Positions 1-64,000 of a DNA stretch of 64,000 nucleotides are shown piece by piece. The notes beneath the pieces were generated by a model. The model searched no databases, was not told the DNA's origin, and saw only the letters and a list, made by a program, of their open reading frames with translations. Source of the DNA: Candidatus Ornithospirochaeta avicola (GTDB lineage: Bacteria > Spirochaetota > Spirochaetia > Sphaerochaetales > Sphaerochaetaceae); the NCBI GenBank assembly GCA_019113245.1, contig DXHU01000023.1, positions 124,001 through 188,000 of the forward strand, given 5' to 3'. Positions within the stretch are counted from its first letter, which is position 1, and every line of letters begins with the position of its first letter. A program made the position numbers and the translations under genes.

Positions 1-53
1 ACAAGCAGAATGCTTACCAGTGCAGCTATTAGCTTTTTAGGAAAATGTTTCAT
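1..53 (-). CDS. N-terminus of an exported protein, cut by the window edge
   Basis: Only the first 17 codons are in the window. The start ATG at 53-51 is preceded by a strong ribosome binding site (GGAGG, 5-6 nt spacing). The visible residues begin with MKHFPKKL followed by a hydrophobic stretch (IAALVSILL), which is the charged n-region and h-region of a signal peptide or lipoprotein signal. No function can be given. Confidence 0.55.
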   Translation of the reverse strand, partial: MKHFPKKLIAALVSILL

Positions 54-150
54 AAAACCTCCTGTCCCTCTGCGGGACCACAGATTCATGATAACACAGC
101 ATGATTATTATTAAAAATACAAAATGTTAAATTTTTGGACTGGATGAGAC

Positions 151-177
151 AAAAAAAAGACCTGCATTCTCTGCAGG
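151..177 (-). terminator. Rho-independent terminator of the 56-residue protein gene
   Basis: On the minus strand a perfect 6-bp stem (CCTGCA, loop GAGAA, TGCAGG) is followed by a run of eight T after a single C. It lies about 20 nt past the stop codon of the small gene at 199-369. Confidence 0.85.
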
Positions 178-198
178 CCATCTCTCTGAAAGAAGGAA

Positions 199-369
199 TT
201 ACATAAGATCCTTTGGCTTTCTTGCTGTGTTTCCTGTCTTCTCACAGTATGCAACGTGGCGAAGCTTTCCATTCTCGAATACGCTCTTCATCTTGATAGC
301 GCCGCCCCATCTGCTTAACAATACCTTAGCACCTTCACGGTGTGCGTTCTTAGAAACGTTACCTGCCAT
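199..369 (-). CDS. small basic protein of unknown function, 56 aa
   Basis: I do not recognise this protein. It begins MAGNVSKNAHREGAK, is rich in Lys and Arg, has one Cys (in HVAYCEKTG) and ends KPKDLM; no membrane segment or signal peptide is visible. The start at 369 has a GGAGGG ribosome binding site 8 nt upstream, a good promoter at 418-446 and its own terminator at 151-177, so it is a self-contained monocistronic unit, probably well expressed. The size, charge and isolated strong signals are reminiscent of small ribosomal or nucleic-acid-associated proteins, but that is only a guess. The reading frame is certain; the function is not. Confidence 0.85.
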   Translation of the reverse strand: MAGNVSKNAHREGAKVLLSRWGGAIKMKSVFENGKLRHVAYCEKTGNTARKPKDLM

Positions 370-417
370 ATATGTAGCCCTCCACGATAGGAATTCTTTT
401 TCTTTTTTGCTTTAAAA

Positions 418-446
418 CTTATAGCAGAAATACGTTCAAAATTCAA
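418..446 (-). promoter_or_regulatory. sigma70-type promoter of the 56-residue protein gene
   Basis: On the minus strand TTGAAT (-35) and TATAAG (-10) are separated by exactly 17 bp. The -10 hexamer ends about 48 nt before the start codon at 369. Confidence 0.65.
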
Positions 447-464
447 GTAAAAGCTATAAGAAAA

Positions 465-488
465 CAAAAAGCCCGGATAAACCGAGCT
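465..488 (-). terminator. terminator after tRNA-Thr
   Basis: On the minus strand AGCTCGG and CCGGGCT form a 7-bp stem with one G-T pair and a TTTAT loop, followed by five T. It begins 5 nt after the tRNA-Thr 3' end. Confidence 0.8.
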
Positions 489-492
489 CTAA

Positions 493-566
493 AGCCCCCT
501 GTCGGATTCGAACCAACGACCCCGAGATTACAAATCACGTGCTCTGGCCAGCTGAGCTAAGGAGGC
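493..566 (-). tRNA. tRNA-Thr (anticodon TGT)
   Basis: The minus strand folds as a cloverleaf. The acceptor stem is GCCTCCT paired with AGGGGGC, the D arm has GCTC/GAGC, the anticodon loop is TTTGTAA with anticodon TGT, and the T loop contains TTCGAAT. The anticodon stem has one T-T mismatch. The 3' CCA is not encoded (discriminator T followed by TT), so CCA must be added after transcription. Confidence 0.92.
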
Positions 567-587
567 ATGTTTATCGCAACGGATAAG

Positions 588-616
588 AAGATAACAGTTT
601 TTATGATTCTGTGCAA
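588..616 (-). promoter_or_regulatory. promoter of tRNA-Thr
   Basis: On the minus strand TTGCAC and TATCTT are spaced by 17 bp. The -10 hexamer lies about 21 nt before the mature 5' end of tRNA-Thr, leaving a short 5' leader for RNase P. Confidence 0.55.
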
Positions 617-685
617 TATATTTTTTGAAAAAAATTTCTGATTTTCAACATCTTCATCGTCCGTTCGCTTCTTTCCTGTCAGGCA

Positions 686-725
686 AAACAGAAAAGAACG
701 GGGCCTGACACAGTCTCAAGCCCCG
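686..725 (-). terminator. terminator of the InlB-like exported protein gene
   Basis: On the minus strand CGGGGCTTGA and TCAGGCCCCG form a 10-bp stem with one G-T pair and a 7-nt loop, followed by a T-rich tract. It sits 8 nt past the stop codon at 733. Confidence 0.85.
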
Positions 726-732
726 CTGCTCT

Positions 733-1905
733 TTATCTGGCCGTCATCGTAAATGAGCTTTCCCACTTGTTCCCTTCTCCGTCTTCAAGAACTACAGTAA
801 AAGGAATGCTCTCGCCGCTTTCTATGCTGTCATCAAGAACAAATGAGACAAGATTGACCATTCCAGAGCGGGAAGAAGGAATTCTCTTGAAGTATCCGCT
901 GCTGGTTATGAACCTTACCCCGTCATTCTCACTTGTCACACTCACACTCAGATCTGATATGTCATCAGTGCCGATATTGTTCACAGCAAAGGAAAGACGG
1001 ATCTGTGTGTTGATTGGAAGTGCAGAATATGGGCTTGCAGAGACATCTGATACATTTAGTGCCTTATAAAGAGGTGTAAAGCTTGCACCGCTTCCGCGCA
1101 CAGTATACTCGCCTGCATTTTTATCAAGATACTCCCCTGTTGTCTCATCTATCCAGCCGGAGAATATATACTCATCCCCGCTTTTGTCGAAATTCGGAAC
1201 CTCAACCACATCCCCTGCCTTAACATTTTCAGTAACGCTTGATTCTCCTGCAACAGGATCTGTAAAGCTTACTGCACTCTGCCAGACTGCATATAATGTA
1301 TGGTCCGTAAGAGGCATTGTTATTGTCTGGCCTGGAAGATAGTCAATCTGGCCGGGAGTTAAACCCCATCCTGCAAGAACACCAAGACGGTTTGAATCAA
1401 ACTGGATTTCATCACTTGACGGCAGCGTTATGCTCTCACCTGGGCGCACGCTCACACTTCTTTTGTAGTTGAAGCTGAAGCCTCCGTCATTTTTGGAATA
1501 ACTTAAAGACAGGATCGGAGAATAATAGCTACTGTTGTCATAAAGCCAGGATGCATCTTCTACAGCTTTGCTCTCATCCTCGTTGACAATAAGGGCAAGA
1601 AGCTTTTCCGTGTCCTCCTTGCTCATCCTCATGTTTACAAGATCTGAAATTTCTGAAAGCGCATCATAATAGAGGCTGTAGTTTTCTTTCTTGATTGCGT
1701 TCTTTGCAGTTTTTTCCTGACTGGATATTTCAGAAGCTATCTTTTCTGTAAGATCTTCATAGATGCTCATAGCCTCCTGTGCATTGCCGTTTGCAAGAGC
1801 AGTCTGGAAATCTGAATAGAGGCTATCTGCAGATTTGGCACTCAAAGTAAATGTAAAGGCAATGAGCAATATAGAAATTAATATTATACCCTTTTTTCCT
1901 TTCAT
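733..1905 (-). CDS. exported protein with InlB B-repeat-like and CARDB-like modules
   Basis: The 390-residue protein starts with a clear signal peptide (MKGKKG, then a hydrophobic stretch, cut near LSAKSA). Residues 30-110 look helical. Residues about 190-215 (MPLTDHTLYAVWQ) and 220-285 (YIFSGWIDETTGEY) match the Listeria-Bacteroides InlB B-repeat pattern of small surface-exposed beta folds. The last 100 residues (LRLSFAVNNIG-like, ending SSFTMTAR) resemble a CARDB-type adhesion domain. The start has an AAGGAG site 7 nt upstream. It is probably periplasmic or surface-exposed; the ligand is unknown. It has its own terminator. Confidence 0.8.
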   Translation of the reverse strand: MKGKKGIILISILLIAFTFTLSAKSADSLYSDFQTALANGNAQEAMSIYEDLTEKIASEISSQEKTAKNAIKKENYSLYYDALSEISDLVNMRMSKEDTEKLLALIVNEDESKAVEDASWLYDNSSYYSPILSLSYSKNDGGFSFNYKRSVSVRPGESITLPSSDEIQFDSNRLGVLAGWGLTPGQIDYLPGQTITMPLTDHTLYAVWQSAVSFTDPVAGESSVTENVKAGDVVEVPNFDKSGDEYIFSGWIDETTGEYLDKNAGEYTVRGSGASFTPLYKALNVSDVSASPYSALPINTQIRLSFAVNNIGTDDISDLSVSVTSENDGVRFITSSGYFKRIPSSRSGMVNLVSFVLDDSIESGESIPFTVVLEDGEGNKWESSFTMTAR

Positions 1906-1981
1906 TCTTTTCTCCTTATGCTTTAAATATCACACGCTCATATGAAAGGAAAATGGCACGTATGTGAAGCTTTCTTGAAGA

Positions 1982-2347
1982 TTAATTAACAAGGTCCGGT
2001 CTTAATTTCACAGCCTTTCTGAGATATACCATATTGGCAGTGCATCTCTTTTCATGATTTACAAGAACAAGAACACGTATCACGCGTTCAAGGGCTCCTG
2101 AAATCTCAGCCTCCTGAGTGCAGAAAAGAGGAACAGAGGCTCCTTTTCCTGTTTTTCTGAAAGATGCAGCCGCATTCTGGCTTTTGATATCAACAGTCTG
2201 GGAAAAATGTATGAATGCTATGTCCTCATCAGTCAGTCCGTTCTTCTGATAAAGCTCATCCATCAACTCCTTGACCGCATCGTCCACATCTTTCACTGAA
2301 TCAAAATCCACAGTTGTCGCACCGCGCAGTGCATATACGTTTTCCAT
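1982..2347 (-). CDS. aroH: chorismate mutase, AroH type
   Basis: This 121-residue protein converts chorismate to prephenate, the branch point to Phe and Tyr. It aligns over its whole length with the Bacillus subtilis AroH trimer fold. All the known active-site positions are present: Arg8, Arg64, Cys76, Glu79, Arg91, Tyr108 and Arg116. The usual C-terminal LRPDL is present. With aroB at 31555-32619 it shows that the shikimate pathway operates in this organism. The start is ATG with a GGGG-containing ribosome binding site. Confidence 0.93.
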   Translation of the reverse strand: MENVYALRGATTVDFDSVKDVDDAVKELMDELYQKNGLTDEDIAFIHFSQTVDIKSQNAAASFRKTGKGASVPLFCTQEAEISGALERVIRVLVLVNHEKRCTANMVYLRKAVKLRPDLVN

Positions 2348-2402
2348 ACTCTATCCCCTGTTTTTTAATGATAAAGCATAAAAAAAGAAAATTAAACAAC
2401 AA

Positions 2403-2744
2403 TCAGAAGCAAAGAGATACCGGACCGGAAAGTGCATGAAAGAATGTCACGGCAGCATCAAGGAAAAGTGCTCCTGCAAGGCGGAGGATGCTCATCAGAA
2501 ACGGCTTATAAACAACAACTGAACTCATCAGAGAAATGTGTATTGAAGAAAATAAAATCCATAAAGATAGAAGCAGCATAAGATAGATGAGTACTGTTGA
2601 TAGGAAAAATGAGAAGCTGGCAAAAGACAGAGAAAGAGAAATGAAAAAAGAGAGTATGTAACATAGAGAGAAAAAGAGAAGAAGGCATAAAAGATATGTG
2701 TGGATTCTCGATGTGAATTCAATCAGTCTTCTGTACTCAAGCAT
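2403..2744 (-). CDS. small hydrophobic membrane protein, unknown
   Basis: A 113-residue frame that begins inside the end of the thiamine pyrophosphokinase gene (22-nt overlap). It has a charged N-terminus (MLEYRRLIEFTSRIH) and then three or four closely packed hydrophobic segments. Ser, Phe and Leu dominate. No family is recognised, and the ribosome binding site is weak. The position directly after thiN and the lack of any other frame argue for a real gene, but low-complexity T-rich DNA can produce such frames by chance. Confidence 0.45.
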   Translation of the reverse strand: MLEYRRLIEFTSRIHTYLLCLLLFFSLCYILSFFISLSLSFASFSFFLSTVLIYLMLLLSLWILFSSIHISLMSSVVVYKPFLMSILRLAGALFLDAAVTFFHALSGPVSLCF

Positions 2745-3346
2745 ACTTCTATTCTACCTTCAGGAGAAAAAAACTCAAGCGGGATTAAAAGCATCAGGCT
2801 CTTGTCTGACCTTATTCTGCACCTTGTCTTCTCCACTCTGTTTGAGAGAGAAATATAAAGAGGGCTGACTTTGTCCTTCTTTATATCCCAGAAAAGGCCC
2901 TCTGTCTCAAGAGAGCATTCGTAAAGAGGAACAATCGACAGAGGAAAAACAATATCCGATTTTATTTCAAAGGAGGATGAGAAATAGATGACCTCACGGG
3001 ATGTGAACCACCTTACAGGAAAACCGTATTTATAGAAGTCCTGCAGTATTGCAATGCTATGGTCAAGTCTTCCTCCCCCGCCTCCGATTAAATCATAGCT
3101 TTTGTTTTTTCTCTTCATGAGTGCAAGCTCAAAATCCGTATAATCCTTGTCAGCAGGATATAAAACTGAGTTCTCAATTTCTTTGTATGATGTGGAATCC
3201 ATGTCCCCCACTGTCAGATCTGCTCTGAGCGAAAGCTTCTTGGCCCTGTCATATCCGCTGTCAGCAGCAATTATTCTGTCATAGCTTTTTTCATCCACGT
3301 CCAGAGCATCAGGGCCCTCGCCTCCGATTATTATCAAATCCTTCAA
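2723..3346 (-). CDS. thiN: thiamine pyrophosphokinase
   Basis: It transfers pyrophosphate from ATP to thiamine to make thiamine diphosphate. The diagnostic pieces are in order: AADSGYDRA near residue 28, TVGDMDST near 45, KDYTDFELAL near 68 and GGGGGRLDHSI near 90. These form the ATP- and Mg-binding catalytic half; the C-terminal half is the beta-sandwich thiamine-binding domain. The length of 207 is normal. The start is TTG at 3346 with only a weak upstream GGGAG 12 nt away. It is transcribed divergently from the DUF1015 gene across a 52-nt gap. Confidence 0.92.
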   Translation of the reverse strand: MKDLIIIGGEGPDALDVDEKSYDRIIAADSGYDRAKKLSLRADLTVGDMDSTSYKEIENSVLYPADKDYTDFELALMKRKNKSYDLIGGGGGRLDHSIAILQDFYKYGFPVRWFTSREVIYFSSSFEIKSDIVFPLSIVPLYECSLETEGLFWDIKKDKVSPLYISLSNRVEKTRCRIRSDKSLMLLIPLEFFSPEGRIEVCLSTED

Positions 3347-3398
3347 TTTTCTTGCTTACTCCCAAAATGTAATTTACCATGAAAGGAGGTAAAAAGAT

Positions 3399-4685
3399 AT
3401 GGATAAAGCAACAATAGAGAAACTCGGAATCAGAACAGCGGACATTCTCCTTCCCAAAAAGGATGTGGACTATTCTAAATGGGCAGTAATTGCCTGCGAC
3501 CAGTTCACCAGCCAGGAGGATTACTGGAGAGAATGCGAGAGCTTCGTCGGACAGGCAGAAAGCACACTGAAGATCATTTACCCGGAAGTGTACCTGGAAA
3601 AAGACAGCAAAGAAGAGAAGGAAAAACGCATTGAGAGCATAAACAGTACAATGGAAAAGTATGTGAAATCCTCTCTTTTTGATGAGTATAAAAACTCGTT
3701 CATACTTGTAAAGAGGACTTGCTCAGCAATTGTACGCTGGGGCCTTGTATGTGCTCTTGATCTTGAAAAGTACGACTATTCATCTTCATCCAGTTCTCTT
3801 ATCAGGGCAACTGAGGGAACTATAAACGAAAGAATTCCGCCAAGAAAGGAAATAAGGAAGAATGCCATACTGGAAAGCCCTCATATCATGGTCCTTATTT
3901 CAGATGAGAAGAAAACCGTCATAGAGAGGCTGCGCGATAAATGCGATAAGCTGAAAAAGCTCTATGATTTTGATCTCATGCAGGGCGGAGGCCACATTGA
4001 AGGCTATCTTGTAGATGATGAGGAGGATATAGATGCTGTTTATTCAGCATTGAATGTCCTCTATGATGAAAATGGGGGAAAGGTGCTCTATCTCATGGGC
4101 GACGGGAACCACAGTCTTGCAACAGCAAAAAGCATATATGAAGACATGAAAGAGAAAAACGAGGATACAGGATTGACCCGATATGCCCTTGTTGAGATAG
4201 AAAACATCTTTGATGACGGTATCTGCTTTGAGCCCATTCATCGCCTTTTCTTCAACATAAGTCTTCCTTGCCTGCTATCAGAGCTGAGCTATGTGGCCAA
4301 AACTGTTGAATTAAAGAGATGCGAAAGCCTTGAGGATGCAGAAAAGGAAATCGAGGACGGAAAGCTCTCCTTTGCAATATGCACAGGCTCTGCTTTCTTC
4401 AAGGCAACACTTTCCGGATGCACAAGCACTCTTTCTGCACGTGTCATCCAGAATCTGATAGATAGAATCAAAGACAAGGTGAAAGTAGACTACATCCATG
4501 GAAGTAAGACTGCAGCTTCGCTTGCAGGAGATGAAAACATTGCCATCATACTTCCTCAGGTAAGAAAAGAAGAATTCTTCTCAACTGTTCTCAAAGATGG
4601 ATCATTTCCAAGAAAGACATTCTCAATTGGACATGCTGAGGAAAAGAGATATTATCTTGAATCAAGAATAATCAAGAAGATCTGA
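3399..4685 (+). CDS. DUF1015 family protein
   Basis: A 428-residue cytoplasmic protein of the DUF1015 (COG4198) family, whose biochemical role is not established. Family landmarks are the N-terminal KWAVIACDQFTSQ segment, the FILVKRT segment near residue 100, and LYLMGDGNHSLATAK near residue 230, where many relatives have DGHHR. Here His is retained but the second His is Asn. A strong ribosome binding site (AAAGGAGG) precedes the ATG. The 3' end runs 24 nt into the convergent tsaC gene. Confidence 0.85.
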   Translation: MDKATIEKLGIRTADILLPKKDVDYSKWAVIACDQFTSQEDYWRECESFVGQAESTLKIIYPEVYLEKDSKEEKEKRIESINSTMEKYVKSSLFDEYKNSFILVKRTCSAIVRWGLVCALDLEKYDYSSSSSSLIRATEGTINERIPPRKEIRKNAILESPHIMVLISDEKKTVIERLRDKCDKLKKLYDFDLMQGGGHIEGYLVDDEEDIDAVYSALNVLYDENGGKVLYLMGDGNHSLATAKSIYEDMKEKNEDTGLTRYALVEIENIFDDGICFEPIHRLFFNISLPCLLSELSYVAKTVELKRCESLEDAEKEIEDGKLSFAICTGSAFFKATLSGCTSTLSARVIQNLIDRIKDKVKVDYIHGSKTAASLAGDENIAIILPQVRKEEFFSTVLKDGSFPRKTFSIGHAEEKRYYLESRIIKKI

Positions 4686-5222
4686 TGCATCATACTTGCC
4701 CTGCCGTATAATCCGGTAGGGCTTTCTGCTCATGTCAACGAGGGTGGACGCAAGCCCTCCCCTGATTTCATCATTCCTGACAATGAAATCAACCTTGCCT
4801 TCATAGCGTGGCAGGATTGTAGAATACTCAAGAAGGCTTTCAGAGCCGGACTGGTTGACGCTTGTTGAGAAAAGAGGACCTGTCTCATCTATCACCGAAA
4901 GAAGATTCTCATCATCAGGGACTCTGACAGCATGTGTCACATTGTCCTTGCCCATGAGGATTACAGTAAGGCTTTCAGGAAAAACCGAATAAAGAATCTC
5001 AGGGACGATAAGTCCTGATGCTTTCAGTTGGGATACAGTCAAAAGTGTTATGAAGCTCTTGCTCTTCGGCCTGTTCTTAATCTCATAAAGCTTTTCCTGG
5101 TTTTTTTCATTTGCCCTCGCATTGAGTCCGTAGATTGTGTCAACAGGGAAAATACCGACCTTATCCTCATTTAAAAGCCTTATGAGGCTAGCTTTATCGT
5201 CTTTCTCAAGTATAGTCGTCAT
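4662..5222 (-). CDS. tsaC: L-threonylcarbamoyladenylate synthase
   Basis: It makes threonylcarbamoyl-AMP from Thr, bicarbonate and ATP for the t6A37 modification of ANN-decoding tRNAs. The YrdC fold is shown by GIFPVDTIYGLNARA near residue 25, KNRPKSKSFITLL near 50, VRVPDDENL near 105, and STSVNQSG near 125. The 186-residue form is the short TsaC type without the Sua5 domain. I place the start at 5222 (MTTILEKDD), which has a GAGAGGA site at the right distance, rather than the longer frame beginning at 5294. It overlaps the end of the DivIC-like gene by 17 nt and is probably co-transcribed with it. Confidence 0.9.
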   Translation of the reverse strand: MTTILEKDDKASLIRLLNEDKVGIFPVDTIYGLNARANEKNQEKLYEIKNRPKSKSFITLLTVSQLKASGLIVPEILYSVFPESLTVILMGKDNVTHAVRVPDDENLLSVIDETGPLFSTSVNQSGSESLLEYSTILPRYEGKVDFIVRNDEIRGGLASTLVDMSRKPYRIIRQGKYDASDLLDYS

Positions 5223-5631
5223 AGTTAATCCTCTCTTTCTTCTTTTTTTCCTTTTTCTTGTTGAAAACAGGAAGAATCGATATGAAAAATGCAAGGAAAG
5301 CAGAAATCAGTATATCCAGGTACAGCGGAAGATAAAAATAATCATCCTCCTCAACATCATCCTGTTCATCAGCGGCCTCAGGCTCATAAGAAGAGGAAGG
5401 AAAGACCAGAACTGTCTCTCCCTTCTCCAGTTCTCCATCATAAAGGCTCATTTCTTTCTGCCTCAGAATCTCAAGCTCAGCTTCCTTTTGCATCCTTTCT
5501 TCTTTCAGTCTTTCAAGTTCTTTTTCACCCCGGATATTGCTTACAACACCGTAGGGTGAGAAGAATGTCACCAGAAGAGAGAGAATTATAATAAAAGCTA
5601 TTAAGAAACTATACAAATTCCGCCTTGTCAT
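5206..5631 (-). CDS. DivIC/FtsB-like membrane protein with a second C-terminal transmembrane segment
   Basis: The 141-residue protein has an N-terminal transmembrane segment (residues about 9-28), then a charged coiled coil (about 35-65, KELERLKEERMQKEAE), as in septum-formation initiators FtsB/DivIC. Unlike those it continues through an acidic linker to a second transmembrane segment (about 104-122) and a Lys-rich tail. A role in division is inferred from the N-terminal half only. A good promoter lies at 5650-5678, and tsaC follows with overlap. Confidence 0.6.
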   Translation of the reverse strand: MTRRNLYSFLIAFIIILSLLVTFFSPYGVVSNIRGEKELERLKEERMQKEAELEILRQKEMSLYDGELEKGETVLVFPSSSYEPEAADEQDDVEEDDYFYLPLYLDILISAFLAFFISILPVFNKKKEKKKKERINYDDYT

Positions 5632-5649
5632 ATTCTAACTTATTGCCTT

Positions 5650-5678
5650 ATAATAATTCTGATTAATCTTGTTATCAA
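5650..5678 (-). promoter_or_regulatory. promoter of the DivIC-like/tsaC operon
   Basis: On the minus strand TTGATA and TATTAT are separated by exactly 17 bp. The -10 hexamer ends 18 nt before the start codon at 5631. Confidence 0.65.
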
Positions 5679-5707
5679 CATGATTAGTTGAAAAATGGAG
5701 GATGATG

Positions 5708-6592
5708 ATGTCCGAATCAAACAAAACTGTCAAGCTTGTAATCACGAGTGTAATTATCTCTGCTGTTGTCTTAGGCATTTTCACCGTGATTTTCTCTCTT
5801 TACATGGTGCCCAATCTTGGCATAACCGATTCTCAGATTTATTCAGTTCTGATGAAGCTTTTCCCGATTGTAATCGGATTGATACTCATTGAAGTGGGAA
5901 TCATGATTGCACGCAGAAACAGGAAGATAGAGAAGAACGAGGAAGATAGGCTCCCAGAAAACCAGTATGTTGATGTATCATCAAACGATCCAGCAAAAGA
6001 AGTTGTAAGGGAAGTTGTCAAGGAAGTCCCTGTTGAGGTCATAAAGGAAGTTGAGAAGGAAGTTCCTGTAGAAGTTATCAAGGAAGTTGTAAGAGAAATT
6101 CCTGTCGAGGTTGTAAAGGAAGTTCCTGTAGAAGTTGAGAAGATAGTGCAGACAGAAGCAGAACCGGTTATAAAGGAAATTGTCAAAGAAGTTCCAATTG
6201 AAGTAGTTAAGGAAGTTGTGATAGAAAAGCCGGTTGAGAAGATAGTTGAAGTCGAGAAGACTGTTGAGGTGCCAGTTGAATCTGCCTACTCTGCTGTTCA
6301 GGAGCGCTCATTCGATTTCCGCTCCGCTCTTTCTGAAGAGATCAAAAACGCAAAGGAAAGCGGATACAGCCTTTCTGTCTGCGCCCTCAAGAGTGCGGAT
6401 GAGCAGAAAATTACAGCGGAAATTGGAAATACTCTTAACTTCACTGAAGACGGAATCACATATGTTATTCTGCCATTTTACAACAAGAGTGAAGCAGATA
6501 GCAGTATGAGAGCATTTAATGCAGACTGCGTTGAATATAACGGACAGAATGAAGAGAAACTGATCTCGCAGGCAAAGAAAGCCGCAAGATAA
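5708..6592 (+). CDS. membrane protein with a long VPVEV-KEV repeat domain
   Basis: The 294-residue protein has two N-terminal transmembrane segments (about residues 9-33 and 45-68), a short charged linker, a repeat region at residues about 97-191 and a globular C-terminal domain of about 100 residues (from RSFDFRSAL). The repeat alternates short Val/Ile-Pro and Lys-Glu units such as EVPVEVIKEV. I chose the third of three tandem ATGs because GGAGG at 5697-5701 then has a 6-nt spacer. No enzyme motif is visible. The repeats may form an extended spacer between membrane and C-terminal domain. It ends in a terminator. Confidence 0.75.
   Translation: MSESNKTVKLVITSVIISAVVLGIFTVIFSLYMVPNLGITDSQIYSVLMKLFPIVIGLILIEVGIMIARRNRKIEKNEEDRLPENQYVDVSSNDPAKEVVREVVKEVPVEVIKEVEKEVPVEVIKEVVREIPVEVVKEVPVEVEKIVQTEAEPVIKEIVKEVPIEVVKEVVIEKPVEKIVEVEKTVEVPVESAYSAVQERSFDFRSALSEEIKNAKESGYSLSVCALKSADEQKITAEIGNTLNFTEDGITYVILPFYNKSEADSSMRAFNADCVEYNGQNEEKLISQAKKAAR
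5996..6280 (+). repeat. in-frame degenerate repeats encoding VPVEV/VKEV units
   Basis: The DNA consists of many near-copies of GAAGTTCCTGTAGAAGTT and GTTAAGGAAGTT type words, all in the same reading frame. They encode alternating E-V-P-V-E-V and K-E-V units. Copy boundaries are irregular, so the number of units is hard to fix by eye. Confidence 0.85.
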
Positions 6593-6610
6593 GATTTTTC
6601 ATCTTCTCAG

Positions 6611-6639
6611 TATCCCTCCCTGCGAGGGATATTTTTTTT
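6611..6639 (+). terminator. terminator of the VPVEV-repeat protein gene
   Basis: TATCCCTC and GAGGGATA form a perfect 8-bp stem with a CCTGC loop, and a run of eight T follows. The T run abuts the stop codon of the convergent rnz gene. Confidence 0.88.
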
Positions 6640-7562
6640 CATTCTTTCAAAGGTATATCAAAGCGCATCCTGTCGCGCGTGAGCACAGTGTGGGGGAAAA
6701 CATTCTTTGCCTCTTCTTCGATTATCTTCAGTTCTGAAGTGCTGTAGCGCGGTGAATAATGCTGCAGACAGAGAGTGGACACGTTTGCATCCCTTGCAAT
6801 ATTTGCAGCCTGAGTGCTCGTCATATGCTTTTTTTCTCTGGCATGAGCTTCAAGAGAGTGTTCAAACATAGCCTCGCAGAAAAGTATGTCTGAATCTCTG
6901 ACAAAAGATGAGATTTCGGGAAAATACTGCGTATCTGTAACATAGCTGAACTTTCTTCCCTTCCTTGCTTCTCCCATTACATCAGAGGGCTTGACTGTCT
7001 TTCCATCAGAGCTTAATACGCTTTCTCCCTTCTGAAGCTTTCCCCATAGAGGCCCTACAGGAACATTAAGTTCTCTTGCTCTGTCTGGAAAGAACTCGCC
7101 TTTTCTTTCCTTTTCCTCAAAAGAATATGCAAAGCATGGTTTTGTATGTCTGAGAGGAAAGGCCCGGATGATATACTCATCATTTTCAAATATAACGCCA
7201 CAAGAAACTTCGCGGAAAATGATTTCATAGTTTATGTACATATCGAGAATCTTCCTGCTCTCTTCTATGTACTCGCCAAGGCGGGCTGGTCCATAAATAT
7301 ATAATGGCTCAGTCCTGTCAACCTGGCTTGAGAGCATTAGAATTCCTGGAAGTCCTGTGACATGATCTGCATGCATATGGGAAATGAAAACAGAATGTAT
7401 CTTCTTCCATTTTAGATTGAGCATCTTTAAAGACACCTGGGTCCCCTCTCCTGCATCAAAAAGGAAACAGTCTCCCTCACGTCGGAGAAGAACGCTTGTA
7501 AGAAAGCGCCCTGGAAGAGGCATCATACCGGATGTACCAAGAGAAAAAACTTCAAAATTCAT
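6639..7562 (-). CDS. rnz: ribonuclease Z
   Basis: It cuts tRNA precursors immediately after the discriminator base. The metallo-beta-lactamase zinc motif HMHADHVTGLPG is near residue 62, the N-terminal LGTSGMMPLPGR motif is typical of RNase Z, and further metal His residues are in LRHTKP and LQHYSPRY. The length of 307 fits the short form. RNase Z acts on tRNA genes that lack an encoded CCA, as both tRNA genes in this window do. The 5' side has no clear ribosome binding site. Confidence 0.92.
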   Translation of the reverse strand: MNFEVFSLGTSGMMPLPGRFLTSVLLRREGDCFLFDAGEGTQVSLKMLNLKWKKIHSVFISHMHADHVTGLPGILMLSSQVDRTEPLYIYGPARLGEYIEESRKILDMYINYEIIFREVSCGVIFENDEYIIRAFPLRHTKPCFAYSFEEKERKGEFFPDRARELNVPVGPLWGKLQKGESVLSSDGKTVKPSDVMGEARKGRKFSYVTDTQYFPEISSFVRDSDILFCEAMFEHSLEAHAREKKHMTSTQAANIARDANVSTLCLQHYSPRYSTSELKIIEEEAKNVFPHTVLTRDRMRFDIPLKE

Positions 7563-7599
7563 GGATTAAAAGTTTAGCCTAAGATCAAAATTAGGGCAA

Positions 7600-8610
7600 T
7601 CAGGATGACGCATATATGTCGCTTATTAAAGCTACGCTCCTGGTCGCAGAAGAAAGCGTAATCAATAGCTTCTCTTTTTTCTTCATAGCATTGATGACAT
7701 TCTCAACCACTTTCATGTGATATTCATAGTTTATGGCCATCGGATCAGAATAGCCGCCTGAAGAGCTTTTTCTACCATAGATTTTTCTTATTTCCTCATC
7801 CTCCGGCCTCTCATCAGAAAAGGACCACTCTGTTATGCTGTCCTCCTCCATGCATATTGTCCCCCTGCTTCCGTAAATTGAAATCCTCTTGCTCTCTCCC
7901 GGCCAGGATGAGATGCTTGCATTGATGCTGCCAAGCGCTCCGTTTTTGAATAAAAGTGAAACTGATGCATTATCCTCCACTTCAACCTGATGGAAAAGAC
8001 TCGTTTTATATGCCTTGAAGGACTCTACTTCTCCTGCAAAATAAAGAAGTAGGTCAATTGCATGTATTGCCTGGCTCATCAGAACTCCGCCTCCTGTGTT
8101 CTTATAAAACCCCTTATATGGAGAAGAGGTGAAATAAGATGGATCGCGGTACCAGAGCACATTCGCCATAAAATAAGAGAGATGTCCAAGCCTTTTTTCA
8201 TCAAGAGCTTTCTTCACTACAGAAACAGGGGGAAAGAATCTTGACTGGAAGAATACGGAAATCAGAGTGCCGCTTGTCTTCTCCAGATCAAGTAGAGTCT
8301 CGCATTCTGCTTTATTCATGCAGACAGGCTTTTCGATAATAAGAGCACGGACTGAGCATTCTATGCATTTTCTTGCTATCTCAAGATGTGTCGATGGCGG
8401 GGTTGCAATAAGCACAAGGTCAACGCTTTGAGAAAGAAGCTCATCAAGGGTGGAAAAATATCTTATGCCGTGAGAAAGCGCAAAACGCCTTCCCTTCTCC
8501 TCTCCTCTGTTGACAGCTCCTATAATATCCACTTCTTCAATCGATGAAAGAGCCTTGAAGTGCACCTCTGCAATGCTTCCGCAGCCGATTATGGCAGATC
8601 TTATTCGCAT
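7600..8610 (-). CDS. Gfo/Idh/MocA family NAD(P)-dependent oxidoreductase
   Basis: A 336-residue dehydrogenase with an N-terminal Rossmann fold (AIIGCGSIAEVHFKAL near residue 6), then LVLIATPPSTH near 65 and the EKPVCMN motif near 95, whose Lys is the family's catalytic lysine. The GGGVLMSQAIHAIDLL segment near 175 is the second conserved block. Family members oxidise or reduce sugars, inositols and related compounds; the substrate cannot be named. It overlaps the upstream transporter gene by 10 nt and is probably co-transcribed, although a metabolic link to that transporter is not evident. Confidence 0.85.
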   Translation of the reverse strand: MRIRSAIIGCGSIAEVHFKALSSIEEVDIIGAVNRGEEKGRRFALSHGIRYFSTLDELLSQSVDLVLIATPPSTHLEIARKCIECSVRALIIEKPVCMNKAECETLLDLEKTSGTLISVFFQSRFFPPVSVVKKALDEKRLGHLSYFMANVLWYRDPSYFTSSPYKGFYKNTGGGVLMSQAIHAIDLLLYFAGEVESFKAYKTSLFHQVEVEDNASVSLLFKNGALGSINASISSWPGESKRISIYGSRGTICMEEDSITEWSFSDERPEDEEIRKIYGRKSSSGGYSDPMAINYEYHMKVVENVINAMKKKEKLLITLSSATRSVALISDIYASS

Positions 8611-9731
8611 TTGATCAACTCCTGAATATCCAGACGTGAATATGTTTTTATTGTAATCATTATTGTAATGAAAGAAACGAGAAGGAAGGAACTGATTATA
8701 AGAGAGAAATCAAGAACAGGATATACAATGTCAAACGACATAAGGTAATTGTCGAGTGCTGCGATATCAAAAGATGATATGAAAGACAGAAGCGGCTGGA
8801 TGAAGAACGAGAAGAAAAGAGCAAGTAAAAGTGCTGCTACTGCCGAAATTAAGAGCTCTATCATTATTATCTTCAAATAGAGCCCTCTTATTTTCTTTTT
8901 GCTCATTCCTGAAAGAAAAAGAAGTGCTATGTCTTTTTTAGATGAGTCAAGAACACGCTGTGTGATGAAAAAAGAATAGAATGCTGAAAGAGCTGAAAGC
9001 AGAGTAAGGATTACCAAGAGCACAGAAGAAGAGAATGAGACATTGGAATAAATTGAGGAATAGATCTCCTTATACGTGTATGATGCAATCCCTTTTTCAG
9101 ACAGTTCTTCGACAACAGAATCAAGAAGGCTCTCATCTTCAAGGATTATCTCCTGTTTCACCTCTGATGAAAAAAGAGAGAAAGGTGCATACATTATTGC
9201 TTCATCAAATTCATTGTAGCCAGAAGAAAAGATTTTCTCCACTTCAAGAAGAACAGGCCTTGTCCTGTCCTTGTCCTCCTCGTAGATGAGACAAGTAAAG
9301 CGCGAGAGCTCATCAACATCAAGAGTTTCTGCCATTTTCCTTGAGATTACGACACCGGATTCGGGAACTTCATCCAGATTCAAATAATCAAGCCTCTCAT
9401 CAGAAAAATACGATGTGTAGTCAACTGCCTTGATATACAATGCGGCAGAGGAAGAGGAGCTGAAAGCAAGAGAATTTGCTGTCTTAACATAATAAATCTC
9501 AGAGCCGGGAATATCGCTTAAATCCTCTGAGCTGTATGCCTCTATATGACCGCTTCCAAGATATAAAAGAACCTTGACTATGCTTTCTGTCATGCTCTTT
9601 ATGAATATCAGGGAGAAAAGAAGGATAAAAAGTATGATGATGACAAGAGAAAGGTTTTTAAGCGCTGCTTTAATGTTCCTGAGTGAAAGCGCTTTTCTCT
9701 TTATGAACAGCATCTCATCTGATTTCTTCAA
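8601..9731 (-). CDS. ABC transporter permease, LolC/E (MacB/FtsX) family
   Basis: The 376-residue protein has one N-terminal transmembrane segment (about 27-46), a periplasmic domain of about 170 residues, and three C-terminal segments (about 230-260, 285-310, 335-360), the LolC/LolE and FtsX layout. The TTG start at 9731 has GGAGG at 5 nt, located inside the end of the ATPase gene. With the ATPase and a second permease it forms a heteromeric LolCDE-type complex expected to release lipoproteins from the inner membrane. Sequence alone cannot rule out a MacB-like role. Confidence 0.78.
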   Translation of the reverse strand: MKKSDEMLFIKRKALSLRNIKAALKNLSLVIIILFILLFSLIFIKSMTESIVKVLLYLGSGHIEAYSSEDLSDIPGSEIYYVKTANSLAFSSSSSAALYIKAVDYTSYFSDERLDYLNLDEVPESGVVISRKMAETLDVDELSRFTCLIYEEDKDRTRPVLLEVEKIFSSGYNEFDEAIMYAPFSLFSSEVKQEIILEDESLLDSVVEELSEKGIASYTYKEIYSSIYSNVSFSSSVLLVILTLLSALSAFYSFFITQRVLDSSKKDIALLFLSGMSKKKIRGLYLKIIMIELLISAVAALLLALFFSFFIQPLLSFISSFDIAALDNYLMSFDIVYPVLDFSLIISSFLLVSFITIMITIKTYSRLDIQELIKCE

Positions 9732-10398
9732 TTGATCCTCCGCTTAGAAGCATGCGGCGCTCTGCACGCCCTGCAAGGTCCATATCGTGAGTGACAAGAA
9801 CAAGAGATGTTGTGCTAAGAAGCTGGGTATCAAAAAGAAGACGCTCGACTTCTGCCCGGCTTTTCTCATCAAGAGATCCTGTGGGCTCATCAAGAAACAG
9901 AACAGAAGGCCTGGTGATAAGTGCACGCGAAAGAGCTACTCTCTGCCTCTCTCCAAGAGAAAGCTCTGAAGGAAGATGAGATAGCCGCGTGTCCATCTGG
10001 ACAAGAGAAAGCATGTTTTTTGCCTCCGCATAGGCCTTTTTCTTCTCCTCTCCCCTGATCAAAAGCGGCATGGCCACGTTCTCAAGCGCATTTAAATCCT
10101 CAAAAAGAAGTGAATTCTGGAACATGTAGGAAATAAATGTCCTTCTGATCTCAGTCTTCTCATCGTCTTTGAGAAGAAGAGCATCTTTGCCGCAGTACAA
10201 AAGCTTTCCTTCTGTGGGACTCATCAACAGGGCAAGAATTGAAATTAAAGTGCTCTTGCCGCTTCCGCTTTTGCCCACAATGGAGATGCTCTCCCCTTTT
10301 TTCACAGTAAGGCTGACATTTCTGAGTATTTCAAGTCTGCCGCTTTTCCTTTCATAGCTCTTCTTTATGTTTTCTGCACAAATCAGGACATCATCCAT
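9715..10398 (-). CDS. lolD: ABC transporter ATP-binding protein, LolD type
   Basis: The 227-residue ATPase has Walker A GKSGSGKST near residue 42, the Q-loop in MFQNSLLFEDL, signature LSLGERQRVALSRAL near 145, Walker B VLFLDEPTGSLD near 165, and an H-loop in VTHDM. The phrase DLNALENVAMPLLI is typical of the LolD/MacB/FtsE subfamily. It sits between two permease genes with 17-nt and 8-nt overlaps, so the three are translationally coupled. Confidence 0.85.
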   Translation of the reverse strand: MDDVLICAENIKKSYERKSGRLEILRNVSLTVKKGESISIVGKSGSGKSTLISILALLMSPTEGKLLYCGKDALLLKDDEKTEIRRTFISYMFQNSLLFEDLNALENVAMPLLIRGEEKKKAYAEAKNMLSLVQMDTRLSHLPSELSLGERQRVALSRALITRPSVLFLDEPTGSLDEKSRAEVERLLFDTQLLSTTSLVLVTHDMDLAGRAERRMLLSGGSIEEIR

Positions 10399-11443
10399 AT
10401 ATTATCTCCAGAATGCTCTTCTTCTCCTCTCTCTTCATATAAAAGAGACAGAAGATGATTACAAGTATGATTATAAGGCAAGATGCAATTATATACTCCC
10501 ATGTTGGAAATGAAAGCTCAACAATGAAAAACGGGAAAAAGGAAGAAAGCACGCGCTGAGAAATGCTAAGAACAAGAAGAGTGAAAAGAGGCGTAAGAAT
10601 GATTGATGGAAGGATTGCCAGGATGAAAGAGAGTGTAAATACGACTCTGATTTTCCCTCTCTTCATTCCAAGCAGGATAAAAGATGCCCTTTCTTTCCTC
10701 TTGATGGCAAGAAAGGCCTCGCTTTCATGCTTTATTTCAATCAGAACTATTAAAATCAGAACAGAAAGAACAAGGCTTGTGAGCACTCTCTCTAGGATGA
10801 AGGCTGAATACAGGCTCGCTTCCATTTCCTTCCATGTGACAAAGTCATATCCGTTTTCTTCAAGTATGGCTGTGTCCCCTGCCCCCTTTATGGCAACAAG
10901 ATTCTCCAGGTTATTGCTTTTGTATTTCTCATCCATGATGATGAGGGATGAAGAAAACTCTGTAAGCTCTGTTGTAAAGCTTCCGGTCGGTGAAAAAGTG
11001 CGTACTATGGGCACTTTTCTGTCAGCAGAGGAAGAAAGTGTTGTGACAGTCACTTCTCCTTCAACCATTGCCTTAAGAAAAAGGGATGGAGGAAAGAGTA
11101 TGTCCTGGTCAGAAGAATATGCTATTATGCCTCCGTCATATGAAGGAGTGACATATCGTATTGTATACACACTGCCATCACAAAGTGCCCTTTCCTCACT
11201 GTACGAGAATACAGAAGCTGAAGGATACAGTTTTCTTATCTCGCTTTCATCAGCATTTCTTACAACGATGTCAAAACTCTTTACATTCCTTATCTTCTCA
11301 AAGCGTGAGACTTCCAGAAATTTCATGATTGAAATCACAGAAAGAAGAATCACAAGGGAAAGGACAAGTGCTAGTGAAATCAAGAGGAGCTTCGAGCGGT
11401 GCCTGTTTTCTCTGGAAAGTGAATATCTGAAGGCTATGTTCAT
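10391..11443 (-). CDS. ABC transporter permease, LolC/E family (second subunit)
   Basis: The 350-residue protein has an N-terminal transmembrane segment (about 20-42), an extracytoplasmic domain to about residue 200, then three segments, the last followed by a basic tail (KREEKKSILEIIYG). The sequence differs from the permease at 8601-9731, so the transporter is heterodimeric, as in LolC plus LolE. Its ATG overlaps the stop codon of the YD-repeat-like gene by one base. Confidence 0.78.
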   Translation of the reverse strand: MNIAFRYSLSRENRHRSKLLLISLALVLSLVILLSVISIMKFLEVSRFEKIRNVKSFDIVVRNADESEIRKLYPSASVFSYSEERALCDGSVYTIRYVTPSYDGGIIAYSSDQDILFPPSLFLKAMVEGEVTVTTLSSSADRKVPIVRTFSPTGSFTTELTEFSSSLIIMDEKYKSNNLENLVAIKGAGDTAILEENGYDFVTWKEMEASLYSAFILERVLTSLVLSVLILIVLIEIKHESEAFLAIKRKERASFILLGMKRGKIRVVFTLSFILAILPSIILTPLFTLLVLSISQRVLSSFFPFFIVELSFPTWEYIIASCLIIILVIIFCLFYMKREEKKSILEIIYG

Positions 11444-12324
11444 CAGAGCACCTCTATCTTAAGCAGGCTTCTATCATCATCCATGTATTTTAAAACAGCA
11501 TAGGCCTTTCCAGACCTGTATCTTGTCTCTTCATGCAGGCGATAATCATAAGATGATGTAAGCTCATTATTGAGATATGTTTCCTTCAGCACGACTTTTC
11601 CATCATCGTAGTGCTCTGCTGTCATACTCTCTCCATCTCTTCTTTCGCTTTTAATCAACTCAGGCTTGTCATCATAAAAATATGCTGTCTCGCTTTCTCC
11701 GCTAGAGACAGAAAGAAGCAGACCTTTATCTGAATATGTATACCTTGTATTCTCAACTTCTATAGAGATCTTTCCATCCCCTGTATCAAAAAAAGCTGAG
11801 CTTGAGGGGAAAATTATCAGATTCTGCCCCACTTCTTTTACTGAGTATGCATCTTCTCTGCTCTGGTAATGGAAATCTGAACTTGAGGGATAAAGATAGA
11901 CAAGATCTGCCCTGTCAATACGGCTTACAAGACCGGATGAGGAATATGAATAATGATAAATATTCTCGCCATCAGAAGATGAAATCATTTTCCCATCCGG
12001 AGCATATGTGTAGAGTACAGTACCTTCTGCACCAGTCCTTCTCAAAAGCCTTCCTTCATCATCAAAGACAAAAGCTGTCTTTTCTCCGTTCTCATCTATG
12101 ATCTCATATTCATTTTCAGACACATATCTCTTGCTCTTTATTTCTTTTCCGTCAAGAAAAAGAGTTTCTTTCTCATCATCTGCTTCAATTTCATATCCAG
12201 AAAGAGCAAGCTCATTAATTTCCTCTATTTTCTGCATCAGTGCATTGGATCTGTAGTAGTCGGATGCACTTGATGAGAATGTGATGAAAAGAACAAAAAG
12301 CAGGAGATATGTTTTTCTGATCAT
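11443..12324 (-). CDS. exported YD-repeat-like protein
   Basis: A 293-residue protein with a signal peptide (MIRKTYLLLFVLFITFSSSAS). The rest is beta-rich with recurring Tyr-Asp/Tyr-Ser units after Gly, for example DEGRLLRRTGAEGTVLYTYAPDGK, read here only as a pattern, resembling Rhs/YD and MORN-like repeats. It lacks the length and toxin tail of Rhs proteins. The position as first gene before LolC-D-E suggests a periplasmic role connected with envelope assembly, but this is inference. It overlaps ftsY by 4 nt. Confidence 0.7.
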   Translation of the reverse strand: MIRKTYLLLFVLFITFSSSASDYYRSNALMQKIEEINELALSGYEIEADDEKETLFLDGKEIKSKRYVSENEYEIIDENGEKTAFVFDDEGRLLRRTGAEGTVLYTYAPDGKMISSSDGENIYHYSYSSSGLVSRIDRADLVYLYPSSSDFHYQSREDAYSVKEVGQNLIIFPSSSAFFDTGDGKISIEVENTRYTYSDKGLLLSVSSGESETAYFYDDKPELIKSERRDGESMTAEHYDDGKVVLKETYLNNELTSSYDYRLHEETRYRSGKAYAVLKYMDDDRSLLKIEVL

Positions 12325-13196
12325 AGGCCAACCAGCTGATTCAAGAACTCCTCTTTATCAAATGGCGCTATGTCATCATACTTTTCTCCGTTGCAGATGA
12401 AGGCAACAGGAATCGAGAGTTCCCGTCCTATCTGCAGCAGTGCTCCTCCCTTTGCAAGCGAGTCATATTTAGTAAGTATTATTCCGGAAATCGGCACAGC
12501 TTCATTGAAAAGATGGGCCTGGGATAATCCATTCTGGCCTGTAGTTGCATCAATTACCAGGAATCTATGATAATTCTCCTCCTTGATTCCTCTGGCCCTG
12601 ATTACCTTGTCGATTTTCTGCAGTTCCTTCAGAAGGTTCTCCTTGTTGTGCATTCTTCCTGCAGTATCTGCAAGAATCAGGTTCTCACCATGGCTGGATG
12701 CGCTTGTAATTGCATCAAACACGACAGCTCCCGGATCTGCTCCCGTTTTTGACTTGACTATTCTCATGTTAAGCCGTTCTGCATGGATATCGATCTGTTC
12801 AACAGCAGCGGCACGGAAAGTGTCTGCTGCGGCAAGGAGCACTTTGTTTCCCTTTCTGCTGTAATATGATGAGAGCTTGGCAATCGTGGTTGTCTTTCCC
12901 ACTCCGTTTACTCCAAGCATAAGAAAAAGAGAAAGATCATCTTTTGGAATATCAACTGTCAAAGATGAGATATACGGAGAAAGTATCTTCTTCATCTCCT
13001 GCTGCAGCAGAGACGGATCTGTTATTTTCTCTTCTTTTACTTTCTTTTTCAGCTCCTCAGAGACAAGGCTTGTAAGCTTTGCCCCAAGATCCCCCTCAAT
13101 CAGTGTGTCCTCAAGATTATCGAAGAACTCATCATCTATTTTCGCACCTGTAAAAAGGTTTTTCAGCTTCTCGCCGAGTTTTTTGAAAAAAGCCAT
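12321..13196 (-). CDS. ftsY: signal recognition particle receptor FtsY
   Basis: The SRP receptor GTPase docks ribosome-SRP complexes at the membrane. The NG domain is complete: G1 GVNGVGKTTTIAKL near residue 95, AADTFRAAAVEQ near 120, DTAGRMHNKENL near 178, TKYDSLAKGG near 240. The 291-residue length means the acidic A domain of E. coli FtsY is missing and only a short amphipathic N-terminus (MAFFKKLGEKLKNLF) is present. It is flanked by exported-protein genes in one co-directional run. Confidence 0.95.
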   Translation of the reverse strand: MAFFKKLGEKLKNLFTGAKIDDEFFDNLEDTLIEGDLGAKLTSLVSEELKKKVKEEKITDPSLLQQEMKKILSPYISSLTVDIPKDDLSLFLMLGVNGVGKTTTIAKLSSYYSRKGNKVLLAAADTFRAAAVEQIDIHAERLNMRIVKSKTGADPGAVVFDAITSASSHGENLILADTAGRMHNKENLLKELQKIDKVIRARGIKEENYHRFLVIDATTGQNGLSQAHLFNEAVPISGIILTKYDSLAKGGALLQIGRELSIPVAFICNGEKYDDIAPFDKEEFLNQLVGL

Positions 13197-14383
13197 TAAA
13201 ATCCCCTGTATACAGAATCTCTGTACTCAAATAAAGTATCTATTGTCCTAATAAGCTGGACAATGCTTATGCCTGCTGTGAAAGTGGAAGCAGCATCAAA
13301 GGAGAGTGAATAGATATTATTCACAACATCGCTTGCAACAGAAAGCCCAAAGAGGGCAAGAGTTGCAATGAGATTTGAATAGAATTCCTGCTTCTTCTCC
13401 TCAGTTTTGCCCTCATTATACAGTTTTTCATCAAGAAGAGATACTTCAACAAACGAACTCTTCTCATCATTCTGATAACTTCTGCTTATATATCCATCCT
13501 CTGAGATGAATATAGAATAAGGAAGATAGACGCTCTCTATATATGAGCCGACCTTTTCTCCCATATAATACATGGAACCGACATATGGAATACTCGAAAT
13601 TGAAAGCGGAAAAGTCTCCCTCTCCTCAAAGACAAGAGGAATTATAAGATATGGTGTCGAGACATTGACAGCAATCTCAAGGTCCTCAGAATAAGGAGAT
13701 GAAAAGAGGAACCTGTTCTCTCCTTTCCTCACTATCGCATAAGAGTCAAAAAGCTCATGAGACAAACATGTGAACTGACGCTCTGAAGAAAACGACAGAA
13801 GTGAGAAATCAGGAGAGAAGAAAAGAGATAAAAGAGTCCTAAGAATGGACTCGGTATAATCAAATGACGGGGAATAGATGAAAAAAGCCTTTTCCTCACA
13901 TCCTGCATAGATTGCAACCTCGTCCCCATCCACAAGCGAGAATACTATCATGTCGGCATCATTCTTCTGCTCGACATAGCTTAATATGTTCTTGTTTCCA
14001 TCAACGAGGAGAGCCTTTTCTTCATTGCTGAGCACTATATCTAAAAATGAAATGGAGAAAGATGATTCATCAGCCTCACCCTTTTTGAGGGTGGATACAT
14101 CCTGCTCCTTTTTGACTTTTGAAGAAAGGTTCACCAGATAATCTCTCTCAAGATTTTCTTTTTCCCTGCCAAGTGCCTGAGAAAAGAGATCCTCATTTTC
14201 AACTTTGTCAGAGATGAATTCAAATGCATCCTTTATCTCAGTATAAAGAGCTGAATCAAGATTCGAAAAGTCTGCCCTGACGTTGAATGTGACAGCACTC
14301 AGTTGCGTTGAGACAAAGAGGAGCAATAGGATTGTTATCCTACTCCTCCTTCTGCCAGTGAAGATAGCTTTCAATAAAGTCAT
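13196..14383 (-). CDS. exported or membrane-anchored protein, unknown
   Basis: About 395 residues. A basic N-terminus (GRRRSR) precedes one hydrophobic signal segment ending LSAVTF. The body alternates acidic helices and beta segments, and a second hydrophobic stretch lies near residue 345 (NLIATLALFGLSVAS). No family is recognised. I prefer the ATG at 14383 because GGAG lies 6 nt upstream; an ATG four codons earlier is possible. The start lies inside prfB (44-nt overlap), and the stop overlaps ftsY by one base, so translation is coupled in this operon. Confidence 0.7.
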   Translation of the reverse strand: MTLLKAIFTGRRRSRITILLLLFVSTQLSAVTFNVRADFSNLDSALYTEIKDAFEFISDKVENEDLFSQALGREKENLERDYLVNLSSKVKKEQDVSTLKKGEADESSFSISFLDIVLSNEEKALLVDGNKNILSYVEQKNDADMIVFSLVDGDEVAIYAGCEEKAFFIYSPSFDYTESILRTLLSLFFSPDFSLLSFSSERQFTCLSHELFDSYAIVRKGENRFLFSSPYSEDLEIAVNVSTPYLIIPLVFEERETFPLSISSIPYVGSMYYMGEKVGSYIESVYLPYSIFISEDGYISRSYQNDEKSSFVEVSLLDEKLYNEGKTEEKKQEFYSNLIATLALFGLSVASDVVNNIYSLSFDAASTFTAGISIVQLIRTIDTLFEYRDSVYRGF

Positions 14384-15438
14384 CAATTTCTCCATCCATC
14401 ACAGCAATGATGTTTCCTGTAGAGTAATTGGTTCTGTGATCCTTTACGAGAGTATAGGGCTGGAAGATATAGCTTCTGATCTGGCTGCCCCATGCGATAT
14501 CCTTCTTCTGGATTGCATTTTTCTCCCTTTCCTCTTCCTGCTTCTTCCTGTAATACTCATAAAGACGGCTTTTGAGCATCTTGAAAGCCATTTCCTTGTT
14601 CATAAGCTGGCTTCTCTCATTCTGACACTGGACAACAATTCCAGTCTCGTAGTGCGTGATTCTTACAGCGCTGTCGGTTTTGTTGACATGCTGTCCACCC
14701 GCACCTCCTGCTCTATATGTGTCAAGCCTGTAATCTTCCGGTTTCAGATCGATTTTTATGCTGTCATCGACCTCGCTTGTTGCATAAACTGAGGCAAAGG
14801 ATGTATGCCTTCTGCTCTGGCTGTCAAATGGAGATATTCTAACAAGGCGGTGAACTCCGGCCTCTCCCTTGAGGTATCCGAAAGCATATGCTCCGTTTAC
14901 TTTGATGCTGACGCTCTTTATTCCGCCTTCGTTCTCCTCAAGCTCAAGGATTTCAGTTTTGAATCCTTTTCTCTCGCACCATCTTAAATACATTCTCATG
15001 AGCATGCTTGCCCAGTCACTTGCCTCTGTTCCTCCTGCACCAGCATGAATTGTCAAGAAGAGGTTGTTCTTGTCAAACTCACCGTCAAGAAGAGCCTTTG
15101 TCTTAAGAGGCTTGAAGCGCTCGATGACTGAATCAATCTGAGCTTTAAGCTCCGCCTCAAGATCAGGATCTTCTTCAGAAGAATACATTTCAATAAGCTC
15201 AGAAACATCATCAATCTCACTGATGAGATCCTTCCATGGATAATAGCTTTCCTTAAGTGCATTCAGACGAGAGAATGTTGATTCTGCCTTCTCCTTGTCA
15301 TTCCAGAAATCAGGCTTGAGAGTCTCCTCTTCTTCTTTTTTTATCTTGTCAAGAGTATGTGAGTCTTCAAAGACGCCTCCATACTTGGTAGGCTTCAACT
15401 TTTACATCTTCAAACTGGCTTCTGTTATCTAAAAACAT
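14340..15438 (-). CDS. prfB: peptide chain release factor 2, with programmed +1 frameshift
   Basis: RF2 releases peptides at UGA and UAA. The gene is in two frames: 23 codons from ATG 15438 (MFLDNRSQFEDV) to an in-frame TGA at 15369-15367, then the +1 frame from GAA at 15368 to the stop at 14340. The joined product is 365 residues, exactly the E. coli length. The RF2 region with GGAGGQHVN and downstream SQLMNKEMA is present. The tripeptide region (SPFDSQSRRHTSFASV) fits RF2. The start has AGGAG at good distance and follows the GH57-like gene by 3 nt. Confidence 0.95.
15367..15380 (-). promoter_or_regulatory. RF2 autoregulatory frameshift site
   Basis: On the minus strand the order is GGAGG, CGT, CTT, TGA. 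The internal Shine-Dalgarno is 3 nt from the CTT slip codon, the same geometry as E. coli prfB (AGGGGG-TAT-CTT-TGA). When RF2 is scarce the ribosome pauses at TGA and slips +1 at CTT. The base after TGA is A here, C in E. coli. Confidence 0.93.
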
Positions 15439-15441
15439 GCG

Positions 15442-17280
15442 TTACTCCTTATTCTTTAAATCCTGTGACCTGAATATCAGGCGGAAAGTCTCACTTTCCC
15501 CTTTCTTAATACTATAAGGAAAGGAAAATGTAAACTTGCTGTATAAATTAAATGTCTCAAGTCCAAGCACGGTGTACTGGCTCTGCTTCTTCACATCCTG
15601 GCTTATGGAAAAGCTCTGTGTGCTTGTAAACAGAATTTCAAACCCATATGAGCTTGACTGGATGCGGAAAGAACGCACATTATCAAGAGAGCCGAGCATC
15701 ATCAGCATCTTCTGGTCTATCTGCGCAAGGGAGAAATCATCAAGCGAGAGATAGAAATTGACCTGGTATGCTGCATCCTCCATATCCTGTTTTGCAATGA
15801 TTGTGCTCTCCATCGTTATTGTCTGACTTCTTATCTTATAATGCTTAACAAGCGAGAAAGGAAGCTCATCACGCTCCAGGATGAATTCAAAATCTGTCTT
15901 CTGTCTGTTCAGGACATTTGCATCAAATGCAAAGTATTTTGTCTTGAACACTTTTGAGGAGAAGCGGATTGTATCGGCAAAGGAGTGCTTTATGCTGAAA
16001 GGAAGGAAGGACTTGTCAAAATGGCTCTTGCTGTCCACTATGTTCATTTCTTTCTTCAGCAAATCAAGTTCAACAACAGATCCCCCAAGCGGTGAGAATA
16101 CGAGACTGTAGTTCTCGCTGCGTCCTGTGTAGTTGGTATATCCGGCCTCTTCATAGTCGTTGACGCTGTGCGCCTGAAAATCAGTCTTTGAATAAAGAGT
16201 CTTTTCCGCAACAATCAGCTTCTTCCAGAACGCCATGCGCTCAGAGCTCCTTAATGGGCCGCACTGCGGGTCATAGATGAAAAGAGGACCGGTGAGCATC
16301 GTTGGAAGATCGTTTTCACTGATTTTCTTTATATCCCTATCTTTCTTGTTCATCTGAAGTATTTCATTAAGAGTCAGCACACGGTTGAGCACATAACGGC
16401 ACATCGAGTTCCTGACAAAGATATCACAGAAAGATGAAAGATTTCCGCTATATGCATCACGGCCATACCAGCCCGAATCAAGATAGCATTTACCCTTTTG
16501 AGTAAAATTCTCGACAAAAGAATATTCGGCGCCCCTCTTGTCTGCTTCCTCGAAAATTGTAAGAAAGACAGATGAGATATCATCCTCCAGATCAGGAAAT
16601 GCTCTTCTGTTATATGCCTCAAGGAGCTGATCTATATAAAGGAATATGAAAACCTCTGCATCCGGGGACAGCGTGCAAAAGTACTCCCTTATTCTTTCCT
16701 TTGTCTCCTCCAGCGTTGTCTCACCCTGAGCAAAGGATGAAATGATGCGGGATATATTGTCATCAAATGGGCATATCCTCACCTTCTTTCCAAGCTCGCT
16801 CATCACCTTCACCTGACTAAACAGCTCCTTCTTGTCTCTCTGGCTGTATGTGGATATGACTACATTGGCAATCGAGAGGGATGAGAGTGTTGACACCACC
16901 TGAGGGGACCAGACCTCGCCGTAAAAGAATGCACTCTGGGCTTTATAAGAATAGAGCTTTCTGATCATTGTGGTCATCTTCTCTATCTCATTTGCCCTCT
17001 CACGCGGAGTGTAAAGGCTCATTATACTTTGATTGGCCATTCCTGTAAAAAGACGGAGGCTTCCGCGCTTTACAAGCGTGGAAATAAGGAAGTTGACCTC
17101 GCTGTGCTCATCTGAGAAGAAATTCATCATCGCAGATGACTGATAAAGAGAAAAGCGAACATCCTCTCTGTCATAGACATATTTGAGCACCGGCTGATAT
17201 ATAAGACTCAGCGCACGCTTATAAGCGGCAGATGGAACTGAAAAAGAAAGTGTTGTATACATCCCCAGTGCTATTTTCAT
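15442..17280 (-). CDS. glycoside hydrolase family 57-like protein
   Basis: The 612-residue protein starts KIALGMYTTLSF and shows a TIM-barrel-like N-terminal region. FFYGEVWSPQVVSTL near residue 118 resembles the GH57 block that carries the nucleophile Glu (Glu122 here), and YNRRAFPDLEDD lies where the second catalytic Asp would be expected. The C-terminal 250 residues are beta-rich, like the DUF1926 part of alpha-amylase/4-alpha-glucanotransferase enzymes. Activity on alpha-glucans is possible but the match is distant. It stands between rnfB and prfB, 3 nt before the prfB start. Confidence 0.65.
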   Translation of the reverse strand: MKIALGMYTTLSFSVPSAAYKRALSLIYQPVLKYVYDREDVRFSLYQSSAMMNFFSDEHSEVNFLISTLVKRGSLRLFTGMANQSIMSLYTPRERANEIEKMTTMIRKLYSYKAQSAFFYGEVWSPQVVSTLSSLSIANVVISTYSQRDKKELFSQVKVMSELGKKVRICPFDDNISRIISSFAQGETTLEETKERIREYFCTLSPDAEVFIFLYIDQLLEAYNRRAFPDLEDDISSVFLTIFEEADKRGAEYSFVENFTQKGKCYLDSGWYGRDAYSGNLSSFCDIFVRNSMCRYVLNRVLTLNEILQMNKKDRDIKKISENDLPTMLTGPLFIYDPQCGPLRSSERMAFWKKLIVAEKTLYSKTDFQAHSVNDYEEAGYTNYTGRSENYSLVFSPLGGSVVELDLLKKEMNIVDSKSHFDKSFLPFSIKHSFADTIRFSSKVFKTKYFAFDANVLNRQKTDFEFILERDELPFSLVKHYKIRSQTITMESTIIAKQDMEDAAYQVNFYLSLDDFSLAQIDQKMLMMLGSLDNVRSFRIQSSSYGFEILFTSTQSFSISQDVKKQSQYTVLGLETFNLYSKFTFSFPYSIKKGESETFRLIFRSQDLKNKE

Positions 17281-17283
17281 ATG

Positions 17284-18075
17284 CTATCTTTTAATTATGC
17301 ATTTTGCAGGACACAGCTCTGCTGCCTTTGCCGCATTCTCCTGATTCTTCAAGTAGTCATTATGTGAGAGATTATTCTCTACAACAAAAGGAGAAGAGTC
17401 AACCTTGTTAACACATATCCTGCATCCTATGCAGCCTCTCTGACAGCTTTTTCTGACTTTTGCTCCGCTTTCAGTATTGTTGCACGCAACAAGATACTCT
17501 GCAGAATAAGGCACCATTCTTATTACCCCGTTTGGGCATACTGCAACGCACTTTTTGCATCCAATGCATTTTTCCTTGTCAACGACATATGAATTCTCGC
17601 TGTCAAGGCTTATTGCCCCTGCAGGGCATACCTTGGCACAGGAGCCCATATGAAGACAGCCTTCCTTGCATTCAAGATTTCCTCCAAGAAGAAGAGAAAG
17701 CGCGTTACAGTCTTCCATGCCCTTGTACTCATACGCCTTTTTCGTGACTTCACTGTTTCCGCGGCATGCAATGAATGCAACCATCTTCTCCTTCACATCA
17801 ACCTTTAGGCCGAGGATTTCCCCCATTTTCTCAGCAAGAGCCTGACCGCCGGGAGAGCAGAGTCCAGGCTCAGCCTCACCCTTGAAAACAGCCTCTGCAT
17901 ACGCTGAGCATCCGGCATAGCCGCATCCTCCGCAGTTTGCACCTGGCATTGCTTCTTCAAGAAGCAGAAGCTTCTCATCCTTTTCAACTTTAAGTTTTTT
18001 ATCTGCAAACGCAAGTCCGATTCCGAGAATCAGGCCGAGAATTGCGATTACTGCAAAAGACAGGAATATAGCCAT
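17284..18075 (-). CDS. rnfB: Rnf complex subunit RnfB
   Basis: The electron-entry subunit of the ferredoxin:NAD+ oxidoreductase. After one N-terminal membrane anchor comes the four-Cys motif CGGCGYAGCSAYAEAV ending GLC (residues about 47-80). Two ferredoxin-like clusters follow (CLHMGSCAKVCP and CIGCKKCVAVCP), and a further Cys cluster (CQRGCIGCRIC and CPAKC) near the C-terminus. This Cys-rich version is typical of anaerobes. A strong AAGGAG site precedes the ATG. It is the last of six rnf genes. Confidence 0.95.
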   Translation of the reverse strand: MAIFLSFAVIAILGLILGIGLAFADKKLKVEKDEKLLLLEEAMPGANCGGCGYAGCSAYAEAVFKGEAEPGLCSPGGQALAEKMGEILGLKVDVKEKMVAFIACRGNSEVTKKAYEYKGMEDCNALSLLLGGNLECKEGCLHMGSCAKVCPAGAISLDSENSYVVDKEKCIGCKKCVAVCPNGVIRMVPYSAEYLVACNNTESGAKVRKSCQRGCIGCRICVNKVDSSPFVVENNLSHNDYLKNQENAAKAAELCPAKCIIKR

Positions 18076-18086
18076 CTATCTCTCCT

Positions 18087-18680
18087 TTATGCCAGATGAA
18101 GATTCGTAATGAGGCTCTTGTCGAAAGCCATGAATGCCAGAGCCATCAGACTTGCTGATATGAATGTAATCGGAACGCCCTTGAAGACCTTCCTTACAGG
18201 TGTCATGTCAAGCTTTTCTCTGATGTTTGCCATAAGTATTATAGCCATCGTGAATCCGAGTCCTGCAGCAATTCCTGCTGTAAAAGATTCAAGACAGTTA
18301 TATCCTTCATCGATGTTTATGATTGCGATTCCGAGAACAGCACAGTTGGTTGTAATAAGCGGAAGATAGATTCCCAGTGCCTGATAAAGGGATGGGCTTA
18401 TCTTCTTGATTATCATCTCAACAAGCTGTACAAGGGCAGCGATGACAAGGATGAATGCGATTGTTCTCAAATATTCCAGAGCAAAAGGAACAAGGAGGAA
18501 TGAATAGACTGCCCAGCATACTACTGATGCAATTCCTGTTACAAAAGTGACTGCCATGCCCATTCCTATCGCACTCTCGCTGTTTTTTGAAACTCCTATG
18601 AAAGGACAGAGTCCCATGAACTGCACAAGAATGAAGTTCTGTACGAATATATATGTTACAAGTATTCCTATATAGCTCAT
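18087..18680 (-). CDS. rnfA: Rnf complex subunit RnfA
   Basis: A 197-residue integral membrane protein with six hydrophobic segments, related to RnfE. The segment FILVQFMGLCPFIGVSK near residue 15 carries the conserved Cys that in Rnf/NQR binds an intramembrane iron-sulfur centre together with RnfE; NCAVLGIAIIN near 112 carries the second. Part of the ion-translocating core. It overlaps rnfE by 4 nt. Confidence 0.95.
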   Translation of the reverse strand: MSYIGILVTYIFVQNFILVQFMGLCPFIGVSKNSESAIGMGMAVTFVTGIASVVCWAVYSFLLVPFALEYLRTIAFILVIAALVQLVEMIIKKISPSLYQALGIYLPLITTNCAVLGIAIINIDEGYNCLESFTAGIAAGLGFTMAIILMANIREKLDMTPVRKVFKGVPITFISASLMALAFMAFDKSLITNLHLA

Positions 18681-19303
18681 TTCTCTTCCCTCCTCGTGCT
18701 CTTATAAATGAACAGTGCCTTCAGATAGCCCATGACAAGAAGCGCACCGCTTGCAAGGGTTATGACGCGTACCGGGCTCTCGCTCAAAAGCGGGATTGTT
18801 ATGACTCCAGAAAATGACCCTATTGGGAAAAGCGTTATAGTCCCTGCTCCAATGACCTCTCTAATCAGTGCAATGAGGGAAAGAGAAAGCGTGAATCCTA
18901 CTCCCATTCCTATTGCATCCAGCGCACTGTCAAGAACAGTGTTCTTGTTTGCAAATGCTTCTGCTCTTCCAAGGATTATGCAGTTTACTACAATCAGAGG
19001 AAGATATACTCCGAGTGCTTCGTAGACAGCAGGAACAAAAGCATGAAGGATCATCTCAACTATTGTAACAAATGATGCAATCACTACAATATAACTCGGG
19101 ATTCTGACTGTATCCGGTATTATCTTCCTGAGCATCGATATGACGATGTTGGAGAAGAAGAGCACGAAGATTACACTTGCTCCCATTCCGATTGCATTTG
19201 ACACCTGTGTGGAAACTCCGAGTGTCGGACACATGCCGAGCATGATTATGAATGTCGGATTTTCCTTGAATATTCCCTTTTTCAGCTCATTCATGTGACT
19301 CAT
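18677..19303 (-). CDS. rnfE: Rnf complex subunit RnfE
   Basis: A 208-residue membrane protein homologous to RnfA. Conserved Cys positions are in IIMLGMCPTLGVSTQ near residue 22 and VNCIILGRAEAFA near 108. The six membrane segments and lengths are normal. It pairs with RnfA to hold the membrane iron-sulfur centre. Overlaps rnfG and rnfA by 4 nt each, indicating translational coupling. Confidence 0.95.
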   Translation of the reverse strand: MSHMNELKKGIFKENPTFIIMLGMCPTLGVSTQVSNAIGMGASVIFVLFFSNIVISMLRKIIPDTVRIPSYIVVIASFVTIVEMILHAFVPAVYEALGVYLPLIVVNCIILGRAEAFANKNTVLDSALDAIGMGVGFTLSLSLIALIREVIGAGTITLFPIGSFSGVITIPLLSESPVRVITLASGALLVMGYLKALFIYKSTRREEK

Positions 19304-19857
19304 ACACCACCTCCAAGACTCTTTACATATTCACTGCCATTTCTTAAAGCCTCAGAAATGCCATTGAATGTGATAGATGCTCCTGATACAACTTCCTGAT
19401 TCTCAGCAGAAAGATTGCTTTTTGATGAAGGAAGAGGAGAAGATCCTCCAAGACCACGGAACATCATCATGTAGCTTTCATTCTCAGCTTTCTTTCCAAG
19501 TCCCGGTGTCTCGCTGTTTGTCCCGAGCTCTGCCTTGATAAGCTCGCCATCTGTATAAAATGATGCTATTACAGTCATTTCCCCGCCATAGCCGGATGTA
19601 ATGATCTCAAGAATATATCCCTTCTCTTCCCCGTTTTCATAAAGGGGAATTACAGATAATATATCTTCATCCATAGAATCAATCTCGCTGCCCATCTCAT
19701 ATCCAGATGCGACAGATTGCATTGATAGCATCTTGGTGTTCTCTTCATTGATTGCAATACGTGGAGCAGTGATTGAATTCACTATTCCGCAAAGTCCTGC
19801 AGAAAGAGCACAGATTGCAAAGAGAATAAAACCTGTTTTCAATATAGTCTTCATCAC
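19300..19857 (-). CDS. rnfG: Rnf complex subunit RnfG
   Basis: A 185-residue protein with an N-terminal membrane anchor and a periplasmic FMN-binding domain. The covalent flavin site is recognisable as VSGASITFNGI near residue 160, matching the S(G)A[ST]xT consensus in which the last Thr carries FMN. GYGGEMTVIASF near 95 and TPGLGKKAE near 122 are the other family blocks. Overlaps rnfD and rnfE by 4 nt. Confidence 0.94.
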   Translation of the reverse strand: MMKTILKTGFILFAICALSAGLCGIVNSITAPRIAINEENTKMLSMQSVASGYEMGSEIDSMDEDILSVIPLYENGEEKGYILEIITSGYGGEMTVIASFYTDGELIKAELGTNSETPGLGKKAENESYMMMFRGLGGSSPLPSSKSNLSAENQEVVSGASITFNGISEALRNGSEYVKSLGGGV

Positions 19858-20915
19858 TTTGCCTCCTTTGCTTTCTTTTCCTTCACATAGCCGAATCTCT
19901 TTGGCCTTATGTAGCGGTCTATTGTCGGTGTAACTATGTTCATTAAGAGGATTGCAAGGGATACTCCCTCAGGAAGAGATCCGAAATAACGGATAAGGAA
20001 TGTGAAGAATCCGCACCCGAGAGCAAATACAACCTGCCCCTTTATGCTTGTAGGAGTTGTGACCCAGTCTGTTGCCATGAAGAATGCACCGAGCATCAGT
20101 CCTCCGGAGAAAAGAGGAAGCAGGATTTCTCCGCAAAAGAGTCCATTTCCGCTGACTGTACCGCCGAAGACCCAAGAAAGAATGGCAAATGAAGAAAGAT
20201 AAATCACAGGGATATGCCATGTGATGACCTTCTTTACAATCAGGAAAATTCCTCCGGCAAGAAGAAGAAGTGCTGACACTTCTCCGATGCATCCTGCCAT
20301 GTTTCCTAAAAATGCATCAACAGTATAGGCACTTATTCCTGTTGCTTCTGCCACCTTCTGAGCAAAATCTGTTGAAGGAATTCCAGACTGGGAAAGAAGA
20401 GCACCTGAAGAACCCACAGTGCCTGATGAAAGCATTGTCTTGATGCTTGAAAGAGGGGTTGCAGAACTAACTGCATCGCTTTTCATCCAGAAAGGAAGGG
20501 AGAATGTGCTCATCTGACTTGTGAAGCTGAAGAACACGAAAACTCTTCCGCTTAAAGCTGGATTAATCCAGTTGTTTCCAAGTCCTCCGAAAGTCCATTT
20601 GCTCACGGCAATTGCAAAAACCGATGCGATGACTGGAATATAAAGGGGAACAAGGGGACTCATGTTCATTCCCACAAGCACTCCTGTGAGAATTGCAGAG
20701 AAATCCCTGATTGTATGCTCCTTGCTTATCTTATTGAGAAGATACTCAGTGAGGACACTTGATGCTACAGAGGCAGCGACAACAAGCACTGCTCTGATTC
20801 CAAATGCCGCAAAACCGAAGACAAGAGCAGGAAGAAGCGCGATGATTACATAAATCATTGCCTTGTCAGTACGCATGCTGTCATGGACATGAGGGCTTAC
20901 AGTAACACTTCTCAT
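19854..20915 (-). CDS. rnfD: Rnf complex subunit RnfD
   Basis: A 353-residue membrane protein with about nine segments. It starts with SVTVSPHVHDSMRTDKAM, a family signature, and carries KWTFGGLGNNWINPALSGR near residue 115. The covalent FMN site is SSATPLS near 155, equivalent to SGAT in relatives, here with Ser in place of Gly. FFMATDWVTTPTS near 280 is another landmark. Overlaps rnfC and rnfG. Confidence 0.94.
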   Translation of the reverse strand: MRSVTVSPHVHDSMRTDKAMIYVIIALLPALVFGFAAFGIRAVLVVAASVASSVLTEYLLNKISKEHTIRDFSAILTGVLVGMNMSPLVPLYIPVIASVFAIAVSKWTFGGLGNNWINPALSGRVFVFFSFTSQMSTFSLPFWMKSDAVSSATPLSSIKTMLSSGTVGSSGALLSQSGIPSTDFAQKVAEATGISAYTVDAFLGNMAGCIGEVSALLLLAGGIFLIVKKVITWHIPVIYLSSFAILSWVFGGTVSGNGLFCGEILLPLFSGGLMLGAFFMATDWVTTPTSIKGQVVFALGCGFFTFLIRYFGSLPEGVSLAILLMNIVTPTIDRYIRPKRFGYVKEKKAKEAK

Positions 20916-22222
20916 TTCTTTTTCCTCCCCATCTTCTTTCCAAGTTTAAAGCCCTGTACAAGAGGAATATGGGAAGGACATGAATATGCACAGCATCCAC
21001 ATTCCTTGCAATCCATCAGACCCAGATCAAGCGCAGCCTGGTAATTGCCGTATTTTATATTGCGGAACATCTTGTTCGGCATCAGGTGCATCGGGCAGTG
21101 CATCACGCAGCGTCCGCAGCTCACGCAGTTGAATGTGCTTTCATCTTCACTTACAGGAATTGCAAGCAGTCCCCCAGAGCCTTTTGTGACGGGCGTGTTT
21201 TCATCAAAAAAGGCAAATCCCATCATCGGACCGCCAGAGATAAGACGGGAAACTGTATCACATAGTCCTCCCGCCTGAGCAAAGAGATCGCAGGCCTTGG
21301 CTCCAATCGGGGCAAGAATGTTCTTCGCCTCCTTCACACCCTCGCCTGAGACTGTAACAACACGCTCATAAAGAGGCTTGTCAAGAGCAACTGCCTCATA
21401 AAGTGCAAATACTGTAGAGACATTTGAGACAACTGCTCCGACATCGATAGGAAGCTTTCCGGAGGGAACCATTTTGCCTGTAACTGCATTTATAAGCTGT
21501 TTCTCATCTCCCTGCGGATAGCGCATCTTTAGAGACTCAACTTCTATATCAAGACCACGCTTTTTCACTTCAGCCTCGAATTTCTCAATTGCATCTTTCT
21601 TATTGAGCTCTATTGCAATAAAAGTCTTTTCTGCCGCAACGGCTTTTTTCAGGATTTCAATTCCCTCAAGAACCTCATCAGTTCTCTCAATCATGGTACG
21701 ATAGTCGCTTGTAAGGTAAGGCTCGCATTCGACTGCGTTTATTATAAGCGCCTCGACCTTCTTTCCTGTCGGAATTCTGAATTTGACATCAGAAGGGAAT
21801 GTTGCGCCTCCTAAGCCGACTATGCCCATCTCTCTTGCCTTCTCTATTATCTGTTCGCAAGAAAGACTGCTGTAGTCCTTTTTCGTATAGACAACCTCTT
21901 TCTGTTCTGCATCAACTGAAATGACAAGAGCAGGAGCATTTGCTCCGCTTGGAAGGACAATGCTGACTATATCCTTTACAACTCCTGAAAGAGGAGAATG
22001 CACATTTGCAGAAATAAATGAACTTGCTTTTGCAATAAGCTCTCCCCTTTCAACCCTGTCTCCCTTTTTCTTGAGCATCTCAGCAGGAGCTCCAAGATGC
22101 TGTGCCATGGATATGATTATCTCTTCCGGCTGCACAAGGGGCTCTATAGGTGAATTCTTGCTGAGATTTTTTTTATCATCAGGGTGCACACCACCCCATT
22201 TGAATGTAGAAACTTTGCTCAT
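20912..22222 (-). CDS. rnfC: Rnf complex subunit RnfC
   Basis: The NAD(H)-binding, membrane-associated subunit. In the 436-residue form starting MSKVSTFKWGGVHPDD, the FMN/NADH fold is marked by GLGGATFPSDVKF near 135 and ECEPYLTSDYR near 162. Two [4Fe-4S] sets (CVSCGRCVMHCP and CKECGCCAYSCP) lie at the C-terminus. I chose 22222 because GGGAG lies just upstream; the frame is open to 22270. First gene of the Rnf operon and of a long co-directional run. Confidence 0.94.
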   Translation of the reverse strand: MSKVSTFKWGGVHPDDKKNLSKNSPIEPLVQPEEIIISMAQHLGAPAEMLKKKGDRVERGELIAKASSFISANVHSPLSGVVKDIVSIVLPSGANAPALVISVDAEQKEVVYTKKDYSSLSCEQIIEKAREMGIVGLGGATFPSDVKFRIPTGKKVEALIINAVECEPYLTSDYRTMIERTDEVLEGIEILKKAVAAEKTFIAIELNKKDAIEKFEAEVKKRGLDIEVESLKMRYPQGDEKQLINAVTGKMVPSGKLPIDVGAVVSNVSTVFALYEAVALDKPLYERVVTVSGEGVKEAKNILAPIGAKACDLFAQAGGLCDTVSRLISGGPMMGFAFFDENTPVTKGSGGLLAIPVSEDESTFNCVSCGRCVMHCPMHLMPNKMFRNIKYGNYQAALDLGLMDCKECGCCAYSCPSHIPLVQGFKLGKKMGRKKK

Positions 22223-22325
22223 CAATTTCTCCCTTATGAAAAATTTTAGTCTACTTTTTCCAAATTTCAAACATCTGAATTCAATAAATTTTCCTTAAAT
22301 ATGGATTTTTACAATGTCTATAGGA

Positions 22326-22331
22326 TAAAAT
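22326..22331 (+). promoter_or_regulatory. -10 element directly before the P-loop/Asp23-like gene
   Basis: TAAAAT ends 7 nt before the ATG at 22339, and there is no Shine-Dalgarno sequence. The -35 side is poor. The distance suggests that transcription starts at or next to the start codon. Confidence 0.4.
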
Positions 22332-22338
22332 AATAGGC

Positions 22339-23187
22339 ATGAACAGACTCTTTCAATTCGCTTTTTCTAAAATCAAAGGAGTGAAGGTATATGCCCTCGT
22401 GGGAAGAAGCGGGACTGGAAAAAGCTATCACAGCAAGCTTGTTGCGAACAAATACAAAATCGACCTGATAATAGATGACGGGCTCTTGATAAGAGGCAAT
22501 AAGATTCTTGCAGGCCACTCTGCAAAGCAGGATCCCAATTTCATCACTGCAGTCAGGACTGCTGTCTTTGACGATGATGATCACAGGGAAGAGGTCATGA
22601 ACGCTCTTTTGAAAGAGAAATACAAGAGGATTCTCATAATCGGAACAAGCGAGAAGATGATAGGAAAAATAACAAAACGCCTTGAGCTTCCTGAGGCTGA
22701 GAAGATAATCCACATTGAAGATATTGCGAGCGAGGAAGAGATAGAGACTGCAATGAGAATACGCTTTACAGAAGGCAAGCATGTCATCCCGGTCCCATCC
22801 CTTGAAGTTACACGCTCATACCCCGGCATAGTCTACGACTCTCTCAAGATATTTGAAAAAAGAAAGAAGAAAAGGGACAATATCGAGAAGACAATAGTTC
22901 GTCCTGAGTTCAGCCGTCCTGACAAGAAGGAGATATCCAATCTCGCTATCGAGCAGATGGCAAAGCATGCAATAAGCGACTATGACAGCGTGATAAAGGT
23001 GAAAAAAGTCAGAAGCGTGAAGAATACTGACAACACATATTCAATCTACATAACGCTCCAGCTTCCGCTCAAGCATTATATGAGCACCACAATCTCAGAC
23101 TTGCAGGAATATATTTCCGACTGCATAGAAAAGTACGGCGGAATCATGATAAAGAACGTGTCTCTTGAAATCGAGGAATGGGGCTAG
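22339..23187 (+). CDS. P-loop ATPase with a C-terminal Asp23-like domain, unknown role
   Basis: The 282-residue protein has a Walker A near residue 21 (ALVGRSGTGKSYHS) and a hydrophobic strand plus Asp-Asp near 44 (DLIIDDGLLI) that could be Walker B. LKEKYKRILIIGTSE follows. The last 90 residues (LAIEQMAKHAIS to LEIEEWG) resemble the Asp23/alkaline-shock (DUF322) fold. Such P-loop plus Asp23 proteins are known as uncharacterised conserved proteins in Gram-positives and spirochaetes. It has no ribosome binding site. Its stop shares the palindrome CTAG with the stop of convergent pcnB. Confidence 0.7.
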   Translation: MNRLFQFAFSKIKGVKVYALVGRSGTGKSYHSKLVANKYKIDLIIDDGLLIRGNKILAGHSAKQDPNFITAVRTAVFDDDDHREEVMNALLKEKYKRILIIGTSEKMIGKITKRLELPEAEKIIHIEDIASEEEIETAMRIRFTEGKHVIPVPSLEVTRSYPGIVYDSLKIFEKRKKKRDNIEKTIVRPEFSRPDKKEISNLAIEQMAKHAISDYDSVIKVKKVRSVKNTDNTYSIYITLQLPLKHYMSTTISDLQEYISDCIEKYGGIMIKNVSLEIEEWG

Positions 23188-24419
23188 ACATCGTGACTCT
23201 CTGCAAGGGATTTTGCATTCTCGATTGTCACCTCTTCCTTCACGATGTTTCTTCCTCTGCCACCTTTTTTCCTCTTGCTCTTTGAAAGCTCTTCTGCCGC
23301 TGCGCTTCTTCGTCCGAGTGTTGCACCCGGTTTCTTTCTAGCTGAGGATGCGGCAACTGCCTTCTTCTGCACTTTTGCCTTGTATCCCATAGCCTGGAGA
23401 ATAAGGGATGCTGTTCTTTCAAGTTCATAGTTTGGAGGAGTCATCGGAGAAAGGAAAATCTTGAGCTGACGGAATACTTCCTTCTTCTTTTCATCCAAGT
23501 TCAGGCTGTCTGCAAATGGAAGTGTGATAAGAGACCTGAAAAGAAAGAAATACATCTGGCTCTTTTCCAAGGGAAGGCCTTCCTTCTTTGACGATCTGAC
23601 ATACTCATCAAGCTCCTTAAGAGCCTTTTCCACTTCAGGGAAATCGATATATATCGAATAGCTCGGGATAATGTATGCAAGCATCTTGAATTTTTTCAGC
23701 TCATTGAAGATCTCACATGCACATCCGGATGAGAGAATCTTGTTCACTTCCTCAGTCATCCTGCTTGTAGAGACCATTTCAAGCTCTCCGCGGTTTTTCT
23801 TCAGAGCCTTCTTTACATCCCTCTCATAATCAAAACCTGTTGTTACATGATACTTTATAGCTCTAATCATCCTCACGGGGTCTTCAGTAAATGAATACGA
23901 AAGAGGAATAAGCGAACGTATTCTTTTCTTTCTGAAATCCTCAAGAGCATTGTTGAAATCTACAAGCTGGTAATTTCGAGGGTTGTAATAAAGGCTATTT
24001 ATTGAAAAGTCCCTTCTCTTGCTGTCCTGCTCTATTGTTCCGTAAATATTGTTGTTTCCTTCCTCGAAATTCTCCTCGTCGCTTCTGAACGTGGTGACTT
24101 CGATTATCTTGTCATGATTGAAATAAAGATGGACGATACGGAATCTTCTTCCTATTATCCTTGCGTTCCAGAAGATTTTCTGCACCTGACGGGGAGAGGC
24201 GCTTGTTGCTATGTCAAAGTCCTTAGGCGCACGCCCCAGGAGAAGATCCCTGATTGCTCCTCCGACTATATATGCCTCAAAACCTTCTGCCTGCAGCTTC
24301 CTTATTGCCCAGAGCGCATCACGGTCTATCTGGCTGCTCTTTATGGTATGTTCGTTCTGTGAATATATTTTGGCAACAGCTCGCTGTCTGTCACCTTCCT
24401 GTATGTATTTTGTAAACAC
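23184..24419 (-). CDS. pcnB: poly(A) polymerase (class II nucleotidyltransferase)
   Basis: It adds 3' A tails that mark RNAs for decay. The head domain is clear: AYIVGGAIRDLLLGRAPKDFDI (shown in part) near residue 50, IEVTTFRSDEE near 110, RRDFSINSLYYNP near 135, and EDPVRMIRAIKY near 180. After about residue 350 comes a basic tail (KKAVAASSARKK, KSKRKKGGRGR), typical of PcnB rather than of CCA enzymes. A separate HD-type cca gene lies at 51179. The start is GTG with no Shine-Dalgarno. Confidence 0.88.
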   Translation of the reverse strand: MFTKYIQEGDRQRAVAKIYSQNEHTIKSSQIDRDALWAIRKLQAEGFEAYIVGGAIRDLLLGRAPKDFDIATSASPRQVQKIFWNARIIGRRFRIVHLYFNHDKIIEVTTFRSDEENFEEGNNNIYGTIEQDSKRRDFSINSLYYNPRNYQLVDFNNALEDFRKKRIRSLIPLSYSFTEDPVRMIRAIKYHVTTGFDYERDVKKALKKNRGELEMVSTSRMTEEVNKILSSGCACEIFNELKKFKMLAYIIPSYSIYIDFPEVEKALKELDEYVRSSKKEGLPLEKSQMYFFLFRSLITLPFADSLNLDEKKKEVFRQLKIFLSPMTPPNYELERTASLILQAMGYKAKVQKKAVAASSARKKPGATLGRRSAAAEELSKSKRKKGGRGRNIVKEEVTIENAKSLAESHDV

Positions 24420-24426
24420 TTAAGCT

Positions 24427-24455
24427 ATTTTATTTTCAAAAATAATTTCGTTCAA
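24427..24455 (-). promoter_or_regulatory. promoter of pcnB, predicted leaderless
   Basis: On the minus strand TTGAAC and TAAAAT are spaced by exactly 17 bp, and the -10 ends 7 nt before the GTG start at 24419. Confidence 0.6.
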
Positions 24456-24483
24456 GTGGAATGCACAACCCTTTTCATGATAG

Positions 24484-24512
24484 TTGTCTAGAGCCTTTCT
24501 TTTCTTTATTAT
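24484..24512 (+). promoter_or_regulatory. promoter of hisS, predicted leaderless
   Basis: TTGTCT and TATTAT are spaced by 17 bp. The -10 ends 6 nt before the ATG at 24519, and no Shine-Dalgarno sequence is present. Confidence 0.55.
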
Positions 24513-24518
24513 TTAGCT

Positions 24519-25802
24519 ATGATTGAACCATCAATACTCAAAGGCTTCAAAGACAGCCTTCCAAAAGAAGAAATAGCAAAAAAGAACATACAAAGGACTC
24601 TTGAGGATGTTTTCTCATCCTACGGCTTTGTTCCAATTGACACCCCGGTGCTCGAATACGAGAACATACTCCTTGGAAAAGGCGGGGGAGAAACAGACAA
24701 GCAGATATTCCATTTTGAAGACAACGGAAAGAGAAAGGTCGCCATGCGCTTTGACCTTACTGTCCCCTTTGCGCGTTTTCTTGCACTGCACTTCAGCGAA
24801 CTTGCGATTCCTTTCAAGCGTTATCATATAGCAAAGGCATTCAGAGGAGAAAATCCTCAGAAAGGAAGATACAGGGAATTCATCCAGTGTGATTTTGACA
24901 TCGTGGGAGCAGACAATGCATCAAGCGACTTTGAGATTCTGTCTCTGATGAACTCATCATTTTCTGCCCTGGGGATAAATGGCTATACATTCTGCCTGGC
25001 ACACCGCGGGCTTTTCAATGAATTCCTCTCATCCCTCATGCTTTCTGATAAAGCAACTGATATCCTCCGCTCTGTGGATAAGATGAGAAAAATCGGAAAA
25101 GAGAAAGTTAAGCAGGAGCTTGAAGAAATCACAGGTAGCGGGGAAAAAACTGATAAGATTATTTCATACATCAGCGCAAATGAGAACCGCTCATTTACCC
25201 AGACGCTTGACTATATTTCCTCCCTAATCGGAGAAAAGACAGAAAGCTACGAGCGCATGATGAGTATCTATTCTCTTTTAGATAAAGCAGGAATCAAAGA
25301 GCACTTTGTATACGATCCGTCAATAACAAGAGGGCTTGATTACTACACCGGCATAGTCTATGAGACATTCCTTTCTGGAATAGAATCAATTGGATCCGTG
25401 TGCTCTGGAGGAAGATACAACAACCTTGTGAGCCTATACAGCAAGGAAAACCTTCCTGGAGTGGGTGCGTCAATAGGTCTTGACCGACTTGTTGCGGCTT
25501 TAAGTGAAATCGGCAGCCCGCTTGTGAGCAACACAAGCAGTGCGGACATTGTTGTTTTTCCAAAGCCAGGGGAAGAAGAAAAGGCTCAGATTGCAGCATC
25601 AGAGCTCAGATCACTGGGCCTCAGGACAGATGTGTATCTGCGCCCTGAGAAAAAGATGAAGGCACAATTTGAATATGCAGAGAAAAACAGCATCCCATAT
25701 GCTCTCACTTTCACAGAAGAGGGGTATGCTCTAAAAAACCTGGCCACAAGAGAGAGCAAGAGTACTCTTTCTTTAAGAGAGGTTAAAGAGCTTTGCCTGT
25801 AG
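24519..25802 (+). CDS. hisS: histidyl-tRNA synthetase
   Basis: Class II synthetase that charges tRNA-His. Motif 2 is seen as RYHIAKAFRGENPQKG followed by REFIQCDFDIVG near residue 105, the His A motif as RGLDYYTGIVYE near 270, and motif 3 as GVGASIGLDRLVAAL near 320. The anticodon-binding domain follows. The length of 427 is normal. The start codon lies directly after a -10 element. It overlaps the following helicase gene by 10 nt. Confidence 0.95.
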   Translation: MIEPSILKGFKDSLPKEEIAKKNIQRTLEDVFSSYGFVPIDTPVLEYENILLGKGGGETDKQIFHFEDNGKRKVAMRFDLTVPFARFLALHFSELAIPFKRYHIAKAFRGENPQKGRYREFIQCDFDIVGADNASSDFEILSLMNSSFSALGINGYTFCLAHRGLFNEFLSSLMLSDKATDILRSVDKMRKIGKEKVKQELEEITGSGEKTDKIISYISANENRSFTQTLDYISSLIGEKTESYERMMSIYSLLDKAGIKEHFVYDPSITRGLDYYTGIVYETFLSGIESIGSVCSGGRYNNLVSLYSKENLPGVGASIGLDRLVAALSEIGSPLVSNTSSADIVVFPKPGEEEKAQIAASELRSLGLRTDVYLRPEKKMKAQFEYAEKNSIPYALTFTEEGYALKNLATRESKSTLSLREVKELCL

Positions 25803-28213
25803 ATTTTTATTCCCTTCCTGTTTACAAGCATAAAGATGAGATAATAAAGGCACTTGAAGAGAACCAGGTGATAATAGTCGAAAGCCCGACAGGAAGCGGA
25901 AAGACAACACAGCTTCCCTTGATCTTGAGGGAAGCAGGATACGACAAAAAAGGAATAATCGGCATAACGCAGCCACGTCGCATTGCCACACTCAATATCT
26001 CTGATTTCATAAAAAAGCAGATTGGTGATGATAAAAGCTATGTGGGATATTCAATGCGCTTTTTTGACACCACCACAGCAGAAACACGAATCAAGGTCAT
26101 GACTGACGGAATACTCCTTCAGGAAGTCAAGGCCGACAGCACGCTGAGCCGCTATTCTGTGATAATGGTCGATGAGGCTCACGAGAGAAGCCTCAACATA
26201 GACTTCATTCTCGGGCTGTTGAAAGAGATAACAGAAGTGAGGAGGGATCTGAAGATTATAATATCGAGTGCGACAATAAATGCATCCTCTTTCAGCTCAT
26301 TCTTCTCTTCAGCTCCTGTCATATCTATTTCAGGAAAAGTTTATGATGTTGATGTCCGCTATAAGAGCATGATTCTTGAAAAAGGAAGGGAAGATGAATA
26401 TTTTCTCAAGATAAAGAAGATTGTCGATGAAGCTATACAGGAAAATCCAGGAGATATCCTCATATTCCTTCCAGGGGAAAAAGAAATAAAAGATCTTGTT
26501 CTAATGCTTGAGAGCTCAAAGGAAAGAAAGCGCTACCAGGTCTACCCTCTTTACGGAAGGCTGAGCAGGGAAGACCAGGCAAGGGTGTTTGAAGAAACAA
26601 AAAAAGGAAAGACAAAGATTGTTGTTTCCACGAACATTGCAGAAACGAGCATTACAATTGACGGAATCACGACGGTAATCGATTCAGGGCTTGCAAGAAT
26701 AAACTATTACAATCAGAACAATTTCACATCCGCGCTCGTAACTACCCTGATAAGCCGAGCAAGTGCAGACCAGAGAAAAGGAAGAGCCGGACGCACAAAG
26801 GAAGGAAGGTGCTATCGCCTTTACAGCAAGGACAACTACAATGCAAGAAAAGAGTACAGCGAGGAAGAGATTCTGCATTCGGATCTTGCAGAAGTCGTTC
26901 TCAGAATGAGCGAGCTTGGGATCTACAACTATGAAAGCTTTCCATTCATCACAAGGCCTTCTTCCCGCGCACTTGAAAGTGCAGTAAGTACTCTTCTTGA
27001 AATCGGGGCAATAGATGAAAGGAGGATGCTCACACAAATAGGGCAGATGATGATCAAATTCCCTCTCCTTCCACGCCTTTCCCGCGTGATTGTAGAAGCT
27101 GTATACAACTACCCGAAAGTTCTGGATGATGTTCTTGTTGCAGTCTCTTTCCTGTCTACAAAGCAGCCGTATGCCCTTCCTGTCGGAGAGGAAGCTGAGG
27201 CCAGAAGCATGCATGAAGCGTTCCAGGATTCAAGGTTCGGAGACTTCATCGGCATGAGAAGGCTGTATGGCAAATACACTTCTCTTGAAAAAAGGGAGGA
27301 TAAGGAAAACTTTGCAAAACACTACTATCTCGATATCCAGACAATGGATGAGATTGTACACATACATGCCCAGCTGTCTGAGCTTATAAGCGCTGAAGGC
27401 ATTCCTCTTGCAGGAGGGGGAAGCATAAAAGAATATTTCTGCTGTCTTATTTCAGGACTCAGACAGTTTGTTGCACGCAGGGACAGCACATCATACGCTT
27501 ACCGCACAGCCGGAGCAGACAATATTTTCATACATCCGGGCTCAAGCTGGTTCCGCACGATGCCAGACTACATCATTGCAGGAGAAATAGTCAGGACCAC
27601 AAAGCTCTATGCAAGAACTGTAAGCCCCATTGAGAAAAGCTGGATAATGGAGGTTTATCCGCTCTTCTTTGAGAAAAAAGAAAAGAAGAAGGAAAAAAAG
27701 AAAGACAGGGATGAGAAAAATAAAGCCGCAGATGAGGACTACAAAAAATATGAGATGAAAAAGAGCGGCAAGAAGATGCTTCCAGTAATCCCGTTTGAGG
27801 ATTTAAAGAGCATTGAAGCAAGAAGCAGTGAGCGCTTTTATCTCAAGACAGGCTCTCTTGTTTTCAACAATCCTGTAAAGTTCTCAAAAATAGACATGTA
27901 CCTGTCACTTTTAAAGACAGGCAGCAAGAAGCAGATAAAGGGAAGCATGAGTGCTTCTGACAAGGACTTTTATAAAATGCTCTCTTCCCTCTTTTATGTA
28001 CTGAAAGGGAAGAAAGGAGCTCTTATCTATTCACTTACAGGCAGTGAGGACCGTTATGCCCTACGCCCTGTCCAGAGCCTTGAGGAAGCTGCTAGTGAGA
28101 CTTTAGAGACGCTTTATGATGCTGTTGAATACATCCAAAAGAGCGATAAAAAGAAAAAGAACATGATTTATGACTGCATTGCAAAGATAGAAAACGCTCT
28201 TGGACTTAGATGA
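25793..28213 (+). CDS. hrpA: DEAH-box ATP-dependent RNA helicase, HrpA type
   Basis: The 806-residue protein has the superfamily 2 motifs in order: I (ESPTGSGKTTQLPL, about 30), Ia (TQPRRIA), II (DEAHERS, about 125), III (SSATINAS), V (VVSTNIAETSITI, about 280), VI (QRKGRAGRTKEGRCYRL, about 325). The DEAH C-terminal winged-helix and OB-fold parts follow. It is shorter than E. coli HrpA (1300). A Lys-rich insert near residues 625-660 interrupts the C-terminal domain and may bind RNA. It starts with TTG inside the hisS end, with GAGAGG upstream. Confidence 0.88.
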   Translation: MPVDFYSLPVYKHKDEIIKALEENQVIIVESPTGSGKTTQLPLILREAGYDKKGIIGITQPRRIATLNISDFIKKQIGDDKSYVGYSMRFFDTTTAETRIKVMTDGILLQEVKADSTLSRYSVIMVDEAHERSLNIDFILGLLKEITEVRRDLKIIISSATINASSFSSFFSSAPVISISGKVYDVDVRYKSMILEKGREDEYFLKIKKIVDEAIQENPGDILIFLPGEKEIKDLVLMLESSKERKRYQVYPLYGRLSREDQARVFEETKKGKTKIVVSTNIAETSITIDGITTVIDSGLARINYYNQNNFTSALVTTLISRASADQRKGRAGRTKEGRCYRLYSKDNYNARKEYSEEEILHSDLAEVVLRMSELGIYNYESFPFITRPSSRALESAVSTLLEIGAIDERRMLTQIGQMMIKFPLLPRLSRVIVEAVYNYPKVLDDVLVAVSFLSTKQPYALPVGEEAEARSMHEAFQDSRFGDFIGMRRLYGKYTSLEKREDKENFAKHYYLDIQTMDEIVHIHAQLSELISAEGIPLAGGGSIKEYFCCLISGLRQFVARRDSTSYAYRTAGADNIFIHPGSSWFRTMPDYIIAGEIVRTTKLYARTVSPIEKSWIMEVYPLFFEKKEKKKEKKKDRDEKNKAADEDYKKYEMKKSGKKMLPVIPFEDLKSIEARSSERFYLKTGSLVFNNPVKFSKIDMYLSLLKTGSKKQIKGSMSASDKDFYKMLSSLFYVLKGKKGALIYSLTGSEDRYALRPVQSLEEAASETLETLYDAVEYIQKSDKKKKNMIYDCIAKIENALGLR

Positions 28214-28215
28214 AA

Positions 28216-28238
28216 AAAGGGGCTCCTGCCCCTTTCTT
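28216..28238. terminator. bidirectional terminator between helicase and membrane-protein genes
   Basis: AAAGGGGC and GCCCCTTT form an 8-bp stem with a TCCT loop. The plus strand reads CTT after it, and the minus strand reads T-rich sequence as well. It fills the 26-nt gap between two convergent stop codons. Confidence 0.8.
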
Positions 28239-28239
28239 A

Positions 28240-29253
28240 TCACTTATAATCCATTAAAAGAAACATCGGTTTTATATTCACTATCTCATCATATTCAAGC
28301 TGTGAGACCTTTACTGTGCTGTTTATCTTCTTCAGATCCTCTTTCATTACAGAAAAAGCCGTGTCAATATCCTCAGCTCTTCCTTCCCTGATTACCCTGA
28401 TTGTCCGTTCAAACACATCCGGGTGAGCATAGTAATATGGAATTGAGAATCCATCATAGCGCTCAGTATAGCTCTTCATATCCGCCCTTGCCTCTTCAAG
28501 CATCCTCTCGATTGCCCTTTTATTGTTCTTGCCTGTTGGGATTATTGAGACTCCGGAAAACAGGAAGACTGCTGCAAGACCAAAAAGAGTGAAGTATATT
28601 CCAAAATCCCCTCTTTTTGTCACCAGTGAATATATTCCCCACGTAATTGCAGCAACACCGAGAAGAACAATGAAGAAAGCTACCCACTTAAGGGATTTCT
28701 TTGACCTGTTGTATGCTCTCATTCTTTTCGAAGCAATCTGCATCCTGACTGCAGTCTCTTTCTTCATCTCAACATATTCTTTCTGGTGCCTCAGCTCTTT
28801 TACTGCATTCTCAGCACTCTCAGAAAGATTCTTCTTATATCTCTTCTCTTCTTCTTTTCTTAGCTTTTCAAGGCGCTCTTCACCCTGCTTTGAGAGTGTC
28901 TTTATCTCAGGATGGATTTCATTTATGTAAGAAAGAAGCATGTCTATCTGATCTTCTTTTTTTATTATCGCCTGTTTTTCCTTCCCATCATCATACTGGA
29001 CCACGAGATAAGAAAGAGTTGCGAACATTCCCTTTCCTGTAAATCCTCCCTTGGTCATGGCAACACGCTTGAATACACGCTGGATTGCGCTGTACGGGAC
29101 ATAGAATCTTCTGTCAAGATAAAAGCTGTTTATATAAAGTGCATCATAGGAAGAGCCGGCTGGGCCGAATTTCCTTATGTTTTTCAAATCATCCTTGAGT
29201 CTGTACTCGTCAAACTGCTCGCGGCTCAATGCACGTGGTCTGAATAAACGCAT
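28240..29253 (-). CDS. membrane protein with PH-like N-terminal domain, unknown
   Basis: About 337 residues. The first 120 residues alternate beta strands (FYVPYSAIQRVFKR, YLVVQYDDGKEKQAI) and end in a helix, suggestive of a PH-like fold; this is inference. A charged coiled coil follows (about 120-180), then two transmembrane segments (about 188-208 and 217-238) and a C-terminal helical domain. I prefer the ATG at 29253, which has AGGAG 5-8 nt upstream; an upstream ATG at 29277 lies within the neighbouring terminator stem. No family is recognised. Confidence 0.75.
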   Translation of the reverse strand: MRLFRPRALSREQFDEYRLKDDLKNIRKFGPAGSSYDALYINSFYLDRRFYVPYSAIQRVFKRVAMTKGGFTGKGMFATLSYLVVQYDDGKEKQAIIKKEDQIDMLLSYINEIHPEIKTLSKQGEERLEKLRKEEEKRYKKNLSESAENAVKELRHQKEYVEMKKETAVRMQIASKRMRAYNRSKKSLKWVAFFIVLLGVAAITWGIYSLVTKRGDFGIYFTLFGLAAVFLFSGVSIIPTGKNNKRAIERMLEEARADMKSYTERYDGFSIPYYYAHPDVFERTIRVIREGRAEDIDTAFSVMKEDLKKINSTVKVSQLEYDEIVNIKPMFLLMDYK

Positions 29254-29264
29254 CACATCTCCTT

Positions 29265-29296
29265 TAAAAAAAGCCACTCCCAGAAAGAGAGTGGCT
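29265..29296 (-). terminator. terminator of the CstA-type carrier gene
   Basis: On the minus strand AGCCACTC and GAGTGGCT form a perfect 8-bp stem with a 9-nt loop, followed by seven T. It begins 20 nt past the stop codon at 29316. Confidence 0.9.
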
Positions 29297-29315
29297 CTCT
29301 TGATAAAGATTATAC

Positions 29316-30812
29316 TTATTTTGTCTTCTTTTTGTTAGCCTCAAGAGTTGAGTAATCCGGCTTTGGATCTCTCTTGTAGATTACAAAGAGGAAGAATGCA
29401 AGGAACAGAACTGCAAGGATGATACCAATTGGGTATGCAATCTTTGTAGAAAGTCCGAGACACTCAGGTGCGCTGAAGAAGTATGTCATACTTACTGCGC
29501 TCATGAATGTTGCAGGTACTGCTGTAAGCCAGTAGCACTTCTTTTCCATGTAAAGATACATGCTTGCTGTCCAGAGAACAATCATTGCGAGAGTCTGGTT
29601 TGTCCAGCTGAAGTATCTCCATACGACCTGGTAATCAAGGAAGGAGATAAGAGCGCCGGCACCAAGAAGAGGTACGCAGAGATAGAGTCTCTTGATGTAT
29701 TTGTTCTGGTCAATTCCGAACCAGTCAGCAATTGTAAGACGAGCAGATCTGAATGCTGTGTCTCCGCTTGTGATAGGACATACGATAACACCAATCATTG
29801 CAAGAGCAACACCTACACCGCCCATTGTCTTCTGACATACATCGTAGATTGCTGCACTCTGACCCATAGCAAGTGCTTCATTGAGTCCTGTTGAGAGGAA
29901 TGCACCAGCCTCTCCTGTCTTCTCATAGATTGCGCATCCTGCTGCAGCCCAGATAAGAGCCAGAATGCCCTCAGCTGTCATTGCTCCGTAGAATACGAAT
30001 CTGCCCTGCTTCTCGCTCTTCATACAGCGAGCCATAAGCGGGCTCTGTGTTGAGTGGAATCCGGAGATAGCACCGCAGGCAACAGTGATGAACATGAATG
30101 CCCATACAGGTGTTCCAGATGGGTGCATGCTGTAGAAGCTGTCCCAGAGCTCTGGAATTGTGTATGCCGGATTTGTATAGATTCCGATGATTACTCCGAT
30201 TGCCATAACAATGAGACAGAGACCGAATACCGGATAGATTCTTCCGATGATCTTGTCAATTGAAATGAATGTTGCAACAAAGTAATAAGCAAGGATGATG
30301 AATGTCCAGAGTGTTGTGTTGGCAATAAGTCCTGTAGCTCCTGTTCCGTTTTTAATGAGTGTTGTAACAAGACCTGCAGGTCCTACAGCGAATACTGTAC
30401 CAACCATGACAAGAAGAATAACAGAGACAACTCTCATGACATTCTTCATGATCTTACCCATGTAGATACCGCTGACTTCGCTTATTGAATATCCTTCGTT
30501 TCTCTCGCTGAGCATACCTGAGAAATAGTCGTGTACGCCACCTGCGAAGATTGTTCCGAAAGTAATCCATAAAAAGACAATCGGTCCCCAGAGTGCACCC
30601 TGCATAGCTCCGAAAATCGGGCCAAGGCCTGCGATGTTCAGAAGCTGGACCAGAAAGAGCTTCCACTGAGGCATTACAACATAGTCCACACCATCGTTGA
30701 TCCTTACAGCAGGTGTTTCTCTGTCATCTGGAGAGAAGATATTCTCAACCAGCTTACCATAAGTGAAATATCCTGCTATGAGGACTGCCAGACAAATGAA
30801 AAAAGTAATCAT
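29316..30812 (-). CDS. cstA: carbon starvation protein CstA family transporter
   Basis: A 498-residue integral membrane protein with about 13 hydrophobic segments. It has the CstA hallmarks: LLNIAGLGPIFGAMQGALWG near residue 58, GGVHDYFSGMLSERN near 90, and the STQSPLMARCM block near 255. CstA/BtsT-type proteins import pyruvate or small peptides. It is shorter than E. coli CstA (701), as in many anaerobes with the compact form. GGGGAG precedes the ATG, and the gene stands alone with its own terminator. Confidence 0.9.
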   Translation of the reverse strand: MITFFICLAVLIAGYFTYGKLVENIFSPDDRETPAVRINDGVDYVVMPQWKLFLVQLLNIAGLGPIFGAMQGALWGPIVFLWITFGTIFAGGVHDYFSGMLSERNEGYSISEVSGIYMGKIMKNVMRVVSVILLVMVGTVFAVGPAGLVTTLIKNGTGATGLIANTTLWTFIILAYYFVATFISIDKIIGRIYPVFGLCLIVMAIGVIIGIYTNPAYTIPELWDSFYSMHPSGTPVWAFMFITVACGAISGFHSTQSPLMARCMKSEKQGRFVFYGAMTAEGILALIWAAAGCAIYEKTGEAGAFLSTGLNEALAMGQSAAIYDVCQKTMGGVGVALAMIGVIVCPITSGDTAFRSARLTIADWFGIDQNKYIKRLYLCVPLLGAGALISFLDYQVVWRYFSWTNQTLAMIVLWTASMYLYMEKKCYWLTAVPATFMSAVSMTYFFSAPECLGLSTKIAYPIGIILAVLFLAFFLFVIYKRDPKPDYSTLEANKKKTK

Positions 30813-30955
30813 TCCTTTTTACTCCCCATTAAGTAAATTTTTCTTGATTCAATTTTCTCACTGTATGCATAAATTCGCAACAGAAAAATAGAGCAAAAGT
30901 AAAAAAATTTAACCGGATTAGCGCGAAAATGATAAAATAATGAAAGGAGGATGCG

Positions 30956-31558
30956 ATGAACAGAATCATAACTATATCAAGGCAGTTTGGAAGCGGCGGA
31001 AGAACTGTTGGAAAACTCGCTGCAAAAAAGCTTGGGATTAAATGCTATGACCAGGAGATAATAGACAAACTTGCAAGTGAGAGCGGATTCTCAAAAGAAT
31101 ACATAAAGGAGCAGGAAGAAGAAAGCAGAAGCCCAGTATGGTTTTTGAACACGCTCTCAAACCGTGGAGTAAATTCCCTGAGTAATCAGGACTACATCTG
31201 GCTTGCAGAACAGAAAGTCATTGAGAGCATAGCAAAGGAAGGAGCATGCGTAATTGTCGGCCGCTGTGCAGACTATATCCTGCGAGACAAAGGCTATGAT
31301 CTGCTTACTGTATTTGTTCATGCATCTTTTGAATTCAGAAAAAAGAGGATTGTCGAGGTATACGGAGAGACAGATGAGCCCACAGAAAAACGCCTTCTGA
31401 CAAAAGACAAAAGAAGGAAGGCGTATTATCAGTATTACACTGATATGAAATGGGGTGACTCAGAGCACTATGCCCTATCTGTAGACACTTCTGTAATAGG
31501 AATAGAAAGAAGTGCATCCTTTATTGCAGAAGTGTATTCAGAGCTTGAGAAGGCCTAG
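30956..31558 (+). CDS. cytidylate kinase-like family protein
   Basis: The 200-residue protein has the compact P-loop kinase of the cytidylate kinase-like family: ITISRQFGSGGRTVGKLAAKKL at the N-terminus (P-loop without the classic GKS/T), YDQEIIDKLA near 30, CVIVGRCADYIL near 98 and Arg residues near 148-152 (KDKRRKAYYQYY). The real substrate of this family is unsettled; it is distinct from Cmk proper. It has a strong AAAGGAGG site. The stop shares CTAG with the stop of convergent aroB. Confidence 0.8.
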   Translation: MNRIITISRQFGSGGRTVGKLAAKKLGIKCYDQEIIDKLASESGFSKEYIKEQEEESRSPVWFLNTLSNRGVNSLSNQDYIWLAEQKVIESIAKEGACVIVGRCADYILRDKGYDLLTVFVHASFEFRKKRIVEVYGETDEPTEKRLLTKDKRRKAYYQYYTDMKWGDSEHYALSVDTSVIGIERSASFIAEVYSELEKA

Positions 31559-32619
31559 AACTTGATAATTGCACTCTGAAGCACGGCCTCCTGGATTGTA
31601 TTTTTTTCAAGCGGGGTGAGAATCAGGGAGCCGAAATTCTTCAAAAGCACGAATTTCACGCTTCCTCCGCTCTTTTTCTTGTCCCTGCTGATTGCCTCAG
31701 CATAGCTGAGCCATTCACCCCTTCCTATTTTCCTCTCAGTATTGTAGCCATAGCTGTTCATCAGCTTTACAGCCTTCTCATAGCACTCCTGTTCTGTGAT
31801 TTTCAAGGCTCGTCCTGCATCAAGGGCGGCCCTCATCCCCCACACCACAGCCTCCCCATGGCTGATTTTGAATGAAGAGATGCTCTCAAGGGCATGGCCG
31901 AATGTATGGCCGAAATTCAGATAGCTTCTTATTCCTTTCTTCTCCTGTGGGTCCTGCTCGATATAATACTTCTTTATCTCAAGCGAGAGATAAATCATCT
32001 TCCTTATTTTGTCCTTGTCCCTGGAAAGAATTTCATCCCGGTTATCGATAAGGAAATTGTACAGGCTCAGATCATCGGAAAGAAATGCATGCTTGATTAC
32101 CTCCCCTAGCCCGCATTTATACTCTCTTTCAGGCAGGCTTCTGAGTACGTCGGCAGATATTATAACCTCATCTGCTGGGTAGAAAGTTCCTATGATGTTC
32201 TTTGCTCCCGCATAATCGATTGCAGTCTTTCCTCCAATTGATGCATCCACCATTGAAAGAAGAGTTGTGGGAACAAGAGTAAGCCGGGTTCCTCTCATGT
32301 ATAAAGATGATGCCAGTGCGGCCATATCAAGCACCACTCCGCCACCGAATGCGATGAGCCTTGTATCCCGGGCTGAGCCGAATGAGAGTGCTGCTGTTAT
32401 TATCTTCTCGAGATTCCTCATGCTCTTGTTCTCTTCCCCGCTGTCAATGACAATGTTCTTTTCCGGCAGGCGGGAAAAAAGCATTCTGGTATTTGTGTCA
32501 AATATCCAGAAAACATTATCCCCATAGGAGGAAAGATAATGCGATAAATCCTTTATGTCAGATGCGAAAAGCACCTTTGTATCTTTTGTTGCCAGAGCAC
32601 AAGAAAGTCTTTCTTCCAT
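31555..32619 (-). CDS. aroB: 3-dehydroquinate synthase
   Basis: It converts DAHP to 3-dehydroquinate in the shikimate pathway. NAD-binding GGGVVLDMAALASSLYMRG is near residue 93, PTTLLSMVDASIGGKTAID near 117, the metal ligand regions include GLGEVIKHAFL near 175 and NFGHTFGHALE near 240. The length of 354 is normal. No Shine-Dalgarno is visible; TATTTT ends 7 nt before the ATG. It is divergent from the cysteine desulfurase gene. Confidence 0.93.
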   Translation of the reverse strand: MEERLSCALATKDTKVLFASDIKDLSHYLSSYGDNVFWIFDTNTRMLFSRLPEKNIVIDSGEENKSMRNLEKIITAALSFGSARDTRLIAFGGGVVLDMAALASSLYMRGTRLTLVPTTLLSMVDASIGGKTAIDYAGAKNIIGTFYPADEVIISADVLRSLPEREYKCGLGEVIKHAFLSDDLSLYNFLIDNRDEILSRDKDKIRKMIYLSLEIKKYYIEQDPQEKKGIRSYLNFGHTFGHALESISSFKISHGEAVVWGMRAALDAGRALKITEQECYEKAVKLMNSYGYNTERKIGRGEWLSYAEAISRDKKKSGGSVKFVLLKNFGSLILTPLEKNTIQEAVLQSAIIKF

Positions 32620-32700
32620 AAAAGAGAAAATAGCACAAGAGGAAACATCTTTCTATAAGATGCGATTGCTTTTTTTGTCTTTTGCCTACATTATATTCTC

Positions 32701-33828
32701 GTGACAAACTATTTCGATTCAGCAGCTACTACTACAGTTGATCCCAGGGTTCTTGATGAATACATAAGAGCAACAGAAGCCTATCAGGCAAATGCTTCAA
32801 GCGTGCACAAGCTAGGCCTTGAAGCAAGGAAGGCATTTGAGGATGCAAGAAGAAGATTTGCCCTCGCTCTTAAAGCAAAGGAAGAGAGCATAGTTTTCAC
32901 AAGCGGTGCAACTGAGAGCATAAACATCGTCTTTTCTTCCCTTCTACGCAACCCTAGTCCAGGAAAGGCTATAATCTCATCTGCCGAGCATGATGCTGTC
33001 TCATCCTTCATTCCTGTTCTCAAGGAAAAAGGATGGGAGATTGACATAATACATCCTAAAAAAGGAAAGATTAGTGCTGAAGATCTATATGCACGCCTTG
33101 ATAGGAACACCAAAATTGTTGCCATCATGGCTGTCAACAACATACTTGGAACAGTCTTTGACATAAAGGGCCTTGTTTCTGCAGTAAGAAAATTCGAAAA
33201 GGAAAACGGGAAGAAGATTTTCTTCTTTTCTGACATGGTGCAGGCCCTTGGCAAGATAGATTTTTCCTTGGAGGACATGGATGTGGATGCAGCAAGCTTT
33301 TCTTCTCATAAGATTCATGGCGTGAAGGGATGCGGGGCTTTATATCTGAAAAACAGCGCAACATTCACAGCCATTTCCCGCGGAGGCGGACAGGAGAGGG
33401 GCCTACGCGGAGGAACAGAGAATATTGCAGGAGTGCTTGCTTTTGTGAAAGCGGCGGAAATATATCTAAAAGAGAAGAAAGAAAGGGATGAGAGAGTTAA
33501 AAAAATAAACTCCATAATAAGAAATGGTCTTGAAAAAGAAGGATTTAAGATACTCTCTCCAGAAGATTCAAGTGCTTATATAATCTCATATGTCTCAACA
33601 TGGCCAAGCGAGGTCACAATCCGCATGCTCTCAGACAAGGGCTTTTATGTTTCCGGAGGATCTGCATGCAGCAACAACAGCAAGGCTAGCGGAAAGAAGA
33701 TACTCACAGAAATGGGAATCGAGGGGCGGGATGCAGAGAAATCTGTCAGGATTTCACTTTCAAAGGACAATACTGAAGAAGAAGCATATAACCTGATAAA
33801 TGCAATAAAGGAGATTAGGAATGTCTGA
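32701..33828 (+). CDS. cysteine desulfurase (NifS/IscS-like)
   Basis: A PLP enzyme that takes sulfur from Cys as a persulfide. PLP motifs are the SGATESIN block near residue 68 and the Lys in SFSSHKIHGVKGCGAL near 205. The catalytic Cys lies in SGGSACSNNSKASG near 322. The length of 375 is normal. The next gene, thiI, overlaps by 8 nt, so this protein most likely delivers sulfur to ThiI for tRNA 4-thiouridine. The start is GTG without a Shine-Dalgarno. Confidence 0.92.
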   Translation: MTNYFDSAATTTVDPRVLDEYIRATEAYQANASSVHKLGLEARKAFEDARRRFALALKAKEESIVFTSGATESINIVFSSLLRNPSPGKAIISSAEHDAVSSFIPVLKEKGWEIDIIHPKKGKISAEDLYARLDRNTKIVAIMAVNNILGTVFDIKGLVSAVRKFEKENGKKIFFFSDMVQALGKIDFSLEDMDVDAASFSSHKIHGVKGCGALYLKNSATFTAISRGGGQERGLRGGTENIAGVLAFVKAAEIYLKEKKERDERVKKINSIIRNGLEKEGFKILSPEDSSAYIISYVSTWPSEVTIRMLSDKGFYVSGGSACSNNSKASGKKILTEMGIEGRDAEKSVRISLSKDNTEEEAYNLINAIKEIRNV

Positions 33829-35029
33829 CAAGCTCTATCTCATAAAGGAAGGAGAAATATCGCTCAAGGGCGGTAACCGTCATGTTTTTGAACGTAAGCT
33901 CAGAGACAACATTAGGGAGAAATTCAAAGGATATTCTCCAAAAATCGAGCGCCAGAAAGGAAGAGTCTATCTCTATCTTGATGAAAAGTGCAGTGATGCC
34001 TTCATCTCTTTTATGCTTGAAAGGACATTCGGAATCACAGGCTTTGCGCGTGCGTACAAAGCAGAAAAGGATATTGACAGAATCATAGAGAAAGTGAGGG
34101 AAATACTCCCATCTTCCCCGTTTACTGACGACGGAGGAACATTCAGAATCGACTGCAGGAGAGAGGACAAGGGCTTTCCTCTTTCCAGCCATGAGATTTC
34201 AATCAGGCTTGCTTGCCTTGTCCACGAGCTTTATCCAAGCCTTTCGGTAAACCTAAAGAATGCAGACTACACACTCAGTGTGGAAGTCAGGGATGATGTA
34301 TATCTTTATTTTGACAGTGCTAAGGGAGCCGGAGGACTTCCTGTTTCAACAGCAGGACGAGCTGTTCTTCTTCTTTCGGGAGGAATAGACAGCCCTGTTG
34401 CCGCCTACTATATGGCAAAACGCGGAGTTAAGCTTGACTGCATATACTTTCATGCATATCCGTACACAAGCGATGAAGCACTTGAAAAAGTAAAGAAGCT
34501 TGCATCTTTAATTGCCCCATATCTTGAAGGTACAAGGCTTTATGTCGTTCCGTTTACGGATGGGCAGCTCAGGATAAAGAAGAAAAGCTATATAGACGAA
34601 ACAACTCTGATGTTCCGTGCAAGCATGATGCAGACTGCAGAGCGCATTGCAAAAGCGAAAAAAGCAACTGCAATTGTCACGGGTGAAGCTCTTTCCCAGG
34701 TTGCAAGCCAGACACTCAGCGCGATGAACTTCACAGACAGCATGACTAGCCTTGTAGTCCTCCGCCCCCTTGTCGGCATGGACAAGGAGGAGATTATTAC
34801 AGTGTCAAAGAAAATAGGCACATATGAGACAAGCATCCTTCCATACGAGGACTGCTGCGTGATTTTCTCTCCAAAGCATCCTGTAACCAATCCGGATAAA
34901 GAAGAATCTAGAAAGCACTATGAGGCACTTGAGATGGATGAGGAGATAGAAAAGGCAATAGAGAAAATGCAGGTGTTCTATTTCAATGCAAGGGGAGAGG
35001 AAGAAGAGAAGAGTCAGAGTCCGCTCTGA
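33821..35029 (+). CDS. thiI: tRNA 4-thiouridine synthetase ThiI
   Basis: It adenylates U8 of tRNA and inserts sulfur. An N-terminal ferredoxin-like/THUMP region (residues 1-165, LIKEGEISLKGGNR at the start) is followed by the PP-loop LLLSGGIDSPVAAYYMAKRG near 185 and the C-terminal SPKHPVTNP block. The length of 402 means there is no rhodanese domain, so this is the short form that relies on a partner desulfurase, here the overlapping upstream gene. The end overlaps the convergent ABC gene by 16 nt. Confidence 0.94.
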   Translation: MSDKLYLIKEGEISLKGGNRHVFERKLRDNIREKFKGYSPKIERQKGRVYLYLDEKCSDAFISFMLERTFGITGFARAYKAEKDIDRIIEKVREILPSSPFTDDGGTFRIDCRREDKGFPLSSHEISIRLACLVHELYPSLSVNLKNADYTLSVEVRDDVYLYFDSAKGAGGLPVSTAGRAVLLLSGGIDSPVAAYYMAKRGVKLDCIYFHAYPYTSDEALEKVKKLASLIAPYLEGTRLYVVPFTDGQLRIKKKSYIDETTLMFRASMMQTAERIAKAKKATAIVTGEALSQVASQTLSAMNFTDSMTSLVVLRPLVGMDKEEIITVSKKIGTYETSILPYEDCCVIFSPKHPVTNPDKEESRKHYEALEMDEEIEKAIEKMQVFYFNARGEEEEKSQSPL

Positions 35030-35033
35030 TTCT
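35010..35033. terminator. hairpin spanning two overlapping convergent stop codons
   Basis: AGAGTCAGAG and CTCTGATTCT form a 10-bp stem with one imperfect pair and a TCCG loop. The stem lies across the stop codons of thiI and of the ABC transporter gene. Neither side has a long T run, so it may be a weak or Rho-assisted bidirectional terminator. Confidence 0.5.
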
Positions 35034-36693
35034 TCTGCTCATCAAACATTTCTCTGTAAAGTGCGCAGGAAGAATAAAGAGCCTCATGACTTCCGCTTGC
35101 TGCTATCTTTCCTCTATCCATGACAATTATTTCATCTGAATAGAAGCTGCTTGAGAGCCTGTGTGATATAAAGACTGCTGTATCTCCAGGCTTTACTCTT
35201 AGGGCTTCTTCATACACTCTCTTTTCTGCTTTCACATCAAGACGGCTTGTTGGCTCATCCATTATAAGAACAGAACCAGAAGAAAAGACTGAACGTGCAA
35301 TCTGAACTCTCTGGCTCTGGCCTCCTGAAAGCTCTATCCCGACACTTTCATAATCTGAGCCGAGCTTGAGCTCTGTATCCTCATTGATATCAAGAGAAGA
35401 AAGAAGAGATCTGACTTTATTGCCATCATATCCCTTTTTCATCGCAACATTCTCACCAAGCGTGAAGGAGAATATTGTCACAGACTGCGGACAGTATGAG
35501 AAGCTCAGACCCTCCTCTGCTATTATTCTTCCCTCGCATGGAGAAAGAAGTGAGAGCATCAGCTTTACCAGTGTGCTTTTGCCGCTTCCGTTCGGTCCCA
35601 CTATTGAATAGATTCTGCCCCTCTTGAATTCAAAAGTCACATCATCAACAGCTTTGTTTTCTGCTCCTGGATATATGTATGAGACATTTTCAAGTCTTAT
35701 CCCCTTACCGCCCTTTTCTATCTTTCCTTTCTTTTTCTCAAGATCAAGGAACTCAAGATAGACTCTCATTCTTTCATTATTGATCTCAACTTCGCTTCTT
35801 CCCCTGAAAAGGGATGTAAAGAACAGAACCAGGCTCATCAGTGACAGACAGAGAGTGAGAGAATAAGATGTGGATGAGAGAGCAAGGAAGAGAATGACAA
35901 GCAAAATCGCGGAAAGGGCTTCGAAAAGTCCTATGAGAGTCTTCTCATACTCTTCCTTCTTGAAAAGCCTCATCATCGGATTCATGAAAGAGCTGTATTT
36001 CCCTTCAACAAAAGAATTCTTGTTGTTGCTCCTTATGCTCTTCATCTTTTCAAATTCGCTGGAAAGGAGGGCAAAGTAATAATCTCCTTTTCTGTTGTTC
36101 TCCATCAGGCTCTCTATTCCTTTCTCAAGTGTGATGGAAACATTCTTTTCAGTCTTGTAAAAAACGAAAGACAAAAGAAGAGAGAAAGCAACAAGAAGGA
36201 GAAGATAGAATGCATGATGAATTTCTGAAGAAAATAGAATATAGCAAATGGCAATAAGCAGGGATGAAAGAAGAGTAAGTCTCTTTTCAAGAAGACGGTA
36301 TGCATTTATTGCAGGGCCTCCGTTATGCATCTGCCAGTCCATAATTGCCTGTGATTTTCTCCAGCTTGAAGGTTCATTCACAAGCTCTATTCTCTTACCT
36401 GAAAGTTCACGGAAAAAAGAAAGGCGAAGCAAGAAATCGAGATTCTCGCTCTTATGCATGATAAGTATGACAAATACATTCAGCATCAGAATGGAAAAAA
36501 TAGACGGTATTAAAAGAATATTTCTTCCGCCAATCAGGCCATCAAGAAAGAAAAGCATGAAATATGAAATAAGTGAAGCAAAAACAGCTTTTAGCAGAGG
36601 ATAGACAATAAGGCGCTTATCCTTTTTCCATAAATAGAAAAGAGTTTTCTTATCTGGAAAATAGTGCAGCCTGTTCAGACAAGAGACCTGCAT
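35014..36693 (-). CDS. ABC exporter half-transporter (permease-ATPase), catalytically canonical subunit
   Basis: The 559-residue protein fuses a transmembrane domain (six segments between about 28 and 295) with an ATPase. Walker A is GPNGSGKST (366), signature LSGGQSQRVQIA (455) and Walker B VLIMDEP (475), with H-loop ISHRLSS. There is no N-terminal C39 peptidase domain. AAAGGAGG lies at ideal distance from the ATG, inside the end of the partner ABC gene (44-nt overlap). As the last gene of the radical SAM peptide operon it probably helps export the modified peptide; the leader would have to be cut by another protease. Confidence 0.85.
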   Translation of the reverse strand: MQVSCLNRLHYFPDKKTLFYLWKKDKRLIVYPLLKAVFASLISYFMLFFLDGLIGGRNILLIPSIFSILMLNVFVILIMHKSENLDFLLRLSFFRELSGKRIELVNEPSSWRKSQAIMDWQMHNGGPAINAYRLLEKRLTLLSSLLIAICYILFSSEIHHAFYLLLLVAFSLLLSFVFYKTEKNVSITLEKGIESLMENNRKGDYYFALLSSEFEKMKSIRSNNKNSFVEGKYSSFMNPMMRLFKKEEYEKTLIGLFEALSAILLVILFLALSSTSYSLTLCLSLMSLVLFFTSLFRGRSEVEINNERMRVYLEFLDLEKKKGKIEKGGKGIRLENVSYIYPGAENKAVDDVTFEFKRGRIYSIVGPNGSGKSTLVKLMLSLLSPCEGRIIAEEGLSFSYCPQSVTIFSFTLGENVAMKKGYDGNKVRSLLSSLDINEDTELKLGSDYESVGIELSGGQSQRVQIARSVFSSGSVLIMDEPTSRLDVKAEKRVYEEALRVKPGDTAVFISHRLSSSFYSDEIIVMDRGKIAASGSHEALYSSCALYREMFDEQKNQSGL

Positions 36694-38359
36694 AGTATCC
36701 TCCTTTCTTGATCAGTTCATCATAGCTTCCGTCTTCCACGATTTCTCCATCAGCTATTACAAGAATCCTCTTGAAACCTTTAAGGCTTGAACACCTGTGG
36801 GTTATAAATATTCCTCCCTTATCCTCGAGCAGAGAATTGAACGAGGAAAAAAGCTTTGCCTCCTCCACAGGATCCAGTGCGGCAGTAGGCTCATCCATGA
36901 TAAAAAACGGAGCATCCTTATACAGCGCCCTTGCAAGATAAAGATGCTGTATCTCGCCAAGCGAGAAATCTGTACCGTTCTTTACATAGAAAGACGGGAT
37001 CTCCACAGTGTCGCTCACTTTCTTTTTCTCGAGGATTTTATCAAGACCGCTTTTTTCAATTACAGCATTATATTTCTTCTCATCCATCTTGCGTCCAAAG
37101 AGAATATTTTCCCTGACGCTCATCGGAAGCACTGTGTCATCCTGGAATATGCAGGAAAAACAGTCAAATACATTGGCAATCCCAGATACAGTCCTACCAT
37201 TTATTGACACAGAGCCTTCCTTTGCATCATAAAGCCCAATCAGGAGCTTTATAAGCGTTGTCTTCCCTGCTCCATTGAGTCCTACAATCCCGATTTTCTC
37301 ATCAGCTGAGATTTCAAGGCTGATGTTCTTAAGAACCTTTTTGTCCTTTGCAGACTCATATGAAAAGGAAACATTTTCAAAAGATATGCTTTTAAGCTTC
37401 TGATCAAGATTATCTTTCTTTTTATCGCATCCCCAGTCAATGAATGCATAATAATCATCAATCTGTCTTGATATGACAGCAACCTCGCTTGTGCTTGATG
37501 CAAATATCTCTGCTGTCTTTATCCCCTGATAAAGAAGCGAGAAAAGCATCACAGCATTTGCAGCAGGAGCATCAGAAAGGAGAGCAAAAATGCACAGCAG
37601 GAAAGAAATAATGTACTCAGAAAGAACAAGGATACGTGTATCAGCCATATATTTCTTCTGCTTTTCATCATATGAGAACTCCTGCTCTGAGAATTTATCC
37701 TTTATGTATTCCTCTGCTGAATAGTAATCAAGGACCTCTGCACTTTCCCTTATTCTTGAAATCTTCTCAAGATATCTGATGTTTCTCATCAAGCTGTTCT
37801 CTTCTTTTTTGAACATGCTTTTCTTTTTTCCTCTTGCCATTTCAAAGGAAAAGAAGACAAGTATGACAAGAAATAGGAAAACTGCATATGAAAGAGTCAA
37901 AGCTCTGTTCTGAGTGGAAAACACAAAGAAAAGAGAAATTATGATATAAAGGACTGCGGAAATCTGCTTGATAAGTTTCTGATAAAGCAGAGAAAAAGCG
38001 GACTTTGAAGAGTTTGTCGTTGCAACTGCCTTTGAAAATATCTCCTGCCCTTTTTCAGACTCAAAGAACTCAAAGTCTATATTGACGCACCTTGAAAAGG
38101 ACTGTTTTATCTTCTCCATCCTGTTATCATTTCCAAGAGCGAGAAGAAGATTGTCTGCTGATGAATTGATTTTAGGAAGAACAAGGTAAAGAGCAAGAAA
38201 AGCTGCAAACAGAATCCTGTTCTCCGGGTAGAAAATCAGGGCAATGAAGAGAAGAGGATATGAAATCAGTTCGGCAAGTTTCAAAACCAACAACATAATT
38301 GTCATTAAGATGTTTGATAAAGAACTTTCCTTAATTACACGAGATATGGTAATCAGCAT
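36650..38359 (-). CDS. ABC exporter half-transporter with degenerate signature motif
   Basis: About 569 residues, permease plus ATPase. Walker A GLNGAGKTT lies near residue 361 and Walker B FFIMDEP near 485. The signature reads FSLGEIQHL where LSGGQ is expected, so this subunit is the degenerate half of a heterodimer. I prefer the ATG at 38359, which has GGAG 5 nt upstream; a TTG at 38377 would lengthen it by six residues. It overlaps the radical SAM gene by 29 nt and the second ABC gene by 44 nt, so the three are translationally coupled. Confidence 0.83.
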   Translation of the reverse strand: MLITISRVIKESSLSNILMTIMLLVLKLAELISYPLLFIALIFYPENRILFAAFLALYLVLPKINSSADNLLLALGNDNRMEKIKQSFSRCVNIDFEFFESEKGQEIFSKAVATTNSSKSAFSLLYQKLIKQISAVLYIIISLFFVFSTQNRALTLSYAVFLFLVILVFFSFEMARGKKKSMFKKEENSLMRNIRYLEKISRIRESAEVLDYYSAEEYIKDKFSEQEFSYDEKQKKYMADTRILVLSEYIISFLLCIFALLSDAPAANAVMLFSLLYQGIKTAEIFASSTSEVAVISRQIDDYYAFIDWGCDKKKDNLDQKLKSISFENVSFSYESAKDKKVLKNISLEISADEKIGIVGLNGAGKTTLIKLLIGLYDAKEGSVSINGRTVSGIANVFDCFSCIFQDDTVLPMSVRENILFGRKMDEKKYNAVIEKSGLDKILEKKKVSDTVEIPSFYVKNGTDFSLGEIQHLYLARALYKDAPFFIMDEPTAALDPVEEAKLFSSFNSLLEDKGGIFITHRCSSLKGFKRILVIADGEIVEDGSYDELIKKGGYYAGLLSEQAALFSR

Positions 38360-39731
38360 CATCACTCCACAAATCAATTATATTCTCATCATAGTATTTC
38401 CATATTAACCATTCCTGAGCTTTTTTTGAAAACATACAAAAACCAGAATCCAAGCCCCATATAGAACCTGTCATCATTTCTGCATTTCTCGGACAACCTC
38501 CTCCACAAGTAGACAAAGCTGGACAAAAAATGCATTCATTAATATTATATGGAGATCTCTTACTCCATTCTATAAATACTGAATCGTTTTCCGGATAATA
38601 GTTTTGATCAAAAACTGTATTGTTAAAAGTTTTTCTTGAGCCCATATATCCTTGGCAAATTCCAATGAACCCATCTGTACTAACGCTGATTTGATTTCCT
38701 GTCCCTGTACATGACGATTTTCGTATGACACGCTCTAGAAAATCATTTATTTTTGCATCCATTCTTTTTTCATAAACTTCAGGATATTTTTCATTAATTA
38801 TCTCAGCCATCTTAAGAAGAGAACTTCCATATTTATTTTCATAATCCTCATCAAAAGAAGAATATTCACCGCTTGAAGGAATAATAGATACATGATTAAA
38901 ACCAGCCCCTTTAATTTTTAAATCGCCAAAAAGAAATTGAGCTACATCTGAAAGGTTATCAATACTGCTTCTTGTCATAACAGATGAAACTCCTGGTTCA
39001 ATTCCATGTTTACGCAATATTTCAATTTTACTTACCACTTCATCAAATGACCCTTTCCCATCAGCTGATACCCTATACATATCATTAACGTGCTTTGGAC
39101 CATCAATTGATACACATACATTTGTATTATATTCTTTTAATGTTTTTGCAATTTCATCTGTAATTTGTGTCCCATTAGTTATAACCACAGTTTTTACTTT
39201 GAAGCTACCATATTTTTCTGAAATATATGTTAGACATTTTTTCATAATATTCCAGTTTAATAGGGGCTCTCCCCCATAAAAAACGATAGTAAACTCTTCA
39301 TTAATATTCTTTAAAACAGATGGTAATTTAAAAAACTTATCAATAGCATGGCTTGCCACATCCCAGCTCATATTGCGTCTAGTATAGTTTTCACAAATTC
39401 CATCTTCTATAAAACAGTATTTACATCGCAAATTACAATAATCTGTAAGATGCAAAACCATTTCTTTTATTTCAACACCGTTATCAAGATGATTAAAAAT
39501 TTTATGACTTAAAGCAATCTCCTCTTCATTTTCCGGGACCCAGTTTCTCATTGAAATCAGTGTATTTGCTATTTCAAGATCTTTTCCAGTCAATTCTCCA
39601 TACTTACCTGTTTCATAATATATATGAACCTTATCTTTTTTTACAAAAAGCATGGTAACTTGTATTGAATTATATATGCAGGCTATATTGTCTCTAATAT
39701 ATAGGTGCGAATATATAGAACGCTTAAACAA
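38331..39731 (-). CDS. radical SAM/SPASM peptide maturase
   Basis: The 466-residue enzyme has an N-terminal domain of about 90 residues whose CIYNSIQ and LTGKDLEIAN pieces resemble the peptide-recognition front of RiPP maturases. The AdoMet radical motif is Cys99, Cys103, Cys106 (CNLRCKYC), then GGEP (153) and VSIDGPKH. A SPASM-type C-terminus supplies Cys341, 359, 400, 403, 409, 413 and 432 for auxiliary clusters, with CPALSTCGGGCPRN. The start is TTG with a GGGGGTG site 5 nt upstream. It follows a Cys-rich peptide gene and precedes two ABC exporter genes, so it is the likely modifying enzyme of that peptide. The DNA is more AT-rich than the flanks. Confidence 0.88.
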   Translation of the reverse strand: MFKRSIYSHLYIRDNIACIYNSIQVTMLFVKKDKVHIYYETGKYGELTGKDLEIANTLISMRNWVPENEEEIALSHKIFNHLDNGVEIKEMVLHLTDYCNLRCKYCFIEDGICENYTRRNMSWDVASHAIDKFFKLPSVLKNINEEFTIVFYGGEPLLNWNIMKKCLTYISEKYGSFKVKTVVITNGTQITDEIAKTLKEYNTNVCVSIDGPKHVNDMYRVSADGKGSFDEVVSKIEILRKHGIEPGVSSVMTRSSIDNLSDVAQFLFGDLKIKGAGFNHVSIIPSSGEYSSFDEDYENKYGSSLLKMAEIINEKYPEVYEKRMDAKINDFLERVIRKSSCTGTGNQISVSTDGFIGICQGYMGSRKTFNNTVFDQNYYPENDSVFIEWSKRSPYNINECIFCPALSTCGGGCPRNAEMMTGSIWGLDSGFCMFSKKAQEWLIWKYYDENIIDLWSDDADYHISCN

Positions 39732-39755
39732 AAATTCACCCCCTATCGTTTTAAT

Positions 39756-39784
39756 GCCGGTCTAAAATAAATAATAGAACCGGC
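39756..39784 (-). promoter_or_regulatory. hairpin between peptide and maturase genes
   Basis: On the minus strand GCCGGTTCTA and TAGACCGGC pair over 9 bp with one bulged T and an AT loop. There is no T run after it. The position between a putative precursor gene and its enzyme suggests an attenuator or an mRNA-stabilising element that keeps peptide levels above enzyme levels. Confidence 0.5.
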
Positions 39785-39790
39785 AAATTC

Positions 39791-39940
39791 TTAGCAAGCT
39801 TTTTTCCTTGTTTGCTTGTTATCTTCTGTTTTTTTCAGAATAATTTCGTCATTCATTTCTTTCATGACTTCTTCGATTTTCTTGAAACCAACATAATCAC
39901 AACAATAACAAGCGGGCTGAAAAACACTCTTCTTTTTCAT
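39791..39940 (-). CDS. putative RiPP precursor peptide, 49 aa, Cys-rich
   Basis: Too short for routine gene calling. The ATG at 39940 has a perfect GGAGG site with 6-nt spacer. The peptide starts MKKKSVFQPACYCCDYVGF, with Cys at 11, 13 and 14, continues with an amphipathic, charged helix-like stretch (residues 20-40) and ends RKKAC with Cys49. It stands 60 nt before the radical SAM gene in the same direction, under its own promoter. I know of no precursor class with a PACYCCDY box near the N-terminus and a charged tail; usual precursors have the leader first. The coding frame is well supported; the RiPP role is inferred from context. Confidence 0.78.
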   Translation of the reverse strand: MKKKSVFQPACYCCDYVGFKKIEEVMKEMNDEIILKKTEDNKQTRKKAC

Positions 39941-39960
39941 AAAAAACCTCCATAGATTTT

Positions 39961-39988
39961 ATAATACTAACTGTGAAATATAATTCAA
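39961..39988 (-). promoter_or_regulatory. promoter of the peptide-maturase-exporter operon
   Basis: On the minus strand TTGAAT and TATTAT are separated by 16 bp. The -10 hexamer ends 20 nt before the peptide start codon. The -35 hexamer directly abuts the palindrome at 39989-40004. Confidence 0.55.
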
Positions 39989-40004
39989 TTACACTTTAGT
40001 GTAA
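39989..40004. promoter_or_regulatory. 16-bp palindrome, putative operator of the divergent promoters
   Basis: TTACACTTTAGTGTAA has perfect 6-bp arms around TTTA. It lies between the divergent transcription units, adjacent to the -35 element of the peptide operon. The LuxR-type regulator encoded at 40627-41469 is the obvious candidate ligand, by inference. Confidence 0.55.
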
Positions 40005-40060
40005 ATTAATTAATTACTTATAATATAATGAATTAATAGTAAGGTAGAAATATTTTTATC

Positions 40061-40089
40061 TTGTTAATTCCAAGCATAAATAATAGAAT
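40061..40089 (+). promoter_or_regulatory. promoter of the AT-rich orphan gene, predicted leaderless
   Basis: TTGTTA and TAGAAT are spaced by exactly 17 bp. The -10 ends 8 nt before the ATG at 40098, and there is no Shine-Dalgarno sequence. Confidence 0.5.
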
Positions 40090-40097
40090 TCAAATCT

Positions 40098-40625
40098 ATG
40101 AATATCTTAGAAAAAATTTATGAAGAAAATTTAAAAATTTGCTCTTTGGCAAATTCATCAATAAAAGAAGATATAAGAATTCAAAAGGATAACATTGCTT
40201 TAAAAATTGTTGCTTTATTACCATTTATTGCTTGTTGCGATAACCCAACAGCAAACTCACTATTAAATATAAATACTTTTTTCTTTGTTTCTGACTCGAA
40301 GCTTAAACACTACTTTTTCCACAATGTTTCTAATAACCGTAATTTATTTTCTAGGTTATCAGCTTTTTTTTCATTTTGGGGTGGCAATAAGAAAACCATA
40401 CAGCAAGGGATGTTGCTATTATCTTTAATTATGATTCAAGACTACTATTATGATAAACAAATTGACATTGCTACAAAAAAATATAATCCGTTTAATACAA
40501 AATGCTGGAACTTTCATAAAATAAAAAAATATATTCTAAGCAACATAGTTGAAACTAGTATTGTTTTTAAATATTTCAACCTTCAAGAAGTGCTTGCTCA
40601 AAAATACTGGTGGAAGGAGATTTAA
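40098..40625 (+). CDS. AT-rich orphan protein, 175 aa, unknown
   Basis: I do not recognise it. The protein is mostly helical, rich in Asn, Ile, Lys and Phe, with one moderately hydrophobic segment (IALKIVALLPFIACCDN, about 33-49, including a Cys pair) and a Tyr/Lys-rich C-terminal half ending KYWWKEI. No signal peptide is obvious. The DNA is clearly more AT-rich than the chromosome average, like the peptide gene opposite it. The stop lies one base before the ATG of the regulator gene, whose ribosome binding site is in this coding sequence. It may be an immunity or accessory factor of the peptide system, which is a guess. Confidence 0.6.
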   Translation: MNILEKIYEENLKICSLANSSIKEDIRIQKDNIALKIVALLPFIACCDNPTANSLLNINTFFFVSDSKLKHYFFHNVSNNRNLFSRLSAFFSFWGGNKKTIQQGMLLLSLIMIQDYYYDKQIDIATKKYNPFNTKCWNFHKIKKYILSNIVETSIVFKYFNLQEVLAQKYWWKEI

Positions 40626-40626
40626 A

Positions 40627-41469
40627 ATGAGAAAGAGACAACTTATATTCGGTATAACCATGATACTGCTGTTTTCACTTACACTTATAATGCTATTTAT
40701 CTCAACAGGCGAAGCTTATCATCCGGTGATGCTTCTTGATGCCATCTCTTTGCTTCTTTTTCTCCCTAGTCTGATTGACAAGCCTTTTTTCAGGTACTAT
40801 CAGTGCTTTCTCTTCTTTTTTATGAGCACTCTTGCGTTTTTGGATGGGAGCAGCAGTTCTTTCTGGGGGTGGGGATTGCTATTTGTCAGCCTGTTGTTGA
40901 GTCAATATTATGGATTCTGGGAAAACCGAATTAGAACAAAAGCCTTTGTTGTTTTTATTCTGCTTATTTTCAGCTTTGGATTAATGGCATACGTTCATGG
41001 AGATTTCATATCAGAATTCTCCTCTGCAGTGATTTATCTCACATTTTTCTCAGTTTTTCTGACGATTCTCTACAAAGAAAAAATAGAAGAAATGCTTCAA
41101 CTGAAAAACGACTACAAGAAACTACTAGAGAAAATAAAGGATGCAAGAAATTCCATAGAAGATTACAGCATATCTAGTTTGGATAGAGATGAGGATATAA
41201 TCAGAATCGAATCATCACTGCAATCTGATATTGAGAAGCTAGAAAAACGAATCAGAGAAATAAAATATATTTCTGATCTTTCAGATGATGATATATCAAT
41301 TATACTTTCTCTTTATATCTCATCAGGGAACAAAACAAACAAAGAAATAGCTTATGACATACAGAAGTCAGAGACGTTCATAAAAAACAGATTCAGAGTC
41401 ATATACAAGAAGATTCCTGGAGTTCAATGCCGTTCTGCCCTTTTGCAATATATTTCAAGAGAACTTTAA
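40627..41469 (+). CDS. membrane-bound LuxR-type transcription regulator
   Basis: The 280-residue protein has about five to six N-terminal membrane segments (residues 5-150), a coiled-coil linker (about 150-215), and a C-terminal helix-turn-helix (about 218-277). In that domain NKEIAYDIQKSETFIKNRF followed by VIYKKIPG and SALLQYI matches the LuxR/GerE pattern. I start it at 40627, with AAGGAG 8 nt upstream, not at an earlier in-frame codon. Such layouts sense envelope or extracellular signals and bind DNA directly. It is probably the regulator of the divergent peptide operon. Confidence 0.78.
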   Translation: MRKRQLIFGITMILLFSLTLIMLFISTGEAYHPVMLLDAISLLLFLPSLIDKPFFRYYQCFLFFFMSTLAFLDGSSSSFWGWGLLFVSLLLSQYYGFWENRIRTKAFVVFILLIFSFGLMAYVHGDFISEFSSAVIYLTFFSVFLTILYKEKIEEMLQLKNDYKKLLEKIKDARNSIEDYSISSLDRDEDIIRIESSLQSDIEKLEKRIREIKYISDLSDDDISIILSLYISSGNKTNKEIAYDIQKSETFIKNRFRVIYKKIPGVQCRSALLQYISREL

Positions 41470-41528
41470 AACCAGACATTCTGAGTAATATGTAACTATA
41501 AGCATATCAATTAGATGCTTTTGTTTTA

Positions 41529-41557
41529 TTGTCATTTCTTTTGCAATCATATATCTT
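41529..41557 (+). promoter_or_regulatory. promoter of the activase operon, predicted leaderless
   Basis: TTGTCA and TATCTT are spaced by 17 bp. The -10 ends 8 nt before the ATG at 41566, and no Shine-Dalgarno sequence is present. Confidence 0.5.
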
Positions 41558-41565
41558 TTAGATAT

Positions 41566-44481
41566 ATGTTGAGAGTTGGAATAGATGTAGGGTCAACGAC
41601 GATGAAGGTCGTTGCCGTAGATGAAAGCGGAAAGCTCATATACAGTGCCTACGAAAGGCATTATTCAGAAATATTCAAGAAAGCGCACGACATGCTCACA
41701 TCTTTCATGGAGAAAGTGGGAGATCAGAGCATAATGCTCGCATTAAGCGGATCTGCAGGAATGGGACTGGCAGAGCAGGCTGAGCTTGATTTTGTGCAGG
41801 AAGTATATGCCACACGCCTTTGTGCACTCACCTACCTTCCCTCAACCGATGTAATAATAGAGCTTGGCGGAGAGGATGCAAAGATTCTTTTTCTCAAAGG
41901 CGGTCTTGAAGTCAGGATGAACGGAACATGCGCCGGAGGAACAGGAGCATTTATCGACCAGATGGCGACCCTCCTTGGAATCTCCCGTGATGATATAGAC
42001 AACCTTGCAAAGAAGGCAACGGAAGTTTATACGATTGCCTCAAGATGCGGTGTGTTTGCAAAATCCGACATACAGCCGCTGATAAATCAGGGAGCTAAGA
42101 CTGAAGATATTGCGCTTAGCATTCTCTTTGCTGTAGTCAACCAGACTATTGCAGGACTTGCACAGGGCAGGAAGATTGAGGGCAATGTAGTATATCTTGG
42201 AGGCCCTCTGACTTTCATTCCAACACTGAGAAAATGCTTTGACCAGCAGCTGCGCTTAGTTGGCACCTGTCCGGAAAACAGCCTTTACTATGTAGCACTC
42301 GGGACAGCTCTTTCTGCAAAAGGAAAAGGGATTCTTATTTCCACTTTAATAAACAAGATTTCATCTCTTAAGGGAAGCGGAAATTTCATAAAACTCCACC
42401 CTCTGTTTGAAAACCAAGAAGAATATGATGAATTCAGAATAAGGCATGAAAAGGCAACTGTTCCAGTAACAGATGCAAGAACATATAAAGGAAAGGCATA
42501 TCTTGGAGTTGATGCGGGAAGCACCACAATAAAATGTGCATTGATTGATGAGAATGCCAATCTGCTTTTATCCAGATATGGAGCAAACAACGGCAATCCT
42601 GTTCAGGCAATCGCATCGTTCCTTTCTTCTGTATACTCAGATTTCCCTGACATCGAGATTGCTGCAAGCGCATCCACAGGATATGGTGAAGATCTTTTGA
42701 AGGCAGCATTCAATCTGGATTACGGACTGGTTGAGACAGAAGCTCACTTTCTTGGAGCAAAACACTTCCTGCCATCTGTTGACTTCATAATAGACATCGG
42801 TGGACAGGATATAAAATGCTTTAAAATCCGTGATGGAGCAATTGATGACATATTTTTAAACGAAGCATGCTCATCAGGATGCGGATCCTTTTTGCAGACA
42901 TTTGCAAATGCTCTTGGAAAATCCAGCCAGGAATTCTCTTCTCTTGCTCTTTTTGCAAAGAATCCAGTAGACCTTGGCTCCCGATGCACAGTCTTCATGA
43001 ATTCATCTGTAAAGCAGGCACAGAAGGATGGTGCTGATATAAGCGACATATCTGCAGGACTTGCAATAAGCGTTGTAAAGAATGCCCTTTATAAAGTCAT
43101 AAGGGCCACAAGGTGCGACCAGCTTGGGAAGAATATAGTCGTGCAGGGAGGAACATTCTTAAATGATGCAGTTCTTCGCGCCTTCGAGATGGAAATGCAG
43201 AGCAATGTAATCAGGCCGACAATTGCAGGCCTGATGGGCGCATTCGGTGCTGCGCTCTATGCGAGGATGAAAAAGAAAAACGACAGGAAATCAAGCAGCA
43301 TCATAAACAAGGAAGAGCTTGATGAGCTCAATCCGAAGCTCAAAAGCATCAGATGCCAGGGATGTTCAAACCGCTGCATACTCACGATAAATGACTTTGG
43401 CCTAAACAGAAGGCTCATAAGCGGAAACAAATGCGACAAACCTATTACAGGAATAAAGAAGAAGGATGATGACAGCCTGAACATGTACCTTTATAAACAG
43501 GAACTGCTGAAAGAATACATGGACAAGGATCCGGAGAACAAGAGAGGAACTCTCGGCCTTCCGCTTCAGCTTGGGCTTTATGACCTTCTTCCTTTTTATC
43601 AGACACTCTTCTCGCGCCTCGGGTTCAAGACAGTTGTCTCCCCTTTCGGCTCAAGGAGCCTTTATATCTCCGGTCAGGCAAGTATCCCCAGCGACACAGT
43701 ATGTTTTCCTGCAAAGCTGATGCATGGGGCTGTAGAGAGCCTCAAGGAAAGGAATGTCGATTATATATTCATTCCTGCAAGCAGCTACAATGTGGATGAA
43801 AAAAAAGGCAACAACCACTACAACTGCCCTGTAGTTGCATATTATGGTGAAGTCATAAAATCAAACCAGGATCTTGGCTCCTCAGAGCTCAAGCTTGTAT
43901 ATCTCTCGCTTGAACATAAGAAAGCATTCTCAAAGAACATAAGCGCAGCATTCTCAATCCCTGAGCGCCTTGTAAGAAAAGCATTCGATGATGCAATTCT
44001 TGAACAGGAACGCTTCAGAAAGAAGATACTGGACAAGGGAAAAGAAATCATAGAAAAAGCCAGAAAAGAAAACAGGCAGATTGTTGTTCTCTCAGGACGT
44101 CCCTATCATGTGGATCCTGAGATAAACCATGGCATAGACCGCATGATTGTCTCCCTTGGCGCGGCTGTGATAAGCGAGGACAGCATAAGCTATCTTGAGA
44201 AGAAGAAAGAAAGGACTGTCCTAAATCAGTGGACATATCATGCAAGGATGTATGATGCGGCTGAATACATACTGGACAGGAAGGACATGAATCTTGTACA
44301 GCTTGTATCCTTCGGATGCGGTCTGGATGCTGTCACAACAGATGAAGTAAGGCAGATATTGAGAAGTTCTGACAAGATCTACACGCAGATAAAGATTGAT
44401 GAGATAACCAATCTGGGAGCTGTGAAAATAAGGATGCGCTCACTTTTTGCAGCCCTTGAGCTTGAAGAGGAAGAAAAATGA
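41566..44481 (+). CDS. double-domain 2-hydroxyacyl-CoA-dehydratase-type activase (BadF/HgdC) with DUF2229
   Basis: The 971-residue protein has two ASKHA ATPase domains, starting RVGIDVGSTTMKVVAV (residue 3) and LGVDAGSTTIKCALI (about 308). Each has its own Cys motifs that bind a [4Fe-4S] cluster between subunits (TCAGGTGAF and SRCGVF; EACSSGCGSF and SRCTVF). The C-terminal third is DUF2229, with a Cys set CQGCSNRC near 600. Such activases use ATP to drive low-potential electrons to a partner. The ATG at 41566 fits the fold start; the frame extends upstream. It overlaps the partner gene by 4 nt. Confidence 0.88.
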   Translation: MLRVGIDVGSTTMKVVAVDESGKLIYSAYERHYSEIFKKAHDMLTSFMEKVGDQSIMLALSGSAGMGLAEQAELDFVQEVYATRLCALTYLPSTDVIIELGGEDAKILFLKGGLEVRMNGTCAGGTGAFIDQMATLLGISRDDIDNLAKKATEVYTIASRCGVFAKSDIQPLINQGAKTEDIALSILFAVVNQTIAGLAQGRKIEGNVVYLGGPLTFIPTLRKCFDQQLRLVGTCPENSLYYVALGTALSAKGKGILISTLINKISSLKGSGNFIKLHPLFENQEEYDEFRIRHEKATVPVTDARTYKGKAYLGVDAGSTTIKCALIDENANLLLSRYGANNGNPVQAIASFLSSVYSDFPDIEIAASASTGYGEDLLKAAFNLDYGLVETEAHFLGAKHFLPSVDFIIDIGGQDIKCFKIRDGAIDDIFLNEACSSGCGSFLQTFANALGKSSQEFSSLALFAKNPVDLGSRCTVFMNSSVKQAQKDGADISDISAGLAISVVKNALYKVIRATRCDQLGKNIVVQGGTFLNDAVLRAFEMEMQSNVIRPTIAGLMGAFGAALYARMKKKNDRKSSSIINKEELDELNPKLKSIRCQGCSNRCILTINDFGLNRRLISGNKCDKPITGIKKKDDDSLNMYLYKQELLKEYMDKDPENKRGTLGLPLQLGLYDLLPFYQTLFSRLGFKTVVSPFGSRSLYISGQASIPSDTVCFPAKLMHGAVESLKERNVDYIFIPASSYNVDEKKGNNHYNCPVVAYYGEVIKSNQDLGSSELKLVYLSLEHKKAFSKNISAAFSIPERLVRKAFDDAILEQERFRKKILDKGKEIIEKARKENRQIVVLSGRPYHVDPEINHGIDRMIVSLGAAVISEDSISYLEKKKERTVLNQWTYHARMYDAAEYILDRKDMNLVQLVSFGCGLDAVTTDEVRQILRSSDKIYTQIKIDEITNLGAVKIRMRSLFAALELEEEEK

Positions 44482-45731
44482 GCGAATTCACAAAAGAAAT
44501 GAAAGAGCAGAAGTGGACAATAGTTGTCCCAAACATGTCTGAAATCCATTTTGACATAATGAAGAGAATCTTCGTCAATCATGGCTATAATGTTCTCCTT
44601 CTTGAAAACAATGATGCCACTTTGATTGATGAAGGACTGAAGTATGTGCATAACGACATGTGCTATCCTGCACTCCTTGTAATCGGACAGATGCTGGATG
44701 CAATAAGACGCGGCCTTGTTGACAAGGATCACTGCGCGCTGGCAATCAGCCAGACTGGCGGAGGATGCAGAGCAAGCAATTACTATTTCCTCTTGAAGAA
44801 GGCTCTTGAGAAGGCAGGGCTGGGAAACATTCCTGTAATATCGCTGAATCTTCAGGGCATGAACAGCAATCCAGGATTTAAAATCAATCTCTTCATGCTC
44901 ATTCAGGCATTTACAGGCCTCATTTACGGGGATATGCTGATGATGCTTTCAAACCAGACAAGACCATATGAGGTGAACAAGGGAGATACTGATAGACTTG
45001 TTGCTACCTGGACTGAGCGCCTTGGAGAAGCCTTCAATAAAAACAGAGGTTACTTTGGAAAGCATTTGAAGCGCAATCTCAACCAGATTTCTGATGACTT
45101 TGCATCAATTAAATGCGAGCGGAAGAGCAAAGTGAAGGTCGGAGTTGTTGGAGAAATCTACATGAAGTACTCAAAGCTCGGAAACAACGACCTCAAAAGC
45201 TTTCTTGAAAGCCAGGACTGCGAAGTGATGCTTCCTCCCATGATGGGATTTGTATTCTACTGTTTTTCAAACAGCATAACAGATCAGGACCTCTATGGAG
45301 GACGGCTTAAATGGAAACTTCTGATGAAGTATGTTGCCATTCCATATATGGAAAAGTTTGAGCGCTGGATGAATGAAGCCATAGCGAGACACGAGGAGTT
45401 CAGACGTCCTGCCACATTTAAGGAACTTGAAGGCTATGCAGAAGGAATAATCAGCCAGGGGTGCAAGATGGGCGAAGGATGGCTCCTGACTGCAGAGATG
45501 GTGGAGCTCATAAACAAGGGATACTCCAACATAGTATGCACACAGCCCTTCGGATGCCTGCCCAATCATATAGCAGGAAAGGGCATGATAAGGCCGCTGA
45601 AAGAGCGTTACCCGGAAAGCAATATAGTTCCAATTGATTATGACCCTTCAGCAACAAAAGTCAATCAGGAGAACAGAATCAAGCTCATGCTCTCAATTGC
45701 CAGAGAGAATCTGGAAAAAGAAAATCAATAA
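44478..45731 (+). CDS. 2-hydroxyacyl-CoA dehydratase (HgdB)-like protein, partner of the activase
   Basis: A 417-residue protein of the HgdB/BcrBC/double-cubane-cluster superfamily. Cys residues that could hold iron-sulfur clusters are in NDMCYPALLVIG (about 73), SQTGGGCRASNY (about 95) and CTQPFGCLPNH (about 355). In many anaerobes this part is fused to the activase in one protein of about 1400 residues; here it is separate but coupled by an ATGA overlap. The substrate is unknown; small-molecule reduction by a double-cubane cluster is one option. Confidence 0.82.
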   Translation: MSEFTKEMKEQKWTIVVPNMSEIHFDIMKRIFVNHGYNVLLLENNDATLIDEGLKYVHNDMCYPALLVIGQMLDAIRRGLVDKDHCALAISQTGGGCRASNYYFLLKKALEKAGLGNIPVISLNLQGMNSNPGFKINLFMLIQAFTGLIYGDMLMMLSNQTRPYEVNKGDTDRLVATWTERLGEAFNKNRGYFGKHLKRNLNQISDDFASIKCERKSKVKVGVVGEIYMKYSKLGNNDLKSFLESQDCEVMLPPMMGFVFYCFSNSITDQDLYGGRLKWKLLMKYVAIPYMEKFERWMNEAIARHEEFRRPATFKELEGYAEGIISQGCKMGEGWLLTAEMVELINKGYSNIVCTQPFGCLPNHIAGKGMIRPLKERYPESNIVPIDYDPSATKVNQENRIKLMLSIARENLEKENQ

Positions 45732-45754
45732 GAAGAGACCAGCTTAAAGCTTTA

Positions 45755-45820
45755 AAAATGCTTCTGAAACGGACTTTTTTTATTATTTCTTTCACTTTAG
45801 TCCGTTTCAGCAAGCATTTT
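45755..45820. repeat. imperfect inverted repeat, 21/22-bp arms
   Basis: The left arm (45755-45775, AAAATGCTTCTGAAACGGACT) is 21 bases; the right arm (45799-45820) is its reverse complement with one extra base. The loop is 23 nt and pyrimidine-rich. It lies between the stops of two convergent genes. It can act as a bidirectional terminator, or be a remnant of a small mobile repeat. Confidence 0.8.
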
Positions 45821-45869
45821 AGTATTATATATCTGCAATTTTTACTGAAGTTTTATGCTATCTGATTAT

Positions 45870-46886
45870 TCAGATTAGCACGTGCATCTTCTCTTTAATT
45901 GACCTGATATTCTCATTCCCTATTCTGTTTGCCTTGTCTGTGCCGCTCTTTATGATGTCCTTCACATCTGAGATATGGCTTTCATAATATGCTCTCTTTT
46001 CTCTGATGGGATCTAAAACAGCGTTAAGAGCAGAGGCAAGCATCTTCTTGCATGCAACACATCCAATCTGCGCATTCTTGCACATCGAGCAGATGTTTCC
46101 TGACTCTGCTTCATTAAATGCCTTATGATACTGATATACGGTGCACACATCAGGATTTCCTGGAATCTTGACTGAGACCCTGTTGGTGTCAGTGACAGCA
46201 CTTCTGACTTTCTTCTCCACATCCTCTTTTGTATCAGAAAGGTAAATTGCATTGCCAAGGCTCTTGCCCATCTTTGCATTGCCGTCAAGACCGCAGAGCC
46301 TGGATACACTTGACAGCTTGTAATCAGGCTCAGTGATTTCTGTGCCGTAAAGTGCATTGAATTTTCTTACTATCTTTCTTGAAAGCTCAATATGAGGAAC
46401 CTGGTCCTCTCCTACAGGAACAAGGTCTGCATTGCAGAATGTGATGTCTGCTGTCTGGCTTACCGGGTAACCTAGGAATCCATAACTGAGCTTTGAAAAG
46501 TCATAATCATAATCATGAGCGTTCTCTGAAGAAAAGCCATAGTTTCTTGCCTCGCTCTTGATTGTAGGATTGATCAAGAGATGGTTGACAGTAGTGATCA
46601 TGGAATAAAAGATTGTAAGCTCTGCAATTGATGGAATCATTGACTGCTGGATAATAGTGACCTTTTCCGGGTCAAGCCCCACTGAAAGATTGTCGATTGC
46701 TACATCCAGAATGCTGGAGTTTATAAGCTCAGGATTATCAAAATGCGTTGTAAGAGCCTGAACATCTGCAAGCAAAATGAAAGTGTCATAATCATGCTGA
46801 AGAGCAACACGCTGCCTGAGAGAGCCGACATAGTGCCCTAAGTGCAGTTTTCCTGTAGTTCTGTCCCCCGTCAGTATTCTTTTCAT
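45870..46886 (-). CDS. trpS: tryptophanyl-tRNA synthetase
   Basis: Class I synthetase. The HIGH-equivalent is in TGKLHLGHYVGSL near residue 11, KMSKS-equivalent KMGKSLGNAI near 208, and VGEDQVPHIELSR near 158. Like some bacterial TrpRS forms it carries an extra Cys set (CSMCKNAQIGCVACKK, about 270-285) that could bind zinc or an iron-sulfur cluster. The length of 338 is normal. It overlaps fmdB by 4 nt. Confidence 0.93.
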   Translation of the reverse strand: MKRILTGDRTTGKLHLGHYVGSLRQRVALQHDYDTFILLADVQALTTHFDNPELINSSILDVAIDNLSVGLDPEKVTIIQQSMIPSIAELTIFYSMITTVNHLLINPTIKSEARNYGFSSENAHDYDYDFSKLSYGFLGYPVSQTADITFCNADLVPVGEDQVPHIELSRKIVRKFNALYGTEITEPDYKLSSVSRLCGLDGNAKMGKSLGNAIYLSDTKEDVEKKVRSAVTDTNRVSVKIPGNPDVCTVYQYHKAFNEAESGNICSMCKNAQIGCVACKKMLASALNAVLDPIREKRAYYESHISDVKDIIKSGTDKANRIGNENIRSIKEKMHVLI

Positions 46887-47095
46887 TTTCCTTCTCCTTT
46901 TGCTGAGCTCTCGCTTCTGTGGTCAGTCACATAATATCCTGACCCATGAAATATTACCTCAGGTGCTACAAAATGCCTTATTGCCTCACTTGCACATGAG
47001 GGACACACCTGGCTCTTGTCAGCATCCTTTATTGCATTGAATTTCTCAAAAATCTTGCCGCACTTGGTGCAGCGGTATTCATAGTATGGCATCAC
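46883..47095 (-). CDS. FmdB family zinc-ribbon protein
   Basis: A 70-residue regulator-like protein of the FmdB family. It starts MMPYYEYRCTKCGKIFEKF and carries a second CxxC (VCPSCAS), so two Cys pairs form a zinc ribbon. The C-terminal 20 residues are low complexity and Ser-rich. The role is not established. The gene is coupled by ATGA overlaps to trpS and to the lipoprotein gene. Confidence 0.85.
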   Translation of the reverse strand: MMPYYEYRCTKCGKIFEKFNAIKDADKSQVCPSCASEAIRHFVAPEVIFHGSGYYVTDHRSESSAKGEGK

Positions 47096-47958
47096 ATTAC
47101 CCCACCAATCATATTCATTGCGTTCTGTGTTATCGAATCAACAGTTGCCCTCTCGATATTCATGCCGGAGACAATCACAGCTGATCCTTCTTTATAAAGC
47201 ATATTGGAAAGAAGATCGAAATCAAGCGCTCCCCCGCTCTTTCTTATGTTCGTAACAAGCATTGTCCTCAACAGATTTGTAAGAGTGTTTGCACTTCTTT
47301 CGCTCTTCATCAGGAAAGTCGCATCAAGAGTAAAAGATCCATCCCTTTCATTTATCGAAGCTATCAGGGTATCGACCTCCATCAGCGTCGCAAGAGGAAT
47401 GTCAAAGCCAAGAGAAAGCATGGTCCTCGGATTTCTGATAAAGATGGAGAACATTGAAGATGCAAGATTAGATGCCGTTTCAAATGGTATCATAATCTTT
47501 CTATTCTCTATCGTTCTGTCATAAAAGGAGGCATAATCGCTGTCAGTGAATAGCAGAATCCCTGTCTTTGGAACATAGAGCGAGAACTCTCCGTTTGTGT
47601 AATACTTGAGATCCCCCTCTTTTTCTTTCTCAAATCCATCAAGCATTGAGATTGCTGTGTTCACCAGTATTGTCCCATAGTTTCCCTCAAGTGCTCCAGA
47701 AAGACTGTAATCAGAAAGTCCGACCATCCCTTCTTCTTCACTTGTGAGAGCAAGATTGATTCTGTCAGCACGGCTGATTACAGCATCGCTTGAAAAAGAT
47801 GGATATGACTCTTTCAGCTTGACTGCATCTGCCGTGATTACAAGCTCATTATCCTCTCCAAGAGCCTGAAAATAATATTCAGTCTCAAACGGGCTTTTAT
47901 GCACACAGGATGAAAGGATAAGAGAAAATGCTAAAAGTGCTAGAACTGCTTTCTTCAT
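47092..47958 (-). CDS. lipoprotein of unknown function
   Basis: The 288-residue protein has a lipobox (LSSC, lipidated Cys18) after a hydrophobic signal. The mature part contains a VITADAVKLKESYPSF segment, a FSLYVPKTGILLF strand and long helix-strand stretches; no known domain is seen. It lies between ileS and fmdB with 4-nt overlaps on both sides. It is likely anchored in the envelope; the LolCDE-type exporter could place it in the outer membrane. Confidence 0.8.
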   Translation of the reverse strand: MKKAVLALLAFSLILSSCVHKSPFETEYYFQALGEDNELVITADAVKLKESYPSFSSDAVISRADRINLALTSEEEGMVGLSDYSLSGALEGNYGTILVNTAISMLDGFEKEKEGDLKYYTNGEFSLYVPKTGILLFTDSDYASFYDRTIENRKIMIPFETASNLASSMFSIFIRNPRTMLSLGFDIPLATLMEVDTLIASINERDGSFTLDATFLMKSERSANTLTNLLRTMLVTNIRKSGGALDFDLLSNMLYKEGSAVIVSGMNIERATVDSITQNAMNMIGGVM

Positions 47959-50900
47959 ATCTTCTCAAGCTTTATGTGCACACTTCTTCCCTCAAGGGAA
48001 ATCTCGGATCCGTCATTTGGAGAAACAGAGAGACTGTCTGCTAGAGTCTCCTTCTTGATGTAGGATTCAAAAGAAGAAATAGCATCATCTCCATCCTCAT
48101 CGCTCTTCAGGACAAGAGAGATATGGTCTGAGACTTCAAGGCCCTTTTCCTTTCTCTCGTTCTGTATGCTTCTCACGATATCTCTTGCAATTCCTTCAAG
48201 ATAAAGATCCCTTGTGATGTCTGTATCAAAACCGACAGTAAGGCTTCCCTCATTGAGGGCCTTTACGTGCTCCTTCTCTGTTCTGTTTATCACAAGATCC
48301 TCTTCTTTGAGGCTTATGCTTCCCTCAGCATAGCTTACAGTCTTCTCATTTCCAGAAAGTATTGATGAGATATCTTCGCTGGTAAAGCCTTCGATAATCT
48401 TAGCGACTTCCTTCATGTTCTTTCCAAGTCTGGATCCCAGAACCTTGAAGTTTGCCTTTGCACTGTAGGAGACAAGAGCCTCCTCATCCTTTTGGATAAA
48501 TACTTCTTTGACATTCAGCTCTTCAGAGATTATTGAGGAATTTGCCTCAAGGATTTCCCTCTCTTTTTCAGAGCGGTCGACAATGAAGAAGCTCTTAAGA
48601 GGCTGACGGACCTTGAGATTTGATGAGCTTCTTAAAGCCCTTCCCATCTCGATTGCCTTGACTATGAGGCTCATCTCTGCTTCAAGCTCAAAATCCCTTT
48701 CATTTTCGTTGTATTCAGGCCAGGAGCAAAGATGGACTGACTCTGGATCACTTTCCTTTCTCAGGTTCTGATAAATCTCTTCTGTCACAAAAGGAATTAA
48801 AGGACATGCGACCTTTGAAAGTGTGATGAGCACCTTGTAAAGAGTATCATATGCCTCTTTCTTGTCCTCATCGTTTTCGCTTCTCCAGAATCTTCTTCTG
48901 CTTCTTCTGATATACCAGTTATTGAGGTCATCAATAAAACGGACAATGGATGTGCATGGGGCAGTCATATCATAGCTGTCAAAGCCGACGGTAACTTCCT
49001 TCACAAGACGATTAAGACAGCTGATAATCCACTTGTCAAGCGGATTTTTCAGATCCTCGAATCTTGTTTCGCTCCTCTCGTAGCTGTCAATGTTTGCATA
49101 AGTGACAAAGAAAGAATAAGCATTCCAGAGAGGAAGGAGGAGGTTCTTCAGCACATCCTTTACCAGATCATCGCTGAATTTGAGGTCATCAGCCTTGACA
49201 AGGCATGAATCGATGAGAGCAAAGCGCAGTGCATCAGCACCATACTGATTCACAATCTCCATCGGGTCTGTGAAGTTTCTCTCACTCTTGCTCATCTTTC
49301 TTCCGTCTGCTGCAAGCACGATTCCGGAGACTATGCAGTTATAGAATGCAGGCTTGTTGAAAAGTCCTGCCGCAAGCACGGTCAGAGAATAGAACCATCC
49401 TCTTGTCTGATCCAGCCCCTCATTGATGAAATCTGCCGGGAAGATTCTCTCAAAGCGCTCCTTGTTCTCAAACGGATAATGCTGCTGTGCATAAGGCATG
49501 GAACCGGACTCAAACCAGCAGTCAAAGACATCCGGAATTCTTCTCATAGTGCCCTTTCCGTCCGGACTTGGCCATGTAAGCTCATCAACATACTGCTTAT
49601 GAAGATCAGAAACCTTCTTGCCGCTCTTTTTTTCAAGCTCTTCAACGCTTCCGATTACCTCAACATAATCTGAACCGTCGCACTGCCATACAGGAATCGG
49701 ATTGCCCCAGAACCTGTTGCGGCTTATTGCCCAGTCCTTTGCACCCTCAAGCCACTTTCCGAAACGACCGTACTTTATATGCTCAGGAACCCAGTGAATC
49801 TGCTCATTTGCTTCCAGCATTGCCTTCTTTATCTTCTGCACATCAACAAACCAGCAGCTCATGGCCCTGTAGATCAGAGGTTTCTTTGTTCTCCAGCAGA
49901 AAGGATATGCGTGAAGGTAGTTCTCCCTCTTCACGAGCTTTCCGTTATTCTTGAGCCACTCGATCACGCTCTTGTCAGCATCCTTTACAAACATGCCCTC
50001 AAAATCAGGAACCTCGCTTGTAAAGCGGCATGCAGAGTCTATCGGACAGACTGTCGGGATTCCAGTTCCGCGCAGAACATTATAGTCATCCTCACCAAAT
50101 CCTGGTGCTGTGTGTACGATTCCGCATCCGTCCTCGGTTGTGACATAATCTCCAGTTACGACGATGAACGCACCCTTTTCCTTCAGTGATGCAAAATAAG
50201 GGAAGAGAGGCTCATACGTCATGCCCTTCAAGGCACTTCCCTTCATCTGAGAGATGACTGAATAATCTTCCTCGCTCTTGTAATACTTTCCTACTAGTGC
50301 CTTTGCAAGGTAATAGCATTCACCATTTTCCTTGTCTTTTATCAGGAGATAATCGATATCAGGACCGACAGCCAGAGCAAGATTGCTTGGCAGTGTCCAT
50401 GGAGTTGTTGTCCATGCAAGGAAATATGTGTTTTCCTTTCCGTCTGCCTTGAATTTGACAGTAACGGCAGGATCTGTGACATCACGGTAGCCTCCAAGGC
50501 TCACCTCCATGTTTGATACAGGGCACTCGAGAGCTGGAGAATATGGAAGGATGTTGAAACCCTTGTAGATATAACCCTTTTCATAGAGTGTCTTGAATGC
50601 CCACCAGACGCTTTCCATGAAGGAGATATCCATGGTCTTGTACCCGTTGTCGAAATCGACCCAACGTCCCATTCTCCTTATTGTGCTCTTCCATTCGTTT
50701 GTATATCTGAGGACAATTGACCTGCATTCGTCATTGAATTTGGCAACACCGAATTTCTCGATGCTGTTATGCCCGGAGATGCCAAGCTTCTTTTCTATCT
50801 CATTTTCCACAGGAAGACCGTGACAGTCCCATCCGAAACGGCGGATGACACGCTTTCCCCTCATGCTCTGATAGCGGGGGATGGCATCCTTGATTGTCCC

Positions 50901-51083
50901 AGGTACAAGGTGTCCGTAGTGCGGAAGTCCTGTTGCAAACGGAGGTCCGTCATAGAACACGTATTCGTTATCTTCAGCCTTTGTCTCAATTGATTTCTTA
51001 AATATGTTGTTCTCATCCCAAAAACGGAGAATTTCCTCTTCCATTTTAGGGAAGCTGACTTTGTTGTTTACACCTTTGAACAT
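47955..51083 (-). CDS. ileS: isoleucyl-tRNA synthetase
   Basis: The 1042-residue class I enzyme has the HIGH motif as PPFATGLPHYGHLVPG near residue 46, the CP1 editing domain (TTTPWTLPSNLALAVGP near 230), and KMSKS in DGRKMSKSERN near 603. The long C-terminal region without an obvious zinc finger indicates the eukaryote-like/IleRS2 type found in spirochaetes and some mupirocin-resistant bacteria; this subtype call is inference. AAGGAG lies before the ATG. Confidence 0.93.
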   Translation of the reverse strand: MFKGVNNKVSFPKMEEEILRFWDENNIFKKSIETKAEDNEYVFYDGPPFATGLPHYGHLVPGTIKDAIPRYQSMRGKRVIRRFGWDCHGLPVENEIEKKLGISGHNSIEKFGVAKFNDECRSIVLRYTNEWKSTIRRMGRWVDFDNGYKTMDISFMESVWWAFKTLYEKGYIYKGFNILPYSPALECPVSNMEVSLGGYRDVTDPAVTVKFKADGKENTYFLAWTTTPWTLPSNLALAVGPDIDYLLIKDKENGECYYLAKALVGKYYKSEEDYSVISQMKGSALKGMTYEPLFPYFASLKEKGAFIVVTGDYVTTEDGCGIVHTAPGFGEDDYNVLRGTGIPTVCPIDSACRFTSEVPDFEGMFVKDADKSVIEWLKNNGKLVKRENYLHAYPFCWRTKKPLIYRAMSCWFVDVQKIKKAMLEANEQIHWVPEHIKYGRFGKWLEGAKDWAISRNRFWGNPIPVWQCDGSDYVEVIGSVEELEKKSGKKVSDLHKQYVDELTWPSPDGKGTMRRIPDVFDCWFESGSMPYAQQHYPFENKERFERIFPADFINEGLDQTRGWFYSLTVLAAGLFNKPAFYNCIVSGIVLAADGRKMSKSERNFTDPMEIVNQYGADALRFALIDSCLVKADDLKFSDDLVKDVLKNLLLPLWNAYSFFVTYANIDSYERSETRFEDLKNPLDKWIISCLNRLVKEVTVGFDSYDMTAPCTSIVRFIDDLNNWYIRRSRRRFWRSENDEDKKEAYDTLYKVLITLSKVACPLIPFVTEEIYQNLRKESDPESVHLCSWPEYNENERDFELEAEMSLIVKAIEMGRALRSSSNLKVRQPLKSFFIVDRSEKEREILEANSSIISEELNVKEVFIQKDEEALVSYSAKANFKVLGSRLGKNMKEVAKIIEGFTSEDISSILSGNEKTVSYAEGSISLKEEDLVINRTEKEHVKALNEGSLTVGFDTDITRDLYLEGIARDIVRSIQNERKEKGLEVSDHISLVLKSDEDGDDAISSFESYIKKETLADSLSVSPNDGSEISLEGRSVHIKLEKI

Positions 51084-51166
51084 GATATCTCCTTAACTCT
51101 GTTATCATAGTGAAAAGGCAGGATATAGACAAGACTCAAGCCCTTTTTTAAAGGCTCCCGATAGAA

Positions 51167-51172
51167 TATAAT
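51167..51172 (+). promoter_or_regulatory. -10 element directly before cca
   Basis: A consensus TATAAT ends 6 nt before the GTG start at 51179. The -35 side (T run at 51144-51149, 17-bp spacing) is poor. No Shine-Dalgarno sequence is present. Confidence 0.5.
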
Positions 51173-51178
51173 CAGGCT

Positions 51179-52534
51179 GTGAAGTACAGAGTCCCGGAAA
51201 AGATAAAAGAATTTGCTAAATATTTCAATGAAAACGGCTACAAGGTTTACCTTGTAGGGGGTGCAGTTCGCGACTTTTTGCTGAAAAAAGAGAACCAGGA
51301 CTACGATTTCACGACCGATGCACGGCCGGAGGATGTGAAGAGAATCTTCCGGCGCACGATAGATACGGGAATAAAGCACGGCACGGTGACTGTGCTCTTT
51401 AAAGGGGAAAGCTATGAGGTCACGACATTCAGATCTGACGGAGTTTATCTTGATTCCCGCCATCCTGAAACGATTGAGTTCACTGAAGATCTTGAGGAGG
51501 ATCTGAAAAGAAGGGATTTCACGATAAACGCTCTGGCAGCAAGTCTTCCGGATGGAGAGATAATAGACCTGCATGAAGGGAAAAAAGATCTGAAGAAGGG
51601 AATAATAAGGGCAATCGGAAATGCTGAGGAACGTTTTAGCGAGGATGCGCTGAGGATGCTCCGCGCTCTGCGCTTTTCTTCAAAGCTCTCTTTCAGGATT
51701 GAAGATGAAACTTTCTCTGCAATTGTAAAGATGAAGGACAATATAAGAAAGGTCTCTGCAGAAAGGATAAAAGAAGAACTTTTTTCCTTGATTCTTTCAG
51801 ACAACCCGACGCTCGGCCTTGAGCAGATGAGAAAATGCGGACTTATGGAAATAATCCTTCCAGAGATTAATGCAGCATATGGATTTGCTCTTGGAGGAAT
51901 GCATAAAAACGATTTATACACTCACCTTCTCCGTACTCTTGATTATGCTAGAATCAACGGTCACAGCAGCTATGTCAGGCTTGCAGCCCTCTTTCATGAT
52001 ATAGGAAAGCTCTCAACAAGGAAAAATGATGAGAGCGGTGAAAGGGAGTACACCTTCTATGGGCACGAGATTAAAAGTGCGGAAATATTTGAGAGCATCG
52101 CGCGAAGGCTGAAGACAAGCAACGAGGAAAGAGAGAAAGTGTCACATCTGATAAGAATGCACATGTTCAACTACAGCCCTTCCTTTTCAGATGCCGCTGT
52201 AAGGCGCTTTGTCCGCGCTGCAGGAAGAGACAACATAGAAGAGATCATAGACCTCAGGCTTGACGATGCGCTTGCGATTTCTGGAAATGTGAATACAGAA
52301 TATCTTGTCTCGCTCATTGACAGGATAAAAGAAGAGGATGAGAAAAATAATGCGATTTCTCTCAAGGATCTAAAGATAAACGGAAAAGATCTGATTGAGA
52401 ATAAAATAGCAGAGCCTTCTGCAAAAATGGGAAGGCTCCTTGAAATGCTTCTTGATGAGGTGATAGAAAATCCAAAGAAGAATGACAGGGCTTATCTGCT
52501 CTCACGCGCATCAGTTCTCGCTGATGATCTTTAG
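51179..52534 (+). CDS. cca: CCA tRNA nucleotidyltransferase with HD domain
   Basis: It adds CCA to tRNA 3' ends, which is needed because the tRNA genes seen here lack it. The head motif VYLVGGAVRDFLLKKENQ is near residue 22, RRTIDTGIKHGTVTV near 56, EVTTFRSDGVY near 80, RRDFTINALAA near 112. An HD domain follows (RLAALFHDIGKL near 262). A basic tail as in poly(A) polymerase is absent. The start is GTG, directly after a TATAAT. Its 3' end overlaps convergent rnc by 24 nt. Confidence 0.9.
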   Translation: MKYRVPEKIKEFAKYFNENGYKVYLVGGAVRDFLLKKENQDYDFTTDARPEDVKRIFRRTIDTGIKHGTVTVLFKGESYEVTTFRSDGVYLDSRHPETIEFTEDLEEDLKRRDFTINALAASLPDGEIIDLHEGKKDLKKGIIRAIGNAEERFSEDALRMLRALRFSSKLSFRIEDETFSAIVKMKDNIRKVSAERIKEELFSLILSDNPTLGLEQMRKCGLMEIILPEINAAYGFALGGMHKNDLYTHLLRTLDYARINGHSSYVRLAALFHDIGKLSTRKNDESGEREYTFYGHEIKSAEIFESIARRLKTSNEEREKVSHLIRMHMFNYSPSFSDAAVRRFVRAAGRDNIEEIIDLRLDDALAISGNVNTEYLVSLIDRIKEEDEKNNAISLKDLKINGKDLIENKIAEPSAKMGRLLEMLLDEVIENPKKNDRAYLLSRASVLADDL

Positions 52535-53260
52535 CTCCCTGAGAGCTATATGCGCAGCCTCCTGCTCCGCTGATTTCTTGTTCCTGCCTTTTGCCGGCCC
52601 GAATGTACGGCCAAGGACAGTGACTGTGACTGTGAATTCCTGGTTATGGTCAGGTCCTGTCTGGTTTACAACTTTATAAGATGGAAGAGTCTTTCTCTTC
52701 TTCTGAATGTATTCCTGAAGCTTTGTCTTATAGTCCTTGAAATCAAGCTTGTCATCAAGGTATTTCTCTACCTGGGAGGATATGAAGGAAAGGACATAGC
52801 CTCTTGCCTTCTCCAGTCCCTGATCAAGATAAAGAGCGGCAATGACTGCTTCCATAGCATCTGCAAGCACGGCCTTCTTCATCTTTCCTCCCTGCGCAAG
52901 CTCTCCTTTACCCATTAAAAGGAAGCGCTCAAGGTGAAATGAATATGCAATTTCTGCAAGGCTTTCCTCACTTACCACGCTTGCCTTGATCTTGCTGAGC
53001 ACTCCTTCATCCACACTGGCCAGATGAGAATAAAGATACTGGGCAGTAACAAGAGCAAGCACGCTGTCTCCTAAGAACTCCAGGCGTTCGTTTGACTGCG
53101 CATGCATGCGCATCTCATTTGAGTAGGATGAATGGGTGAATGCGAGATTCAGCAATTCAAGATTATTTATTTCAAGATCATGTTCGCTTAAAAATAATAA
53201 AAGCTCCCTTTTTCTGTCTTCACTAAGACCGGGAGCTTTTTTCTGAACGGCAGGATTCAA
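52511..53260 (-). CDS. rnc: ribonuclease III
   Basis: The double-strand-specific RNase for rRNA and mRNA processing. The signature ERLEFLGDSVLAL is near residue 60, the second catalytic acidic cluster is VLADAMEAVIAALYLD near 130, and the dsRNA-binding domain is at 170-245 (KTKLQEYIQKK, GPAKGRNKKSAEQEAA). The length is 249. The start is TTG, immediately after the acpP stop, with AAGGA in the acpP end. Confidence 0.94.
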   Translation of the reverse strand: MNPAVQKKAPGLSEDRKRELLLFLSEHDLEINNLELLNLAFTHSSYSNEMRMHAQSNERLEFLGDSVLALVTAQYLYSHLASVDEGVLSKIKASVVSEESLAEIAYSFHLERFLLMGKGELAQGGKMKKAVLADAMEAVIAALYLDQGLEKARGYVLSFISSQVEKYLDDKLDFKDYKTKLQEYIQKKRKTLPSYKVVNQTGPDHNQEFTVTVTVLGRTFGPAKGRNKKSAEQEAAHIALRELKIISEN

Positions 53261-53503
53261 TTAGTTCAATTCCTTTGCAAGATATCTTACTGCATCACCT
53301 ACTGTCTCGAACTCGTTGGCCATATCATCACTGATTGTGACTCCAAGCTCTTCCTCGATGGCATAAACAAGCTCATAAGTATCAAGGCTGTCTGCACCAA
53401 GATCCTTTCTGAAATCTGCATCCATTGTAATCTTCTCACTCTTGATGTTGAGCTTCTCAACTACAAGGTCTCTGACTTTTTCAAATACTTCGTTCTCTGT
53501 CAT
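53261..53503 (-). CDS. acpP: acyl carrier protein
   Basis: The 80-residue carrier of fatty acid chains. The phosphopantetheine Ser is in GADSLDTYELV near residue 38; the acidic helix II (AIEEELGVTISDDM) is typical. It lies between rpmF and rnc, a widely conserved order. Confidence 0.96.
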   Translation of the reverse strand: MTENEVFEKVRDLVVEKLNIKSEKITMDADFRKDLGADSLDTYELVYAIEEELGVTISDDMANEFETVGDAVRYLAKELN

Positions 53504-53517
53504 ATGTTTCCTCTTTA

Positions 53518-53703
53518 TTATTCCTCGTCCTTAACTACAACCGGCTTGCCTGCATAGTAACCGCACTTCGGGCATACACGGTGAGACGGGATTAAGTTTC
53601 CACATGTCTGACACTCTGAAAGATTCGGCATGCTGAGCTTCATGTTAGCTGCCTTTCTGCTAGCTGCCTTTGACTTTGATGTTTTATACTTAGGTGTTGC
53701 CAT
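53518..53703 (-). CDS. rpmF: 50S ribosomal protein L32
   Basis: The 61-residue protein begins MATPKYKTSKSKAASRK and ends with a zinc ribbon made of CQTCGN and CPKCGYY. Length and position before acpP are typical. GAGG is near the start. A good promoter lies at 53744-53772. Confidence 0.95.
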   Translation of the reverse strand: MATPKYKTSKSKAASRKAANMKLSMPNLSECQTCGNLIPSHRVCPKCGYYAGKPVVVKDEE

Positions 53704-53743
53704 TTTAAACCTCTTAACCTTATTTTCTCAATTGACCTATACG

Positions 53744-53772
53744 ATAGTATCAAAAGAAAATAAATACGTCAA
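53744..53772 (-). promoter_or_regulatory. promoter of the rpmF-acpP-rnc operon
   Basis: On the minus strand TTGACG and TACTAT are spaced by 17 bp. The -10 hexamer ends 40 nt before the rpmF start. The rest of the gap to 53874 shows nothing recognisable. Confidence 0.6.
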
Positions 53773-53873
53773 CGCCTCAAATAAAATTTCTTGTCATAAA
53801 GAGCTATGCTTTTCTGACAGATTATCAAAATGTGTTAAGTACATTATATATGGTATTTGACTTTTTGCAAGCA

Positions 53874-54350
53874 TCACCCTTTCACAAGGTCCGCAGTCTC
53901 TGCCCCGGAGAGTTCAATCAGCTTTTCAGGATCAACTTCCATCTGCATTCCCCTCTTGCCGGCACTCACGTAGATGCGGTCAAAAAGAATGACTGTCTCA
54001 TCAAAATAGGTCTTGAAGCTCTTCTTCATTCCAATTGGCGAGCATCCGCCGTGCACATAGCCGGTTAATGGAAGCAGTTCCTTCTGCTTTATCATCTCAA
54101 TTTCTTTTTCGCCTGTGACCCTGGCGGCCTTCTTTAAATCAAGAGTTTCTCCAACAGGTATTACAAACACATAATGTTCTGCGCTTTTAGATACTGTCAC
54201 AAGGGTCTTGTATACCCTCTCCTTTTCTTCTTTGAGTTCTTTTGCAATATCTTCCCCGCTTTCAAGAAGATCAGCATCATATGTGACTGTCCTGTATTCT
54301 ATTTTGTTCAGATCAAGAAGCCTGAGGGCATTTGTCTTATCCACTTTCAT
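53874..54350 (-). CDS. ybaK: Cys-tRNA(Pro) deacylase, YbaK/EbsC type
   Basis: It hydrolyses mischarged Cys-tRNA(Pro). The 158-residue YbaK fold is marked by VYKTLVTVSK near residue 47, a Lys-rich strand DLKKAARVTGEKEIEM near 72, GYVHGGCSPIGMKK near 97 and the C-terminal IELSGAETADLVKG. Divergent from yidD across about 30 nt. Confidence 0.9.
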   Translation of the reverse strand: MKVDKTNALRLLDLNKIEYRTVTYDADLLESGEDIAKELKEEKERVYKTLVTVSKSAEHYVFVIPVGETLDLKKAARVTGEKEIEMIKQKELLPLTGYVHGGCSPIGMKKSFKTYFDETVILFDRIYVSAGKRGMQMEVDPEKLIELSGAETADLVKG

Positions 54351-54379
54351 AAATTCATCCTTTGCTTTATTTTATTCTC

Positions 54380-54673
54380 ATGAGAAAAATACTGAGGGAA
54401 ATATTTTTGATTCCTATATATCTTTACCGTGGCCTGCTCAGCCCTTTCTTCGGCCCAAGCTGCCGCTATACTCCCTCCTGCTCATCATATTTCATACAGG
54501 CTGTGAAAAAGCACGGAATAATAAAAGGTGCAATCCTTGGCTTTGCCCGCCTCTTCCGCTGCCGCAAGTCATTTCTTGGAGGCCCGGACCCTGTTCCGGA
54601 GACTTTCTCGCTGAAAGAAATAAGGGACAGGCACAAAATCTACAAGAAGCCGAAGGGCTTTGACAAGGATTAG
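54380..54673 (+). CDS. yidD: membrane protein insertion efficiency factor YidD
   Basis: A 97-residue protein starting MRKILREIFLIPIYLYRG. The hallmark blocks are GPSCRYTPSCSSYFIQAV near residue 28 and HGIIKGAILGFARLFRC near 47, then GGPDPVP. It assists membrane protein insertion with YidC. No Shine-Dalgarno is present; TATTTT ends 6 nt before the ATG. It overlaps convergent udk by 4 nt. Confidence 0.92.
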   Translation: MRKILREIFLIPIYLYRGLLSPFFGPSCRYTPSCSSYFIQAVKKHGIIKGAILGFARLFRCRKSFLGGPDPVPETFSLKEIRDRHKIYKKPKGFDKD

Positions 54674-55284
54674 TCTTCTTTCAATATGCTCGATACGAAC
54701 GTGAAGAGCACTTTCATCGCATTCTCGTTATACCCGCCCTCAGGAATTATGATATCAGCATATTCCTTTGTCGGCTCGATGAAGTTATAGTGCCCAGGGC
54801 GGACAACTTCCATGTACTGCTTTATCACGCTTTCCATCGTCCTTCCACGCTCGACTATATCTCGTTTAAGCCTTCTAATAAACCTTATGTCTGCAGGCGT
54901 TTCGACATAAATCTTGAGGTCCAGAAGATTTCTGATTCTCTCATCATAGAGCACCATGAGCCCGTCAAGTATTATGAGCTTCTTCGGCTCAAGTATTACG
55001 ATTTCTTTCCTTCTTGAATGCGTGACAAAATCATAGAGGGGCATTTCTGTGCTCCTGCCGCTCTTCAGGTCATCAAGGTTCTTTAAAAGAAGATCCATGT
55101 CAAAAGCGTCAGGCTGGTCAAAATTATAGCTTGTGATGTTGTCGTTATTGACCTGGGGAGCGCTTTTATAATAGTTATCCATCTCGATTAAAAGACAGTC
55201 CCCGCTGTTTTCCTGGATTCTCCTTACTACAGTGCTTTTGCCGCTGCCAGAGCCTCCGGTTATCCCTATAAGCCTTACCTTCAT
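54670..55284 (-). CDS. udk: uridine kinase
   Basis: It phosphorylates uridine and cytidine for pyrimidine salvage. The P-loop GITGGSGSGKSTVVRRI is near residue 7, MDNYYKSAP near 35, and YNFDQPDAFDMDLL near 54. RRLKRDIVERGRT near 135 is the lid. The length of 204 is normal. It is the last gene of the ftsH-lepA-galM-udk series. Confidence 0.93.
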   Translation of the reverse strand: MKVRLIGITGGSGSGKSTVVRRIQENSGDCLLIEMDNYYKSAPQVNNDNITSYNFDQPDAFDMDLLLKNLDDLKSGRSTEMPLYDFVTHSRRKEIVILEPKKLIILDGLMVLYDERIRNLLDLKIYVETPADIRFIRRLKRDIVERGRTMESVIKQYMEVVRPGHYNFIEPTKEYADIIIPEGGYNENAMKVLFTFVSSILKED

Positions 55285-56237
55285 ACCCTGTCTTCCAAAA
55301 TATATGTGGTGCTTGTCTTAAATGGAACACCTTCTCTTGTATAGAATCCTCTGAAATCCGGACGGTTTACAAAATCAGGATAGAACTCAGACTCAAGCGC
55401 AAAGCCTGAATGAGGACCATAGATTTCTCCGCTGAGGCTTTCACCTTCATTCTTAAGATATGCTCCTGTATAGAACTGCACAGCAGGAAGATCTGTAAGC
55501 ATTCTCAGCTGATACTTCTCACCCTTTGCAATCACCTGTTCGCCATCACGGAGGATGAAGGCATGGTCATATTTGCCGTCCCTTCTTTCTCCGATTACTG
55601 TGCTTTTGTTAAAATCAAAATCAGTTCCTTCACTCTTTCTTATCTCTGTCGGAATGAGATACTCATCCACAGCGATGAATTCATCTGATGGAATCATTAT
55701 CTCCTGACTTCTTATATCCCCTTTTCCGTTGAGATTGAAATATGCGTGGTTAGTTATATTCACCGGGCACTTTTTGTCACTTGCAACCTGGTATGAGATT
55801 GTAAGAGCCCCATCAGAGAGCATGTATGTGACCAAGACCTCATGCGTGCCTGGAAATCCTCCCTTTTCTCCGCTTATAAGGGCAAGGGTAACAGAGGAAT
55901 CAGAAATTCCTGCAATCGAGAAATTCTCAAGTCCAAAACTTTTTGAACCGCTATGAAGACTATTGCGTCCGTTGTTGTTCTTCTCAAGTGTGTACTCAAC
56001 GCCGTCGAGTGTGAATCTTGCGTCCTTGATCCTGTTGGCAAAAGGGCCTACAACCTCTCCCATGTGAGAGGGACAGTCTATGTAGCTTTTATAGTCCTTG
56101 TAGCCTAGACATACATCAACATCATCAATTTTAAAGGAATTGAGAACAGCACCCTGAGTGAGAACGCTCACCTCATACCTTCCATCTTTAATTACAATCC
56201 TCTTGTAGTCCTTTTCAAGATCAAAGACCTTTGTCAT
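55281..56237 (-). CDS. galM: aldose 1-epimerase (galactose mutarotase)
   Basis: It interconverts alpha and beta anomers of aldoses. The 318-residue beta-sandwich has GPFANRIKDARF near residue 63, NSLHSGSKSFG near 90 (first catalytic His), NITNHAYFNLNG near 155 (second His), and the Glu region near the C-terminus (ALESEFYPDFVNRPDF). It overlaps lepA and udk by 4 nt. Confidence 0.92.
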   Translation of the reverse strand: MTKVFDLEKDYKRIVIKDGRYEVSVLTQGAVLNSFKIDDVDVCLGYKDYKSYIDCPSHMGEVVGPFANRIKDARFTLDGVEYTLEKNNNGRNSLHSGSKSFGLENFSIAGISDSSVTLALISGEKGGFPGTHEVLVTYMLSDGALTISYQVASDKKCPVNITNHAYFNLNGKGDIRSQEIMIPSDEFIAVDEYLIPTEIRKSEGTDFDFNKSTVIGERRDGKYDHAFILRDGEQVIAKGEKYQLRMLTDLPAVQFYTGAYLKNEGESLSGEIYGPHSGFALESEFYPDFVNRPDFRGFYTREGVPFKTSTTYILEDRV

Positions 56238-58045
56238 TTCTCATTCTCCTCCGTTTTCAGCACAGCAAGGAATGCAGACTGCGGAATCTCTACATTTCCA
56301 ACCATCTTCATTCTCTTCTTTCCTTCCTTCTGCTTTTCAAGAAGCTTTCTCTTTCTTGATATATCACCACCATAGCATTTTGCAGTTACATCCTTTCTAT
56401 ATGCGCTTATTGTCTCACGTGCTATGATGTTTCCACCGATTGCAGCCTGAATCGGTATCTTGAACTGCTGACGTGGAATCTCATCCTTAAGGCGCTCGCA
56501 TACTATTCTTCCTCTGCTTTGCGCGCTGTCTTTGAAAACAAGCTGCGAAAGCGCGTCAACAGGATCTCCGTTTACAAGGATGTCAAGGCGCACTAAATCT
56601 GTCTTCTTGACTCCCTTCACCTGGTAATCAAAGGATGCATAGCCGCGAGAGACGCTCTTGAGTCTGTCATAGAACTCGAAGAGAACCTCTGCAAGAGGCA
56701 TCTCATATGTAAGCTCGACCCTTTTCTGGTCAAGATAGTTCATGTTTGTCTGCACTCCCCTCTTTTCCATGCAGAGCGTGATAATAGGCCCCACATAATC
56801 AACAGGGGTGATGATCTGTGCTTCTATATAAGGTTCCTCTGCGTACTCGACTCTCATAGGATCAGGATACTCAAGAGGATTGTCTATCTCCTTGACTTCC
56901 CCGTTCTTCAGATGAACGATGTAGCGCACTGAAGGAGAAGTGAATACAATAGAAAGTCCGAATTCCCTTTCAATCCTTTCCTGGATGACTTCAAGATGCA
57001 GCAGGCCCAGAAAACCACATCTGAAGCCGAAGCCTAATGCTGCCGAACTGTCTTTTTCATAGACAAGGGAAGCATCATTGAGCTTGAGCCTGGCAATTGC
57101 ATCAGAAAGCTCCTCATAGTCATTTGTGTCAACAGGATAGATTGATGAGAACACAACAGGTTTCACTTCCTTGAAACCGCTGAGCGGCTCTGGAGCCGGA
57201 TTCTTTGAAAGCGTCACCGTATCTCCTACCCGGATATCGCTGATGGTCTTTATTCCAGCTATGAAATATCCGACATCGCCTGTTGTCAGAAACGGCTTTG
57301 ATACAAGCTGAAGCTGGAAGATCCCGAGATCCTCAACCTTGTAGACAGCTCCCGAGTGCATGAGCCTGATTTCATCGCCCGTTTTCAAAGTGCCGGAAAA
57401 TATTCTTGCATGAACCACAACTCCCCTGTACGGGTCATAGTGAGAGTCAAAAATAAGGGCCCTCAGGCAGTCATCATCCTTTCCTTCAGGAGAAGGAATG
57501 TAATTGACTATTGCCTCAAAGAGATCATCAACCCCCTCGCCTGTCTTTGCGCTGACACGGATTGCCATATCAGGATCCAGACCAAGATCATGCTCTATCT
57601 GATGCAGGCAGGAGGGAATATCTGCAGAAGGTAGATCAATCTTGTTTATGACCGGAATAATTTCCAGATCATGCTCCATTGCAAGATACAAATTAGCAAG
57701 AGTCTGTGCCTCAACCCCCTGAGATGCATCAATTAAAAGAAGCGCTCCCTCACAGGATGAGATTGCGCGTGAAACTTCATATGTAAAGTCAACATGGCCC
57801 GGGGTGTCTACAAGATTCAGCTCGTACACTTCTCCGTCCTTTGCAGTGTATGGAATCGTTACAGCCTGGCTCTTGATCGTAATTCCCCTTTCCCTCTCGA
57901 TATCCATGTTGTCAAGAATCTGGGACTGCTGGGGGCCACGGCTAGTAACAAGCGCCGCCTTTTCGATAAAGCGGTCGGCAAGAGTGCTCTTGCCGTGATC
58001 TATATGTGCTATGATACAGAAATTTCTTTTCTTGCTTGTGTCCAT
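56234..58045 (-). CDS. lepA: elongation factor 4 (LepA)
   Basis: A ribosome-associated GTPase that resembles EF-G. G1 is FCIIAHIDHGKSTLADR near residue 9, G2 ERERGITIKSQA near 45, G3 LVDTPGHVDFTYE near 72, G4 INKIDLPSA near 130. The C-terminal LepA domain ends with CYGGDISRKRKLLEKQK, the family signature. About 603 residues. I use the ATG at 58045; a TTG two codons upstream is possible. It starts 2 nt from the ftsH stop. Confidence 0.95.
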   Translation of the reverse strand: MDTSKKRNFCIIAHIDHGKSTLADRFIEKAALVTSRGPQQSQILDNMDIERERGITIKSQAVTIPYTAKDGEVYELNLVDTPGHVDFTYEVSRAISSCEGALLLIDASQGVEAQTLANLYLAMEHDLEIIPVINKIDLPSADIPSCLHQIEHDLGLDPDMAIRVSAKTGEGVDDLFEAIVNYIPSPEGKDDDCLRALIFDSHYDPYRGVVVHARIFSGTLKTGDEIRLMHSGAVYKVEDLGIFQLQLVSKPFLTTGDVGYFIAGIKTISDIRVGDTVTLSKNPAPEPLSGFKEVKPVVFSSIYPVDTNDYEELSDAIARLKLNDASLVYEKDSSAALGFGFRCGFLGLLHLEVIQERIEREFGLSIVFTSPSVRYIVHLKNGEVKEIDNPLEYPDPMRVEYAEEPYIEAQIITPVDYVGPIITLCMEKRGVQTNMNYLDQKRVELTYEMPLAEVLFEFYDRLKSVSRGYASFDYQVKGVKKTDLVRLDILVNGDPVDALSQLVFKDSAQSRGRIVCERLKDEIPRQQFKIPIQAAIGGNIIARETISAYRKDVTAKCYGGDISRKRKLLEKQKEGKKRMKMVGNVEIPQSAFLAVLKTEENEK

Positions 58046-58047
58046 AA

Positions 58048-60069
58048 TCAAACTAATTTAGTAACATGCTCCACTTCAGGGAAATTGAACATAGCCCTGA
58101 TTTCAGCATCATCGAGAGTCTCTTTCTCGACCAGAGCCTCAGTAAGCTGATCCAGCTGGTCACGGTGCTCAGTCAGCGTTCTAAGCGTCTCCTTCATGCA
58201 TCTGGAAAGAATCTTCTCAACTTCCTCATCGATTCTGCGGGCTGTGTAATCAGAATAGTCCTTGTGCTGAGCTATCTCACGCCCGAGGAATATTGGCTCA
58301 TCCCCATTTGATGATAGGTTCACAAAGCCCAGATCACTCATTCCCCACTCTGTAACCATTCTCCTTGCAATCTCTGTTGCTTTCTGGTTGTCATTGCTTG
58401 TGCCTGTTGTTGTAACTCCATATACAATCTTTTCAGCCGCATAGCCTCCCATAATCATCTTAATCATGTCTTCAAGCATGGTCTGATTGCGTGAGTAAAC
58501 ATCCTTTTCAGGAAGGCTCATAGTAATTCCAAGCGCTCTTCCATGCGGTATGATTGTGACCTTATGAAGAGGATCAAGCGTCTTCAGGTAATAATGCATG
58601 AGAGTGTGCCCTGACTCATGATATGCAGTAGCCCTCTTTTCCTCTTCAGTCATGAAGCGGGATTCGCGGGCAACGCCCAAGAGAATCTTGTCCCTTGCAT
58701 TCTCAAAATCATTCATGTTCACGGCCATTCTGTTGGAACGTGCGGCATAGAGTGCGGCCTCATTGACAAGGTTTGCAATGTCCGCTCCACTTGTTCCCGG
58801 AGTTGCCCTGGCAATTCTCTCAAGATCGACTGACGGATCCAGTGTGACCTTCTTTGTATGTATCCTCAATATGTCAAGACGCTCCTGGACATCTGGAAGA
58901 TCAACAACAACCTGCCTGTCAAATCTTCCTGGGCGCAGCAGTGCCGGGTCAAGGACATCAGGACGGTTTGTAGCAGCCATCACTATGATGCCGGGGGCTG
59001 TGGAGAATCCATCCATTTCAACAAGGAGCTGGTTAAGCGTCTGCTCCCTCTCATCATGCCCTCCTCCAAGTCCTGTTCCTCGTGCGCGGCCTACCGCATC
59101 AAGCTCATCGATGAAGATTATGCATGGAGAATTCTTCCTTGCCTGTTCAAAGAGATCACGTACCCTGGCCGCTCCCATTCCGACAAACATCTCAACAAAA
59201 TCAGAACCGGAGGTATGGAAGAAACTTACACCAGCCTCTCCTGCAACAGCACGGGCAAGAAGTGTCTTACCTGTTCCGGGAGGTCCTACAAGAAGAACTC
59301 CTTTTGGAATCCTTGCACCTATCTTCACGTACTTTTCAGGATGCTTTAAAAAGTCAACGACCTCCTCAAGCTCATACTTTGCCTCTTTCTGCCCGGCAAC
59401 ATCAGAAAACTTCACATTATTGTCTTTCTTGTCATATTTCTGTGCATGGCTTTTGCCAAAAGAGTTCATCATCTTTCCGCCGCCCTGTGCTCCAGCCTGG
59501 CGGAAAATCATAACCATGAAGAATATGAATATAATCCATGGAAGAAGATTGAGCAGGATATACCAGAAGCTTACAGGACTTGTTCCTCCGGAAACATCGA
59601 CATTATGCTCTTCCAGTGTTGCAAGAAGCCCCGGGTCTGCATACGGGATGTCAGCAGTTCCAGAAAGCCCATCAGAAGTTATAAAATTCACAGTGCTCTG
59701 ATCCAGAATCTCAGCACTTCTTACCTGGTTGTTCTTGGCAAGATTGATGAATGTTGAATATGAGACTTCATACTGTGTGTTCACAACAGCATCATTGAAA
59801 ATCATATAGACAAAGCTGAGTATGAGCAGAATTAGGATAACAAGTGCAAAACGGTTAGGCTTGCCGCCCTTAAAGGCAGGGCCGTTCCCCTTCTTCTTCT
59901 CAGATCCCCAGTATTTGTATTCCTCATATGGATTCTTTTTTCCTTTACCCGGTTTTCCATCAGCCTTGTCATCTTTCTTCTCTTCAGGCTTTTCTTCCGG
60001 TTTTTTTTCATCGCTGAGAGGAGGATTGTTTTCCTTTTTCTCCTCATCTTTCTTTTCAAAATCGTCCAT
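58048..60069 (-). CDS. ftsH: ATP-dependent zinc metalloprotease FtsH
   Basis: A membrane AAA+ protease for misfolded membrane proteins. In the 673-residue form starting MDDFEKKDE, the membrane segments are at about 73-91 and 171-192, Walker [14 protein letters not shown], Walker [38 protein letters not shown] and the zinc motif [10 protein letters not shown] follow. The start has AAGGA upstream; the open frame extends 14 codons more. Unusually, about 70 highly charged residues (Lys, Glu, Asp, Pro) precede the first membrane segment, where E. coli FtsH has only about four. Confidence 0.95.
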
Positions 60070-60114
60070 TAATTTTATTCCTTTCAAATCAATATACAAA
60101 AAAGTCCCCAATTT

Positions 60115-61356
60115 TTAAAGGGTAATTGTGACGTACTTTCCACCCTTTGCCTTAAAGGACTTTGCTATCCTGTCGCGCCCAGAAAGGAATGATGAGAAGA
60201 AAGCGATTATTCCATTTCTGTCTTCAAGGACAAAAGAGGACGGGATGCCATATTCTCTTTCAAGGTCCTTAATCTTCTTCTTTCCGTCCACAAGCTCTAT
60301 CTCATCAAACACTCTTGATGTCCTGACTGCCGCAGGATATGCAATATCTTGAAGATTTATCACAAGATCTTCCTTCATTCCCTCTTCTTTGACGCATAGT
60401 CTGAAATACTTTGTATCCATGCTCTCTCCTGTAAATGGATAGACAATGCTCCTGAGCTCTGAGTAAAAGAATACCGTTCCTCTTTTCATGAACAGATTGT
60501 ATGAGGAGAATTTTCCTTTTTTCACATCAGCCTCAATTGCAGCATCAAAGCGCTTTATCTCGTTTCTCGGAAGAAGACCTTTTTTCAGCCTCCTGTTTAT
60601 GCAGAAAAAAAGCTCTTCTCTTCTCCATGCGGGAGCTTTAAGATATTCATCCCTGCTGAAGGTGAAGAAAAGAGCATCTCTGTATTCTATTTTTCGGCTT
60701 CTTTTCTTCATTTGCTGTATGTTGAGGGATATAGTAAGCATTACTGACTTTTCCTCATCGCTGATAAATGGAATTATCATCTGCCTTATGTAATTTCTTT
60801 TATATGAAAAATCTTTGTTTGTGCTGTCTTCTGAATATTCAATATTCTCATTTTTCAGGTATTCATTTATCAGTCTTTTTGGAACCGACAGCATGGGCCT
60901 GATGATTCTTCCTCTCTCCTTGTCAATTAATGAGAAGCTGTAAATGGGAGAGGAAGAGAGGACTCTCATAATGAATGTCTCGGCAACATCATCAAGATGA
61001 TGGGCAGTGAGGATATAATCTGCATCCTCGTTCAAAAGTATCTGATAGCGCATTTTCCTTGCAGCTGCTTCAATGCTTGTTCCCTCCTGATGCGCAATAA
61101 AGGCTATCTCTCCTTTATTCAATGAGACAATCTTGAGCGGGACTGAAAATCGTTTACATAAAGAGACAGCTGTATTTATTTCCCTTTCAAGCTCTTCGTC
61201 GCTTCTTAATGCATGATTTATATAAAGAGCCCTGCTCCTGTCTTTGGGAAGGAGGGAAAGAAGAGCTGCAGAGTCACTTCCTGATGAGAATGCAAGAAGA
61301 AGACTTCCCTTTTCGGGAATGTCAAGCATTGAAAGAATTTGCTCTCTGGATGACAC
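60115..61356 (-). CDS. tilS: tRNA(Ile)-lysidine synthetase
   Basis: It modifies C34 of tRNA-Ile(CAU) with lysine so that it reads AUA. The N-type ATP pyrophosphatase loop is LLLAFSSGSDSAALL near residue 18 (SSGSDS, where SGGxDS is usual), with ALYINHALRSDEELERE near 43, LTAHHLDDVAETFIMR near 115, RPMLSVPKR near 152 and a C-terminal domain of about 200 residues. It probably starts at GTG 61356 (GAGG upstream), inside the end of pth by 35 nt; an ATG nine codons later is possible. Confidence 0.9.
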   Translation of the reverse strand: MSSREQILSMLDIPEKGSLLLAFSSGSDSAALLSLLPKDRSRALYINHALRSDEELEREINTAVSLCKRFSVPLKIVSLNKGEIAFIAHQEGTSIEAAARKMRYQILLNEDADYILTAHHLDDVAETFIMRVLSSSPIYSFSLIDKERGRIIRPMLSVPKRLINEYLKNENIEYSEDSTNKDFSYKRNYIRQMIIPFISDEEKSVMLTISLNIQQMKKRSRKIEYRDALFFTFSRDEYLKAPAWRREELFFCINRRLKKGLLPRNEIKRFDAAIEADVKKGKFSSYNLFMKRGTVFFYSELRSIVYPFTGESMDTKYFRLCVKEEGMKEDLVINLQDIAYPAAVRTSRVFDEIELVDGKKKIKDLEREYGIPSSFVLEDRNGIIAFFSSFLSGRDRIAKSFKAKGGKYVTITL

Positions 61357-61867
61357 GGTTCATGTCCTCACTCTCGTATATTGATTTGATTGCAACCACA
61401 GCCTCATCTATTGCTTTGTCAAGCTTTTTTCTCTCTTCTTCTGAAAAGGAAGAAAGAACATAGGAAGCAATATCAATTCCCTCTTTCGGTCTGGAGATTC
61501 CGATATACACTCTAATAAAATCTTCTCCGATTGCTCCAATTATGCTTTTAAGCCCATTGTGCCCTGCAGATGATCCGCCTCTTTTTATTTTCAGCCTTCC
61601 AACGGGAAGATCAAGATTGTCGACAACAACAACTATCTTATCCTGATTTTTGACCAATGATGGGAATATGATACCGCTTCTGTTCATGTATGTTAAGGGT
61701 TCAACAAGCACAAGATCATCACGCATGGCCTTTCTATACGAAAGAAGGCAGGCCTTTCTAAGCTTCAAGCCCGAAAGCTCTGCCATCCTTTCTACAGTCA
61801 TGAACCCGACATTATGCCGTGTGTCCTTGTACTTCGAACCGGGGTTGCCGAGTCCGAATACAATCAT
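61322..61867 (-). CDS. pth: peptidyl-tRNA hydrolase
   Basis: It recycles peptidyl-tRNA. The 181-residue protein has FGLGNPGSKYKDTRHNVGFMTV at the N-terminus, shown in part, with catalytic His18 of HNVGF, then PLTYMNRSG near 57, VVVDNLDLPVGRLK near 80 and GGSSAGHNGLKSI near 97. It shares a TAATG junction with rplY, so the two are coupled. Confidence 0.95.
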   Translation of the reverse strand: MIVFGLGNPGSKYKDTRHNVGFMTVERMAELSGLKLRKACLLSYRKAMRDDLVLVEPLTYMNRSGIIFPSLVKNQDKIVVVVDNLDLPVGRLKIKRGGSSAGHNGLKSIIGAIGEDFIRVYIGISRPKEGIDIASYVLSSFSEEERKKLDKAIDEAVVAIKSIYESEDMNRVIQRANSFNA

Positions 61868-62502
61868 TATTTTTCCTCTTCAGCTGATGCCTTTGCTGTT
61901 GTAACCTCAGCAGGTGCTGCTGCATCAGATGCCTCAGCAGAAGCTTCCTCAACCTTTACAGGCTTGACAGTAGCAAGTGTCTGCTCAAGATCAGCATGAA
62001 TCTTGACTCCCTCTGGAGCTGCAATTGCATCAAGTCTGATTGACTCGTTCATATCAAGTGCTGATACATCGACTGTGAAGTGATCTGGAAGATCCTTTGG
62101 AAGACATTCAATTTCAACTTCGTGGATAACCTGATCGAGAACACCGCCAGCCTTGACACCGACAGGAGTTCCAACAAGCTCAACTCTTACGTGAGTTCTT
62201 ACTGCCTGACCTCTTGTGATCTCATAGAAATCGATGTGGTGCACACAGTTCTTGAGAAGGTCTTCCTGGTATGTCTTTACAAATACCTCGTGCTCTTTTT
62301 CCCCTACAACAGAAAGTGTGATGAGTGTTGACTCTCCGTATCCTTTCTTGTTGTTCATGAACTCTCTCTCGCTTACAGTGATGTGAAGCGGAGCTGCCTT
62401 TCCGTAGATGACTGCAGGAATCCTTCCGCTTCTGAGAAGTCTCCTTGAGCCTCTTGTGCCGAAGTCAGATGTTCTGAGCTCAGCTGAAAGTTTCTTTTCC
62501 AT
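61867..62502 (-). CDS. rplY: 50S ribosomal protein L25 (Ctc/TL5 form)
   Basis: A 211-residue 5S rRNA-binding protein with the C-terminal extension (general-stress Ctc form). SRRLLRSGRIPAVIYGK near residue 17 and HIDFYEITRGQAVRTHV near 88 are the L25 and Ctc blocks. The tail is Ala/Glu-rich. I start it at 62502, where AAGGAG is 7 nt upstream. The 226-nt gap up to the tRNA-Gln 3' end holds the leader, the tRNA terminator and otherwise nothing I recognise. Confidence 0.93.
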   Translation of the reverse strand: MEKKLSAELRTSDFGTRGSRRLLRSGRIPAVIYGKAAPLHITVSEREFMNNKKGYGESTLITLSVVGEKEHEVFVKTYQEDLLKNCVHHIDFYEITRGQAVRTHVRVELVGTPVGVKAGGVLDQVIHEVEIECLPKDLPDHFTVDVSALDMNESIRLDAIAAPEGVKIHADLEQTLATVKPVKVEEASAEASDAAAPAEVTTAKASAEEEK

Positions 62503-62698
62503 AACTAATCTCCTTATACTCTCATTGGTCATTCCAACTACCATGGAGCAAAGGTACTTTAATACAAAGATGGGAAAAAGTAAAGCATCACAGACAGATA
62601 CCTTATGTTTAAAAAATATTGATTAAAAAATATAAATCTATTAGTCCGAAATTAGAGTAATAATTTATAATTTTTATTTATTTACATGATTCAGGCAC

Positions 62699-62725
62699 AA
62701 AAAAAACGGTACCTTTGAGATACCG
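62699..62725 (-). terminator. terminator after tRNA-Gln
   Basis: On the minus strand CGGTA and TACCG form a 5-bp stem, followed by eight T. It lies just past the tRNA 3' end. Confidence 0.8.
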
Positions 62726-62728
62726 CTA

Positions 62729-62800
62729 CAGGGAAGGCAGGATTCGAACCTGCGATGCCGGCACCAAAAACCAGTGCCTTAACCACTTGGCGACTTCCCT
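62729..62800 (-). tRNA. tRNA-Gln (anticodon TTG)
   Basis: The minus strand folds with acceptor AGGGAAG/CTTCCCT, D stem GCC/GGC, anticodon loop TTTTGGT giving TTG, and T arm GCAGG-TTCGAAT-CCTGC. The discriminator is G, and CCA is not encoded. It follows spoVG by 36 nt with no terminator between, so it may be transcribed from the ispE-spoVG promoter. Confidence 0.9.
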
Positions 62801-62836
62801 AACACCGTAAAAAAATAACAGAATAAGAAATATCAT

Positions 62837-63088
62837 TCAAGCCTGAGAATTATAGGCTGAGACTATCTGCTCTGTCAGTCTTGCCCTGAACTCCTTGTTT
62901 ATCGGGTGAACATAATCCTTATATTCTCCGCTGGAGCTTTTCTTGTTCGGCATAGAAAGCAGCAGCTTGCCGTCAACCTCGACTATCCTTATATTGTGAA
63001 CAGCAAGTTCATTATCAAAAGTGACTGACACAAAAGCCCTTAGACATTTATCTTCGACTTTTGTAATTTTCATATCTGTGATTTCCAT
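62837..63088 (-). CDS. spoVG: SpoVG family RNA/DNA-binding protein
   Basis: The 83-residue protein starts MEITDMKITKVEDKCLRAFV and has the conserved HNIRIVEVDGKLLLSMPNKK followed by YKDYVHPINKEFR, matching SpoVG throughout. Known SpoVG proteins, including that of Borrelia, bind nucleic acids and act as global regulators. It lies 27 nt downstream of ispE. Confidence 0.95.
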   Translation of the reverse strand: MEITDMKITKVEDKCLRAFVSVTFDNELAVHNIRIVEVDGKLLLSMPNKKSSSGEYKDYVHPINKEFRARLTEQIVSAYNSQA

Positions 63089-63115
63089 TTTTCCCCTCAG
63101 ACATTCCTAATTAAA

Positions 63116-63901
63116 CTAAAAAAGAAGAAATCTTGTCAATCTATCGATATTATTGTACTGAGAGACCGGTTTTTGCCTGTTTATGCCGTAATATGTGCTT
63201 CCGCTGCCTGAAAGGGAGAAAAACCCATAACATTCTCTTAACTCTGCTATCTCTTTTTTCTCGCTTACAACAAGCTCAAAATCATTTGTAAGCTTATTAC
63301 TTAAAATAATTTTATCACTTTCTATTTCCTTTTTCTCACGCTTTATTTCATCAAGAATCCTGTATGCTCCGGCTGTATCCACAGAAAAATGAGGGAAGAA
63401 AAGGTCCACAGAACACATGAGGGGCTCCACTTCCTTTATTATCTCTCCCCTTCCTTTCACATGAGCTGCCTTGAAGCCTGAAAGGAAGAAGGGAACATCC
63501 GAGCCTGTCAGAAGAGCAAGATTCATCAGCGTGTCAGAAGATAGGATATTCTCATAATGGCTGTTGAGATAACGTAGGACAGCAGATGCATTGCTGCTTC
63601 CGCCTCCAAGTCCAGCCTTTGAAGGAATATTCTTTTTTATGCTTATTTCAAGACTGAAATTCTTTCTGCTGGCTGAAGAGAAAAGCAAGGCTGCCTTTTC
63701 CATCAGATCCATTTTTCCTTCATCAAGATATGGAGCACTCCTTGCAATTCTTACTTCAGTTCTTTCACTTTCAGAGATTGAAAAATCTATCTCATCGAAT
63801 AAATCCACAAGATGAAAAAATGAGTCTATATTATGAAAACCATCACTTCTTTTCTCATTTACAAAGAGTGCAATATTAATCTTTGCATAGGATCTGACCA
63901 T
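63116..63901 (-). CDS. ispE: 4-diphosphocytidyl-2-C-methyl-D-erythritol kinase
   Basis: A GHMP kinase of the MEP isoprenoid pathway. VRSYAKINIALFV starts the protein, with the N-terminal YAKIN motif; the ATP loop PSKAGLGGGSSNASAV is near residue 87; SGSGSTYYG near the C-terminus (about 232) is the third GHMP block. I start it at 63901 (GGGAG 5 nt upstream), giving 261 residues. The region beyond to the window end (63902-64000) is AT-rich and non-coding, probably its promoter region. Confidence 0.92.
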   Translation of the reverse strand: MVRSYAKINIALFVNEKRSDGFHNIDSFFHLVDLFDEIDFSISESERTEVRIARSAPYLDEGKMDLMEKAALLFSSASRKNFSLEISIKKNIPSKAGLGGGSSNASAVLRYLNSHYENILSSDTLMNLALLTGSDVPFFLSGFKAAHVKGRGEIIKEVEPLMCSVDLFFPHFSVDTAGAYRILDEIKREKKEIESDKIILSNKLTNDFELVVSEKKEIAELRECYGFFSLSGSGSTYYGINRQKPVSQYNNIDRLTRFLLF

Positions 63902-64000
63902 AAATACTCCCACTAATGATTGTCAGCTCAAAATGCAAAATTTTCAACACTTGTATACATATAGTCATAATTAGCTATTTCTGATATAATTTCTCACGCT

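Follow-up and report, generated by a model that had tools for sequence, protein, structure and literature searches.

A chemistry that bears on the locus described here is that of PapB, a maturase that forms Cys-Asp thioethers in CX3D motifs, accepting Glu as well as Asp and spacers of 0 to 6 residues, with CX3D preferred among several (PMC9413430). In the PapA/PapB system of the ranthipeptide freyrasin, the precursor PapA acquires six thioether links (PMC9413430); it has an N-terminal leader. RRE domains, for their part, as a rule lie at the N-terminus and are leader-binding (PMC8326336). Precursors of the FibroRumin family place a conserved motif, YxxLFGN, before their Cys core; the name FibroRumin, like the name Clo7bot, does not occur in the literature searched. 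Then there are followers. Darobactin, a radical-SAM case, has a leader and a follower as well as its core (PMC9055067), and the bottromycin precursor BtmD yields its product from its N-terminus, after which comes a follower peptide (PMC5103208), although bottromycin is made by other enzymes and other chemistry than those of a radical-SAM thioether system.

The window (the whole 64-kb stretch of DNA that was analysed) carries on its minus strand an operon-like run, in which the gene of a small peptide is followed by that of a radical-SAM/SPASM maturase and those of two ABC exporter halves. It has what is general to radical-SAM/SPASM RiPP operons, the CX3CX2C motif and SPASM set of cysteines in the enzyme and, beside it, a small precursor-type ORF preceded by a ribosome site, and it resembles each of the named systems in part. 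As in FibroRumin, a Cys-containing small ORF lies directly upstream of the maturase, and FibroRumin is the best family for that enzyme, but the window peptide has no match to TIGR04135 and no N-terminal YxxLFGN, and its cysteines stand near the N-terminus with a 35-residue tail behind them. It shares with PapA a single C-x3-D spacing, C11-D15, to be set against the six links of PapA. Among solved folds, that of CteB from the SCIFF pair CteA-CteB comes closest to the maturase along its whole length, whereas SCIFF has six Cys in 45 residues and the window peptide four Cys in 49. The likeness to bottromycin would be an N-terminal core; the relation of the window operon to bottromycin and darobactin was looked at by curated-family scans alone.

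I propose that the small ORF encodes a radical-SAM RiPP precursor of unclassified type, likely one whose ACYCCDY box is cross-linked by the adjacent maturase and which is then exported and trimmed. The operon is probably a genuine orphan system; its kind is known, but its precursor is unusual.

The peptide gene and its operon

The features of the operon, from the promoter onwards, are these:

39989..40004, no strand: perfect dyad TTACACTTTAGTGTAA, over the -35 element and spacer of the promoter; no other exact copy in the window
39977..40005, minus strand: sigma-70-like promoter TTTACA-17-TATATT, about 40 bases ahead of the peptide ATG, a match to the consensus only
39947..39951, minus strand: ribosome-binding site GGAGG, read directly from the sequence, 6 nt ahead of the peptide ATG
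39791..39940, minus strand: 49-aa precursor-like peptide, ATG at 39940 and stop at 39791-39793, with an ACYCCD box (residues 10-15), a charged tail (15-48) and a terminal Cys49
39732..39790, minus strand: spacer of 59 nt, with a hairpin GCCGGT...ACCGGC that no T run follows, and after it AGGGGGTGA, the maturase's ribosome site
38331..39731, minus strand: radical-SAM/SPASM peptide maturase, 466 aa, with a TTG start behind AGGGGGTGA
36650..38377, minus strand: ABC exporter half 1, 575 aa, its start overlapping the maturase end by 47 nt
35014..36693, minus strand: ABC exporter half 2, 559 aa, its start overlapping half 1 by 44 nt, with an AGGAGG site

The peptide, MKKKSVFQPACYCCDYVGFKKIEEVMKEMNDEIILKKTEDNKQTRKKAC, has PACYCCDY at residues 9-16 and Cys at 11, 13, 14 and 49, and the tail past Cys14 contains nine Lys/Arg and eight Asp/Glu. 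The length, the cysteines and the charged C-terminal half are just as the preliminary description had them; it named no strand, and the ORF proves to lie on the minus strand. Modelled by AlphaFold2 from the single sequence, the peptide is given one helix, from 16 to 47 (mean pLDDT 68.7).

The 366-nt intergenic stretch was dinucleotide-shuffled 20,000 times. An ORF of 49 codons or more turned up in 1,356 of these shuffles, but an ORF of that length with a Shine-Dalgarno sequence in only 29, and one that also had at least four Cys in two. It is because ribosome site, length and Cys content are together so rare in shuffles that I judge the ORF to be more than chance. It is also one of only two small ORFs (30-90 codons) with a ribosome site outside large ORFs in the window. 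Codon usage over the 49 codons is undecided (0.162 in frame, 0.181 in one wrong frame). No credible homolog of the peptide was found in 139 genomes of the family, where weak matches reached E 0.04-0.09, nor by tblastn in plasmids and phages, nor in viral contigs searched for PACYCCDY as a DNA pattern, and there is no family match even at E 10. Judged by these searches the peptide is an orphan in every set, which counts against its being a precursor.

If it is one, then the peptide would be the first product translated from the operon, the maturase would bind it through a probably RRE-like domain at its N-terminus, and the enzyme would install at least one Cys-derived thioether cross-link in the ACYCCDY box. 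The most likely bond would run from Cys to Asp15, C11-x3-D15 being the spacing cross-linked by PapB. The peptide has a single CX3D motif, C11-YCC-D15, and one such motif can arise by chance, so the Cys-Asp bond is only a prediction; CX3D is absent from the three relatives' precursors checked. The product may instead have sactipeptide-type links to alpha-carbons, or a link or disulfide with Cys49, as in the macrocycle that the preliminary description suggested. The paired ABC halves would export the product. A Pfam scan of the exporters found no C39 peptidase domain, so a leader or follower would have to be cut off by some other protease, presumably one from outside the operon, which would trim the product.

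The dyad TTACACTTTAGTGTAA is a candidate operator of the peptide promoter. Divergent from the operon lies a 175-aa ORF (40098-40625, plus strand) with no match in Pfam, NCBIfam or plasmids and none above chance in PHROGs, followed by a membrane-protein-like ORF (40627-41469, plus strand) with weak similarity to HTH regulators. The pair possibly serves regulation of the operon or immunity.

The maturase and its relatives

The alignment places the Fe-S ligands of the CX3CX2C motif at C99, C103 and C106 and shows the SPASM set (C341, G354, C359, C400, C403, C409, C413 and C432) to be invariant. Almost all of the top curated families for this enzyme are peptide maturases. FibroRumin (TIGR04136) is the best at 202.5 bits against a cut-off of 400, PapB (NF047865) second at 163.1 bits against 340, and SCIFF (TIGR03974) reaches 131.7 bits against 425. 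Since these scores fall under each family's own cut-off, the maturase lies outside all three.

An AlphaFold2 model built on a thin alignment (mean pLDDT 64.9, pTM 0.70) has CteB (5wgg) as its closest solved structure, with Z 31.3 over 396 residues, rmsd 4.0 and 22% identity; residues 5-450 of the model align with 1-450 of CteB. TigE (8vpo) gives Z 26.6. In CteB and TigE, the stretch ahead of the radical-SAM barrel is what the N-terminal part of the enzyme matches. Residues 1-85 take the form of strands and then helices in the model, in an RRE-like manner but at low confidence (pLDDT 35-58), and for that reason it is the match to CteB and TigE that is taken to indicate a probably RRE-like domain.

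The search for relatives covered samples of the family, order, class and phylum, genome and viral contigs, plasmids and phages, and among these sets, with more than 1,000 genomes, no maturase was more than about 37% identical across the greater part of the enzyme. The nearest by BLAST are those of two loci, L111 (236 bits) and L040 (229 bits), each about 32-33% identical to the window enzyme; next come L101 (215 bits) and then the true FibroRumin enzymes. In the maturase tree L040 and L111 are joined with full support, and the window maturase is a long branch with no settled position. If the proposal is true, it adds an unclassified branch of maturases that no curated family takes in, and one that is missing from the other genomes sampled in this lineage.

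Ten related loci were read for a Cys-rich small ORF near the maturase. In seven it lies directly upstream, at L102 directly downstream and at L114 one gene away; at L113 none was recognised, and this counts against the precursor reading. Where the small ORF lies is therefore largely conserved, while its sequence is not. The precursors of L037, L038 and L101 match TIGR04135. Most of the relatives' precursors have 5-13 clustered Cys, as against four Cys in the window peptide. Two stand closest:

L111, in genome G1295: precursor at 7859-8173, directly upstream of the maturase
L040, in genome G496 (Bacillota MAG bin149): precursor at 4589-4840, directly upstream of the maturase

Both have 12-13 Cys, with CxC repeats in mid-peptide, C-terminal tails that are alike and no curated family match, and on their sequences they are a small unnamed RiPP group. 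They share with the window locus a long charged tail, a precursor directly upstream and the nearest maturases, but their clustered Cys number 12-13 where the window peptide has three, their N-termini are longer, and no adjoining ABC pair was seen in the stretches read. Just downstream of the L111 maturase is a short ORF (5676-5924) that looks by eye like a phage tail-collar domain.

The preliminary description had read the peptide as a RiPP precursor, and the SPASM maturase 59 nt downstream and the Cys-rich small ORFs near related maturases give that reading good support. It had also looked to small ORFs beside related maturases for confirmation; these do occur near the maturase in nearly all the loci, but none is a sequence homolog of the window peptide.

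What else might the ORF be? That it is a chance ORF without function, the true substrate of the maturase being encoded elsewhere in the genome, would suit the lack of homologs and the neutral codon usage, but the result of the shuffles and a position that is that of precursor genes beside related maturases make this very improbable. The peptide might be a metal-binding or redox product, exported with its CYCC and terminal Cys but not cross-linked (metal binding was allowed for in the preliminary description too), and its Cys box with vicinal cysteines would suit such a product. Against this stand the dedicated SPASM maturase next to it, with its cofactor ligands intact, and the related loci, which are RiPP systems, and I consider the account unlikely. 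A regulatory leader peptide, in which translation of Cys codons controls a hairpin ahead of the maturase gene, is suggested by the hairpin itself, which starts a few bases past the stop, and by the last codon, which is Cys. Three of the four Cys codons lie, however, at the far end of the ORF, the fold z-score is just -1.83, and neither a terminator-like site (the hairpin has no T run) nor an Rfam match was found; the absence of a terminator and of an Rfam family led to the rejection of this idea, which seems scarcely credible. The likely reading is that of a cross-linked RiPP precursor.

The possible order of core and recognition part

Fourteen precursors (those of the window, L040, L111 and eleven others) were compared for the number of residues before and after the Cys cluster. 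After it there are 35 in the window peptide, 36 in L040 and 38 in L111, but 6-18 in the eleven others. Before it the window peptide has 10, the fewest of the fourteen, and the eleven others have 23-44. Among the related loci a long charged tail behind the Cys cluster is found only in the L111 and L040 precursors. The tails of these two align with a score reached by 9 of 2,000 shuffles, their N-terminal parts with one reached by 297 of 2,000. No similarity joins the window tail to either of them; about half of shuffles score as well.

The FibroRumin motif YxxLFGN finds its best score in the window peptide, 5.27, at residues 21-34, behind the Cys box. This is weak, true members scoring 10-27 when left out one at a time, and shuffled sequences do as well in 230 of 5,000 cases, control segments in 25 of 377. 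KIEEVMKEMNDEI and SYELMFGNINEEV are alike by eye, but with p about 0.05-0.07 a recognition motif shifted behind the core is not claimed, and the candidate was set aside.

It is a tenable view, though somewhat short of probable, that the order is the conventional one: the maturase binds the short basic N-terminus MKKKSVFQPA as a leader, the residues from Cys11 to the end serve as core or as structural tail, and no follower is recognised. The N-terminal, leader-binding habit of RRE domains (PMC8326336) and the place of YxxLFGN in true FibroRumin precursors both argue for it. Against it are the mere 10 residues available ahead of Cys11, the FibroRumin motif that scores best behind the Cys box, if weakly, and the fact that what aligns between the L040 and L111 precursors is the tail and not the N-terminus. 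Given the long charged tail, a C-terminal follower is about as likely to be what the maturase recognises as is the 10-residue N-terminus.

The reversed order raised in the preliminary description, a core followed by its recognition sequence, draws support from the long tails of the two nearest relatives and the very short N-terminus of the window peptide, while the sequence tests came out negative or weak; I hold it to be plausible, though rather less likely than not. A broader reading is that the window, L040 and L111 form a lineage in which a Cys core precedes a follower helix of about 35 C-terminal residues used for recognition. The window peptide would then be the minimal case, with three Cys, of a lineage that has reversed the order of leader and core usual in thioether-forming radical-SAM RiPPs. 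That I think rather unlikely. If it were true, a compact pair of one 49-residue substrate and one enzyme would be at hand for studying substrate recognition by radical-SAM maturases where the core comes first, and the system would also lend itself to the engineering of peptides whose N-terminal core is nearly free.

Origin of the locus

GC content over the operon stretch is 0.27-0.40, against about 0.43 around it. In the nearest genome, G062, ThiI is 95% identical and the DNA matches at 94% up to window position 35018, beyond which the two diverge. The equivalent stretch of G062 (L135, 8083-11310) has transposase-like and ATPase-like genes instead of the operon, and neither a close copy of the maturase nor any copy of the peptide is present in G062. 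In another genome, G065 (L137), thiI lies next to trpS with hardly anything in between, which makes the site behind thiI a place of variable insertion. The low GC and the absence of maturase and peptide from G062 give the operon the look of a recent gain, and transfer is its most likely source.

Between the low-GC island and trpS, at 41515-45731 on the plus strand, the window also has an acyl-CoA dehydratase activase-like gene with a partner; this pair has normal GC and is absent between thiI and trpS in G065. Elsewhere, genome G1329 (L116/L117) retains a remnant of an L111-type maturase, 91% identical over the last 118 residues only, which is a sign of gain and decay.
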